Assembly (NCBI GenBank): GCA_018902385.1
Contig: JABSSW010000041.1
Location: 124,001 to 188,000 of the forward strand
Source: Physcia stellaris
Taxonomy: Eukaryota > Ascomycota > Lecanoromycetes > Caliciales > Physciaceae
Direction: 5' to 3'
Length of the DNA: 64,000 bases
Part shown: positions 1 to 64,000 of the stretch, in pieces
Layout: each line of letters opens with the position of its first letter
How positions within the stretch are numbered: position 1 is the stretch's first letter
Program-made: the position numbers and the translations under genes
Notes under the pieces: model-generated
Seen by the model: the letters and a program-made list of their open reading frames with translations, nothing else
Told to the model about the DNA's origin: nothing
Databases searched by the model: none

Positions 1-760
1 GTAACAAATTAGCCGCTAACTCGATCCGGCCCAACCTCACCACTTTTTTATTCAGTTTTTCTTGTAGATTTCAAAACTGGTCTCAAAATTACGATACGTC
101 AATTATTCATCGAGAAACAGCACCGATACCGCAAAGATCTCGGAACTTAGTCGAATTTTCGAGTTATCAAAATTCGAAAAATTCGTAACAAATTAGTCGC
201 TAACCCGATCCGGCTCAACCTCACCACTTTTTTATTCAGTTATTCTTGTAGATTTCAAAACTGGTTTCAGATTTACGATACGTCAAATATTCATCGAGAA
301 ACAGCACCGGTACCGCAAGGATCTCGAAACTTAGTCGAATTTTCGAGTTATCAAAATTCGAAAAATTCGTAACAAATTAGCCGCTAACCCGATTCGGCCC
401 AATCTCACCACTTTTTTATTCAGTTTTTCTTGTAGATTTCAAAACTGGTTTCAGATTTACGATACGTCAAATATTCGTCGAGAAACAGCACCGGTACCGC
501 AAGGATCTCGGAACTTAGTCGAATTTTCGAGTTATCAAAATTCGAAAAATTCGTAACAAATCAGACGCTAGCCCGATCCGGCTCAACCCCATCATTTTTT
601 TATTCCGTTTTTCTTGTAGATTTCAAAACTGGTCTCAAAATTACGATACGTCAAGTATTCATCGAAAAACAACACCGGTACCGCAAGAATCTCGGGACTT
701 ATTCGAAATTTTCGAAAATCTTGCTTGAAAATTTTTTATAAAATCAACCGCTAGCTCAAT
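1..760. repeat. Tandem repeat array A (~184 bp units, GGTACC type)
   Basis: Near-identical units begin with the phrase GTAACAAATTAGCCGCTA at about 1, 185, 369 and 553, with a decayed start near 739, giving a 184-186 bp period. Each unit has the same order: the phrase, a CGATCCGGCCCAACC block, a pyrimidine tract, TTGTAGATTTCAAAACTGG, CGATACGTCAA, ATTCATCGAGAAAC, then CACCGGTACCGCAAGGATCTCGG. The array runs off the left edge, so its full length is unknown. No ORF spans the units. C and G dinucleotides look normal here, unlike the mutated block to the right. Confidence 0.9.
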
Positions 761-844
761 CGGGACATTATATATATGAAAATGATGCGTTTTTTCATGC
801 TGATTTCAGAACTGCTTTCAGATTTGTCATATGTTAAGTTTTCA

Positions 845-965
845 TCGAGAACTCGCACCGGTACCGCTGGCTGAACATTTCATCGATACCGGAGCTAGTC
901 AACCCTAACCCCACCCACCAAAATTTGCGGTACCGGTGCACCGGTACCGTTAGAGTGGATGTTAG
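845..965. repeat. Terminal complex of array A with 22-bp perfect palindrome
   Basis: Array A ends in a segment holding the unit motif CACCGGTACCG directly (about 855), GATACCGGAGCTAG, the telomere-like word AACCCTAACCCCA at 901-913, and a perfect 22-bp palindrome at 928-949 built of two CACCGGTACCG half-sites facing each other across a central TGCA. It is followed by GTTAG and GATGTTAG. The same layout recurs at 2071-2190 with a different half-site. It could be a transposon end, a protein-binding hairpin or a recombination site. Confidence 0.75.
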
Positions 966-989
966 AATTTCGATACGTGTAATATTCAT

Positions 990-2070
990 CGAGAAATGAC
1001 TTCACGTTCAATTAAAAGTCGAAACTTCGAGAAATTTACGAGTTCAAAAACTTCAAAAATTCGTAACAAATTAGTCGCTAGTCCGATTCGGCCCAACCTT
1101 ATCACTTTTCAATTCGATTTTTTACGTAGATTTCAGAACTGGTTTCAGATTTTCGATACGTGTATTATTCATTGAGAAACGACTTCACTTCCAACCAAAT
1201 CTCGGGACTTCGAGAAGTTTCGAGTCAGAAAAGTTTGAAAAATTCGTAACAAATTAGCCGCTAGCCCGATTCGGCCCAACCCCACCACTTTTTGATTTTG
1301 TTTTTTACGTAGATTTCAGAACTGGTTTCAGATTTTTGATACGTGTAATATTCATCGAGAAACGACTCCACTTCCAATTAAATCTCGGGACTTAGAAATT
1401 TCGAGTTAACAAAATTTCAAAAATTTGTAACAAATTAGCCGCTAGCCCGATCCGGCCCAACCCCACAACTTTTTGATTTCGTTTTTTACGTAGATTTCAG
1501 AACTGGTTTCAGATTTTTGATACGTGTAATATTCATCGAGAAACGACTCCACTTCCAATCAAATCTCGGACTTCGAGAAATTTCGAGTTAACAAAATTTC
1601 AAAAATTTGTAACAAATTAGCCGCTAGCCCGATCCGGCCCAGCCCCACCACTTTTCAATTACGTTTTTTACGCAGATTTCAGAACTGGTTTTAGATTTTT
1701 GATACGTGTAATATTCATCGAGAATCGGCTTCACTTTCAATCAAATCTCGAAGTTCTCAATTTGAAAAATTCTCAACAAATTAGCCGCTAGCCCGATTCG
1801 GCCCAACCCCACCACTTTTCAACTTCATTTTTTACGTAGATTTCAGAACTGGTTTCAAATTTTTGATACGTGTAATATTCATCGAGAAACGGCTCCACTT
1901 CCAACCAAATCTCGGGACTTCGAGAAATTTCGAGTGAACAAAATTTGAAAAATTCGTAACAAATTAGCCGCTAGCCCGATCCGGACAAACTATATGTCTT
2001 TTTAACTCCATTTTTTCCGTAGATTTCAGAACTGGTTTCAGAATTTCGATAGATGCAATATTCATCGAAA
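990..2070. repeat. Tandem repeat array B (~163-184 bp units, CACTTCCAA type)
   Basis: Units with the same framework as array A start at about 1063, 1246, 1427, 1609, 1772 and 1956. They differ from array A in a consistent way: CGATACGTGTAATATTC replaces CGATACGTCAAATATTC, and CACTTCCAAYCAAATCTCGG occupies the slot that holds CACCGGTACCGCAAGGATCTCGG in array A. The 1609-1772 unit is about 20 bp shorter. The unit near 1005 has a diverged motif (CACGTTCAATT). No coding potential is seen. Confidence 0.9.
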
Positions 2071-2190
2071 AACGACTCCACTTCCAACAGATCCTCTAGG
2101 GGTTGAAAGTGGAGCTAAGTAACCCTAACCCCACTCACCAAATCGGTTGGAAGTGATGCACCACTTCCGTTAGAATGAATGTTAGATTCT
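2071..2190. repeat. Terminal complex of array B with near-perfect palindrome
   Basis: This segment copies the layout of the array A end: a direct CACTTCCAAC, an inverted TTGAAAGTGGAGCTAAGT, the word AACCCTAACCCCA at 2121-2133, then a 20-bp palindrome at 2149-2168 in which two CACTTCC half-sites face each other across TGCA, with one mismatched pair. GTTAG and GAATGTTAG follow, matching the array A complex. The half-site is always the array B motif and never the array A motif. Confidence 0.75.
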
Positions 2191-4943
2191 GTTGATATTG
2201 CTCGTACAAACATCGAAAATTTTGCGTTATTGATTCATTCGCGAATATGTCATTGATTGAAATGCAAATGCAAAGAAAAAATGATCAAAAAAAAAAGCGA
2301 GCGACGATTCGAAAATGATCGCAAAAATAAAAATAATCATTCTGTTGACTGAATAATAAATAAATTTCGCGTAGAAATTCGAGTAAATATACGCGAATTC
2401 GTCGAAAATTCGTAAAAAAGTTCGATAAATAGACGAATTCGTAAAAAACTCGCGAAAAATATGTAAATAAATCGAATTCGCGAAATAGATAAATGCGCGA
2501 GTTCGTAAAGTGAAATTGATTTGTATTAAAATATTGAATATTGCTCGATTGCAATTGAATCGTTTTGATTTAATTTGATTGAATATTTTCAATGAAATTG
2601 ATTATTGTTGAAATATTGCAAATCGATTGTTGTATTGCTCGACGATTAGATATTACGTGTTCATGTTGTGTTGTAATTGATATTAAATGTAGCGAAAATT
2701 GCTAACTCGAATTCATAATTTATTGAAAAAATCATAAATGATTATCATTTTATTGTTTTGAATCTCGTTGTTTTAATAACATACATGAAATAAAAACACA
2801 AAAAATGTGCGAATGTCAAGACGTTAATTTTAACAAAAACGCATTAATTCTTTTTTCGTCAAATTATATCAATTGATTTTTTGATTATTTTTTTGCGAAA
2901 ATTGTATTTTTCAACAACAACAATCATTTGTCGACGCATACAAACATATGACGATATTGTTTAATAATGATGACGAAATTCAACGTCAACGTGATTTGTC
3001 GTTTCATGACAATGTCGAATTGATCGACGTTTTTTATTTGTTCACGTTTTTCAAACAAATGTTCACGATCAATCGAATATTGCATATAAAAACAAAAAAA
3101 AACGAAACATAAATGAAATATCGTATCAACAATTCATTCATTTTCGACAACAAAAAACGCGCGATGAAACGAAATTCGATTTTTTATACAATTTTGTGAT
3201 AATCATTGACGACGATTATCAATTTATGCGACAAATACAAATTGCGTGCAATTTTTTGATTGTATTAAATCGCGTCAATCAATTTTTTGCGACGAAAAAA
3301 CAAATTTGAAATTTGATACATCAACACATTAAACATGCGCAAAAATCGTTGAATTGTTAACAAATACGAATTGATTTTGAATTGTCGAATTCGAAACGAA
3401 ACGTTTGTTTTGAAAAATTTTCGTCGCAAAATCATGATGTTTTGAACGCGTTTGTACAATCAATCACGAATTGCATTCAATTGATTGCGTAAATCATCGA
3501 AAAAAAACTTGTCGAATTTGTTGTCGAAATAATTGTCATTCAAATTGTTCATTGAATACAAAAACGTTTCATGCATATTCAATAACAAATCATTTTCGAA
3601 AATGACATTAATCGAATGAATTATAACGTTGATATTTTGTCGTCATTGCATAAAATTCAAATTGACATTTTGATAAAAAATTTGCATGCAATCGACGTTA
3701 ATAAAAATGATCGAATGTCGTATCGTGTCGTTATTAATTTTTCAAATAAACAATCGTTAACAATTCAATTTTGATATAAAATTGAACGCGATATTAATCA
3801 AATATTTGATTCGTTGTCGACGAACGATTTTTTGCAAATTGATTTTTGAATTTGTCGATTTAACAAATTTGAGAAAAAAATAATTCAAAAATTACAATTG
3901 CATGCAATGAATTCATTTATTCAATCGAAAAAAAAAAAATTGATCGCGATTCAAAATTTATTCGAATTGATTACATGCAATGCAACAAAATCAACGATCG
4001 AACAAATAAAAATTGAATTTTTTCAACGAAAACGAATCAAAATATGCAACAAATTATTAATTGTTTACACAAAAATCTTTGCACGCGATCGCAAAATCGA
4101 AACGTTTTCGTTAAAAATTTTATCGTTCGAATTTTTATCGTCAAAATTCTCGTCGTTCGAAAACGATAAAATGTTCGTCGATCGAAAACATTTTAACAAA
4201 AACAAACGTTTGAAATTGATTGTTAACAATAATTCAACAATGTTTTTGATTTCGTTAATTTGATTTGTCAAATCGAACAAATTCATCAAATATCGAATTG
4301 TCAAAAAAAAACAAATTTCGATATTTTTCGATAATTGAATCAAAAACAATATTAAATTGATTCATAATGTGTTTATCGTGTCATGATATTTTTTTTTGTA
4401 TTTTTAACAAAGTTTTTGTCGTTGTGCGATTTTTTTCGAAAGAATTGAAATAGCGTGCAATTTGTCGATTGATGAATAAAAAAATTTTGTTCGAAATAAT
4501 TTTGTCACGAAATTTCATGAAAATTTGTTATATCGTTTAATCGATCAAATGCTTTCGAATTAAAATGATGAAATTTATAACATGCAATCAATTTTTATGT
4601 TAAATAAAATCGAATTCGACGAATTTAAAATTATCGTTGTCGATATTGAAACGTATCGAATCGTCAACGAAAATATTTTTGAAATTTTGAAATTCGACAA
4701 CAAAATCGTCAAAAAAAACAAAAAATAAAATACGATAATGTGATACAAAAAAAAACGAATTCGAAAAAATTGAAAAAATTTATCGTTAAAAATTGTTGAC
4801 AATAAATTTTTCAACGTTTTTTTGTTTTTTTCAATTTCGTCATTCAGTTGAATATGTTCGTAATACGCAATCAAAAAAATATTTGATTCGCATAAACATC
4901 GATTGAAAACATGTTGTTAAACGTTTAATTTCATGTTGCGCAA

Positions 4944-5366
4944 TTAATTTCGTATTTTCGATTTATTTTCGTTTGCACGCGATTTGACATCGAAATATTT
5001 ACATGTTACGAATCGAAAAAAATGAAAAAAAATTTGATTATCGTTGAACGAAAAAAAAAATTGAAAACGTAACGCAAACGAACGATATTCGCGAACAAAA
5101 TAAAAAAATTGCACGCAAATTGATTGCACGTCGTTTTCATTAATCGAAATTTTGTTTTTTGCGTTTTCGATGTCATGAATCGAAAACAAATGTTTTTCAA
5201 TCGTACGTCGATTTTTATTGATTAATCGAATGTTTTCAATGCATGCATTACATCGAAATTCGAATTCGATAAACAATTCGAATACACGTTCGATATCATT
5301 GAATGAATGAATTTGACGAAAATCGCGAATATCATGAATGCGAATTTCGATTAAAATTGTTTGCAA
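4944..5366 (-). pseudogene. Relic ORF with a possible C2H2-like zinc finger
   Basis: A 140-codon minus-strand frame inside the mutated block stays open and contains Cys-x2-Cys followed after 16 residues by His-x4-His (FRCNAC ... IEKHLFSIH). Its start codon in the frame is ATG, but the composition (no Gly, Pro or Trp) says the sequence has been extensively mutated. Zinc fingers of this spacing occur in transposase and transposon-borne helicase proteins of fungi, so I infer a decayed transposon gene. Chance cannot be excluded. Confidence 0.3.
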
Positions 5367-5947
5367 TCGTTTTTTTTTTCATTTTGTGTTAATTTTTTAA
5401 ATGATTTTTAATGATCGAAACGAATACGCAATAATCATGTTTTGTACAAACAAATAAACGAAATGAAAAATGATAATTAAAATTGCAAAATTTCATGTAA
5501 ACGATCGAACGAAACGCGCGAATTTCGTGATAAAAATTTCGTGATTGAATTAAACGTTTAAATCATTGTTAACAATCAACTCGATATTTTTGATTTTGAC
5601 GTTGAAAATTGTCGTTTCGAAAATGAAAAATTGATTTTTAAATATTACGAAAAATAATGACGTGTTTGATTGCATGCAAAAAAATTTGCAAACAATTTGA
5701 AAAACGTTGATTTTTTTGAAAAAACGTTAAATGATTTTTCATTAACATGCGAAATGATTAAAGCAATTTCATGAATCAAATTTTTATCATTGATTGAATT
5801 TTCTAGAAAAATCATTTCGTTTTATTGTTAGAAAAATGTTTGATAACGTTAATTGTTACAAAAATGAATATTAATTATATTGCGTATTAATTATAACAAA
5901 TTTTATTATACGCAATAATCGAAACGAATTATTGCAATTGATTCAAT

Positions 5948-6131
5948 GTCGAACAACGAATTCGAAACAATGAAATAAAAATATAATTTGCAAACGACAT
6001 GATTTCGAAACAATAAATAAAAAATGTAATTTACAAACAACATGATTTTATCATTTTGAAAATATTAAAATTAAAATTATGTTGTTTGCAAATTATATTT
6101 TCATTTTATTATTTCGAATTCGTTGTTCGAC
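5948..6131. repeat. Inverted repeat, two ~57-bp arms with ~70-bp spacer
   Basis: The arm at about 5948-6004 (GTCGAACAACGAATTCGAAA ... CATGATT) is matched in reverse complement by about 6075-6131 (AATTATGTTG ... GTTGTTCGAC), with only a few differences. The spacer is AT-rich. The arms may be the terminal inverted repeats of a small non-autonomous element, or the head-to-head junction of two copies. Confidence 0.7.
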
Positions 6132-6289
6132 GAAATTGAAAACGAATGCGATTGTTAACAATTTGAATCGTTTAATATGCATTGCAAAAAATCAATAATT
6201 TAAAAATAAAATAAAACACAACGTTAATGTTCGATATAATAAAACGAAATAATTAAATCAAAACGAATGATTTTTAAACGTAATTTGAT

Positions 6290-8325
6290 TAATCGCAATT
6301 TTTGTTGCTAAACGTTCATATTTTTGAATAATATAAAAATTTCGCAATTGAATAATTTTGCACATAATCGTTAAATCAATTTCGTGTTCACGACGTTGAA
6401 TTTCGTTTTTCGAATATTACATAAAAATTTCGATAACGATTATTTGAATTTTTCATTTAAAATGATCGTTAAACGATATATTGTCGCGAACAAATTAAAA
6501 AATTCGATTATCGTTATTTTGTATAAAATTACGATTTTATATCGCATTAATTGTTCACATATTGATTACACGAATTTTGATTTTCACGACGTTAAATTGC
6601 GTTTGTTCAAAACGTTAAATAACGAATTTTCGATAATAATGATTTGCGTTTACATTTTTGAATGATAATCGTTAAATTGTAATTTTGATTAAAAACAAAC
6701 GCACAATTTTTGTTGTTAAATATTCAAAAATTTGTATGAAATCAAAATTACGCAATTGATATATTTTTTACGCAATTATTATATCATTTTCATTTATACG
6801 AAATTGAATTTTTTTCATTGCGCGTTACATATATTATGTTATTATTAAATACTATTTGCAAACAAGTTTGTTCGTGAATTTTTTCAAAAAAATTTCATGC
6901 AAAATTTCAAAATTAAATTTAAATTTGATAAAATTGCGAAAATCGACATTTCGCAATTGTTTTACGATATCAACGATTTCGCATTTTAATAACATTTACA
7001 TTCAATGAATAAAATATACAAACGAAAACTCATTTTGAAATTCATTGTGAATTCTATTCAAATAATCAATAATATCGAATATTCATCGAATGCGCATTAA
7101 ATTATGATCGAAATCGCATTAAAACGTTGCAAACATTGTCGAAAATCGAACGCAACACATTTCAACAAACACAAATTTGACAACGACGTAATTTTCGAAT
7201 TTTCAAAACTATTGCGACAATGAATCGATTTAAACAATTTTTGAAACGTTGAAATGCGTTTATTTTATTTTACAATCTTGATTAAATACGCGAAAATCAT
7301 ATGAAATTGTTGATTGAAATGCAAAATGCGAAACAATTGTACAAATTTCGAAAAATTGAACGAAAACATTTTCGCAAACATTTCAATTGACGATTTGACA
7401 ACGACGAAATTTTCGAAACATCAAAATTATTGCGATAATAAGTCGATTTTTATTATTTTTGCAACGTTAAAATGCGTTGATTTTGTTTTACAACTTTGAT
7501 TAAATACATGAAATTTATATGTGATTGTTGTTTGATGTGCAAAATGCGAAATAATTGCAAATTATTGAAACGTTTTGAAATAATTTTGACGTATGTTTCG
7601 ATTGAGAATTTGAATTTTCAATTGATGAAAATTATCGATTTTAACGAATACGAACGCAAAATTGATCAAAATTTTTCTCGATCGATCATTCGCGTTAAAC
7701 GATTTTAATGAATATAGAACACAATCTATAAAAAAATGTCTTTGATTATTCTTTTTTGAAATTTTTGTTCAATCGGAAAATCAATTCTTTCGTGACAAAA
7801 ACATCAATTTTCATTGCATTTTCACTCACAATCATTCGCATGCATCGTATTTATGAAATGAACAATAATGATAACGTTTTTCAAACGCATTTCAACGCTG
7901 TAAAAATGAAACAAAAATGAACAATATTGACGATGATATTTGTTTTGAAAATATTAAAATTTTCGAATCGTCAAAATTCAAAAAATTTTTTGTTAAATTC
8001 GATGATTTTCATCAATTGAAAATTCAATTTCTCAATCGAAACATATGTCAAGATTATTTCAAAACAAAAGTCAACAGAATTTTTTTAAAAAATTCAGAGT
8101 CTGCTTGTTTTATTATAGAAAAATTTTATGTATTTTGAAATAATATCATAATTGTTGAATTGAAAATTTTGAATAAACGCAAATTGAAAAATCGAATTGT
8201 TATAAATTTGTATAAAATTGAATTTTCGCAATTGAATAACAATTTATTTATTTGTTATATCATTTTTATTTTTACAACATTGAATTTTTTTCATCGAACG
8301 TTACAAATATTAAATTTTACATGTT
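6290..8325. repeat. Diverged ~100-140 bp repeat in three copies
   Basis: A segment containing CGCAATTGA followed, after about 40-60 bases, by a TTGAATTT ... TTACAWAWATT stretch occurs near 6335-6425, 6745-6835 and 8219-8325. The first two copies also share the upstream phrase CAATTTTTGTTG. All three are in the same orientation. They are probably remnants of duplicated transposon sequence. Confidence 0.5.
7179..7620. repeat. Tandem duplication with 218-bp period
   Basis: GACAACGACG starts at 7179 and again at 7397, and the following ~120 bases align closely through TTGATTAAATAC. A third, more decayed copy seems to start near 7600. In the plus frame the unit repeats the peptide CKMRNNC, so the duplication may once have encoded a repeated Cys-containing motif. 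Confidence 0.65.
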
Positions 8326-8850
8326 TATCATTTGTTATTTCAAATTTTGATGAAAAGTCGTCGAAACTAATAATTTAAAAAATCGATTTGATTGATTTTA
8401 TTTTGACGTCGATCAAAACGAATAATTGAAATTAACGATTTGATTGATTCAAAACAAACAAATCGAATTGAAAATTTTTAAATTTCTCGTTTGTTCGTCT
8501 TGTAATTTTAATTCGAATTCGTTATTTATATCGCATATATTGCATATGTCGCATGTATTAATATTTAATGTTTTCATTTAAATATTTGTTAATTAATTAA
8601 TCAATTCAATGTTTAAATCGATGTGTTTTAATTTTTCAACATATTATGAACAATAATCATTGAACATAATTAGTTTTCGCGTTCACGAATATTACTTTTT
8701 AGTAAATTTCAATTTATACTTTTTGTCGTTTTCGTTTTCGATTCTCGATTACATTTTTTCACTTTTCACATCTTTAACTTTCTCATCTTCATCGACGACT
8801 CGTTCTCTTTTCTCTTCGTGCTTGAGATGGGAGTCGAGCTCTGATTTCTA

Positions 8851-9065
8851 GAACTGTGTTTCTGACACGAATTAATATCTGTCTGAGTTCTTCGTCACGC
8901 TATAAGTCTCGTAAACGCTGAGAGTGTGAAAGAGCAAGAAGTGCATGCGGAGAAGTTGGCGGTGTCCGAAGCGTGCAAACCATGAAATCATCGAGAGAAG
9001 ATCCATCCCATATATATCTCTAGGGGGCGTTGGAAAGGGGAATCGATGTAGAAATTCCCGTTTCT
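8851..9065. other. Intergenic, nothing recognised
   Basis: Transition from AT-rich repeat to balanced DNA, just downstream of the next gene's stop codon. I see no gene or clear site. Confidence 0.5.
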
Positions 9066-11120
9066 TTACCTTCGATTGAGGCAGTAGGTGAAGGTAAACA
9101 CGATCCCATGAACAACCACGATGCAGCTCAGTAGAGCGCTGAAAGGAACAATTTCAATGGACAACCTACTACCTAGATGAGGTACGGTCCCTTCGATATA
9201 TATGTGTGGGTTTCGAGCTACCATGGTGGCCAAGGATCCGATAGCAAATTCAGCTATGTTCGCCCCAGCCTGTTCGGCGGAGGAATCAATAAGGCTAGAG
9301 TTGGACTGATGTAAATCCCAAGAAGACCTACAGAAGATACATAATTAGTCTATGCTGGTGCGAAATGATCAGGGGCGATAAAGATAGATCATTAGTCTAT
9401 GCTGGTGCGAAATGATAAGGGGGAATTGTTCCTCACCCACTTGCGTAAAATTGAAACTGCTCCCAGTCCTCCTCTGGCCGGAAATGCAGTCGTCCTTGTA
9501 ATGCAATTGATGCCACAGCTATTTTAGCTATGTAATCTGATAGATGATGTTCCGAACGAGCCGAATTGCCCACTTCGCTGACAGTAACCGGGCATTCATA
9601 GAACTTAGGGCTGGCACCAGTTCTCCAAGCAGTTGATCCCCAATTGGTGTAAACCCACATCCAAAGGCATCGATCTCCACATGCCCAGATTGTAGGGTAA
9701 TCGGGCGTTTCAAAGGCGCGCCAGATGTACGTTGTGCCATCGTCGCCCAGAAATGATGTCGGAATGACGATTTGATTAAAACCTTTGGTTGGATTGGTAT
9801 AATTGTATAGTCGAGCGCTGTCTTCATCGAGAGAATAGTCAATATAGCCTACTTGGTCATGTTCAATGCAGATACCAGAGGATGCTGTCATGACACGATT
9901 AGTGAAGTGAGGATACGATTTCTCCGTATCATTTGGGTTGTACTCGCTGAAGCGGTAAGCGAACTCTTGTCTTCCGGGTTGTCGTCGACAGTAGTAAGGA
10001 TAATCTTGCTTCGAATTTATTACATCATTAACGTCATGATATGAGCCACATCTAGAGTTCACTGTTGCTTCCCCAAATGCGTGAGCAAGCTCATGCTCTC
10101 GAACCGGTTTCCCACAGTTGACATCGGGACCGTAGCAAGTATGATTAGATACTTGAACTTCGCCTTTCCTGAGATAAGTCGTGTTGTAGTTATTACCATC
10201 TTGGATCGAAACCTCAAAACTGATTAAGGCACTCATCAACTGGGCAGCCTGTCATACATTGGCAAAGGTTCGAGATTACAGGAATTGTAAAGTCTCACCA
10301 TCATCATCAAAACCTGGCGTTTTCAGAAAAGGTCAGTAACCGCTACGAGAGCTTGAAAGTATCGCTCATGAGCCTCGAAGAATGAGATGTAAGCTGCAAA
10401 GTCGGAAAGAGATGGCAAGTCAGGAAGGCAATGAAAACAACAGATCGTTCGAGGGCTAACGTTTAGAGCCAACAGCTTACCCACATGACGCAGATAATCC
10501 ACAGGCGCCAATTTGTTGTCCGCCATATCAATTTGATCACCACCAAAACGCTATCGAACCTATCAACCAATTTAGCCTCTTCCCCGTGCGATCCCGAGAA
10601 ATGCTTGATTCTGCTTGACAGAGCTCTCGCAAGCCCTTTGAAAGCATTCTATGATTGATTTTCATCAGCAACGACCGAGCTCCAGGCTGAATTATAGACT
10701 GACAAAATAGCTGAGACCCAACAACAAGACCAAGATCATAGATGCGAGGTTGTATGTCGTCTTTTGATCTGGGGTAAGCACACCGACCCTCAAGTAGACT
10801 GTTCCCAATACTACGACGAGGGTTGCGAGAACAAGAGTCCAGATCCAGAGTAGAAATAAATTTAGAAGGATCCAACGTCTGGATTGGAAATTTGTCGGGG
10901 GTTCAAGCACTTGTGTGGAGCCGGCAGCAACGCGATCATCGACCAATCTTGAATATGAGCCATTGTGGTCGTGGTTCCGAAGTGATCTGCGGGTGCCGGA
11001 ATTTTGTGCATGATGTACAGTAGCCATTAGCCTCTCCTGACCGTTGCGAGCATGATTTGAACTTGTGTGTGCATTATTCTCCAAAAGACCCATTTCTATG
11101 GAATCATCCGTCGTAATCAT
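9066..11120 (-). CDS. Multi-spanning fungal membrane protein of unknown function
   Basis: Proposed exons on the minus strand are 11120-10704, 10648-10481, 10313-10299, 10248-9437 and 9327-9066, giving 557 residues. The summed length is a multiple of three and all joins keep the frame. After a polar N-terminal ~80 residues come two helices (WILLNLFLLWIWTLVLATLV and LASMILVLLLGLSYF), a polar loop, a third helix starting WRLWIICVMW, a large Cys-containing ectodomain with YRFSEYNPND, and a last helix near the C-terminus (SALLSCIVVVHGIVFTF). This arrangement resembles a widespread uncharacterised fungal membrane family; transport or sensing is only a guess. The 15-nt exon 3 is tentative, though it restores a continuous helix. 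The ATG at 11120 is the first in frame. The last intron contains a duplicated ~26-bp stretch. Confidence 0.75.
9344..9416. repeat. Short direct duplication inside an intron
   Basis: The 26-bp word starting ATTAGTCTATGCTGGTGCGA occurs at 9344-9369 and again at 9391-9416, offset 47 bp, inside the last intron (9328-9436) of the membrane protein gene. It accounts for the intron being longer than most of its neighbours. Confidence 0.85.
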
Positions 11121-12056
11121 CCTTAGCGATCTATTCGTATCTTTGGGAGGGTGAAAGAAGTTTGATGGAAACACGGAGAATTTTTGAAAGCCATGTATGC
11201 TGCATGCAAAACGGTTAGGATTGCCGCTGGCCGTATGTTACACGACATTTCTGACAATCTGGCCAGAACGTTTGTTACACAACATATCTTGCAATCTGGC
11301 AAGAGCAGGCGATTGAAGATCAGCATCACTCGAGAGTGCTGTATTCCCACATCGTCGGTCAGACAGATGACTGTTTGACTCAAGCATGAACGTATACTTT
11401 GAAGCGTTTGAACCTGTGAGATGTCATGCAAAGAAGAGATACTACTATATTAGCTTCACAGGAATTTCGAACTGAGAAAGAAATTTAGAAGAACTCTGGA
11501 TTTCGAATTGTGCCAAGATTCTGGATCCAATGGTGCATGAATAGCTGCGTCACCCACCATGCGTCCGTATTTCGTTTGTTGGTATACGTGCTACAGCCTA
11601 CGAGGCTGGCCAATGCACCCCCCGGCGGATGACCCCCGCCGAATATGAACAGCACATCCTGCAGGCTTCATGGAGGGGCGGAGGGGGAGCTTGGTGGCCA
11701 GAAGTCATTAGGATATCGGTCTGACCCCGATCATTTCACGGCTTACACATTTCGGACTCCACTGCAGAGCCTCCATCCCCCCCTTATCTCAGCCTTCACG
11801 AGTCTTATTGCGTGATCAAGCACTCGGACACGCGCTGACATGTGCCAAAATAACGTGTCTATGAACCAGAGCACGACCAACAGCTCAAGCACGAGTGGCG
11901 GGGGGATGGATGTGGTCGTCGGTGAAGATAAGTAATCGAAAGCCGAAACCGAAAGCGACGACGAGGGATGTGTCCTGCGGAACCCTTTTCCGCTCCGACC
12001 CTCATCACCATCAATTCTGCAACATATATCAAGTGAAAATCATGCGCACATCAGGT
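11121..12056. other. Intergenic region between membrane gene and hAT relic
   Basis: Balanced composition with only short ORFs. A GC-rich patch at 11616-11645 contains CCCCCCGGCGG and CCCCCGCCG. This stretch probably holds the promoter of the minus-strand gene to the left. No convincing gene seen. Confidence 0.5.
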
Positions 12057-12084
12057 GCATCAATGCAATGTTCGCAAATGTGCA
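12057..12084 (+). repeat. Left terminal inverted repeat of hAT relic
   Basis: GCATCAATGCAATGTTCGCA followed by AATGTGCA; pairs with 15025-15052. The next ~100 bases contain several TGCATTAGTGCA and ATTGCATTGCA-type words, which look like subterminal repeats. Confidence 0.7.
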
Positions 12085-15024
12085 TTAGTGCAGTTTTTGA
12101 TTCAGAATTGCATTGCACTAAATCATTTTTGTAAAAAACTATTAATGTTTATCTAGAAATTGCATTGCATTAGTGCACATCGATAAAATGTATAATTTTT
12201 TTGATGTTTTGTTTGATATGCATGCATTCTAGTAATTTTTTTTTTTTCGTCGTTTTCGTCGTTTTCATTTGTTTCAACAATTGTTTTTCGAATTTTTTCG
12301 TCATGATTGCGTTGATTGAATTCTCGATGAAAATTTTTGTTCGAAATCAAAATTTGCAACATTTCAACGCCTCGATAAATCGAGACTTGAATTTAGTTCT
12401 TTCATCGATGATCGTATGCTTGATTTCTGAAAACACACGTTCGAATTTTGCGAACATACTAAAAATCGAAAATACGTTCATGACCATACGTGTGAATCTA
12501 AAAAATCGCTCGCTTTGACTCTTTCAATAAGCGATGATACTCTCTAAATCGCGTATTCTGAACTTTAGTAAATATTGATTCAATTCGTTCATCTCGATTG
12601 TTTTTTTTTGATATTTAATCATTCATTGCATGAACTCAAACATTTTTGTTTTTTCGTTGAATTCAGAAATTGCAATATGTTGAATCGCTGTTGAGAAATT
12701 GTTGTATTTGATTCAAAATTTATTCAACGAGAATTTGATTTCACGAATCACGTCGAGATTTCAATGTTGAGTATAATTTCATTTATGTCGAAAATTCAAT
12801 ACAATGACGACGATATAAATAAATATTCGATCGATAATGATATTTCAATATTTGCGCAATTTCTTGAAATTTGATTCGATAAATAAATTCATAAAAAAAT
12901 CGAATTGATGATTTCGATTTTCAGTTTCGAATTTATGCATCAAAAAATTCAACATAAAAAACATTTTGTTGATCGTGATTTCACGATTTTCGATAAAATT
13001 CGTAACATCGTGAAAATTTTTCAAAAAATCACGCATTTGTGTAAATATTTTTCAATCAAAAATCAACAATTTATCGTTTTTCAATTCGAATTTTTCGTTA
13101 ACGAAAACGTTGATAATCGATTTTATTTTTTTGAATGTTCAATCAATCATATCGTATCATGAATTTCATTTTGTAAATTGATTTCGTTTGAACATTACAT
13201 TATCAAATTTTTTTTCAAATTTTAGAAATCGTTGTACGCGTTGCGAAGAATATAAAATGTACGTATTGATATTGTGAAATTTGTTTTGAAATTCAAATTT
13301 TCGATATTTTTGCAAATTATCGTTCAACTTTTTAGCAAAAAATGTATTAACAACAATGCGATATTTCACGACAAAATGTTTTTCAAACAAATAAATTTGC
13401 ATTGTCAAATTGATTATGTGATTCAAACATCGTAAACGATGTTCAACGAAATCGTAATCAATGTCGTGTTGTTTTCGAAAAGTATCGAATATATGTTTGA
13501 ACATGATATCATTCGAATTCAAATTATTTTTTACGAAATAATTCAAATTGTTTCGTATTTCGTATTCGTCGAAAATTTGAAACACGATGTGATTCATATT
13601 TTCATCAAAATGTTGTTTTTTGATTTTTTCAACGCGAAAAATAAAATTTGTTGTTGCATATTTTCGATAAAATGAACAACAACGATCAACATGTTTAAAT
13701 GATTCGAAAAAATTCAAACGTCACACGTTATATGAATATTTGACACGAAATTTCGAAACACATGACGTATTCGAATTTGATTTTTTTGAAAAATTCAAAT
13801 ATTCGTGTTTTGATGATATTATTAATATAAAAAAACATAACGTTGATCGAAACATTGAAATAATGAATAAAAAAACGAAAATTTTCGTTGACGATTTGAT
13901 CGAATGTGATATTTACGACAATGATTCATCGAACGTACAAATATTCAAGCATTTTTTTGTCGATTAAATGAATTTGAAATTTTTGTAATTGACGATTTTT
14001 TCGTTGTTCGTTCAATTCGAGTTGACGATTGAATGTTGTTTCGATGTTGATCGCATAAAATTGATTTTTCTTTTCAATTTTGTTCGCAATGATTATTTCA
14101 TGATTTTTTTTCAAATAATTAATCGTAAATCGATGTTCTGAATTTCATTTGTAAATTCGAAAACAAAAATTGCATTTATGAAGTTTCGCGTCTGTAATAA
14201 AATCATTGATAATATGAATGTAATTGTGAATTTTTGTTGTAAAACGTTTGTTGTTTGTTGCAATAAAAAAAAATCGAAAAATTGTTGTATTGAATTTCTG
14301 AAAAAATTTTGTAATGATTGAAATTTCTAAAACAAACTCGATTTTTGTTTTTGAATTTTTCACGTCAAAATCGTTTCATGAATTAGAATCGCTCAAATTT
14401 GACGCACGAAATATTTGAATATTGATAATTTTTTGACGTTTTGTTTTAGAAAATTGCGATACAGATTTTTGATTGAATTTGAATTGAATCGAAATTTTTT
14501 GACGAAAAACGTATTCAAATTCAATTGATTTTTTATTTTGAATTTCACGCGTGTGTTTATCAACAAAATTCTCGAAAACATTTGAAATTTTGCGAAAATA
14601 AATCGTAATATTGTTCGATGCAATTTGTTGATCAAAATCGAAACTCATAATGACGTCGCATTGAAATAAATGAATGAAACAAATGCAAAATGTAAAAAAA
14701 ATTTGATTTTTGCGAAAATGAACGATTTCGACATTGCGAATTTTGTTCGATTTCACGCATTAATTCGTTTTTAAATTCAAATTATTTTCACATGATTTGT
14801 TTTTAACGAATTTCAAAATTCATTCGAGTGACAAAAACTCAACATCATTAACAAATCTCGATAAAATATTTTTCTCGACGTATTTTTCGATTTTTTTGTA
14901 ATTACATATTTGCATTAATGCAATTCACTTCAGAATTGCATTGCACATGTGCATAATTTTCGAAAATTGCATTGCATAATTTGCAAAAATTTCATTAATG
15001 CACATTGTGCACTAATAATGCACG

Positions 15025-15052
15025 TGCACATTTGCGATCATTGCATCAATGC
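15025..15052 (-). repeat. Right terminal inverted repeat of hAT relic
   Basis: Reverse complement reads GCATTGATGCAATGATCGCA followed by AATGTGCA, matching the left end at about 25 of 28 positions. TGCATTAATGCA-like subterminal words continue inward to about 14910. Confidence 0.7.
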
Positions 15053-16220
15053 GACGACTAAATATGCTCGATGATTAATAAACATAATACATACATCAAA
15101 CGAAAAGCGATTAAATATCTTGTATAGAATTTTGAGAAGAAAACGAAATTGATTTCAGAAAAATTGTCTGTACGCATATACGTCTTTGAAGATTTCATTT
15201 TTAACGTTCTTGACATATTGAAAATCTTGATTCAATGTCGAAAATACGTGATAAAAAGTTCGCGATCGAAAAACACATCGTCAATCAAATCTCGAATTTT
15301 CGAATTTTCGAATTTATCATTGTTGTTGAAACGATGTCAAAAGTCGTCGCATTCGATGTAACGTGACAATTATGATTACATCGAGCAATATCGTTTGAAC
15401 AAAAACATCATTAACGTTTAATTAGAGACTATTTGAAGCATTCACAAATTGTTTGTCGAATCTAAAAATGATTGATACAAATTTCGAATATCGCTCAAAT
15501 TGAAAAAGAAGAAACAAGAATCAAAATCAACTTATCAAACGTCGCAAATCAATTATTTCATGATCTGATAATAAGTGATGTTTATTTTTAGAATTCATTG
15601 AAAGATTTATTGTTCGAGCTTCAAACAAATGACATTAATCAACAATAAGAAACAAGATTTTGAAAAAAAAATAACTAGACAAATCTGACGAGAATCGTGT
15701 TCGTAATTGACGTATCATTGAATCATGAAATCGACGAATAAATCTAAAATCGATATTATCGATTTGTTTGATATTCTTGATTGTCATCATCAGACGACTC
15801 ATCAATCGCATAGTGCTCGAGTTTCAGAAAAGAAGAAAAAACAGAAAAAGTCATAAACAAAACAACAAGACTTTCTATTCAGACATTCAGCGACGAAGAA
15901 ATAGATAGAACGATATAGAGAGAAACAGAAAATAAGATACGACAAATGTTTTTTACTATCTGTAAATCAATCTAAGAGAGAACTATGATAGTGCAGCGTT
16001 TCATCTGCGAGACAATTCTTGTCAACATAAGAAATGTCTGAGGATGTCTTACGATTCACGATGAATTGCACATTTGAAAACCTTCATTATCAGTGTCCTT
16101 GTAGGAGATCAGTTTCTGTTTTGACTGATGTAGTGCAGGGGTCAGATCATCTATCTCATCTCAGTTACGATATCATCGCTGCGACCTGAATGCCTCTTTA
16201 GATAATGCCTCTGGTTCAGT
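15053..16220. other. Intergenic, AT-rich fading to normal
   Basis: AT-rich sequence with A-rich stretches near 15820-15950. The extreme dinucleotide bias of the hAT relic is lost within a few hundred bases. No gene recognised. Confidence 0.5.
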
Positions 16221-17747
16221 TCACCCGTTCGCTGCGTCGTATTCCTCCAGCTTCTTCTGCCAGTCGTCATGGATGGTCAGAGAGTCATAGAATTCTTTGG
16301 CTCTTCCACGATAATTGCTGTTGTAGGCAGCACTGAACGCATCACGAGCATCACCAGCCACAAAACTGTCTGACGACACACTAGGTAGCTTGACCTCCAC
16401 GGAAGACTGACGGCTGAAGTCGGCCAAGTCCTTCAGCATGCATTTCAGTACATGGCTCTCCTCGCTACATTCTGCTCCAGCGTCTGCCTCCTTGGCCATC
16501 TCACTAAATCTTGCTTGTAGCTCGTGGCGGTAAGTGTCGAGGTAAGCTGCCATCATCCCACAGAAGCTCGCAACGTCGGCGAGCTGCTTGCGCATTGCCT
16601 CATTATCACGGAGTGCATTGTTCTTTGCGACTGATGATGGGGCTGCTTCTGCAAGACGGCTTGTGTAATAGGCAATGCGGTCTCGTGGCAGGTTGCTGGG
16701 CTTCTCCAGCGGCTGCTGCGCTGGGGTTACATCGTCGTGCATTCCGGCCGAGAAGGGTTCAGCTCCAAAAGAAACAGGAGATTTGGAGTCAGCGACGCGG
16801 GATTCTCGCATGACATTAGATAACTCCAGCGTCTCCTGCGCTGGATCTGCTTCGTCGTGCGGCCGGCGCCAGAAGGGTACTCGGGGCGAAGATGTGGATT
16901 GATAATGACGCATGAGGTCCGGTGACGGTCTGCCACTAACGACCTCTCCATAGTCGCTCGAAGAACGAAAGACACCTTGATTCTCAGACGACTCCAAACC
17001 AGATAGCTTTCGCTTCAATGAAGGGATTGCCAGGTCGATTGATGGTTTCGAGATGTTAGTGAGTTGTGCACGAGAATTGCCGTCACTCCGACTGGGAGAT
17101 TGAGAACCTAACAGTTCAGCATGGGGAGTTTGTTTGACTTGTTGATCCTGAGATCCGGGGTTGGACGAACGCCTCGTAGGCGCGCGTTTGGGTTTCTGCT
17201 TGACTACCTCTGGTGTTGGGGCTGCAAGGGCAGAGGCGTCACTGATAACCTGTCTTATTTCTTGTTGATACTTTTGGACAAACTCCCGGCTAGTTAGGAC
17301 GCTCGTTATGGCGTGGTCAGCCTCCCGGTCGGAGGCCACGAGCTCAGGCAAACGGTAGCTGGTGCTTGGCAGAACTGCCGGCAGGGTTGAACCGATACCT
17401 TGAAGGACATAAACCGATTTATAGATCATAAACATATGTTTACCATCTTGTGGAACAGTAAATCCTTCTCCTTTGTTGCGTCTAGTTTTGCGGATATCCC
17501 CATGGGCTGCCGTAAAGGTAGCTGCCCAATTACGAGACCGTTGACTCACAGTGATTCCGGAAAGAAGGACGAGAGCGATCAAGGTATCTGATAGGTCAGT
17601 CCAGCACAGCGGCCATGTCTCTGGTCGTTCACTATCGATGGCGGAGTCATGCCATGCTAAGGTAGGATGATGGGTATGATCTAGCGCCCATTCCTGTGGT
17701 ACAGGTTTGCCTGGGACCAGATATTGACCTCCCGCGATTGTGAGCAA
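16221..17747 (-). CDS. Low-complexity protein with C-terminal helical region (5' end unresolved)
   Basis: A 508-codon minus-strand frame without stops. It has no ATG in its first ~100 codons, so at least one upstream exon is missing; 17747 is only the left limit of the open frame in that exon. A TATATAAA box on the minus strand at 18088-18095 and an ATG at 18018 that opens a 27-codon frame (MTSIITSLIDDSNRD) suggest where the gene begins, but I could not find a frame-consistent splice path. Residues ~180-330 are rich in Ser, Pro, Gln and Arg. Two similar segments, PFWRRPHDEADPAQETLE and PFSAGMHDDVTPAQQPLE, form an internal repeat of ~50 residues. The C-terminal ~130 residues look helical. Family and function are not recognised. 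Confidence 0.6.
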   Translation of the reverse strand: MLTIAGGQYLVPGKPVPQEWALDHTHHPTLAWHDSAIDSERPETWPLCWTDLSDTLIALVLLSGITVSQRSRNWAATFTAAHGDIRKTRRNKGEGFTVPQDGKHMFMIYKSVYVLQGIGSTLPAVLPSTSYRLPELVASDREADHAITSVLTSREFVQKYQQEIRQVISDASALAAPTPEVVKQKPKRAPTRRSSNPGSQDQQVKQTPHAELLGSQSPSRSDGNSRAQLTNISKPSIDLAIPSLKRKLSGLESSENQGVFRSSSDYGEVVSGRPSPDLMRHYQSTSSPRVPFWRRPHDEADPAQETLELSNVMRESRVADSKSPVSFGAEPFSAGMHDDVTPAQQPLEKPSNLPRDRIAYYTSRLAEAAPSSVAKNNALRDNEAMRKQLADVASFCGMMAAYLDTYRHELQARFSEMAKEADAGAECSEESHVLKCMLKDLADFSRQSSVEVKLPSVSSDSFVAGDARDAFSAAYNSNYRGRAKEFYDSLTIHDDWQKKLEEYDAANG

Positions 17748-18674
17748 TAGGTTTTGTCTGTGAAGTCGTCACGGGTTACTGAAGAGCTTGCTGCCGACCT
17801 TAGGTATGAAGTGTGAGAGATGGTTCATGGCTGCGTAAGCATTATATAGTTTATGAAAGGCTGACTGCCGGGATTGTGTGTGAAACGAACGTCGCGGAAG
17901 ACTTGTAGCATTAGCTGTGAGCGGGAAATGATTATACAAGCACTGTAATATAAGCCTCGGGTGAATCATCGAGATCGCGATTGCTGTCGTCAATCAAGGA
18001 TGTAATGATGGAAGTCATGGAAGTAAATGGTGTAGATGGATGATGTGGATGTATGTAGAGGAAGAGGTTGATCGGGAGGGGACGGGGTTTATATAGTTGA
18101 GCAGTTCGCTTCTAGCCGGTTCTAGCGGTTTCTGAAAGGGTGAATCATAATAGTGGAATGGACAGTGACGGATATTTCACGCACGTACGGATAAGATATT
18201 CACGTTCCATACTGTACTCTCTACAACAACCACAGTATCTGCGACCGTACACTAGCTGTACAATCTGCATCACAATCACTGTTTGACAGAACTCGGTTCG
18301 CACTCGATATCTCCACAGTTCAAAGCAAGTGATGGTGATCCTGGCTTGGAAGAACATTAATTTTAGAGCAGTGTTCGAATTGCAATCTGCCACGGCATAT
18401 TTTACATGGGCCTTTTAGGTCCAGCACCAGATTCCCTTGGTTCACGGGCACTCTTTCCCAGGGCGGGTGACCATAAGCCACACCACCTTACTTATTGCTT
18501 CTGTATCATCACACTAGTTCTATCTCATCCTCATTGTCTACGCCCCTACCAATGCATTCTCATTTCTTAGCCCGATCGTCCAGGTCCAATTTTCGCGCAG
18601 CAACAGCGAAAAGAGGTCGATGGAAGAGGCTGGTAACGGTTAGCTTTGGATTTCAAGTCGGATAGAATCTATAC
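17748..18674. promoter_or_regulatory. Probable 5' region of the gene at 16221-17747
   Basis: Contains a minus-strand TATATAAA at 18088-18095 and pyrimidine-rich leader-like sequence. The missing first exon probably lies between 17750 and 18020. The rest (18100-18670) shows nothing recognisable. Confidence 0.4.
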
Positions 18675-19262
18675 TCACGCCAAGATTAATGCGAATGCAT
18701 ATCCTGCTATGAATAGCCCGGGGCAAATCTCGAAGCTGGGATGGCAGAAGAAGTCCGTGCTCTTATATTCTTTCCTCGAAGAGAGTTGGCACCCTGTGAA
18801 GAGCACGAAGTACGACAGAAAATGGCTGGTATGCCAGATTTCGAGGAGGAAGAGGTGAACGAAGAGATCAAGGCCGATGTAGTATGCTGAATAGATCTCG
18901 CAATTGACACGCAAGATCGGCCCCTCGCCGTGCTGCAGAACTACTGGCTTCAAATTATCCTCTCGATTGCAAATTCAAGATCACTAAGACGTAGAAGCTG
19001 CAGAGATGTGACTGGCAAATTCTGCGACCTCGATTTCAGGACTGGGCTTTGTGAACATCCAAAGCCTTCATTCGGGGTTTGTGCCATTATGATCTTGACA
19101 CTTCAAGCATGCCTCTATTTCGCTCAGGGGGATCAAGACGGAGTTTGAATTTGGTCAAGAGACAGATTTTCGAAGTCCACTGGGTATTTTCACGGTATTG
19201 GTTAGATGGGAGAGGTTCGGCTGAGGGAGCTATTGGGAATCTGGCGGCAGCGGCCATTGAGA
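18675..19262 (-). pseudogene. Decayed small membrane-protein gene
   Basis: Two minus-strand pieces look coding but do not join in one frame. The upstream piece opens with MAAAARFPIAPSAEPLPSNQ near 19262 and stops early. The downstream frame (18953-18675) reads YIGLDLFVHLFLLEIWHTSH, then FLSYFVLFTGCQL, and ends with a hydrophobic segment LFIAGYAFALILA, typical of a four-helix fungal membrane protein. Stops and frame changes lie between. I infer a broken gene; an unrecognised intron structure is the alternative. Confidence 0.35.
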
Positions 19263-20285
19263 CATGCTGAAAGTTGAAACCAAGTACTCTACTTTCTCTC
19301 TATCCAAGACCTCCAAAATCAACTTGTTCTAGTCAGCTTGAAGAAGACTACCTTTCTTGACAGACATCGTGGTCCTGCGTGCTAATCCCTTGATAAAGAT
19401 TTTCTACCCTAAAGGCTAATACGCTTAGCTTCGCGACCAAAGCCAGTCAGACCATCATGAGCATTTTAGTAGTCACCTGAACTCTTCCCAAACTCCTTGT
19501 CTGTGAATGCATCACTTCAGTCCCAATATTAAAACAGATCAGCAATGGCTGGGTTAAAGAATTACCATTATCTAACCCTGCATAGCATCAAAACAATGCT
19601 GAATTCTTATGTCACAGACATAGCATTATATCTTTTAAAAAGGATTGCAGTAAGGAGACGAATCTCTGTGAGAGCCAGGATTTTCTCGACGTACTGGCGG
19701 GGCTCTCATCGTGATCTCAGCAAGGAGAGAGACAGGTTAGAGCCATGATATCCTTGTTGTCGAGATCTACCAGCGCTGAAGGATGAGAAAGCTCTGCTAT
19801 GGTTATCAAGTCTGCTTGACCGGTACAGGTTAAGCAACAGAAAGAATTTGGATAATTTGTTCTTCGGAAAGCTGCCTGAAAATTTGAAGGGACTTACTCT
19901 TATGACCTGGGCTGATATTCATCGGTGCTAACCTTTATATTCTAACATTGTAGACTTGCAATTACCCGACATGGAACGTGGAAAAGAGACGATATCTCTT
20001 TCATGTTATAGTCATTTACTTTCTGTGTCAAGAACGGGTATGCGTTTTGTTATGTCAGTGACAATGTATGAAACTTGACATAGCATCATACCAGGCTACA
20101 GAAAACATTTTGGCCCAGTTCATGCGCATCTTTCAGATAGGTTGCTCACAATCTGTACAGAACGTGAAAATGGCCGCTAGTACATACATAGGCGTATATC
20201 ATCTATCAAGTAAGAAGGCATATATAAAACTACCTGCACCTCAGATTCGATTTTCAGATATTCATCATTGAGACGATTACCGTAT
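19263..20285. other. Intergenic, nothing recognised
   Basis: Only short, low-quality ORFs on both strands; convergent with the end of the next gene. No repeats noticed. Confidence 0.5.
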
Positions 20286-22162
20286 TTAATTTGACACCCG
20301 GCAAAGCCTTCCACCATGAGTCTGATCCTCATACCAATTCTCGCTTCCTACAGCAGTAATGGCATAGAACAAGTCATAGGGGTCATACTTTTGCTTGATT
20401 GCTTTCAGAGCCGGATAGTTGGTTCCGTAGAAGACATTCTGGAAATCCGGCTGTTGAAAATCGGCTTCGTTGATGTATGCGCCACCGTTTGGCGTCAACT
20501 TCGCCAGTATTGGTATGAGATCATTTGTCATCAGGTCGGCGTATGCGACGTTACGACTGTCGTTGGTGTAACTATATGGACTGTCCAACAGAGTTAGTCT
20601 TGTTCAAAGGAATCCTATCAAGGTCGCTGCCTACGTGCCAAGAACAGCGTCAAATATAGCTGTCCGCCATTCAGGGTTCACCGAATTGACATTAGAGCCT
20701 GGGATTGATACATTGAGACAAACGCCTGAGATTATAAATCCGGTTCCAGCGCCGAGAATCTGGCGCTCTGCTTGCACCAGTGCCGAAGCGTTTCTATTGA
20801 CAAGCGACCGTGGAATGAGTCGGCCACCAATCTGATAGTCGGAAACATTATACGGAGGATTGTAGTTCTTGTAGCTATCGTAGTATGTTGGAAACTCGCC
20901 AATGTTGAAGGCTATATCCCGAATATTAGAATCATCGAGACGGTAAAAAAGCGAAATCTTTACGTACTGTAATTGATGCTCTCTTGCTTCAGCTTTTTGA
21001 GCGTGGGGTTGAGTAGAATCTGAAGCTTGGCCTTTGGTATGCCAGGGCCTTCCACTGGCATGAGCGCAAAGTAATTCTCGGTCAATAGAAATATTGCGAC
21101 GGCACCGGCGTCAACGATAGATGGAAGGCTTTCTTGGAAGGTCTGTACCACATTCCAGAAGCGGTCCTGTTCAATTCCAATACTTGTGAATGTCAAATTT
21201 GCAGCTGATGTCGTCAAATCAGGGTAGACTTTGACAGTCAGCGAGACAACAGCGCCGTACGTGCCGCCACCACCGCCCGACAACGCCCAGTATAGATCAG
21301 CGTTCTGCGATGGCGATGCTATTAAGTGTTTTCCCTGAGAAGTCACTACCTCCCATTCAAGTGCCTGATCTGCGGCCATTCCGAACTTGGATGACAATGG
21401 GCTGTGACCTCCACCTTGTGTATACCCTCCCGCTATACCAACGGATGGAGAATTACCGCCAACGACGACATGTCCTCGGTTTTGGGCATACTGGTAGGCA
21501 TCAACTGCCTGCACCCCAGCGCCCATTTTCAATGCCTTTCCTGTATAACTAGGCGACATGTAATCAAACATTTTCATCTTCTTCATATGGTGAGTCCATA
21601 TAGCAACAGCACCAGCACCAGTAGCCTTGCCGTTGTAATCATGACCAGTATTCCGTACCGTCATTCGAATGTTGTGAGCTTGAACGAACGCAATCGTCTT
21701 CAGGAAGTCCGTTGCATCGGAGGCGTTGACAGCATAGGAAATGTAATTGCCCAACGTACAGTCGGCCTTTTGCGGAAGGAATGGGTTACAACTGTTATTC
21801 GTGAAATATGGAGCCATGACTGAAGATGATGTAACGAGATGAGTCTCTGGAAAGAACCAGGTAGCCTGTAACTTGGCGCATTTTTGGGCATCAAAAGGAC
21901 CAAAAGAATCATCATGACAGGGACTCGCGATGGGCGTTGTGGCTATAAGTTTACCACCAAGACTCTGGTTAAATGACGTCCATTCCAAGGGTGTCGGCCA
22001 ACACGTATCTCCCGGAAAACATCGGCAGCCCGATGAATTGGCAGGTCTTCCTTGTTTGAAAAACACTGTTTCAAGGTCGTTTGGAAGAGGAGCTAGATTT
22101 GCGTTGGCAGGACTCGTGAGTATCACGGATAGACTAAAGAAAAGCAAAATGAGAAAGAACAT
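20286..22162 (-). CDS. Secreted FAD-linked oxidase, berberine-bridge-enzyme-like
   Basis: Exons 22162-20968, 20911-20635 and 20580-20286 give 588 residues in frame; introns are 56 and 54 bp. The first 21 residues form a signal peptide ending SPANA. The FAD-binding_4 domain follows, with NTGHDYNG at ~171-178 (His174 is the expected 8-alpha-histidyl FAD attachment site) and VGGNSPSVGIAGGYTQGGGH at ~234-253. Most bicovalent family members have Cys where Ser238 sits here, so FAD is probably held by one covalent bond. The C-terminal BBE domain is visible as FYGTNYPALKAIKQKYDPYD. Many Asn-x-Ser/Thr sites agree with secretion. Such enzymes oxidise alcohols, sugars or alkaloid-like substrates with O2; the substrate here is unknown. 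A TATA-like ATATAAAG lies ~80 bp upstream. Confidence 0.9.
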
Positions 22163-22237
22163 GTCTTCTTGCTAAAAGATAGAATTGGGAAAGCGGAGTC
22201 CACAGTCTGCGAGGCTTGGTTGAGAGTGTATTGCGGC

Positions 22238-22245
22238 CTTTATAT
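22238..22245 (-). promoter_or_regulatory. TATA-like box of the FAD oxidase gene
   Basis: The minus strand reads ATATAAAG about 76-83 bp upstream of the ATG at 22162. Position and sequence fit a core promoter; this is inferred. Confidence 0.4.
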
Positions 22246-24602
22246 GATAATGAAAAAGGGAGACCTAATGCCTCGTTTGGATCTCGCTTGGACTGATGGA
22301 CCTGCGATAGCTTACGAGAAGGATGGAGGGTGGAGGCGGGATTATGAACGAAGTATCGTTCAACATGAATGAGCGCTTATGATTAGGAATAGATCGGCTA
22401 ACAAACTTGTTTGCAACCTGTGATATGCTTTGAGATCCATTGCGGGTTGATGTGGCAATGTATCGCTTGGTCGAGCTCGGGCTTTCTGGATGAATCTATT
22501 CGAATGATGGAATCATGCAGACCACCCCCGCGGGTCGATTGATGATGCCCACGTCAGCTCACAGACCGACCGGGAAGACTATCGCATTATTGTTCAGCTG
22601 CATCGACATACTTAGCATGTGACGCAGGCTTATATTCCATGGTATTAATAGAGTTGCAGATATTAGCTAGCACGTGGCTTCTCAAGTATTTCCGGATCGC
22701 GAGTCGAACCTGCTTACCCTGATATCACCCTGGGGCTGAAGCTGATGTGATGCGGATGCGAGTGCGAGTGCGAGTGCGACTTTGATGCAGCCAAGCTAAG
22801 CTTTGTCACTGAACCGAGATCGAAGCGGGGTGGCTTGAGGGTCCCGTTATGTCTTATCTTATCTACATAGTAGCTGAGAGCAATCAGGCCCGTGTAAAGG
22901 CCCCGCAGTAAAGAAGCTGACTGCGGAGCCATGCCATGAGCGATCGACTTGCATTCTTGTATGGTCGTGAGTATAATCTGACTGATATTCCCGTTCCAAG
23001 TAGATACTTGCAATTTGATAGGTGTTGTCGACTGATATCGCTATTATTAGCCAGCCGTAAATGTAAAGAGAGAAAGAAACGGTGGTTATCAGATCCCTAA
23101 AGCGGCACGTCAAGATTGTCAGGAGTACCATTTTTAATCCAAACATCCATGACGAAGTTCATGGCCTTGACAATAAAATTGGAGATAAACATCAACCTAG
23201 GTATCTGCTCTTGGCTTATCGACCCGTGGGAGTTGGTCTCCAAGGATTAATCGCCAAATCTCCCTCCATAGCCTCCGGGTATAATCCCCTCATTGAGCCG
23301 GGAGAGATCATCTCCAGGTGTGGTCCGCAGTCTCAGCAGTTGGAGGCCTGAATTATGATTTAAAGCGCCATTTCCTTATCAGCGTTCGGCCTGATTGCCT
23401 CGATCTGGCTCCCTGACTCATCATGCTCGAATGGAATTGCGAAGATGATAATGACCCACGAAATCATGACCATGACTCCGTATCCGGGTTTCTGCAGCAT
23501 ATCATTGTGAGCTTGTCGAGTGCCGAGTATCAGTGAAACGTCCAGCCTCGGGTGGTCGCATACACGTTATGGTGCTATCACGAATCAGTCAGCCATTGTC
23601 ACAACAGCTATACAATCCGCAAAGTGATGAGCCTCTAAGGTCACCGGCGCCGTGCAAGGGACACTTTGGAAAACTCGCGGTATCCGAGACACTCACCAAT
23701 CATCGAGCTACTTCTCTTGCCTCTCATGCCAGCGTGCCGTCCATAGTACGTCCTGGAGAATGCTATCATTACCAGACGGAACTCTGTCCTGGCGTTACAG
23801 ATTAAGGCCAGACTGGGCCAAGACCCCAAAGAGATCGCGCTTGTCTTGCTACTGCTTACCATACCGTCATTCGATGGACCTGTTGTAGGCTGGCTACCTT
23901 GGAGACAGGTATGGCCTGAGGGCACTGGTATGTCACAGCTTCGCTGACCTATCGCCATTGCTGGTGTCTTTGCAAAGAATGGCTCGGCCTGATTCCAATC
24001 ACATGGTCATGCTCTAATCTCCTATTAGCCATAATAGGTATTTATCTAAATGTGACCCCGACGCCGCTCTCCTAGGTAGCTTCGGATCTGGTTGAAGAAC
24101 GAGCAGGCGGGGCCAAGCATTGCGCCATGGGACCGAAGAAGTTAGATACACTGGCTTATACTTTGATGGCATTTACCTATGCACGGGGTATGCTATTCCG
24201 CGCATTGCTCGGAGGTCCAAAGAATTATGTCGGAGAAGTTCACTGACACTCACCGCTGAGTTAAAATGTGTGCTGCGCTGTCCTCCGCTTTCTAGTACTT
24301 GCAAGAAGGCCTAAAGTATTAGGAACTAAATAAGATTTGGAAGCATCGCCATGCAATCCAAGGTCATTGATCATTCACTAGCCGTGAAACCTGAAGGCCT
24401 GTCAGCGGCGGCAAAACGTCTAGCAGGCTAGTACAAGTAGGTCGACGAGGAGCAAGAGTAGCCCTTAGATCCACATACTAAGACGATGAACACAGGAAGT
24501 AAAGACCGGTGTCCATACTCGCAGCTACAACTCCGGCCATGCACCCGCCCTCCCTATCATACAGCGTCCATCTCCAACATATCTTGTCAGTCTTGCCGTA
24601 TT
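22246..24602. other. Long intergenic region with possible gene remnant
   Basis: No intact gene found. A GCGAGT microsatellite of about 3.5 copies lies at 22758-22778. Near 23362-23500 a minus-strand stretch reads PGYGVMVMISWVIIIFAIPF followed by a polar tail and a stop, like the last helix and tail of a transporter. Upstream frames to 23960 are broken. This may be a relic of a membrane transporter gene, at low confidence. Confidence 0.3.
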
Positions 24603-26570
24603 TCAATCGCCTTTAGCAACCTTCCATTCATCGACCAATCCTACATAATCCGCAGGAACATACGGCCAGAACAGCTCCCTCCACCACCTGCCCCAACCAC
24701 CTTGCTTCCACTTCCTCTTCCATTGCAACCCCAGATCCCTGAGCAACATGTCCACGTAGGGTATAGCATCGAACGCAACGTCAGGGTAGCGATTGCCATG
24801 ACCAGCAGGATAGCGCCAGCGTCCGAATTGGGAGTGAAGGATTGTTTGCCACGTCACGGATGCTTCATCGAAGGATGCTGGAGAGCTAGTGGACTTTATT
24901 TCGCCGTTAATAAGGGATGAATCTGGTTGCGTGGACCGAGAAGAGGGAGAAAGATTTTTCCGAGGCAAATCACCCCCAAAATAAGCAGTCAGCCACAAAG
25001 CTTGCGCTTGGGCGCAAATGCATGTGTGAAGTGATTGCATCATGCCCGTGTAGCCGATGCTACGGTCGTTAATATACGCAGGTGGGACCATGAAACGGTA
25101 AAGTCGGAAAGGCTGGTCTAGATCGTAGGGATTAGATGACCCTCCAAGTTGACCGTCCGTGGCAGTGGAAGAAGTAGGTGCCATGTAATACTTATTGATC
25201 ACTGGTTGGTCCTGCAGACGGGGGTAATTCTTCAAAATATAGTCGTCTGCTTTCTGGATCAACGGATTGAGATCTCTTTTCTCACTGGTTGTATGTGGTA
25301 GACCGAGGGAGCGATCCGTGCCTTCTGGTATGAATTTCATGGATGGCCGATGTTTCCAACCACTTGCACAGACAAGGGCATCCGCCTTGAGCGTCTCGCC
25401 GGTAGACAAATGGACCTTCGCCTCGCTCAAATGGTCAATGTCCGCAACATGCACCTTGATTGTCCCATTCTTGACATACTCGTAGATGTTTTCAGGATAG
25501 TTCAAGATACTCAGCGAACTTGCAGTCCAAAACGCCGATACCCAGGGTATCAATTTCTTCGTTTCGGGGTGCTTGTCCAACCCATTAAGCGCGGTAACAT
25601 CTCCTGCCAGGATATCCCAGAAGCGATCCACGATCCACCTTCCAACGGGAGTATTATGAAGGTATCGACGAAGAGAGCCGAAGCCGTCGTAGGTACCCCA
25701 TATGCAAGGGCTCAGCCAAGTCAAGAAGCGTACTCCAATGAGCTGATCGAGCCTTTTCTTCAGGGGAGTAACGTAGATTGGTGCCATCCATACCGGCCCA
25801 TGCCCGGACTTGCGGATGACCCAATCAACCGAGATACCCTGGGAAGCATATGCGTATGCAGCATCATAAGCGGATTTTGCGCTGCCGTAGATGACGATAT
25901 TCTTATTCGCTGGCGAGGAAGATGTATCAGCGAAATTGTCGAGTAGGTATCTGGCATGGAACAATGGCGCTTGGAAATCGTCGCTGCCAGGGATATGGGG
26001 AACGAATGGTTCGGAAGTCAAGCCGGTGGAGATGACGAGCTTTCTGGTAAGAATCTCGTTGGAGGTGTGCCTTACGCCTGTGTGATCCGCGCAACTCGTC
26101 CTCGTCGCGGGGTTGGATTGGGCGTAAGTGATGAGCCAGCCTGCGCCAGAGCTTCGCTCCACGGTTTGAACCCAGGTACCAAAGCGAATTCGCCTATGGA
26201 TGTTGAACCTTTCGGCGTATGACCGGAGGTATTTATGGACTACTGGACCAGGAATGAAGTCGCCCGCTTTGACACCAAATGTCTTCTCGTCCATCGGGAA
26301 GTCACTATATTCGAGAGAGCCATATAGATTGTTCGTTCGAAGGCCAGGATACATGCGCTCTTGTGCCCACGTTCCGCCGACTGAGCTTGCAGACTCGAAG
26401 ACGACAATGTTTGCGTTGGGGTTGACGTCGAGGTAGGTCTTGACCATGATGAGGCCATTGAAGCCTGTTTCTATCGTCAGTTGCCTTTTCCTGGTACTTT
26501 TGGAGTTAGACGAGGACATATGAGATGAGGACATACCGGCGCCGACGACGACCAAGTCCACCTCCTCCAT
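24603..26570 (-). CDS. FAD/NADPH-dependent monooxygenase (flavin-binding, class B type)
   Basis: Exons 26570-26537 and 26464-24603 give 631 residues. The 72-bp intron has good GT/AG borders and no stop, so it can also be read through; splicing it restores the FAD Rossmann motif GAGFNGL at residues ~10-16. Other landmarks are VGGTWAQERMYPGLRTNNLY, typical of FMO and Baeyer-Villiger-type enzymes, a second nucleotide-binding motif YGSAKSAYDAAYAY near residue 200, and a long C-terminal region unique to the fungal subfamily. The enzyme is expected to activate O2 on FAD with NADPH and hydroxylate or insert oxygen into a small organic substrate. It lies next to a secreted FAD oxidase and a receptor-like gene on the same strand. 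The precise substrate cannot be read from sequence. Confidence 0.88.
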   Translation of the reverse strand: MEEVDLVVVGAGMSSSHMSSSNSKSTRKRQLTIETGFNGLIMVKTYLDVNPNANIVVFESASSVGGTWAQERMYPGLRTNNLYGSLEYSDFPMDEKTFGVKAGDFIPGPVVHKYLRSYAERFNIHRRIRFGTWVQTVERSSGAGWLITYAQSNPATRTSCADHTGVRHTSNEILTRKLVISTGLTSEPFVPHIPGSDDFQAPLFHARYLLDNFADTSSSPANKNIVIYGSAKSAYDAAYAYASQGISVDWVIRKSGHGPVWMAPIYVTPLKKRLDQLIGVRFLTWLSPCIWGTYDGFGSLRRYLHNTPVGRWIVDRFWDILAGDVTALNGLDKHPETKKLIPWVSAFWTASSLSILNYPENIYEYVKNGTIKVHVADIDHLSEAKVHLSTGETLKADALVCASGWKHRPSMKFIPEGTDRSLGLPHTTSEKRDLNPLIQKADDYILKNYPRLQDQPVINKYYMAPTSSTATDGQLGGSSNPYDLDQPFRLYRFMVPPAYINDRSIGYTGMMQSLHTCICAQAQALWLTAYFGGDLPRKNLSPSSRSTQPDSSLINGEIKSTSSPASFDEASVTWQTILHSQFGRWRYPAGHGNRYPDVAFDAIPYVDMLLRDLGLQWKRKWKQGGWGRWWRELFWPYVPADYVGLVDEWKVAKGD

Positions 26571-27017
26571 GTCGATCTTGTGTCTTTGGCCCTCAACGGG
26601 CTTGGGCTAGCTGTCTTCATTCTTCAAGTCGAGTCGGAGAAGTGGGGGGAAAGGGTGATAAAGGCGCCGAAACAGCGGCAGTACGTCCTGCATGAAACCC
26701 CGCGGTGATGAGCCCCGCATTGCATGATTTGCATCCTTCACATTCTCGCGCAGAGCCGCTGCCCCTTGGCAGACGGTAATTTTAACTCTTGAAGCCAATA
26801 ACAGCAATTTGTCGGTTATTTGGATTGGCACTTGTGTCGCCAAGAGAGTATTGCTAGCTCAAGACCTAACCCTGAATGTTGACGAATCAAATCGTGGACG
26901 AAGCGAGTAGTAGCCAATTAACCCTGACCCCTAATATTTGACGCTGGCAATGACCTCTAGGCGTCGCTAGTACCGAGATTTGACATTACGTTTCTAAGCT
27001 GATCCCACAACGTCGTG
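26571..27017. other. Intergenic, promoter side of the monooxygenase gene
   Basis: Short gap between two minus-strand genes. No TATA box stands out and no gene is seen. Confidence 0.4.
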
Positions 27018-28451
27018 TTAGGCTGATATCACACATTGGCTACTCCCTGCCATGTCATGTCCATCGACTCTTTCCCGTTCGCCAGAGTCTACTATGGTCT
27101 GGCTGACAACTTGAATTCCCCGCACGTTCCCATCTCTATCTTGCCTAGAGGCAGCTGCCTTTTGATTCTTGAACCGTGCTTCAATGATCTGTTCAGCACT
27201 ACTCGAAACCGACAGCGGATTAGCTGTCCTGGGTTTTCGTGAAAGCGCTTTGAGAGAGATCGATCTTGATCCGTCAGAGGGCCGAGACGCTCGACTCGCA
27301 GAAAAGCTTGAGCGAATGTTCGTGATGGTGCTGGCGAAGAGCGGATGTATCATGGGAAGGTTGCCAATGACCACGGCAACAAATGTTTCCCTGACCGCCC
27401 AGCTGCCTGCTTGTTGCGCCCCGTTGACTCCAGCCTACAAAAGGTCAGTCACATGTTTAGTCCTCCAGAAAAGACCCGGGGCGCACTCACGGTGAGAATG
27501 AGAGCGCATCGAAGAATCCCGGCCATCATGACGAACACACCTCCGCCGAACATGATCAGCAACCAAGCCTTTCTCTTGGGATCAATACGTGCTTGCCAGA
27601 AAAGCTGAGCGGAAGTCAGCACAGGGGGAAAACTAAGCGCTTACTCTGGAGCAGTAGTCCACAATATACTTACTGGCAGAGGTATTGAGAGAAGATATGC
27701 ATCGGTCAACACATTCAATACTACTGTAAAGAAGAGATCCATCTTGGATATGGCAGGCTGGCAGTGATCTGCCGGGTTTAGAATGAGTACTTCGAAGTGT
27801 CCGAGGTTCGAGCAGCACAACTTACTGCCTGGGTTGGGGAAGATTTGCCAATTCTTGCTAAAAGGGGCTCCGCAGCCTGCTAGTATAGCAGTAATGGTGG
27901 TCACGTATGTGATCCCAATAAGAAAGAACCCGAGCCGTGTTCGTATTCGCATGTGGTGAAGTCCAATTCTGTTGACGATTGAGCGTTGCCATATCAAAAG
28001 GACTTGCTTCCGCGGATTTTGAACTTACGTTAACCGCGTGTAGAAGATGTTTATACATAGTTTCAAGAGCCAAAGAAGTAAAGTGTAAAGCGACCATCCT
28101 ATCAGCTGTAATTTCGACCCCCCTACACGAAGTCCATACTCCGGTGAACTGGACGAGAGGGTGCGCCGCTGTTCGTCGGTCATGCTGTTGTTGGCAAGCC
28201 CATGGTATCTGGCGCCCACCGAGTAGGCGGCTCCGGTCTCCAATCCGTAAACGACCTGGGACTACCTGTCAGAGCTAGTAACACTAATCCCAGAGTACGA
28301 AAGAGCTCACGACTGCTAACAACATCAGATAGTCGTCCAACATGAAATTGCGGATCCCCACAGATGTAATCCGGGCGTAGGTTCGTAATGCTACAACAGC
28401 GACTCCAACACCTAACAGTGTGAAAGCTTCTTTAGTAAAGTTGTCTGCCAT
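27018..28451 (-). CDS. PTH11/SAT4-like seven-helix membrane protein
   Basis: Six exons (28451-28311, 28255-28029, 27968-27826, 27768-27674, 27604-27491, 27434-27018) give 378 residues; all five introns are 55-69 bp and the frame closes. The rhodopsin-like fungal domain is recognised by LRTYARI, DDYLMLLAV, SLYTLLLWLLKLCINIFYTR, MRIRTRLGF, KMDLFFTVVLNVLTDAYLLS, WLLIMFGGGVFVMMAGILRC and a final membrane segment ending in GNLPMIHPLF. The cytosolic tail (~90 residues) is rich in Ser and Arg. No CFEM domain is present at the N-terminus. The family contains receptors for surface or nutrient cues (PTH11) and proteins beside secondary-metabolite genes; the ligand is unknown. Confidence 0.87.
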
Positions 28452-29494
28452 CTCTGCTGTTCGAGGAGAGACTGTCGGAAGCGGGAGGATTAGAAACTAC
28501 CCGAGGTAGTGGCGCGGTGATCTGATAACGACTGGGGTGCTATACATAGGTGCTTGGGGCCTTTGGAGTCGCAATTCGCATCGTCACCATGGAAGGAAAG
28601 TATTAATTATCAGAAGACAGGAACGCCATGAAGATTAGAAGAATCGAACTCCTGTAGGAAAACAAGAGCGCCCCAAGGGGTCTACATATCTCAGCGCAAT
28701 GGCGATGGTCTGTGCCAAGGTGCATACTCGTCCCATGTGCTCCTCCACTCCTCTGGGAAATCCAAAATCGTCTCTTCGGTGTCTTTGCTATCCGGGCCAA
28801 TAGCAACGTCAAACGTTTTCTTGCGCTTTCATGCTTCGAGGCGACACCGTCTCTTATGCAGGTGCAGAAATCGTCAACTCCTTTTCTAGTCATAGCGCTC
28901 AGCTGTGCACGTAATCATGCGCCTTGACAGCGGGAGTTTCTTGCGCCATAGGCCGCTAAGCTGTTCTCCACCTAGTATCTACCAAATGCAACAGCACCTG
29001 CAGTCCTGCACAGTGTGATACTGATGCATGGAACCCGAGGATAGAGCAGCTGGGTGGATTTCCGACGGCTTCTAGAAGGAAGCTTGTGAGTGGCGCGCTT
29101 GCCGGCTTCGACCCCTTTTGGCAGACGCTAATGTAGAGCCTCCGAGCTGCGTCGATCTGAACTTGAGGCTAGAATTGCTCCTCGCCTTGGTCTGTCTTCT
29201 TTCGTGATTCCGCTGAGACAGATTGTGGTATCATTCGATGTCGTTTCACCAACATAAATCTGTTATTATTTGCATATCTCTCACGGCTACCACCAGACTT
29301 CCTCAGGTGCGGCATGTCCGAGGAACATGCGAAGCCTTCCGGGAGCTCCGGCATCCGGCAACTGCGTCTTTGGGTACACAATTTCGCCTCCTTGAATACG
29401 CACTCAACCGAGTGCTCATACTCGCCACTCTTATCGGATCGCGCGCACAAACCACCCTTCATGACGTAGTCCATCACTCGTACAATGTCATCTT
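28452..29494. other. Intergenic, nothing recognised
   Basis: Upstream of the PTH11-like gene. Short overlapping ORFs on both strands show no family resemblance. Confidence 0.45.
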
Positions 29495-29938
29495 ATCTGC
29501 GACCTTGTGGTTGCCATAGGGATCCGTAAATTGAGAGGGCATCGATCAGATGTCCGGCATTAATCACCAATCCACAATCGAGGGAGGAAATCACTAAGTA
29601 TATAGAGACTACGAGAACTTTATATGGAAAGTCATACTTGTGAGGTAGCACATTGTCGGCTCCAGGCTGACCAGATAGTCCCCACGTCTTCAATGACCAG
29701 TAATCCGCTGGAACGCATGGGGAGATCATGATATCTGTCGTCGTCAACCGTCGTGTGATTGTACGATAATTGGGTACGGACAAACTCATATGAGTGAAGT
29801 ATAATTCTCAACATGCCTAGAGACTCGGTAGAGGACAAAAGCAAAGATAGCAGTAACCTACGGTGGCACGCACAGTAGTGACTAGTGCCAACGTCGTAAT
29901 CGCGGTTGATGAAATGATAGGAGCAGATAACGTTGGGC
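29493..29938 (-). CDS. Possible small protein, unrecognised
   Basis: A 98-codon minus-strand frame starts with ATG at 29789 (MSLSVPNYRTITRRL) and includes YKVLVVSIYLVISSLDCGLV, a likely membrane segment. Another ATG frame at 29940 (MPNVICSYHFINRDYD) could be an upstream exon joined by an intron of ~45 bp, but I could not fix the join. Coding status is uncertain. Confidence 0.25.
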
Positions 29939-30239
29939 ATCTATGTTGGATAAGTTAGCTGGAGAGGTTTCGTTTTGGCTTCTGATCAGATTTGTCTGCA
30001 CTCTTCCTCTTGAGACACTCCAATCTTCAAGAAGCTCAGACGTTCGGGTACCGTCTCCAGCCCCCTTAGTCTCTTACTTCGAAACTCCCTAAGAAATTTC
30101 TTAGTACTACGCAAGCAGTGCAGAGTCGAAACTCGGCAAGCATTACACATAAGTTTTGGATCCTGGATTCTCTGTGCGCATGTTATTGACTGTTTAGGAT
30201 TGTTTATGCCCAGTACCAAGCATTAACAGTCAAAACCAT

Positions 30240-32987
30240 TTTGCCTGCGAAGCGTCGGTCCAGGCCTTGGCTTGAGGCGGAAGGTAATTTGGAGATGGCG
30301 AATGGAAATGGGAAATGGATTTTGAACAAGGCGTCACCGGGGCTGGCCTCGTCGATGTTGAGCTAATTCACATTGAATAGGAAGAAGAGAAGCGATTGGG
30401 TGGGACAGGATATTAAGTCGCCATAAAAGTGACAGCTGTTGCTCAGCCTCCTGGGAGCAGCGTCTTTCCTAGCATATACATCGTGATTGGGACCAGTTGC
30501 ACGGTAGCTTCCGTCAACAGCACTGAATACTTTACCTTCGTGAGAATGGTGAGAAACCCAGCTTATGTATGCAGGTATGACCCAGCAGGAGAAGCATTCA
30601 TCGGATACCATGAGGCTGACAATTTCTACACAGTTGAAGGTGGTATTTATTCATTCTACGACCAGTAGTTACGTTGAATCAAAGCGGCAGCGCAGGTAAG
30701 CTGTCTCTACTCAGTACTTATTGGGTCTATGGATCTCGTTATTCAAGCCAGCACCAAATTTGTATTTTACATGAGAATCTGCCTACTTAGTATGTTTCGA
30801 AAACTCTGTAGAAGATCATAGGGCCCCCTTGAAAATTTCTCAACTTGACCCGGACCCAAAGAACAAAGCTTCATAGGGATTGTCCTTGTCATCCTCGGTC
30901 AGCTCAATAGCCATTGTAATGCGGAAAGGTTCACACTTTCGAGCAAGATCTGTGCTCTACTTAACAGGCAAATCAAAGATGTCACTAAGCTCGATCTTCT
31001 GGAAACGATTATCTGCTATCAATGCCTTCCGGCTTTTGCAGCATTCCTTCCCCCTCTCTGTTTCTAATGTTACTGTGGGCTCAAAGGTATAACCCCAAGC
31101 AAAGATGATTACCGTTTGATGGGATTTATGACATCTGCGATGTTCTAGGTTCAAATTTGAGAAGATGCAGCGGACTGGAACAGCAATGTACCGTGGACTC
31201 GAGCGATGATGTTGCAATACCAAGGGACAGGCATCGACAGCCTCGCGAGTGTCTAATGTCTTACCCCTCTCCATAGGGCAGTCCGAACATCCTGGCCACC
31301 CATCATTTCAAGGGCTGCTTTGACTCCGGGAATGCAGGAGTCTTCCTGGAGACTGGAGAGTCGCGCTCGGTGTTTCCCATGGCGACAGGTGGAGGCACCT
31401 TAGCTTGATCCGACGAGCGAATTACTCGATATGAAGAAATGATGAGTTGATGGTCAGCTCCCAGTTCCTGAGCAGGCATACGTCGTTGGCCGATTGATAT
31501 GCAGGCAAGGTTCTGCATAGCTCCTTAAACCTTTCTAAAGATTCCGCGAAGCACTTAGTGTGCGATATTTCCATGTATCCTGAGTAGTGCGTCGTATTGC
31601 ATGAAGAAGCCTTAAGAGCCTTTGACGTGAATCCGACATCTGTCAAAAAGCTGTGAGTCAAGGTATTGGGCGAAGATATCTGGATGTTGGTGACGACTTC
31701 GGGTTTGCTGGGCATTTACCTTAAGGTCCCAAGCCCAGTCTCATACTGGTGACACAGGATGGCTACAATGCAACTGTCCTCTCTAATTGCTTTGATTGGT
31801 GTATCGCTCAAACTCCCTGCGTCTCGACAACCATGACTGAGGTCTAGATGACTTTGGTCGTTCAACTAGCGAGGAATTGAAAGAGTTGCTAAGTCGGAAC
31901 CTAAATCATATATATCCCCCAAGCATAGTCTCTAAGAAAGAGGATCGTAGATGAAAATCTGCTGGACAACTTTTGCTTTACAACTTCTGCTAGACAACTT
32001 CACATGTATGACGCGATGATCGAACATCATGGGACACAGAATCATAAATCCCAAGGTGTTGGGAACACGAGCAGGTTGCAAAGACACCACTTAGCCGTCT
32101 AGCGGTTTGCAGACCTGTATTGGATGGATACTACCATTGCAAAGGAATCAAGGGCCTCTAAAAAAACCATGCAGGGTTTTTCAACCCCTTTGGCCGGGCA
32201 CAGACGACCACATACATTACAGTCGGACGGATAGGCAATGCTTATTCATCGGTTAGTCCTTAGTTTGATAAAGAAATTGCTAATCATAGAGTGTCGTTTT
32301 AGGCGGACTTGGGCTACCCTGTTAAAATAGTCTGAATGGTGGGATACAGAATGTGTCTTGCCGCTTTGAAGGCGGAGTGGTGCTGTTGATGCTGCTGGCG
32401 AGAGTATGATGAAAGATGATTCACTGATTTGTGATTCATCAAATTCACCACATCGCACTGCCATCACCGTCACATATTTGCCTTCACCCGCGACCTTGTC
32501 GCGTCATTGGCCATGAGTGCAGAACGAAGCGAAGCATAACGCTGAGTCAAGAGTATCACCAAACTACAAGCCAGACTGCGCTGGTCGAGCTATCGTCCAA
32601 CAAACCACGTAAGATCTTCATAGGCTCCCCTCAACTATGTCTCTTGATGGAGGGTGGTCCAGCATAGCACTCGAATTGACAAGCAACAGGTGAAAATCGT
32701 CGCTGCAAACGGATATCATCAGCTGGCTCACAAGCTTCACAAGTCCAACACGTCGGTGTTTGCCCGTATCCAGCCCATTCAAGGCGCTCTCAACCTTGTC
32801 AACACCATATCGACGACATCATAACCAGATTAATACAAAAACACCCTTCTACCCGTCCCCGCTAAACTCATCTTTCTCTCTCCTTCAAGCGCTAAACTCA
32901 CCTCAGATCCAAAGGTCTCTTTTTCAAAACACCAAGGCCGCTCCGAAGCCAGATCACGCGACACCAAACCGTTCCGACAACGCAAGG
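30240..32987. other. Gene-poor region with unresolved ORF pieces
   Basis: A plus-strand frame at 30429-30668 lacks an ATG start and ends PSIYIVIGTSCTVASVNSTE ... YSFYDQ; it could be a last exon of something lost. On the minus strand an ATG frame at 31715-31422 (MPSKPEVVTNIQISSPN) is followed, in shifted frames, by 31518-31303, 31274-30957 and a tail ending DDKDNPYEALFFGSGSS near 30830. The frame changes suggest a decayed gene or an intron pattern I cannot see. No family is recognised. Confidence 0.25.
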
Positions 32988-33239
32988 ATGTGTCATCAAA
33001 CAACCTACAACCACAAGTGTGGCCACAAGCCACAGGTTCAGTACGCATATGATCCCAAACACCCTTCGCCTTGTCCGAACTGGATTTATAGCACCGGACA
33101 GCTTGACAGTGTGTGTACAGAGTGTGAGGTAAAGGCACGAGAGTTGTATCTGGATACTCCTGAGGGGAAGAAGGCTTGGCAGGGAGGGTATGGAAGCTGG
33201 TCGCCTGAGGGTAGCTTCTTGGGTTGCAGGAGTCTCTGA
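32988..33239 (+). CDS. Small Cys/His-rich protein (83 aa), probable zinc binder
   Basis: ATG at 32988 opens 83 codons: MCHQTTYNHKCGHKPQ is followed by CPNWIYS and VCTECEVKARELYLDT. Six cysteines with histidines near the N-terminus (C-x8-C-G-H and C-x2-C) suggest one or two metal sites. There is no signal peptide or membrane segment, so it is probably intracellular. The frame stays open upstream of the ATG, but without another ATG. Small proteins of this style are common and uncharacterised in filamentous fungi. Function unknown. Confidence 0.55.
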   Translation: MCHQTTYNHKCGHKPQVQYAYDPKHPSPCPNWIYSTGQLDSVCTECEVKARELYLDTPEGKKAWQGGYGSWSPEGSFLGCRSL

Positions 33240-34355
33240 TATGAGACGTGGTTTGTCAGGGCAAAACATTCATTATTAGCGTCTATGCTATGGGACGTGG
33301 TGAGATAACGCAAATCATGCGCTATTAGGAGTATCTTGAGTGCCTACAACTATAAACTCTTCTACTTGCAACATTGCGTTAAGACATATCCGCGTAGCCA
33401 TCTAGTTGTCTACGTGACGATCAAAGATACAATGCAGGAGTGAGTGGAAAAATTGCATAGATCGAGAAGTGATGAAGTTGACTGATCAAAGATATTGTAT
33501 CAGTACTTCAGGCGCCTCGGAAGCATGAGACTTTTCACACGGAGACGGTGAGTAGCATTGCTTTACCAGTCGTAATAATAAACGCTAAATAACTTGCGTA
33601 GAGAGACATAAACCTTGAACCCGCTTGGCAGACATACTACAGTGATTTCAAAGACATTCCATCTCTCTAGTATTCCCAGTTGGAGGTATTGCCGTGGTAT
33701 GTCTTCGGTACATTGCTTGATCAAGCCAAGATGCATGAGAAGCAGTAACGGCAATAATAACATCAGGATGAGATAAATTCGGCAAGACAACCATGATGGT
33801 AGGTTCTCGAACACAATGTGCAATGCCCAGATACCCCAGGATTCGATGTTCAAGGAGGATGTTGTGCGTACGAAAGAAGCTGACCCGTATAAGACGGTCA
33901 AATATACAGACGTTCGATCGCCTGACTTCCCCATGAGCATCCATAGATTCTAGTCATTGAATTAAGTTGCCACAACTGACTTCATGGATAGGTCTCAAGT
34001 CTAGTCTCAAAATAATCAGCGAGGACTTCACTTTCTTGGAGTACTCAGAGCGAGTAGGTCATAGTGATGAGACCCACCTTCCGTGCTATTGGTGTCGTTG
34101 TAATGGAGTCTAGTAATAAAGCATGCTGCGGTGTGACTTTGCATACCCACTATCGCTGGATTTAGGCAGAGACTGTCAAGTTAGGCCCTCCATACATTCA
34201 GTATTGGAGTGTTGATCCAGATGGATTAGTTGGGGAACAACTTACTTACTGTATTCATGGGGACTGCGGCGTTAAGCGTGGGGTTTTAACTGACTGACTT
34301 TACAACCGTACTAAGACTACCACGCCCCTCATTCAAGGCTGGATATATCCAGGGG
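33240..34355. other. Intergenic, nothing recognised
   Basis: Minus-strand frames at 33563-33944 overlap in two registers and show no family features. No repeats noticed. Confidence 0.4.
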
Positions 34356-35387
34356 TCAATAAGCGAATTCATGACTTTTCGTGAAAGAGTTTGGTGCTGA
34401 CCTGTCTTTGGCTTTACAATCCAAAGAGCTGAGAGCAGCGCCTTCTTCCTGCATAAATCGTTCATACAAATCCGGTTTCCAAGCTGCTGGGTATCGTGCG
34501 AAATAAAGGATGTTTTCCTTCATGGAAATGGCAAAGTGCAAGGATTCAAACCCACAGGGATACTGCCATCCAGATCCGAGCGGTAACAGATCAAGGTATT
34601 CTTCTTCTCCATAGGCGATTCCACCTCTTCCAGGACCTGATAGATCACGACTGAAAAATTCAGCTGAGTAGTCAAAGGCGGGAATCTCGGGATAATGTAG
34701 ATTTGCTGCGACGTAGGCTTTCCAACCAGCTTTGTCATACCTATATGGGTGGCAGGCATCAAGTGCTCTTGATGTAGCGAAGTGAGTGACCATTAGCTTT
34801 GGTAATTGAGGATGATACCATGTGCACAGTGATGGCCATGTCCAGTCACTGCAGACGTCATCCAAGCTGTCAAAAGGGTCTTCCGAAACGTCATGCGGAT
34901 AGCTTTCAACGTGAGTGATCTGAGGTTCGGTCATCGCGAAAACATCGACAGTGATGGACTCGACAGTCTCTATTGAATGCAATGTTCTGATTACGTGAGA
35001 AGGCTCCCACGTTTTGCTGATGTCCTTCAGATCGTCGTTGGTCGTGATAGCAATATGTTTAATACCCTTCAACGACGATGGTGTGGACATCAGAGATTCC
35101 ACTTCCGATACTAGAAACTTCCTGCTGTTGGGCACATGATCTAGAGAGTAGGTCCGTTGATGAGCATTTGCGGGACAAGCAAGTCGAGCGATGGGTTTAA
35201 GATGTACGCCTGTGCGCTTTCGCCGTAGGCCCGATAACAGCTGAGCTTTTTGAAACGAAAGGTGTCCTGGGATGGAACGGATTAGATTGGCGCTCATGGC
35301 TCGAATTCCACACGCCGGGGAGCGAGTTAGTGGTGAGCCAGGACGGCAGTGTATCTCGAGAGAATAACAGTGGCAGTCCTGGGCCAT
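34356..35387 (-). CDS. Hypothetical protein, 343 aa
   Basis: A single uninterrupted minus-strand frame with ATG at 35387; a second ATG at residue 31 (MSANLIRSIPG) is an alternative start. The middle portion (SLKGIKHIAI and HVIRTLHSIETVESITVDVF) alternates polar and hydrophobic residues. The C-terminal half is aromatic-rich (WTWPSLCTWYHPQ, PAFDYSAEFF, ILYFARYPAAWKPDLYERF). This resembles the C-terminal bodies of fungal F-box/2EXR-type proteins in style, but I cannot find the N-terminal motif, so that is only a suggestion. No signal peptide or membrane helix. Function unknown. Confidence 0.55.
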   Translation of the reverse strand: MAQDCHCYSLEIHCRPGSPLTRSPACGIRAMSANLIRSIPGHLSFQKAQLLSGLRRKRTGVHLKPIARLACPANAHQRTYSLDHVPNSRKFLVSEVESLMSTPSSLKGIKHIAITTNDDLKDISKTWEPSHVIRTLHSIETVESITVDVFAMTEPQITHVESYPHDVSEDPFDSLDDVCSDWTWPSLCTWYHPQLPKLMVTHFATSRALDACHPYRYDKAGWKAYVAANLHYPEIPAFDYSAEFFSRDLSGPGRGGIAYGEEEYLDLLPLGSGWQYPCGFESLHFAISMKENILYFARYPAAWKPDLYERFMQEEGAALSSLDCKAKDRSAPNSFTKSHEFAY

Positions 35388-36206
35388 TTGGTTGAAAAAT
35401 CATCGGCATGTCGGGGTGACGGCCCGCTTTCCGGGTGGCTCTTACCCGAAGTGCTCACTCAGCAAGCATCCTCGGCAATATTATTAATAGGCTTGCACCA
35501 TGACAATAATGTTTACTCATCGTGAAGATTACTTTGGAGAGAACGCATACCAAACACTGCCGAGGCTCAACTGTACATACCTAGGCTCTTGCGAGCATTT
35601 CCAATCTATGTCAAGTAAGCATCCGGGCCATTTCCGGAGTCATGCGATCCATCTTCTCCTCCGAAGTCGATGGCCTTTGGTCAGAAATGATTCGTGGAAT
35701 TAGCCTTCCATGGCAGCGACGTGCAGATGAAGCATGCACAGCCAATCGCGCGCCCGACAAACTCCGTTTATTCTACCCATCTGACCAAGAGATTGTGCGA
35801 GGTCTGCATAGCTGTTTCCATGACATACCTTCCGACTTATCTGATAATCCTCCACATCTACAGATTTGGAGGCTATTATCCTTGAAGTTCAGATGTCGCG
35901 GGATTGGATTTGATTGCATACTCCCGGCCCGGAGCATGCATAGAAGTTAATAATCAGCATTTAACCCCGCAGCAATGATTTCTTTGTGCGTTTTCGGCAT
36001 GCACAGACTCCTTCTCTTGAGCGTGCCAGGCACAACTGTTTCCGAGAGTGCAATGGCAGATCGACGTCATGGTGTGCTGGGTGGTATCATGCTGGCATAT
36101 AAGAAGCTCAAGCATCCCCGATTGAAGGACTTGAGAAACAGACATAGACCTCCTTTTCATATAAGCACCACCATCATCGATAGCTTAAATTCAGATCACC
36201 AACAAC
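35388..36206. promoter_or_regulatory. Divergent intergenic region; TATA-like box for the reductase gene
   Basis: Separates the 343-residue protein gene (minus) from the reductase gene (plus). CATATAAGAAG at about 36096-36106 lies ~105 bp before the reductase ATG and CATATAAGC at about 36159 lies ~45 bp before it; the first is the more usual distance for a TATA box. No gene is seen inside. Confidence 0.4.
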
Positions 36207-39200
36207 ATGTCGAATGACAACAACAACGCCAACGGTATTGAGTACGGGAAACGGTCGATACCCTCATTCATCGATCATTTGGCAGCAACGGACCCGGATC
36301 ATGTCTTTGCTCTGGTTCCTAGGACCTCCCAATATGCGGACGGTTTGATCGATGTTACAATTGGAACTTTCGCCAAAGCAATTGATAGAGCAGCTTTTTG
36401 GATAGAGTCGCTTGTTGGGAAAAGCCATGATTCTAGCGTGCTAGCATACCTTGGTCCGAGTGAGTCTTGCTTCGTGGGTAAAAGGCCTTACAACTACTTA
36501 CAGTCTGGGAAGATGATTTGAGATATATGATCATCGCGATTGGAGCGAGGAAAGTGGGATATCAGGTATACTCCTCCTCGACGATGAACCGTCGCAGGTG
36601 CCCTGAGGCTAATATTGGTGCAAGACTCTGTTGTCATCGCCACGGAATAGCATCGAAGGCCATTTGTCCCTTCTCGAGCGTAGTAATTGCCACACATTGA
36701 TTAGTGATTCCGCGACAAAGGTCGACCACATATTGGCCAAACGGCCGATGCGCCATTACGTTGTTGCACCGCTACAAGATTTCCTGGACAAAGGCTCGGT
36801 TGACCGGTACGCGTACAACAAGTCGTTTAAGGAAGACGCTTCCGATCCGTTCGTTGTGATCCATACCTCGGGCTCGACTGGTCTCCCCAAACCCATCACA
36901 ATATATTTAGGGGCATTGGCTACTATTGACGCACAACATCTGATGCCAAATATCGGGGGTTACCGTCCACAGATTCAGGTGGCGCAAGGACCTGCTCGTA
37001 TTTTCAGCGGACTTCCACCATTCCATGTAAGTCAATCTTCGAGCACCTAAAATGAAAAAGCGGATTACGTATTCTAACCGTGTGACTCCAGATCGCTGGC
37101 ATTATGCAATCCTTGGCGTGCCCATTATACTACAACGAGACGGTAATCTGGCCGCCGGCTGCCCGACCTATGAGTGTTGAGGTGGTTGACGATCTGTTTG
37201 ATCATGTAGCTGTGGACTTCCTCTTCGTAGCACCTTCTCTACTTGAAGAACTAAGCCAGTCATCGTCCTCCTTGAAAAAGCTTGACAAGATCAAGGGTGT
37301 GCAAACCGGAGGTGGTAAGTTACCAACGGCCTTTACCTGGTTCTTACTAATCGTAAAACTCCTAGGACCATTATCTGAAAACGCAGGCAATACGATCACG
37401 AAGCATACTGACGTTCTTAACGTGATTGGTTCGTCGGAGTCTTGCTTCGCACCAATATATCACCGGGATCCCGAGGATTGGATATACTTCCACTTCAATC
37501 CTGATTTGAAAGGCGTCCAGTTTCGGGAGAGTGGCGGTGGAGTCTATGAACAATATTTTGTCCGTGACCCTTCAACAGACGTCTATCACTCTTTGTGGTA
37601 CACTTTCCCAGACAAACATGAAGTGTCGACGCAGGATCTCTTTTCAAAACATCCTACCAAGCCAAACCTGTGGAAGTACATGGGAAGGTCGGACGATATG
37701 CTTGTGTTCTCCAATGGCGAGAAATACAATCCTACTGCCATGGAAGGCACATTGCGTGCTCATCCAGAAATCACCGGAGCGATTGTCGTCGGTCATGCAA
37801 GATTTCAGCCAGCAGCATTGATTGAGTTGAAAGGAGATCCGCCAAAATCGGAAGAGGACAAGCAAAAGTTCTTCGATAGCGCGAGACCCTATGTCGCAAA
37901 GCTCAATGATGAGGCTCCGGGCTTCGCGAAGCTGCGCCGAACTCATGTCATGTTTGCCCATCCAGACAAACCTATGATCCGAGCTGATAAGGGAACGGTG
38001 AAGCGAGCTGCGACTGTCAAGTTGTATGAGAAGGAGATCGATAAGTTGTATGCGGACGTCGAAAACTCCACATCGTCAGAGAGCATTGTCGACTTAGATG
38101 CTACAGATCTGAGTGGGATGACAAAAGCTTTGCGACTTATGCTAATTCGTACTGTGGGTTTGCAAGACCTCTCGGTAGACGAAGATATCTTCACGGCTGG
38201 CGCAGACTCGCTGCAAGTGATGAACCTGGTGCGACAACTCAAATTATCCTTGGGGAGCAAAGAGAAGGGGTTTCCTGCCGACCTCATCTCCTCTAGAATC
38301 ATCTACTCCAATCCAACAGCGTCTAAACTGGCCAACGCGCTGTACAGCATGGCCAAACAGTGCACCCACGATCCGCAGAATTTGGAACAAGAAAGAATCG
38401 GCAAACAGGAGAAGATGCTTGCCAAGTATGCAAAGCATGATTTCAATGTAGTCCTGAGTGGTAGCACTGGGTCGCTCGGATCATATCTTCTTGACTGCCT
38501 TCTGGCATCACCACGAGTTTCGAAAATCATCTGTCTCAATCGTGGGGCCGACAGCGAAGAGCGTCAAAAGACAGTCAACATCGCTCGTGGTCTGAACCAT
38601 GACTGGAATGGCAGGGTAAAATTCTTGGGCATCGAGCTCGGTAAGCCTCGTCTTGGGCTGGATGACGACAAGTACGAGCTCATCGTCAACGAGGCTTCTG
38701 TCATAATCCGTAAGTGTTCTCGCAAGCTGTACCGACATGCGACTAATACCAGCTACCAGACAACCAATGGCAGGTCGATTTCAATCTCAGTCTGGAGTCC
38801 TTTGAGCCGCATATCGCCGGGGTACGAGACCTCATCGACATCTCCAGCCGATCTCCCAGTCATCCGCCAATCTTATTTACGTCAAGCATTTCGACTTTGG
38901 GAGGCTGGGCCAGTAAGCGCCCTGGCGAGAAGGTTCCAGAAAAAGCCTTCCATGACTTCACTATCCCCGAGGCTATGGGGTATGCGGAGTCAAAGTACGT
39001 AGCCGAAAGACTGCTTGAGGAAGCGGGGGCCAGCTATGGAGTTTCTTCCGCCATATGCCGTGTGGGACAACTCGCCGGACCTGTGAAGAAGAGCGGAGTT
39101 TGGAGCAAGCAGGAATGGTTTCCCAGCGTAAGTATCTCTTCGCGACTATTTACACCTTTCCTGGCTCATGCTATCGTCTCAGCTCGTCGCAAGCTCCAAG

Positions 39201-39662
39201 TACTTGGGTAAAATACCCACAAGCCTCCCAACCATGGAGGGAGTACCCTGGGTCCCCGTCGATCTCACAGCGCGCATCATTGTCGAGCTACTTCTTTCAG
39301 ATGTTGATGAAGCTTCGTCCTCTGCATGGACCCGCTTCCACAACATCGTCAATCCCCGAGATGGCTCATGGGAGACACTAGTCCCGAGTATCATAGACTA
39401 CTTTGGTAAAGATCAAGTCGAGCCAGTGAGCTTCATTACCTGGCTTGAGGCGTTGAAGGAATCGGCAGCTAAAGCTGAGGATGTGAAGCAGAACCCAGCG
39501 ATCAAGCTCCTGGATTGGTTTGAGGGTCTGGAGGCTCATGCGAATGATCCAGTTGCTGAGTTGGAAACAGCGGAGACGCAAAGGAGGAGTGCGACGCTGA
39601 GAAGTTTGGAGGCTGTGGGCAATGAGTGGATGGGGATTTGGCTGAAGCAGTGGCAGTTCTAA
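36207..39662 (+). CDS. Adenylate-forming reductase (NRPS-like, A-T-R domains)
   Basis: Seven exons (36207-36459, 36504-36565, 36625-37026, 37092-37314, 37366-38709, 38760-39127, 39183-39662) give 1043 residues; the frame closes. An adenylation domain shows HTSGSTGLPKP at ~185-195, NVIGSSESCFAP, and GRSDDMLVFSNGEKYNP. A thiolation domain follows with FTAGADSLQ, whose Ser (~595) would carry phosphopantetheine. The C-terminal reductase has the NADPH fold LSGSTGSLGSYL (~674-685) and the catalytic YAESK (~835-839) of extended short-chain dehydrogenases. There is no condensation domain. Such enzymes activate a carboxylic acid with ATP, load it on the carrier arm and reduce it to an aldehyde or alcohol. 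The 51-bp intron at 37315-37365 lacks a stop and could be read through. Substrate is not predictable by eye. It is the best core enzyme for a metabolite pathway here. Confidence 0.93.
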
Positions 39663-40119
39663 GCAGATGGATGAGAAGAGAAGTGCTCGGAACAGGAATG
39701 AGTTGATGGATGTAGCTGAATTTAGATTGTTTGTACTTGACCTGTGGCTGAGGTGTTCCGACTGATATGAGAATCTGTTACGGACAAGAAAGAGGGTAAA
39801 GGACAGGAAGTGTGCTGAAGATGCAATACCTGTGTAATGGGCTGTACATTGAATGGTGAGACTGGGATGCTAAGCCATCACAAAGCTGTGAGGACTGGTC
39901 ACTTGACCGCGTTATTGTCTAATTAGTTATTATCTAATCTAGGGAGAGGTACAACATTCTAAGGTATGTCCCACGCAGTATTAGACACATGTGCTATGTA
40001 CAAAAGCGCAATTGCCCTCTATCCACTCTACCCAGATCTGCACTCGCATCGGCAAATAATCAAAGCAAAGACCCATTTACAAGGTGTAACCCTGAGACAA
40101 CGCGCATGCAGTACTTCGA

Positions 40120-40999
40120 CTACCAACAAAACCCGATCACATCGTGGTCGTACTGGACACACCCGCTACAGCTCGGATGGTTGTCATAGCACTGCCTGTT
40201 GGTCCGACAATAGATCTGATGGCAGCGATCTCTCTGATTGTCGACTGAGAAGAGAAGAGATATATCCGAATTGATATCCCCCAGTTGACGGTGATGGACG
40301 GAGCGTGGATCTTTAGGATTAGGGGAGGTAGGAGGGACGGAGTCATCAGCTGTAGTAGGTACTTGTCAGTCTTCATGTGTTCCCGGAGTATGACATAGGG
40401 GGTGCGACTTACGGAAGTTCAGGGGCAGGTTCTCCTTCGTAGGGTGGCTCAGCTCCTCTTCACAGACATCGAAGCCATTGGCGTCCTTGTAAACCTGGGT
40501 TAAGTGGTCGGTACGGCCGAAGCGGTCGATGAAGCTCTGGATCTGACTATTGTTGAGCTGCAGGTAGGCGAGGACCGTCAAGTTGGGAGCGAATGAGCGG
40601 AGCACGCCATCATCGCCAAGATGGACGATACCGTCGGCGTCAAGGATCAAATTTGTGGTGATTTGGCTGGCATCTGTCTGGTTCGTGGCGAGACCGGTGT
40701 CGTTCTTGGCTGGGGCAGTACCATTGAGGGCAGGGCCATTGTTGTTGATGGCAAGAGGACCAGTCTCATTCTATGAAGGAGATGGTTAGAATAAATATAT
40801 GCGAAAGATAGCTGGCTGCTTACAGTGGGAGGCGCGACTGTGATCACGGGAGGCGTGCTTGTGGTGACGGCAGAGCCAGTCTCATTCTAGGAAGCAGATG
40901 GTCAGAGTGAGCTGGTGTAAGAGATGGTTGGCTACTTACGGTAGGGAGCGCAATTGCAGTGGCTCCAAATAAGCCGAGCCCAATTGAGAAGACCTTCAT
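40120..40999 (-). CDS. Secreted protein with Cys-rich C-terminus
   Basis: Exons 40999-40940, 40886-40824, 40770-40413 and 40349-40120 give 236 residues. MKVFSIGLGLFGATAIALPT is a signal peptide. Exon 2 and the start of exon 3 both begin NETG and sit behind introns of exactly 53 bp with similar sequence, so an exon-intron unit has been duplicated. The middle region has several N-glycosylation sites and a folded-looking stretch (LTVLAYLQLNNSQIQSFIDR). The last ~35 residues hold six cysteines (RCHQIYCRTNRQC, SCSGC, GFCW). No family recognised; an apoplastic or cell-wall protein is plausible. The stop is at 40120. Confidence 0.72.
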
Positions 41000-42220
41000 C
41001 GTGAAGGGGGCGAAGGTGATGACCGGTTTTCAGTATGTGCCTGGGTTTTGGTAGGTCTAGAGGTCAAGAGGTAATTCAGGTTGATGAATTGTTCTTCTTG
41101 GTAATGGTGATCTGGGCTTCTTAGAACTGAGATGTGGAGGTGGATGTTTGGGGAGGAAGAAGTTTCGAGGAATTTCGATTCTTGTAGAAAGAAGTGGGAG
41201 GACCTTAGAGTGGAGTAGCTGATTCAGCATCGACATGTTGCAGGGGTTCTTATCGGTATGGGAGTTGTAAGCAGTTGTAAGCACATACTAGCAGAGCAGA
41301 GGTGTTGTCTAATCCAGATTGTGGAGTCTGATTTATCCAGAATATCAATCTCGCGCCGGATCTTCCCGTTCGTGTCACGACGTTAGATCTCTCCCCACAT
41401 TATCCCATTTGAATTGTAGATAAGCGGACTTGTAATCTCAGAGTCCCATATGGCTTGCTTTCGGATGTGTTCCACGGAAAAATCCGGTTATCTTACTTGG
41501 ATAGCTGCAACGATAATGATCCCCACTTCTACACTTCGAAGAGACTCTTCATTTTATCCATAAGGCATTCACCTGCAACAGGCTTCCTAACTCATGGGCC
41601 CGGTAAAGGCCACAAACCCATGATCAGTCTTATCTGATCAATCATCCGGAGTTCAAGTCTAATCTTTCCGCACGGGTGATTATGCAGAGCGTGCATTACT
41701 CTGACTGGAGCCGTGGATAAAAGCCTAGTACGTCTTTCAAATCGTGTGATCTTGAGTACTCATTTCATGTTTATTGTACCCATGTCCTGGGATGGCATAC
41801 CTTGGCAAAGACCCAACCGCGGCATGAAAGTAACAAAGTGAAAGAAGAAAGCATGGGAAGTCATAACTTTGGTAGGTTCTATCTCGAAACGTCATAATAC
41901 TTAGAAGCATTCTAAGTTTCCTATCAGTAGGAGATATGCGAGTCTACAACGAAGTCTTGGACAATGTCAAACTAGAAAAAGGAGATGTGAAACAAAGATT
42001 TTTCCATCTCAATACATTTACCCCTATCCAACCCCAGAGCACCCTCTCACATCGACAACAGCTGTCAAGCTTCACGTTCAAGCTGACGAACGAGCAACTC
42101 AACAAACTACCAATTCTCATACAAATACTCAATGGGCCCCCCTCCAACGGCCTCCCACCCTCTATCCTATCCTAACAGTAGATAGTGCACGGCACTTCAC
42201 GTATGCACTGGCAGTACCTC
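41000..42220. other. Intergenic, nothing recognised
   Basis: Upstream of the preceding minus-strand gene and downstream of the next. Short ORFs only. Confidence 0.45.
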
Positions 42221-42683
42221 CTACAATCGGCCGCAAAAACCGAATTCGGATGCTTGAATTTGGGTTCGGCGTCGTAACCGCAGTACTATTGATACTTCAG
42301 AGTCAGCACTTCTACAATTAGGTGAGCGTTGAGCATCAAGCCATGTTTTGGACCACGAATACTGTGAGTAGACATGTCTTCCACCTCTCGAGAGAAGAGC
42401 AAGGACAGAGAATCTGGACATGGAGGATACGTACAGCGCCTGGCGTCCACGAGTCCCTATCGTCTTTGCAATCCGCAGTGGAAAGTACCCCCCTAGGGAA
42501 ATTGCACACCAGATGTGGATTGATGAAGAACGTGGATGGCTCTGTGCCGTTGTGATTAAGGGACTCTGAGGTGAGAGTGTTGGCGTCAGAGTTGCTTGAA
42601 TGGGTGGTTGTATCGGTAGGAAGGGCGCCGGTGAGGACGCTGCATTGCAGAACCGCAAGGATGGTGCCGAGAGTGAGTTGCAT
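42221..42683 (-). CDS. Small secreted protein (129 aa)
   Basis: ATG at 42683; exons 42683-42435 and 42361-42221 with a 73-bp intron give 129 residues in frame. The N-terminus MQLTLGTILAVLQCSVLTGA is a signal peptide. The mature part is Ser/Thr/Asn-rich, then carries spaced cysteines (LVCNF, TADCKDD, SPNCRS, FGFCGRL). If the intron is retained the protein instead ends 115 residues long in another frame. No family recognised. Size, signal peptide and cysteines fit a secreted effector-like or wall protein. Confidence 0.6.
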
Positions 42684-44683
42684 GACTACTTTTATGGTGA
42701 TGGTGATGGTGTCCTTCTTTTCCTTTTTGGCAGAATTGTTGGGATTATGTGCAATTAGAAGACGATGAAGTAGCCGGTTCTGTCAAAGGAAAGTCGAATG
42801 ATGGTCTGCTGAGAAGGGAATCGAGAGGCTTTAAGTACTCCTCGCTGTCCCATAGATAGAGCCTCAAACCGTGAAGCATATTGCTTGAATGCGAGGCTGA
42901 TCATCAAAGTAAGCACTTGTTATTCAATCGATCAAAGGTAAGCGAGAAGTCTCAGACGTATGTTCTATATTTTGTTCTTCATTTCGTAAGTATAGTACAC
43001 CACGGAGTCGTACATGGAGCCTCACTGTATACATACAAGTCTCCGAGACATTATTATTGACCATGCATTGAAATAGATGGGACTTGCGGAACGGAGCACG
43101 TATCATACGCTCCAATAGCCTTGGCTTACCTTGAGCTTGACGGAGCCGCGTCTGACAAGTCTCCGCTAGCGCTTACGCATATGATTTTGGGGCAGCTTTG
43201 GAGGTTATTGGTTGCTGCGCTTGTATCAACTCACTATACTAGTAGGGCCTTGCGTGGAGCTTTTGACTGCAAGTTCCGGATTAAACCGGATTTAAACCGT
43301 TCAAAGGATTTTAAACCGCAGAAACACCGTTTACACTCAGCTAAACCGTGAAATTGCGGTTCCGCGAAGGCATCAAAATCCCCGTATGTAACAGATGTCG
43401 GCTTGGCATTGAGCTTATTCTTGGGTATTTGAAACATCATTTATGGATCAAATTCAAGGAGTACATACCTCATCTGTCAACAACTCAGAGATACTCTAGT
43501 TGACTTAGCTAGACACCCAAGAAGTCTTTTTAAGTCAGGCTCTGGATTGATCAGCGTCTAGATTCAACAAGCGTGATCTTGGGGATCTCAGCGGCTTACA
43601 ATGTTGATGATGTCATCGACTCATCGTGAGCCTCGCTCCATCCCCTACATTATGGCTCACTGTTATCCAAAATCCATGAAACTCAGATAATATCTCGTCC
43701 TTCTCCTACATCAAATTGACCAGTCAAACAAGTATACCGTCTTCCCTAGCGAATTTCGGTTGAAGGATCTGCAGGTTCCTTCATTCACAATCCACTCCTG
43801 TCTACCTCCTTCTCGAGTCTGTGCCTTAATTTGGGGATAGACGTCCTAAAATAAACAAAGGTCTTCCCATTAGTCAGCCCTTACCATCACCACTTTCAAA
43901 TTCTCTTCTCCTAAATTTACTCTAAGCTGTACACTCGGAGCTGGAAATAAAGGTTAGCATCATGGCCCGGGTAGAGGCGACGAGCCCCTCGGCGTGTTGC
44001 TGCATCTAATTTTTCTTTCGTAACTCGTAGTGATACTGTGCTAAAATGCAAGACCACTTGGAAAGAATCAACATTTCCCACGGCTATCGTGAGGATGCCC
44101 AACATCTCAGAGAAAGTGGCAAGCCACACAGACCTGACAGCATACCCTACGCAATTCTATCGTGCCGGAGGATGTGTCCCGTCTTCGTCAGAACTTGGAA
44201 ATCCTCGGACTTGATTCGTGATGACCAAGGACGGGCTTATTGTGTTGCCAATGGTGCTTGCAGCCAAACTGATTGATAAGTCTCCTGCGATAATAAACCT
44301 ACACAAATGTGTTGAATGGGTGATTCTACCATTGTCCATAACGCCACAGCTTCGAGCATCCACAAAAAACGCGTCTGAACATAGCTGTTGAAGTCCCACC
44401 AGACCGACAAGCATCACCTGACCCAAATATCTTGACGCTCTCGATGATTGGTCCGTCTTGCAGATGTGGCGTCTCTTGAGGCTGCACGCTGCCATTCGGG
44501 ACGCTATCAAGATCAAAGCTTCTGTGTGACGGAAATTGCGGGGTCAATTTCCCGCTCTATTCACGTAAATCGGCATAGGCGGTACTTAAGTACCTACAAT
44601 TCTCGATTCTCTCTTCTGCATGTGTATTAACGATCACGGCTACCTGCTCATCCACTAAACTCCTTGACTTCCAATCAGAGAAG
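42684..44683. other. Intergenic region with TAAACCG cluster
   Basis: About 2 kb without a convincing gene. TAAACCG occurs at 43282, 43293, 43312 and 43342 within ~70 bp, with ACACCGTTTA among them. Such dense short repeats resemble a subterminal region of a DNA transposon or a binding-site cluster, but no matching second end was found. The last 60 bp before 44684 are pyrimidine-rich, like a leader of the P450 gene. Confidence 0.4.
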
Positions 44684-46625
44684 ATGATTGAGCTTCTCAC
44701 TTTGCAGAATGCTCTCCTCCTAGGCTGTGTCTACCTCCTCTACGGGCTGGGCCTTGGAATCTACAGACTATACTTCGATCCTCTCGCTAAATTCCCCGGC
44801 CCAAAGCTCGCTGCCTTGACTCTCTGGTACGAGTTCTACTACGACGTCGTCAAGCGCGGTAGATACACATTCGAGATCGCGGAACTACACAAGCAATATG
44901 GTCAGTCCCCTTCCCTCCCTTGGAAATACCTTCATCGCCCTTCCATAACACAGACCTCCAGGCCCGATCATACGCATCAACCCCTACGAGCTCCACATCT
45001 CCGACCCCGACTACTACGACTCCCTCTATGTCGGCGCCTCGGTGCGCAGAACCGAGCGATACCCAAGGGTGGCGCGCATGTTTGGCAAAGCAACCTCCAC
45101 ACTCGCCACCATCTCGCACGACCTGCACCGCGTCCGTCGCAGCGCCATCGCGCCCTTCCTCTCGAAGCAATCCGTGCAGCGCCTCGAACCTACCGTGCAG
45201 TCCGTCGTCTCCCAGTTGACTGCTCGTTTGCAAGCCTTGCAGGGCACTGGGCAGTGCGTGGATTTGATTGATGCTTTCGCAGCCCTGGCGGGGGACATTA
45301 TCTCGCAGTATGCGTTTGCAAAACCGTATGGGCTTTTGCAGGATGAGGAGTTCGCGCCGTGGCGCCATAAGGCTTGGATGGATGTTAGCGAAAATGGGCA
45401 TATGTTCAAGCAGTTTGCGTGGTTGGAGCCGATGTTGAGGGGGGTGCCGCGGTGGGCGGTACGGTTGCTGAGTCCGCAGACGATGAGCCTAATTGATCTG
45501 CAAGATGTAGGTCCGGTAGTGACCTGGTGCTGTCGGGATGGAGCGCTGACGGCTGGTAGGCGTTTGAACAACAAGTCATTGAGGTCCAGGACAACTTGAA
45601 GGCCGGTCGCAAGAACGAAGGCCAGCGAACTGTATTCTACGATGTACTGACGAACGAGGGTATCCGGCCTGAAGAGAAAAGTACGGAGCATCTGAAGAGC
45701 GAGGCGCAACTGTTTGTGTCAGCTGTATGTGGCCCGCCGTCCGTTTGGGCTGCAGACTAAGTGTTTCTAGGGCACTGTCACAACATCACACGTGCTCTCG
45801 ACAACATCATTCCATTTGGTAGATAATCCTGAGATTCTTGAAAGGCTACAACAAGAGCTGGAACCCCTGATGAGCGCTGAAAGCCGGCCACCAACGTGGC
45901 AGCAGCTCGAGCAGTTGCCGTATCTTGTATGAGACCTCCAATGTCATGACTCAAGCATGGCCTGCTAACATTATGGGAAAGACTGCAGTCATCAATGAAG
46001 GTCTCAGGTAAATCACCAGTCCAGCGGCTCTTGCAGTACCAAAGGCCGCTTTCCTTTCCCAAAGTATATTTGAAATACGCTGATCCCTCCAGAATATCAT
46101 ACGGAGTAATAACTCGCTTGCAACGGATCTCGCCAGACGTGGCTCTACAATTCCATGAATGGACCATTCCGCCAGGGGTAGGTCGTGCAAACCTCCGTCC
46201 TATGATCCATCTCATCGAATTAACAAACAACTCCAGACGCCAGTCAGCATGTCCGCATTTCTGATGCATAATAACCCTACAATCTTTCCGAACCCCCGAT
46301 CTTTCTCCCCCGAACGTTGGTTGCAACCCTCCTCCTCCCAGCTGCACAAACACATTGTGCCCTTCAGCAGAGGATCAAGGGGGTGTGTGGGACTTAGGTA
46401 TATCACCCTTTTCCCACTCTATGAATTCTCAGATCGTCTAACGCAATGACCTGGTGCAGTCTCGCATACTGTGAACTGTACCTGACGCTGGCGGCGGTGT
46501 TCGCTCCCGGGAGATTCCATCTCAAGCTTTTCGAGACTGATATCACCGATGTGGAGACGCCTCATGATTTCATGACCCCGTGTCAGCGGGCAGGTTCGAA
46601 GGGGATCAGGGTCATTGTCGTCTGA
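44684..46625 (+). CDS. Cytochrome P450 monooxygenase (microsomal)
   Basis: Eight exons (44684-44900, 44962-45506, 45560-45724, 45771-45926, 45982-46007, 46093-46177, 46237-46397, 46460-46625) give 506 residues; exon 5 is only 26 bp. An N-terminal membrane anchor ([20 protein letters not shown]) is followed by [10 protein letters not shown]. The I-helix reads AGTVTTSH, with Val where Asp or Glu is usual. The K-helix ExxR is EGLR (~367-370), the PERF-type motif is FSPERW, and the heme loop is [10 protein letters not shown] with Cys ~448. It should sit in the ER membrane and use a separate reductase. It resembles the CYPs of fungal secondary metabolism and is 5 kb from the adenylate-forming reductase; the substrate is unknown. 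Confidence 0.92.
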
Positions 46626-49167
46626 TCATGAGGATTTGCTGCGACTTCGATATAGGGAGGGCCTGAGAATGATGAACGAAACAGCTTTCCTTCTGTAATT
46701 CCATAAGAGCGTTAATTTCCAAGGTCATACATGTCAAATATGCTGTGCTTCAAGCAGAGCTGCATCTTTAACAACTTGATTCTAATCTTGTTTTCAGGAC
46801 GTGTCCAATCCTGACAGACCAGCTCCAAAGTGATATCTCTCTTTCCAGCCACATTGGTGTACACATTTACATTCTATATTCCTATGGTTTTGTGGCTGTG
46901 CCTATGAACTCGACCCCTGTGATAGAAGGCATGCCACCAACAAGGACACATGCACAAAGACATTGACTGCCTGCGTCGGGCTATTCTCCATGCCAGCGAC
47001 ATAGGAGCAGAATTTCTTGATCCAAGAATATCAACACACCGTACTATAGTGTGCCAGTGGCTGTGTGTCATACGGACTGAAGATAGACTAGGTCTCCTCT
47101 CGCGACAGCATGCCTCAAGCATACCCTTCGCGGAGTAGGAAATTCATGTAGTCTGTGTTACAAAAATGGATTCATGATAGGATCACAAAGAAGTCGAAGC
47201 TCTAGAGAAATTCAGAGCAGACAGGTGGCAGGGTAAAATCCAGATACCCCATCTCCAAAGATTACAATCCCCCTGTTCAGTACTTTAACCCTCAACTCGG
47301 GGAGATCGGTCTGGCTCGTCTCGCGCGCCACGGGGGCTACCATGGACATGAGTAACAACCGCTCTGACATAGTTGTTGGCTATTGTAACGATAACAAAGT
47401 CATGAGTAGCTTAGTCTCCAGGAGAGCTATCGACGGAGTGGTTAAACATTCGTAAGTTCTTTCCAGCTAAAAGCATCGATCGTGGTGAAAGTCCCTTTAA
47501 AGAAATTTTGATTGGTGAACCCGATAGTCCTAGGACTCCCACAGCAAAGGTACGGCGATAGTTGGAAACCCCTGGGAGATACCGTCCTATTAGACCCTTG
47601 CTGCGCACGGAGATATGAGCCTGAAGTTGTTTCGTTGTGGCTCTAGCGCTTGATAGATATCCGCGAGTAGATACGAAGACTATTTGGCTACGGTTTCTCC
47701 TAGCCATTCGGGTTCCCAAACGGGACACCGAGAAAGGGGTATGAACCAGTATATCCACGAGTTGTGCTAGGTACCAACGAGCAAGTGGCGTGGAAGAGGT
47801 TGAGTAGATTGAGATCCGATTGAGACAACGAGGTCGGGGTCGGAGAGTTTACGGAAGGCGATTCGCGCTTGATGCCTATGATTCTTGAAGATTTCGTAGA
47901 CATGATCGGCTAGTAGGGTAAGGACAGGCATGAGGCAAGCTACCGATAGGACAGGGACATCCTCTCGTAGGAAAACAGGTTAAAATCATCCGGGCCCCAG
48001 TACCGGGAGATCATCCTTTTCTTTAGAACCTAGGATCCTGTTGCTGGAATGTTTGCAATGAACTGCGGACTACCCCATAATGGAAAGTGACACATCAAAT
48101 TTCTCACCTAGGGTTCCCCGGGAGCGGAGAGCCCTCTAGTGGTTCTTCCGGGGCTGGCTCCCGCTAGCTCTCAGCTGAGGTCCACCTAGACCCGGTGCAT
48201 GGGACGGGATAGAACTTGCATACCGAATATCTAAGTAGTCAGCTGATTCCCAAGATCAGATACGCCCGTAATTGCCATGCTGCTATGTTGAGAAAGGCTC
48301 GATGGATAGAGAAGAGTTTGTCAGTCTTAATTGAGAACACGACCACGGTTGACAACAGGCTAGGAGAGATCTAATATCCAAAAGCCTAGAAGTCTCGTCT
48401 GCGTGGGTCAGTGTGACAGCGGAGTTTTTGGATTTCCAAGGACTGTCCAGTACCTCTACTTTCGAATATATATAACCGATTGGGATTTTACAGTGATAAA
48501 CCCAGTTTAGAAATAGGGACAAGCATTTCCATCAACGCAAAATGTGCGTGTGCACAAGTGTGCCAGGAAGAGTAAAGATAGATCGCTAAATTTATTCGAG
48601 TAAAAGGGGGCAAAGTAGGTACTTGCTCGAACAGGTCGAGGCGGGATGCAAGAGTCTCCAGAGCAGCGTGCAAGTGTCCGGGCAATACAAGTCATCTTGG
48701 GACATAAAAAATCCCTGGTTTTGGGGATGGTCAAAGACATCGAAATATGGCCTAGAAAGTCTGACTGCTGAGACCACCCGATATTATTTTCTTCGGTGCT
48801 TCTTAACTTTGAGGACAGATACTTTTTAATCTACAATCTTTGCTTCCTCGATGTGGGAGGATAGTTTAGTTTGCAAACTTTTTCGTCCTTCCAATTTGAC
48901 GATTCCAAATCCAGCTGTGCGAAGTACCCATATCTATCTCCCATGTGTCAGAGATCCCATACGGACCCATGACCACTCTAAGGTTTGGGGGTCTTTTTGC
49001 ATTCGACTGTGGTCGTAGTAGTTCCAGCCAGATTATTATCGATCAAGGTCGCTGTGATGTGGCGAACCTAATAAGAACATTAGGATTAGCAGAAAACTAC
49101 AAGAGGAATCAAGATAATGGCGGCACTCGAAATGGTGTACAAGAGGAGACATCTTGAGCAGAGGTAA
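46626..49167. other. Long gap, nothing recognised
   Basis: Short ORFs only, none with a family resemblance. No tRNA-like fold noticed. Part of it (47400-48250) may be old repeat DNA, but I found no internal copies or ends. Confidence 0.4.
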
Positions 49168-49446
49168 TCAACATACTGGACACAATCCGCCTATGTTCTT
49201 AGTGACCAGCGCACATCCACTGCACTTGACAAGACTGGTAGCCGTATGGGTTGTCAAATACTCAGTTGTGATCGGGCTGAGGTTGCAGGGCACAAAGGTA
49301 TTGAGGGTCGTCGTGCAAGTCGACGTAGGAGTAGGTTTAGCACTGAAAATTATCGGAGTCAGTTCACGAGTCAACCCACTCTCCAGAGATGCTTACGCAA
49401 CGACACTCAACCCCAATGCAGCAGCGACTATCGTGGAGATATACAT
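49168..49446 (-). CDS. Very small secreted cysteine-rich protein (74 aa)
   Basis: ATG at 49446; exons 49446-49397 and 49342-49168 with a 54-bp intron give 74 residues. MYISTIVAAALGLSVVA is a signal peptide. The mature ~57 residues are Thr-rich with six cysteines (STC, VPC, VKCSGC, GLCPVC), enough for three disulfides. This is the usual layout of fungal effector-like proteins. The intron interrupts the codon right at the predicted signal cleavage region. No family recognised. Confidence 0.65.
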
Positions 49447-51503
49447 CTTGTGTATGTAGTTGGTGGGTTTGTCGTTAAAATGTGAACTAATCCCGATTCA
49501 GCGGTAAGTGTAATGTGGTAAGGACGAAAGGAGTGTCAGACGTGGGAGTATGGAGCTTTTATGGTCAGAGGCAAGTCAGCCGTAAGACTTGATAGCAGAT
49601 TCCAAATCCGCTACTCGAAGTGGGGAACGACGTAGTCAATGGACCGTCTCAGCCCCAAAAAGCCACCGCCCTCTTTGCTGATGCTAGACGTATATTACCA
49701 TGTCGTGCCGATGCTAGTTGGATGTAACCATGAGTAATAGCACCGAGAGGGCAGAAGAATAAACGTTCAAAGGCAAACTCAATCCTGCTGCTAGTGAAGT
49801 CATCGTTTCTGACCATCAGCCCCAAAGACTTTGATTTCAGCTTAGAGGGCGAGGCACGTGGTAAGGTAGTCCTGTTGAAGCGATGTTGATGATGGTTCCA
49901 TACGGCACGACATGCAAGGTTCGATATTTTTACGTCAAGGAAAGGTTTTCATTGGATGTGAAGGAAAGCCACATCGGGTTAATGCGAGTAAGCCCATGCA
50001 GGTCGGACATTCTCGATCCTGTGGGATGTAAAATCCACGTTCCCACAGTAAGCGATCAAAGAAGTATTACTTCCGTACAGTAGCCAGATTTTGCCTTAGT
50101 GCTCGCAAGTACTAGAACATTTGCGACTCTTTCGCCTTCGATGGCAAAGCTATTAACCCAATCGGATTATATGCAGCAATCGGCACGATTAATGGCCTGG
50201 ATCCGAAAATGGATTGCCAATCACAAAGCAATGCTTCAAAGCTCGGGTCGCTTATTTGCCCTAAGGAGTTGGATGGTATGACTCTTTCCACTCGTTGCAG
50301 TCGGATCTTTCCCTTTCATGATTTCACGTGCCTGCATATGAGTAGGCTAGTTGCCTTGGACAAGTACACATTCAGGCCTTCCCTCACTAAGCACTATTTG
50401 GTAGGCGTTTGGGAGGCAATAGCATGGTCATTTCGAAGACTAGGGCTCGCGTCCTCGAGATCTGGGTTTGAAAGAGGCCAAAGGGCTACTCGTACCAGAT
50501 GCAAGGTCTCGCGGATACTGCTATGCACCTCGCTTCCTGGCTCATTTTGTAGTCTTTCCTCGGTTCCTTTGTCGATTACCTGCTGCTGCACCCAAAGCTT
50601 GATTTTTCTTCCGAATTCCGGATCTCCGGCACTGACGTTACTTCTGAGTCGGGATGATTTGCGATTGGCTGATAGTGGATTGCGCTGTTTCTCAATAATG
50701 CCGCACCGTAACACATGATTGTTATTAAGTTCGGCCCCATTCCTGTCTTCTTGCAAGCCGGGCCTGGAATCGTATTTCTGAGGCAACTTCCGAAGCACAC
50801 TCGGTTTGATCAAGTATTCTCAGCCAAGTCGCGGAAGTACGATTTGGAGCGATGAGATGTACCGGTCGCAGCTTCCGCTCGGAACGATGACGTCGCTGTG
50901 GCAAAACAGCAGAAGACTGGAGGTCCTGAAGTGCTTTGGAAGTCTAAGATTGACACAGTAGAAGCAAGGGGATGTGAAGCTCAATTGCAGCTTGAACTGC
51001 TGCAACAAAGGAAGCGCGAACTGGTACGGTTGTGCTAAGCTTTACCCAAGACAAAGCTTACTCCCCCTGATGGTCTTGGCAAGCGCAGGCAGTGTTTTGG
51101 GTAAGCATGGGGTTAAGGTAAACATCGATGCGGGGACAGGTTTTTCCTCTCAACTGCTATCGGTCACTGTAAGTTAAAAACCCAACACCCTCACACCTTG
51201 AAGCGCGTATCTTGGACGAGGTCCGAGGGCCCAATAGGACTTCTCTCGGATTCCTGAATGACACAGGGCATAATCCTTGAAGGTGGAGGTCGCAGCGAGA
51301 TTCACTGTAAGTGTTTGAAGTTTGAGCTGGTGTTGGCTAATCTCACGGACAAAACCTCAGTGTGTCAAATCCTTCTCCTTCGCCTTCCAATTTCCAGGCA
51401 GTTGAACATTGATTTGGCTTCGATTACTATCGATCGTACATCAGTCTACTCCGATCCGGAATCTCTGCTTGCTCCCCAATCGCAGTTTAAGGGCCGTTCG
51501 AAA
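49447..51503. other. Intergenic; one long frame without ATG
   Basis: The minus frame 50813-50394 (140 codons) has no methionine at all, so it is not a gene by itself. The segment 50950-51500 may include upstream exons of the RNase H-like gene, but none could be joined. Otherwise nothing recognised. Confidence 0.35.
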
Positions 51504-52284
51504 ATGCCAGCCTCAGATGCTGGGGGTCAAGAAGGGGTCATCGGGAGAAAGCTCGTTTTCTGCCCCTGGCTTCAGACCTTTTCAACAGAAGAACTCATCA
51601 AAACTTGCCCAGAATGTCAAGCATTCTGTCTCTTCTGCTGTGGCTGCTTTAACAACGGAGCTTCGCTCGAAAAGCCATGTCATCATTACTGACTTGTCTT
51701 TACGGATGGTGCCTGTCGATTGAACGGCCAGCAGGGCGCCACGGCTGGCATTGGATTTGCCTTCGGCTCAACGGAGGAAGATCAAGTCTCTATCCCCATC
51801 ATCGAATCACTCGACGCGGGTCAAAAGAGAACAAGCCAGCGTGCCGAGCTCCTGGCTGCAACTGCCGCCTCGGATTACATGGTTGACGCAGATCGACTCA
51901 ATGAGCCCCTTGCGAAGAAGCGACACAAGAAAGCTACCGCGGCGAGTGCGGAGAAAACGTGGGTCATCGCCACGGATTCGGAGTATGTTGTCAAGGGAAT
52001 GACGGAATGGCTACCTGAGTGGAAGGTAAGTCTTTTCAGCTCTTTAGTGTGACGATAAATTCGGGGACCAGGTCTAACCACCCTGGTAGGAGAATAATCT
52101 TCGAACCAACCGAGGTACGAAACCCGCGAACCTGGATCTGTTCTTGCGCCTAGATGAGGCCCTTGCGGTGGAGGAACGTAAGCAGGACGTGAAAATCGGC
52201 TTTTGGCATGTACCGCGAGAGTACAACAAGGTCGCAGATAGACTCGCGAAGGAGGCTGCTCAACTTGGAGACCCGGAACGATGA
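51504..52284 (+). pseudogene. Free-standing RNase H-like gene with in-frame TGA
   Basis: From ATG 51504 the frame encodes a Cys-rich lead (FCPWLQTF, TCPECQAFCLFCCGCF, CHHY), hits TGA at 51690-51692, then continues in the same frame as LVFTDGACRLNGQQGATAGI, followed by RAELLAATAA, WVIATDSEYVVKGMTEWLPE, a 64-bp intron (52026-52089) and ADRLAKEAAQ, ending at 52284. Asp68, Glu115, Asp158 and Asp224 (numbered through the stop) are the expected DEDD metal-binding residues. RNase H cleaves RNA in RNA-DNA hybrids. The TGA is one C-to-T change from CGA (Arg). The rest looks intact, so the stop may be recent, read through, edited, or avoided by a later start; there is no ATG between the stop and the first catalytic Asp. 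Confidence 0.65.
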
Positions 52285-53026
52285 AGTTCGGTGATTAAGT
52301 TGGGCTGTTAACTTGATGTCATGGACGTTGCTGCTTCTCTGGGAGGCAAAAATTGGTCCCCAAACTATCAATGTTCCCATACTGCCCTTGTAAAGGAAGT
52401 CTTGGTCATCTGCTGCTCTTCAAATCTTCCCATGTCAGTCATGCTTCTGGAGTGGTGTGCTAACATCAGTGTTGAGTTGCAATCCACGATATCACCTGAT
52501 TCTAATCAGACCCAGCCCAACACGAATCCTACCAAAATCTGAGCGTTCTGCACTTCAATAGTTCTGAAAACAGGAAAGAATCGTTTCTTCTTTCTCATTA
52601 GAGCCCTCGAAAAGTTGGGAAGACCTTCGTCTTCGATCTTGCTTCTGGTGTATGACGTGCTATCCGATGCGCTGAGTCCTTGTAGGACTACGAAGATCGA
52701 CAGGTAATTATCAGACTTCAATTACTTCTAACGCCTGTAGGCTATCGCTAGACCACGACATCTCAACGACGATAAAAGACGCATTCTGTCCATAAGCTGA
52801 GGAGAGCATTTTGGATGAGAAAGTACAAACCTTGTAACTTGCCTCGTCGGATTCCCCCTAGCATTCGTTGATCATCGCTGTAAAGACAGCGTAAAGAATA
52901 GTATCACGAAACACAAGACAAATTATGTCACGGTTAAAAAGCACTTCATTATACTCGACAGTCCTTCTCACTTCATTAATAGGCCGTTGACTCGATTTTA
53001 CTCCGGACCATTACCCCAACCCACCT
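52285..53026. other. Intergenic between convergent genes
   Basis: No gene seen. Both neighbouring genes end here. Confidence 0.5.
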
Positions 53027-54446
53027 TTACGGTTGCCTCGACTTGACTCTGATGTCGAAGCCAACAGGCCGAAGATTAAACCAGCCATCCTGCTTCAGTT
53101 GGTAGGCGGAGTCGACCATCTCAATGTCCACATCTTTCAGCAAAGTGACAAGGGTAGTTACGCACCACAGCCACGCATAGTGCCTCCCGTAACACACCCT
53201 TTTACCGTTTCCAAACCACTTCTTCGCGCCTTCGGGCAATCTCTCGAATGATTCCCCCATCATCCTCTCTGGCTTGAACGCTTCGGGATCCTCGAAAACG
53301 GCTGGGTCACGGTTCACCCCATGCAGAACGATGATCATCGCCTGCTTGGCTGGGACTTCATATTTTCCTCCGCCGATGATAACCGGGCCCTTGGTCTCTG
53401 GCAAAGGCTCGATGTTGAAGCCAGGCGCAGGGGCAGCCAAGCGCAAAGTTTCTCGTACGATACCAGCGCAATAGGGTAGCTTTTCCAGATGGTCTTGGGT
53501 GAACTCTCCGTCACTGATCACTGCGTCGATCTCCTCACGGGCTTTCGTGATACACTCCGGACTCTTGAGCAGATAATACAATGAGCTAGAGATGACGCAA
53601 GGCGCAGTGCTGGATCCGATGGGCATGGTGACAATCTCGTCGATGATCTGCTGTTCATCAAGGCCTTTGCCCGTCTCGGGGTCTTTACCATTCATCATGG
53701 TGTACAGCAGATCCTTTCGGTCAGTTGGATTCGCTTTCCTATATTCCAGGCAATCGCTTGCGTACTGCCGCATGGCTTTAGAGTCTCGATTGAATTTAGA
53801 TTGGTAAAGAAGCCAATTCAGGGGTTTAGGACGCGTTGGCCGCTTTATTGCTTCACCGGTTGCTCCATCCATCGCCTTGATCATGGCTGATTCAGGGCCC
53901 TCGAGGTTGTTCAGCTTTCTGCCATAGAAGCAAAGGGTAGTCGTTTCAATGTCCAATCGGTTGAGTTCGTTGATTACGGAAACAGTGTGACCGCTCAAGC
54001 CTCGCCACTTAGCAGTCAGCTCGGACGCCACGTCACGTATTTCGAGGAAATGCTCAGCAACGGCAGCTGGAGTGATCATAGGGGCTAGAATACGGTGATG
54101 GACTCCCCAAATTGGCTCGTTGGCGAAAGCGGTGAACAAGGAAGCGTGCACTGCGTGTCGAATCTCTACGATAGGACCGCCGACATATTTGCGAAAACGC
54201 TTCTCATCGCAAAGCTCTTCGCAGAGAGCAACGCTACCCACGAAAACGATTTGTTGGCCAAGCACCTTGATCTTGAAAATCTCGCCTGGCAAACGATTAT
54301 GTTTTGAGACATATTCCGCGAGTGCGGCTAGACTAACCGTACTTCTCCCATAGCTTCTGCAAAGACACCCAGGTATTGCTCGGATCAACGTCAAAAACAT
54401 TCCCCAGCAATGGGACTCCTGGTGGCTGTGGAATCGGTGTGGTCAT
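53027..54446 (-). CDS. CYP505-like cytochrome P450 lacking a reductase domain
   Basis: Exons 54446-54338 and 54285-53027 (52-bp intron) give 455 residues. The sequence follows the heme domain of fungal self-sufficient P450s (CYP505, related to bacterial P450 BM3): IPQPPGVPLLGNVFDVD, CDEKRFRKYV, SLFTAFANEPIWGVHHRILAP, ETLRL for helix K and FGNGKRVCYGR for the heme loop (Cys401). CYP505 proteins normally continue into an FMN/FAD reductase; this one ends 55 residues after Cys401 with no linker, so it must borrow electrons or be inactive. The I-helix reads PIGSSTAPC where AGHETTS is usual. There is no membrane anchor. BM3-type enzymes hydroxylate fatty acids; the altered I-helix makes that role doubtful here. 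A TATA-like AAAATATATA lies ~65 bp upstream. Confidence 0.9.
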
Positions 54447-54505
54447 GGTTGCTTCTGACTTCAAAAGATGGATCTTTGATTGTTGACAAAGGTCTTGAGT
54501 GTTGA

Positions 54506-54515
54506 TATATATTTT
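54506..54515 (-). promoter_or_regulatory. TATA-like box of the CYP505-like gene
   Basis: AAAATATATA on the minus strand, 60-69 bp upstream of the ATG at 54446. Inferred core promoter element. Confidence 0.4.
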
Positions 54516-56321
54516 GTAGCAACGTCAGTGAGGAGAATGTGGGGTATTCATGTCACACAGATGGCTTCGTATTGATTGGGCAACCGGAGCTGTTCGGTGT
54601 GCGCGTATCTCGATCGATTGGCTCGACCAGCTGCTGTCATGAAATCGCGCTAATGCAGGCACTAGTCCTCAAAAGAAATACGAGAATGTATGAACTGGTT
54701 AAACCTTCCGACTCTTGGCATACTCAGCACATCGCCCTACTCCCAGGTGAAAACGATCAGTCGGCATGTCTTCGTGGACTTTCCTCTATCCCTTCATAAA
54801 TTGCATCCCCCCAGTGGAAAGACCGGATTCTTGAACTCTTCAAAATCATCGGCTTTACACTACTCAACCATACAGACATCTTGTCTGTCGGGAACAAGAA
54901 GGTTCATCGATCATAATATGGGAGGCATATCTATCGGATTTCCGAAGCACCCCAGGCTCCAATCAGAAATACCTGACCTCAAAACCAAAGCCTCCAGCAG
55001 CCAGCGTGATGCTGGAATTGTCCATTCTCGTCCAAGGGTCTGCATCGCCGAAGATGAGACACTCGTCTCTTTTTATCCGGGAAGCCTATTTAACACTCTC
55101 TCTGCCTCCTCATATGCTCGAATGTTGTTCCAGATCATCACAGAATCAGATATCTCAAGCTTAGGGTCCAATAGATGAGTGCCAAGACGCCAACCAGTGA
55201 AGAGATAGGAGTATTGAATAAAATCTAAGGCGATGTAATTTTTGACTAGACTCAAACTTCCATCATATGTATTCAAGGGGAGCTTTGGCTGAGCCTCATT
55301 GCTGTGACCGGAACAAAGGCATTCCTACTGGTAATTTTCGAATAATGTTCTCCTACCTGCACTATATTTTTGCATGAGCTTTTCGGATGCCTAAGGCTCA
55401 GTTGGAGCGGCGGGACCGCCACGATTGTCATCAACCTCGAGCTTGGAGCCTTATTCCCAAAGACTTGGATGATCATCCAATAAGCCATCCATAACTCATA
55501 AACTGAGGTAACGTACAAAGCCCATGTGAGATCAAACCTCATCACCACCCTATCTTGAGCCTTGGAGTACCAGATGTTGCTCTGCATCTCTAGATTGATT
55601 GTTCATGTGTGGATACCGAGAACAGGCACTGATTTAAAGGATCCTGGAATAAATTCCTGCAATGTGATTGGAACTGTAAGTGATCGATGGGACTGGGAAA
55701 TCGATTCGAAGAACCTCAAAATGTAATAGCAGCTGCTATGTCGATATGACGAATCTTGATAGGCCGAAATCCTCGTCGTCGGTAGCGATATGTGCAAAGA
55801 GCCATGGAAGGTGTCTCCTTGCGTCATATCGAGATCGCGAGGTTTTCTAAGGGTGTCCCCAAGACGCGAAACTTTGCCCTTTCGCAACGAGTTAATTGCC
55901 GCATCTTGTCTCTAATGAACTCGCAGACCGAGCTCTTCGTTGCATAACTGGCCAGAGCATTCAGTCTTGTATACTTATCACACTAGCTACGATCCAGAAT
56001 GAGTTAGACATATATGCCAGACCGTGTCTTCTGTAGATAGCGCGAGGTGAGCTGCTGCCGATGGTATTTTGCGGGTAGTCAATTCGTTAATCCTTCAAGT
56101 CTTGCCGATTCTGCCTTCCGCTCTCAATAATAACATCGGTTTGCCTAGCTGCGCAGAATTGCAGCATTTTATCCGGACTACACCTCTTGTCCTCTCTCTG
56201 GATTTCAGTGCCGTTCTTCTTTGAGGTCGATTACCAAGCAAATTAACCGTTCTCCCCAAAAACTGGTAAACCAGTGCTTCACTATCCACAGCAAGGATTC
56301 GGTATGTTACAGATCGTGAGC
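54516..56321. other. Gap with unresolved minus-strand frames
   Basis: Minus-strand frames at 55887-55603, 55587-55273 and 55276-55073 follow each other in different registers (for example IWNNIRAYEEAERVLNRLPG at the end). They may be parts of a decayed gene; there is no convincing start or splice path. Plus-strand 54690-55178 is the antisense of part of this. No family recognised. Confidence 0.25.
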
Positions 56322-57374
56322 CTACTTTGGTAAGGGTGACGGTCGTCTATCAGAAAGCTCATGGGCCGTAGATGCTGAAGTAGCAATCTCTTGCCGTGAC
56401 CTCTGCCGCCGTTCTGGGCCAGGTGCTTCCGCAATCAGGCGTGATCGAGGATGCCGCTGTCCCCGTTCAAGTTCTTGTGGTGGAAAGCCCATAGTGGTAT
56501 AATTCGGCGGTCGGTGATGAACAACTTGGGTATCTGTAGCATTCGTACGTTGAAGCTCCAAGATCTCCGCACGAAGGCGACGTTCTCTCCACAGAAACAG
56601 TACTAGGAGTCCACCAAGAAGGACTACTGCCACAGGAATGCCAACTCCTAAACCAACTTTGAGTGCTAGATTAGAACGACCATCTGTTGCCTCTCGAGAT
56701 GCCGCATCGGTAGTTATCATTGTGCTAATCGTTTTACTTGCTCCAGAGCTATTTTGGGCCTCACCGGCTCGACTAGTAGATTTCGGAGGGGTCGGGTGCG
56801 TTGTCGATGGATATCTCGAAGTGGTCATTGGCGGCATCACTCCGATAGTTGTGACCGGCTTGTTGGATCCAGACATTGAGAATATCATTTTGCTTTCCGC
56901 TGGCAAGCAGGTACCGTTGACTTCGCTGAAGCATGGATTACCGCGGCAGCAAAATGTGTTCTTCTCAGCGTCACAAATTGCCATTTCAGCGACATTATCT
57001 GAAAAATCTGCGAATGCTGTCAGCGTACTGCTCTGGTAAACGATTTTCTTTTGCCGGGTCTTACCTTGGCCACCCTCAGTTGGAAGGCACACTTGAGGAC
57101 AGTACGGGCTTTTCCATTCACTATCTGTGCAGGTCCCTCGAATATATCCCTTGAGGTCTTCGGGTTCGGGATCCTTCTGTGTTAGGTTCTGGTTGGAGCA
57201 AAGACCATTGTCTGTGCAGGTCCAATACGGTGAGCAGCAGAACGATACTGGAGCCTCGGGGAAACACGGTGAGTCTTCTTCACGCACATCACCCAGAGGG
57301 CTATAACAGAGTCCCTGAGCTGCGACACTGACGAAGTATACTGATACAAGGGGCAAAAAAATCTTCAAGCTCAT
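56322..57374 (-). CDS. Single-pass, Cys-rich surface membrane protein (sensor-like)
   Basis: ATG at 57374 (MSLKIFLPLVSVYFVSVAAQ, a signal peptide). With a 57-bp intron at 57008-57064 removed the protein has 331 residues; the intron has no stop and retention gives 350. The ectodomain (~20-165) holds many cysteines (FCCSPYWTCTDNGLCSNQNL, YCPQVCLP, TFCCRGNPCFSE). A Ser/Thr/Pro-rich stalk follows, then one helix (VGLGVGIPVAVVLLGGLLVL) and a basic cytosolic tail of ~80 residues. The layout resembles fungal wall-stress and mucin-like sensors, but no named domain is recognised. The frame extends upstream only through non-ATG codons, so 57374 is chosen. Confidence 0.75.
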   Translation of the reverse strand: MSLKIFLPLVSVYFVSVAAQGLCYSPLGDVREEDSPCFPEAPVSFCCSPYWTCTDNGLCSNQNLTQKDPEPEDLKGYIRGTCTDSEWKSPYCPQVCLPTEGGQGKTRQKKIVYQSSTLTAFADFSDNVAEMAICDAEKNTFCCRGNPCFSEVNGTCLPAESKMIFSMSGSNKPVTTIGVMPPMTTSRYPSTTHPTPPKSTSRAGEAQNSSGASKTISTMITTDAASREATDGRSNLALKVGLGVGIPVAVVLLGGLLVLFLWRERRLRAEILELQRTNATDTQVVHHRPPNYTTMGFPPQELERGQRHPRSRLIAEAPGPERRQRSRQEIATSASTAHELSDRRPSPLPK

Positions 57375-58797
57375 CGTGGGCACGGATTCGGGTGTACAAT
57401 CCACGAAATCGAGGGCTGGTAAAATCCTGGATAGGCTAAAAGTTCACCTCAAGCTTCTCTATCAAGGAAACCAAGAATAACTATGGTATACTCGTCCGTA
57501 GCATTGCATGGAAACAATAAAGCTATAGTTTCACCACAGGTATTATGTACAGACTCGGTTCCCGGCATGCTTGTCGTAAAATTGTCAAACAAAACGGGTA
57601 AAGCTTACTGTGAACTACTTTTTCGTTCCGAAGAGATTGAGGTCCATTGTCCACCCAGGCGATCGAGCAGCCCAGCCTTATAGATATGGCATGTTGGACG
57701 TGCATATGTTCAATATGCCCCGTATGGCGGATCAGTGTCCCCAAGCGCGCAACGCCTGGTGACGCTCAGACGTCTTCTGACATAATACCTAGGCGACGGG
57801 CCGTACGGAGGTACATCTTGTCTTATTGGAAAAACGATGTGGCTACAGATCGGAGGGCGAAGTCCAGTCAAGCAACAGTAATGATGATGTCTTAGATATT
57901 CTGAAGGAAAGTAACCTTTCCGGGTCTCTTCAAACCCGTCATGCATTTGGCTGGAACATGTGCTTGCCCATCTTCTTCACGCATCAGAGCTCGGACAGAT
58001 TTGATCTCATCAGGATTTCCCCTGCATGTATGGAGATGTCCAAGGTAGGTAGAGAGACGTGACCTCATAGAGTAGTTTGGCGATCTCGCATCTACAATCC
58101 TGAGAGTTCTGTCAGAGCGGCTAAACGGGTGATGCTAGTCTTTGGCGGCTCGTCAAGATAGGGCAGGATGTTGTGTAACCATGGAATAGCGCACTGACCA
58201 CTAAGCTATCCCAAACGACAGTTCCAGCTTTTGTGATTGATCTGCCTCGTCTTTCGATGTATGGATGATGAAAGTAGAAATATAGATGCAGCTGTCCCAT
58301 TAGCTTCCGCTCAGACCTTGAAAATGTCTCACATTTGCCGAACGAGGAAAGCCATATTGACAGATCCTGTGTTTTGGACCACAGCTGAGACAGCTTTATG
58401 TGCCATCTATGTATGCTTCCAATCGAAAGTTGAACGTGTTGTCAGTGGAGTACATCAACCTCTCAATCTTTCTCGAAATGATCTATCCGTTTGCTGACCA
58501 CTTTTAATAGATCGTTGGTAAAGGAGCAAACATAGGTACGTTGTTTTTTGCTAAAGTAGAGCGCTCTTCTGCGCGGAGAGCTAACCTCAAATTCGCAGCT
58601 GGCATCTCCTAGTGGTTGACTGTCCCATGCGCATGAGTAGGGAATTGCATGCATGATGCGCTGGTCCAGGTAGAATGAGAATGCCAATTTGCGATAGCCG
58701 CAAACCATGGAACTACCCAATCCAGAATCCAAAATTCATCTATAGGATCAGAGCTTCCAATTCAGCTCCGAAGACATAGATTTACGGGGACAGCGAG
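57375..58797. other. Intergenic, nothing firm
   Basis: Between divergent genes. A minus-strand ATG frame near 58708 (MVCGYRKLAFSFYLDQR) encodes ~80 residues ending at 58463 and could be a small gene, but has no supporting features. Otherwise nothing. Confidence 0.35.
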
Positions 58798-60081
58798 ATG
58801 CTGCCGGTACTTAAGGTCACATCCGTCTTCACCATCCTTTGTCGGCTAATCAACAGTGAACCAGTCGAATCCGCACCGAGCTTGCGAGGCAGCAGCACCA
58901 TTGTGAGTCCTTAGTCGATGGTCATCGTCATGCCTTTGTTGCTGAAGGAGTCTAGCATCACTCTTCTCTCCCACCCAGAATAGAACATCCAAACAGTGCG
59001 AACGCGGCATCAAATTGCCCACCTTTCAATACCACCAACCGCCAGCTAGAGTGCGATGAGCGTCGACGTGGCGTGAATCTCAATCTTGTTAGTTGTGCAA
59101 ACGCAATAGCCCAAATAGATAGGAAGAGGACTGAGTCTGTATCCATTGGCTGGCCTGCGCAGGCAGATGTCGAAACTGCCCTCCCCTTACGATACATTAG
59201 CGGTAAGCCATTCGCACTTTGCTACACCTTCTGTGATACAATGGGCTCGGCTTCATTGTTGGGATCTCATGGCTGATTAATTATATTCATTCTGTGCAGA
59301 TAATGGGAAATGCTTCCTCAGCGTCTTCCTCAAGGACGGCCATTCTTGGGATAAGAGCAGTGGGGCGGAACTGTCAGCTGCAGCGCAACTGCTGTTCACC
59401 GAATGTGTTTCGCTGCTGAATGTAGGGGGAGCCGTGAATGGCCTTGGTGAGTTGATGAGCCCGTCCCAAGACCTCGTCTCACGTTTCTGTTAACACGAGG
59501 ACCACGCCTTCAGGAACACACGCTACTCTGGGAATACGTATTGAGGCATTTGATCCAGCCAACGTGGAATGCTTTCCACCCAGAGGTCCCTCGAAAAGCT
59601 GCGTGCTGGACGCGCTGGAGCAGATGCCGAGAGTGCAGATACCGCAAGTTTTCGGTCCTCCGTCTTGTCCCACTGCGCAGGTCAAGCTTCCAATGACGTT
59701 CAAAGATTGTAGGTTACTCCATTTTATCCACTACCTTACGTAGGCTTTCAAGTTTTAGAATATTCTTGCGATGTTGCGATGGCTAAACACTTTCCTTCAT
59801 AGCGCAAGGTGAATGTGCTATCAACATACTTTCAACAGATGTATTCTGGGCCGCTGGTGACTGGAGTAGATGGACCGATATATCGCTGGCCGCCGCAGTT
59901 GTCAATGCAGTGTGCGTCAGGAAACTCATGGGAGGTCGAGTGAATAGATTTGGTAAGTATCTCCATGCGATACAGTTTACAAGGTACGAAGCTAAACTGA
60001 TTCCGTTGGATATCAGGGAGCAATAAAAACTTGTATGTCAGTGTTCTTAAGATTCCACAGCAGCACTTGGAAACTACATAA
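58798..60081 (+). CDS. Secreted Cys-containing fungal protein (tentative six-exon model)
   Basis: Proposed exons 58798-58902, 59046-59202, 59300-59446, 59514-59708, 59809-59952 and 60017-60081 give 270 residues in frame. MLPVLKVTSVFTILC is a likely signal region. The body reads LECDERRRGVNLNLVSCANA, WPAQADVETALPLRYIS, DNGKCFLSVFLKDG, AAAQLLFTECV, ANVECFPP, SCPTAQVKLPMTFKDC and AAVVNAVCVRK. This spacing of cysteines and the LP-R-(F/Y)-x-S-x-(D/N)-G-x-C block match a common, unnamed family of secreted fungal proteins. Exons 2-6 are well supported. The first join is less sure: the 143-bp first intron could end earlier so that NCPPFNTTNRQ is included. Start of exon 5 could also be 59803. Role unknown; extracellular. 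Confidence 0.6.
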
Positions 60082-60598
60082 AGCAACGTCCAGAAGGAAT
60101 GTTTGCAAACTTGATATTTGCCGCACCCAGCAGCCGTCTTCAGCTTCATGCGAAGCAATTCAGCCTGAAACCTTTCTTCAGTAGTAGTACTTGGTAAAAT
60201 GAGTGCGAAAATACCCTCATAGCATGTACTGTAAGTAGGCAAAATGTCGGTAGGTAAAGACTTGGATCATACGACGACAAATACTTGGGACCTTCGACGC
60301 CTGGCATATTTTCAGAAAGCTGTACTGAAGCCTAGAAAATAGCCCGAACCAAGAACGTTTGACAGTGATCTTAAGTAAATGGGATAGATTGAGTGTAAGC
60401 TAGCTAGCTGCAAATTGCAAGATAAAGACAGGATGCCTGGAGGCAGAAAGGAATGATATCAAACCATCCCAGGTCGCGGATCAAGGAAAGCTATGCAAAA
60501 CGACAATACTCGAGCTCAACGTCTAGCTAAGAGTGGCACTGGCAGATACCATCTTAATTTCAAGAGAACCTCCAACGACCATCTGAAGCAATGTATGT
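60082..60598. other. Intergenic between convergent genes
   Basis: The 3' ends of two secreted-protein genes face each other here. No gene or repeat seen. Confidence 0.5.
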
Positions 60599-61240
60599 TC
60601 ATCCACAGACGGTCATGCCGATATTCTTATTGTATCCACAATTGTGAGGAGTACCGTTTTCAGGCTGAGTGAAAACCCCTTTGCACGTCGTACATGGCGG
60701 TGGACAATGGCTGTGGAAGCATTGAGGGTCACTAGTTGTAAGAGTGAATCCTCCAGACCCAGCCTTGCGCCAGAAGTCATTGACGTCCGAGTTGACCTCG
60801 CTGATATCATAGTTGATTCGAGGATGGAGGTTCGGGCCACGGTTGGTGTACTCGAATTGCAGGATATTCTTAGAAAAGTCACCATCTTGACGGCGGACTT
60901 TGAGGGAGATACCGTTGTTCGCATCAGGGGTGTACGTCTCCGTATGAGTACCACCGTTGGCTGCAAGGTGCTGAAGTTTATTGCAACCTGCCGGTTGACC
61001 GGCATGGGGCTGGTAGCAACGGAGGAGGACTATCGGAAAAGGGCACGCGTTGCGAACGTGGGCCTGTCCGATGGCGGAAGCTTCGACAGCATCGATAGTC
61101 GCGTTGGTGCTTCCTTCCGCGGCCCACACGTCGTCGAGGAAGACCTCACTGTCAGCTGGGACTGCAGCCGGGAGTGCAGCTGCAGGCGCGGCGAGGGATG
61201 CCAGAAAGCATAGGGCGGTGACAGAGCTGGAAAGATACAT
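60599..61240 (-). CDS. BYS1-like secreted protein (thaumatin-like antigen family)
   Basis: A single exon of 213 residues from ATG 61240. MYLSSSVTALCFLASLAAPA is a signal peptide, followed by a ~50-residue acidic propeptide-like part. From residue ~65 the sequence reads NACPFPIVLLRCYQ, HTETYTPDANNGISLKVRR, ILQFEYT, YDISEVNSD and GFTLTTSDPQC, and ends CPPPCTTCKGVFTQPENGTP then GMTVCG. These are hallmarks of the Blastomyces yeast-phase-specific (BYS1) family, small beta-rich secreted proteins of unknown biochemical role often linked to morphology or host contact. The frame continues upstream without an ATG, so 61240 is the start. A minus-strand GATATATA lies ~185 bp upstream. Confidence 0.88.
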   Translation of the reverse strand: MYLSSSVTALCFLASLAAPAAALPAAVPADSEVFLDDVWAAEGSTNATIDAVEASAIGQAHVRNACPFPIVLLRCYQPHAGQPAGCNKLQHLAANGGTHTETYTPDANNGISLKVRRQDGDFSKNILQFEYTNRGPNLHPRINYDISEVNSDVNDFWRKAGSGGFTLTTSDPQCFHSHCPPPCTTCKGVFTQPENGTPHNCGYNKNIGMTVCG

Positions 61241-61420
61241 GATGCCAGTAGAGCTAACTTCCTTTATGAGACAACTGAGGCTGGAAAACACAGCTTGTAC
61301 TGAATTGCTAGATTTGCAGAGACTGACAGTGGTAGAAGTAGCGACTTATACGGCTGAAGAGCCCGATAGAAACTGAAGCTGGTACTGTTGTATGTGTTGA
61401 GATAGGACTATCGAAGGCGT

Positions 61421-61428
61421 TATATATC
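61421..61428 (-). promoter_or_regulatory. TATA-like box of the BYS1-like gene
   Basis: The minus strand reads GATATATA about 181-188 bp before the ATG at 61240. Inferred. Confidence 0.35.
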
Positions 61429-63011
61429 CTTCCCCTTTGCTCCTCGTCATGGTCCATTTAACGAGAGCTGAGAAGAACTCTCAATCTCGATGTAACGGCT
61501 CGGTCATACTTTCTTGGTCATGCAGTGAGCCTGGAAGGATGATTCCTGTCCACGTAATGCTTGATTCAGTTTTTCTTACGGCAGACAATGTTGATAGCTC
61601 GGCTGGCCACCTTGTGACAACTGGCACCTTGGAAGCACTATCATTCTCACGTAAGTGCCTATATTCCCTAGCAAATGCAGACCCAATGTGACCCCAGACT
61701 AAGGATTGGGGTTGCTTGCGTGTCGTGGCGCCGCAATGATTGTCTATTAATCTGAGGTGGATGAGAATGAAGACGGTACTAATTGTTTCAGGTCAAAGAG
61801 AATAATCTCAGCGAACGCATTCAATTGGTCCAATGCCCTCAGAAATCTTCGGCTCAGCCAGCTTAGCACGAGGCTTTCACCAAATGAGTTGAAGTCCGTC
61901 CCAAGATCGCTCGGACTCAACCTCAGTCTGCAGGTACCCACAAGTGACAGCGGTCCATATAAGCTTACCGGGATCCAGTGCAATAATAATATCTCCACCA
62001 CTCGAAGCTCGCTTGTTGGTCTCGAGCCCTTATTGGTCTCTGAGGATCCGATAAGGCTGAGCTTTAGGCACGTGTGCTGACCTCGGTTTCATCATATTTG
62101 TTCGGAATTTTGCGGACCACGTCTTTGATTCAGGGACATCGAGGCACTCCCGAGCATCAAGTCTCAACGGTATCCTCTGGTAGTGACAGCTCGCGAAAGG
62201 TATTAAGATCAGGCATGGCGGCTCAACAGGCTACGCCAAATGGAGAGCACATGGATACTATTGAACTAGAGGGAACACACTAGTATAGAATCACAATTTG
62301 GGGCTGTATTACACGGAGATTAATACTACCTACTAGGCTCTTGTATCGTTGCGCTGCAGTGCCGTCACAGGATCGTAGCATCCCTAAGTCATCTTCACAG
62401 CCTCCACTATGCTTCCTCAATCCTCTTCGAGTGATGCTCCGAAAAGACTGCAAGTTGTTTGTCGTACAGGATAGTCCACCGATATTTGGCCCCGTGGTGT
62501 AGGCGTCGTCAAGATTGTTGCGCCAAGTCTTGCGGCTGAAACCACTGACGCGGCTCTTCACTTTGCGAGTTGCGACTCCATCTCACAATCAATAACTGCT
62601 TGAGGAATGGCTCCTGATGATGGCATGTTCATTAATTCAGTTTGCTCAGTCAGTCTTCTCGCGAAATGCTAAAAAGGTTTCAGGAATGAGGTACTCCCTT
62701 TGTTTGCGGTAATTCTCATAGAGCCTGATATCTACCGACGACAAGACAGCACAAAATGCCTTCCGAGTTTCTATTTACAACAGGTCTTATATACCCCGTC
62801 GGTCTGCCACGCACTCATGCGAGAGGCGCTCCAGACGCGCGATGCGGCATATCCGCGGAACATTGTCGAATACATACCTTACTCTTAAATAACTGGATGT
62901 TCTCATGTCCCCAGAAGCACAGCTCATCCAATAGCTAGAACAATTCCTACCATCGGTCAAATCTCCAACTCCTCTATTCCATTTGACGAATCCGATCCTC
63001 AATCGGCAGCA
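61429..63011. other. Intergenic, nothing recognised
   Basis: Between divergent secreted-protein genes. A minus frame at 62561-62280 and a plus frame at 61757-62080 lack good starts or family features. Confidence 0.45.
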
Positions 63012-63619
63012 ATGGCAATCACTACTATGGTCTTCGCGCTGCTCTTGCCCCTGAGCCTCTTCAGCAGCGCATCCCCATTAACGAATCAGCCATCATTAAG
63101 TCTTTCTCAATCCGGCGCTAACCTGAGCTCTTTGATCCTTCCTTATAATATAACACCAAATAGTCCATCGCCGGCGTATGTAAAGCAGTCGTGAGTTTCT
63201 AGGAGGAGATCTTAAATTAACATCCCGATAGCAACAACCTTCCCCGCAGGACGACTGATCTCATCATGCGGGACGAGCCAGCAGAAATGTGGATCTTCTT
63301 TCACAAGTGGGGGTTACCAATCTGGTTCAGAGACTACAAGATCATCGAGATACTGGCCGACAGAGGATACCAAGAGGGAGTGGAGAGGACAGGCTATTTT
63401 TCACCCATCACGGAAAACCTACGCTACACACCTTCCCTAGCGAACGTCCAGATGCACTTGGATTTGCTTCCAGGGACGCGCCTCACGTGGATAAAATGGG
63501 CTCATGCGTTGAAAGCCATGCATGAATGGTCGTTGACGTATGAGACAACCGAGTTTGAGTTCATTGTGGGAGACCGAGAACCCATCGCGACTGGATTCGT
63601 GAAGAAATTGAGGCGATGA
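63012..63619 (+). CDS. Secreted protein of unknown family (182 aa)
   Basis: Exons 63012-63190 and 63250-63619 with a 59-bp intron give 182 residues in frame. MAITTMVFALLLPLSLFSSA is a signal peptide. The mature part is aromatic-rich (AEMWIFFHKWGLPIWFRDYK, ILADRGYQEG, WIKWAHALKAMHEWSLTYET) and nearly free of cysteine, unlike the other secreted proteins here. The C-terminus is basic (FVKKLRR). I do not recognise the family. The sequence upstream of the intron has N-glycosylation sites (NLSS, NITP). Confidence 0.68.
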
Positions 63620-64000
63620 TAGAGAGGGAGGCACATTTGAGAGATATTCCCGTCATGTAACGGACCAGGGCCGAGGCTCGGCTATTGTTTGGGCCAAATG
63701 ATGAATATGACACAAGTATAATCACCGTTTTCGAAGCTCGTTCCAAGTCAACTTATCAGGGTGCATTAATGAGAAAGGCACCACACGGTACGAGGTCATG
63801 GGATCCATAGAATCCTGGAATAGCAAATCCCTCGGTCTACTGCAGGCGAAGAGCGATCGGGCTCGGAAGCGTACCGGTGGATAGACCTCTGAGCTTCAGG
63901 CTTGAACGGGGGGCCGTTTTGTACCGTCGATCATCGCTGAACCCAACGTACCTGCCACACTACACTTTTCACTTGATTTAGAAGCTCTTTATGGACTTCG
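63620..64000. other. Right edge of window, nothing recognised
   Basis: Downstream of the last secreted-protein gene; no gene seen before the window ends. Confidence 0.5.

Follow-up and report, generated by a model that had tools for sequence, protein, structure and literature searches.

Repeats in the genome of the lichen Physcia stellaris have undergone C:G-to-T:A mutation in the context order CpC > CpT >> CpA >= CpG, with the base 3' of the cytosine governing the rate and the 5' base having no effect; gene-rich DNA has been spared. The pattern is mutational, not ancestral. It is probably the product of a repeat-directed process resembling repeat-induced point mutation (RIP), with this 3' preference and a RID-type enzyme as its putative carrier. 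New relative to an earlier, sequence-only reading of the same DNA are the loss of CpC before CpT, the lack of a 5' effect, the failure of TpA/ApT to register the signal and the presence of a second RID-like gene. The features of the window, meaning the whole 64-kb stretch of DNA analysed, are collected in Table 1.

Table 1. Features of the window discussed in the text.
Feature	Position	Strand	Remarks
Tandem satellite	1..2190	.	183/184-bp units; unmutated here, mutated in other genomic copies
Mutated block 1	2191..8700	.	CpC erased, CpT almost gone, CpA and CpG retained (dinucleotide counts, observed/expected table)
Repeat family A	2918..5833	-	8 further copies used, identity 85-93%
Repeat family B	5831..6862	.	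10 further copies used
Repeat family C	6862..7715	.	Between B and D; 10 further copies used
Repeat family D	8128..8530	.	Continues B; 10 further copies
Fading edge of block 1	8701..8850	.	CpC and CpT (CpY) back within ~150 bases (100-bp scan)
Mutated block 2, another repeated element	12067..15046	.	Copies C16 (92%) and C19 (96%)
Flank of block 2	15047..16000	.	CC/GG zero, CT/AG rising outward; one short repeat match

Positions 2191-8700 hold a single CC or GG, 70 CT or AG, 795 CA or TG and 375 CG dinucleotides. On both strands of 2201-7700, the next base is a purine for 1,349 of 1,397 cytosines, T for 48 and C for none (CG 678, CA 671, CT 48, CC 0); the proposal that C is kept only before a purine thus describes nearly all sites, but 48 CpT remain. 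The location of 20 of these before 2,780 indicates weaker depletion at the interval ends. Observed/expected ratios in four 1-kb windows from 3001 to 7000 are 0.00 for CC and GG, 0.02-0.08 for CT and AG and 3.4-4.5 for CG, and AA/TT are abundant in the dinucleotide table. The counts first given for 2941-3840, no CC/GG and one CT/AG, were recovered exactly, against a shuffled expectation of 126.1 +/- 8.0 with a minimum of 95 (5,000 base shuffles). Depletion across the interval originally drawn, 2191..8850, is real but weaker at both ends, with CpY climbing from 8,701 and normal by ~8,801-8,900.

Alignment of repeat copies provides insight into the direction of change. The least mutated copy of family C, L056, is nearly unmutated and served as reference; it retains 54 CC/GG and 80 CT/AG in the 854-bp element, between flanks of ~1.49 kb each with no CC/GG and 6 and 9 CT/AG. 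Relative to this copy, the window copy has changed C to T at 53/54 CpC, 72/80 CpT, 12/114 CpA and 3/108 CpG (CpY vs CpR, i.e. C before a purine: Fisher p 1e-66), and C>T or G>A accounts for 280 of the 300 differences when both strands are counted. Such transitions with little else are characteristic of RIP. The aligned copies thereby bear out the suggestion that the mutator prefers C before a pyrimidine, the changes falling at CpC and CpT and not mainly at CpA. Unusual ancestral composition of the element, or an error of assembly, for instance collapse of CC/GG, might be invoked for so extreme a pattern, but is scarcely credible given the CC/GG and CT/AG retained in number by L056 in the same element and the fact that copies differ by substitutions. 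Homopolymer collapse was likewise rejected, as the copies differ by substitutions, CT/AG is lost as well as CC/GG, and AA/TT is abundant. Decay of methylated CpG, the context lost by 5-methylcytosine deamination in most eukaryotes, was rejected because CpG is the least affected context, in keeping with the earlier statement that this process does not fit.

Copies at earlier stages separate the contexts further. In partly mutated family C copies, 169/215 CpC and 118/320 CpT sites have changed, and the satellites, summed, give CC 399/646, CT 196/641, CA 55/676 and CG 51/890. Scaled to CpT = 1, family C rates are 1.95 (1.60-2.69) for CC, 0.104 for CA and 0.087 for CG. Family A rates are 0.041 for CA and 0.008 for CG, its order of CpC over CpT not being significant (interval of the CC rate, 0.90-13.63); CpC sites are lacking in family B. 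All counted families show CpY far above CpA and CpG; the counts cover families A, B and C and the satellites. The claim that CpA and CpG survive holds against L056, but CpA is eroded where mutation is heaviest, as much as 39% of the reference sites having gone (64/164 in the family B window copy). An ancestor-free count of C columns also holding T (CpT 97-98%, CpA 44-67%, CpG 21-53%) parts the contexts less sharply than reference-based counts. The CpA loss in the most mutated copies and these blurred column counts call for either longer exposure or an additional, weaker process. Saturation would proceed from CpC to CpT, with CpA reached in the oldest copies only.

This partial CpA loss, together with the RIP-positive status of other Lecanoromycetes by standard indices in the available account (PMC7882544), could be read as canonical CpA-type RIP whose apparent context is an illusion of saturation. 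That reading is very improbable. In L044 and L042, CpA is nearly intact (2/114 lost in each) while 45/54 and 46/54 CpC, respectively, are gone. The expected TpA product is also lacking: TpA is not raised in 2191-8700 (TpA/ApT 0.476). The index cut-offs are 0.89 for TpA/ApT and 1.03 for the substrate index; among 364 low-GC windows, which are not independent because loci overlap, one exceeds the former, 24 fall below the latter and one does both. The earlier judgement that canonical CpA RIP does not fit is thus upheld. Since RIP targets vary between species, the CpA and TpA results bar the term canonical RIP, not RIP-like.

The identity of the 5' base bears on a different class of mutator. UV dipyrimidine damage and APOBEC-like deamination both yield C-to-T changes, CpC and CpT are dipyrimidines, and lichens live in full sun. 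Both agents are expected to act at C following T or C. No 5' effect exists at CpC (fraction changed: ACC 0.87, CCC 0.84, GCC 0.90, TCC 0.81), and a 5' pyrimidine has no effect before CpA or CpG in family C (TCA 46/376 vs ACA 25/213; TCG 42/412 vs ACG 16/157; CCA 27/168; CCG 4/122). Neither agent explains confinement to repeats, and a role for either is highly unlikely. A genome search for APOBEC_N gave no match, the control search being likewise silent.

Most of blocks 1 and 2 matches other places in the genome. An OrsD-like stretch is encoded by L037, a less mutated copy of family A; its match to PF12013 is weak (25.8 bits, E 1.6e-5) and falls slightly short of the 26.6 cut-off. Families B and D look like one element split in the window by an insertion, because they directly adjoin in other copies (e.g. 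C71:192075-192488 and 192488-193189). Family C copies range in GC from 0.229 to 0.417, the window copy being at 0.260. The observed/expected table and dinucleotide scan identify 12,050-15,950 as a further block of the same kind as block 1. Its element may be hAT-like, and a related copy contains a weakly matched BED zinc finger (Pfam, E 0.012, below cut-off). From 16 to 64 kb, dinucleotide composition is normal, as at 13 of 16 arbitrary 1-kb genome points, the remaining three being low-GC with CC/GG counts of 0, 0 and 2. Repeats are therefore targeted and unique DNA spared, as in RIP, with the exception of ~950 bp beside block 2, a CpC-free, leakage-like flank that reflects either leakage or an unrecognised repeat.

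The genome encodes proteins of both RIP-associated types, RID-like and DIM-2-like, plus one more. Three PF00145 loci correspond to a DIM-2-like gene, a RID-like gene and a second RID-like paralogue; NCBIfam assigns the proteins only to the general C5-methyltransferase superfamily. The DIM-2-like gene is full-length, with a frame of 1118 aa, and the solved chain closest to it is 9bap (E 4.6e-188). A tree places L063 and L061 among RID-type fungal proteins, RID and RID2 serving here as working labels, and sets the second RID-like protein, which is short with one methylase domain, outside RID in its own clade of 37-38 sequences.

Heterochromatin methylation of CpT and CpC by such a DIM-2, followed by slow 5-methylcytosine deamination without RIP, is unlikely, though the gene is present and DIM-2 methylation is described as mostly non-CG with CpT preferred (2026 review, PMC13297926, available in part). 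CpC is lost faster than CpT. Moreover, L044 differs from L056 at 77 positions, comprising 69 C:G>T:A, 3 reverse and 5 other changes in ~854 bp, with 66/134 CpY and 3/222 CpR sites changed. This is therefore not ordinary decay, and slow deamination would need a very high rate to remove about half of CpY.

A RIP-like process is preferred because RIP works through 3' context and repeat targeting, both seen here, and the genome carries RID-like and DIM-2-like genes. RIP proper is premeiotic, taking place in crosses and depending on RID or DIM-2, and has thresholds for the length and identity of the duplicates. In Physcia stellaris the RIP-like machinery would direct C:G-to-T:A mutation at repeats, reading the 3' base and ignoring the 5' base, with a RID-type C5-cytosine methyltransferase-family protein of shifted 3' specificity as the presumed carrier and activity predicted in the sexual cycle. 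Among candidate enzymes, the second RID-like paralogue, located at C6, is tentatively placed first, ahead of RID itself and DIM-2. DIM-2 could contribute, given its described CpT preference (PMC13297926). More speculatively, RIP of the CpA type may have given way, in the Physciaceae line, to repeat mutation specific for CpY, a task to which the second RID-like protein would be dedicated.

The pattern resembles Neurospora-type RIP in its restriction to C:G-to-T:A, its strike on repeats with genes spared, its reading of the 3' base and the RID- and DIM-2-like genes. The Neurospora order, reported as CpA>CpT>CpG>CpC, is in contrast reversed, and TpA is not raised; Trichoderma reesei has CpA~CpG, then CpT>CpC (both PMC5496416, as far as available). 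The accessible accounts already document CpT, next to CpA, as a target that is strong or takes the lead: Magnaporthe oryzae, Botrytis and Sclerotinia share a strong or predominant CpT with Physcia stellaris, CpC being absent from the table concerned (PMC4352252), and other alignment studies place CpT high or first in RIP-capable fungi (PMC7882544, PMC2621366). CpG-type hypermutation in Microbotryum and Rhizoctonia solani AG8 is likewise C-to-T in a non-CpA context; in Physcia stellaris, by contrast, no context is better protected than CpG. The available text calls R. solani AG8 CpG-biased, yet in its Table 2 SNPs are most closely spaced for CpC, at 214 bp, with 370 for CpG, 422 for CpA and 491 for CpT, for SNPs in genes and repeats alike, not repeat-directed erasure (PMC4014442). 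Cladonia rangiformis, also a Lecanoromycete, has heavy low-GC repeats and RID and DIM-2 homologues; it differs in a low-GC peak at ~16%, and no dinucleotide context was found in the accessible text (PMC12542154). A 2025 survey of 1,239 species describes, in the part available, CpA preference as common to RIP-like defences (PMC12543289). Among the partly accessible literature covered, with Clutterbuck 2011 outside its scope, no fungus was found in which CpC leads and CpA is spared.

The context also shapes reading frames. All eight stop-to-stop frames of at least 90 aa (905 aa in total) lack Gly, Pro and Trp, as had been noted for the block. Three protein hits on other contigs, which may be from the same species, also lack these residues. 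The codon argument that long frames survive CpY loss is backed by simulation on one intact window ORF with 22 Trp codons: full CpY conversion creates 22 internal stops and full CpA conversion 43, with 506 vs 273 bases changed. Frames in mutated repeats can hence remain open through chance chemistry, not selection.

Physcia stellaris departs from the CpA target generally taken for RIP, and a heavily mutated genome can pass as RIP-free in screens that rely on TpA/ApT and CpA indices. CpC, least preferred in Neurospora, is most preferred here, suggesting that 3' recognition by the RIP machinery can evolve, and two RID-like proteins in one genome offer a natural pair for finding specificity residues. 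If the proposed CpY mutator is real, it would keep long frames open while removing Gly, Pro and Trp from the proteins of transposons.

Cytosine before a pyrimidine (CpY) has nearly vanished from block 1, a mutated stretch at 2191-8700. Within 2941-3840, CC/GG is absent and CT/AG occurs once, as the sequence-only reading had it, against 126.1 +/- 8.0 (minimum 95) in 5,000 shuffles. That C is kept only before a purine also holds closely: on both strands of 2201-7700 the base 3' of C is G in 678 cases, A in 671, T in 48 and C in 0. Across 3001-7000, the observed/expected ratio per kb is 0.00 for both CC and GG, and CG reaches 3.4-4.5. A second depleted stretch, block 2, lies at ~12,050-15,950, and a scan of these ratios finds no CpY depletion of this kind in satellite 1-2190 or from ~16.1 to 64 kb.

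Repeats of the mutated end of the window
Feature	Position	Units	Remarks
Tandem satellite	1-2190	183/184 bp	at least 87 matches in genome
Repeat family A	2918-5833		part of block 1
Repeat family B	5831-6862		part of block 1; adjoins D in other copies
Repeat family C	6862-7715		part of block 1
Repeat family D	8128-8530		part of block 1; adjoins B in other copies

Families B and D are separated by a nested insertion (6862-8127), which carries a 77-bp inverted repeat pair (7572-7648 and 7989-8065). Block 2 (12067-15950) consists of another repeated element, independent of those in block 1 and likewise stripped of CpY, and a flank of ~900 bases with one short repeat match, which is also CpC-free, with CpT rising outward. 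An OrsD-like (PF12013) stretch in family A (copy L037, 3573-4169) scores just below the Pfam cut-off. The satellite is unmutated in the window despite its tandem units and the adjoining block 1; its copies L026 and L030 are CC-free. Long frames at 20960-57443, resembling by eye oxidases, a monooxygenase, an adenylating enzyme and P450s, suggest secondary-metabolite genes near the mutated end.

CC and CT were not ancestrally rare. Family C copies range in GC from 0.229 to 0.417, and the GC-richest, the less mutated L056, keeps CC/GG 54, CT/AG 80, CA/TG 114 and CG 54, compared with 0, 9, 111 and 51 in the window copy. From L056 to the window copy, C-to-T changes affect 53/54 CpC and 72/80 CpT sites versus 12/114 CpA and 3/108 CpG. 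L056 can reasonably represent the ancestor, since it has T at 0/9 of the CpY sites left in the window copy (all CpT). Its flanks (~1.49 kb each side) contain CC/GG 0 and CT/AG 6 and 9, as would be expected if it had recently inserted into DNA mutated long before; a near-intact copy in such surroundings indicates that the element moved recently.

Pooling of 10 family C copies bears out the proposal that cytosine mutation prefers C before a pyrimidine, with C-to-T changes at 445/519 CC and 506/794 CT versus 126/1121 CA and 102/1054 CG. Family A (8 copies, reference L037) gives 31/32, 1209/1426, 287/3449 and 52/3011, respectively. Older copies also carry ordinary substitutions, so that CA and CG counts are inflated. 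Eight satellite copies, hand-picked from many, give 399/646, 196/641, 55/676 and 51/890. Four of the 10 family C copies (L042, L044, L047 and L051) are partly mutated and have changed at 169/215 CpC versus 118/320 CpT. With CpT set to 1, fitted rates for family C are CC 1.95 (1.60-2.69), CA 0.104 and CG 0.087. Those for family A are CC 1.57 (0.90-13.63), CA 0.041 and CG 0.008, the excess of CpC over CpT not being significant, and family B, which lacks CpC sites, gives CA 0.067 and CG 0.019. Protection of CpA is only relative, because 44-67% of ancestor-free CpA columns with C also hold T (CpT 97-98%, CpG 21-53%) and 64/164 reference CpA are missing from the family B copy in the window.

The 5' base is without influence on mutation: C-to-T fractions in family C are 0.87, 0.84, 0.90 and 0.81 at ACC, CCC, GCC and TCC, and 0.62, 0.63, 0.61 and 0.68 at ACT, CCT, GCT and TCT. 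An origin in UV damage or APOBEC activity, expected to show a 5' pyrimidine effect, was rejected, this effect being absent from trinucleotide counts. Between L044 and L056, 66/134 CpY and 3/222 CpR (C before purine) sites have changed, with only 5 differences of other kinds beside 3 reverse transitions, so that a burst fits this pair better than slow decay. Repeat-induced point mutation (RIP) targets repeats, makes only C:G-to-T:A changes and depends on 3' context. DIM-2-directed methylation followed by deamination, the main rival account, seems unlikely; repeat targeting, C:G-to-T:A change, 3' context and the burst-like L044 together make a RIP-like process of altered 3' specificity the probable explanation.

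The published assembly of P. stellaris (Physciaceae, Lecanoromycetes), from an axenic ascospore culture, comprises 46.57 Mb in 184 scaffolds (Nanopore and Illumina; PMC7513301); that analyzed here, probably a subset of it, comprises 44.0 Mb in 147 contigs, and the window is C41:124001-188000. In the accessible text of PMC7513301, 'point mutation', 'AT-rich' and 'transposable' are absent and 'RIP' occurs only inside 'RiPP'. According to the accessible parts of the sources cited here, Neurospora ranks CpA>CpT>CpG>CpC and T. reesei CpA~CpG, then CpT>CpC (PMC5496416); CpC is thus least preferred in Neurospora, whereas P. stellaris family C mutates it at 1.95 times the CpT rate. In Magnaporthe and Botrytis, CpT is leading or strong alongside CpA (PMC4352252), in contrast to P. 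stellaris, where CpA reaches only 0.041-0.104 of the CpT rate across families A-C. When RIP-capable control fungi were aligned, CpT was the leading context (PMC7882544), as it was in Neurospora Tad1 (PMC2621366). In Monilinia, CpC-to-TpT double changes accompany classical CpA (PMC8959702), CpC is the closest-spaced SNP class in R. solani AG8, termed CpG-biased (PMC4014442), and a survey of 1,239 species concluded a common CpA preference (PMC12543289). No fungus with CpC leading and CpA spared was found in this partly accessible literature, the Clutterbuck 2011 survey lying outside its reach.

Among 16 arbitrary 1-kb points at hand-chosen round coordinates, 3 are low in GC, with CC/GG counts of 0, 0 and 2, and 13 have 85-218. 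CC/GG is zero in 293 of 364 low-GC 500-bp windows (overlapping, from loci L001-L069, mostly picked by similarity to the window). With the standard RIP cut-offs of 0.89 for TpA/ApT and 1.03 for the substrate index, the former is exceeded in 1/364 and the latter undercut in 24/364, both in 1/364. Proteins in other public contigs matching a block frame lack Gly, Pro and Trp over 120-150 aa (3/3).

Genes resembling the RID/DIM-2-type methyltransferases that the sequence-only reading proposed seeking are present: a PF00145 profile search of the genome returned 4 matches at 3 loci. The 1118-aa frame of L062 (contig C3) combines a methylase domain with DUF7893 and a BAH match below threshold; among solved chains it comes closest to 9bap (1,456 aa, E 4.6e-188), which we take to be Neurospora DIM-2. 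L063 (C5) and the short L061 (C6) are RID-like, as judged by their place among RID-type proteins of fungi; RID2 is a name coined here. L061 retains PPCQ and the E-x-T motif and runs for 403 residues up to a stop just past a splice-like site, and the sequence beyond is of the same kind as in its Heterodermia relative P0009, unbroken over 524 aa; we infer putative introns in L061. In a midpoint-rooted FastTree of 224/229 catalytic stretches, with DIM-2 left out, L061 belongs to a well separated clade of 37 (support 0.91) or 38 (0.99) sequences, only Heterodermia being named, and L063 clusters with Heterodermia RID (0.99) and with sequences of other Lecanoromycetes. These placements indicate that Physcia and Heterodermia each have both RID-like kinds.
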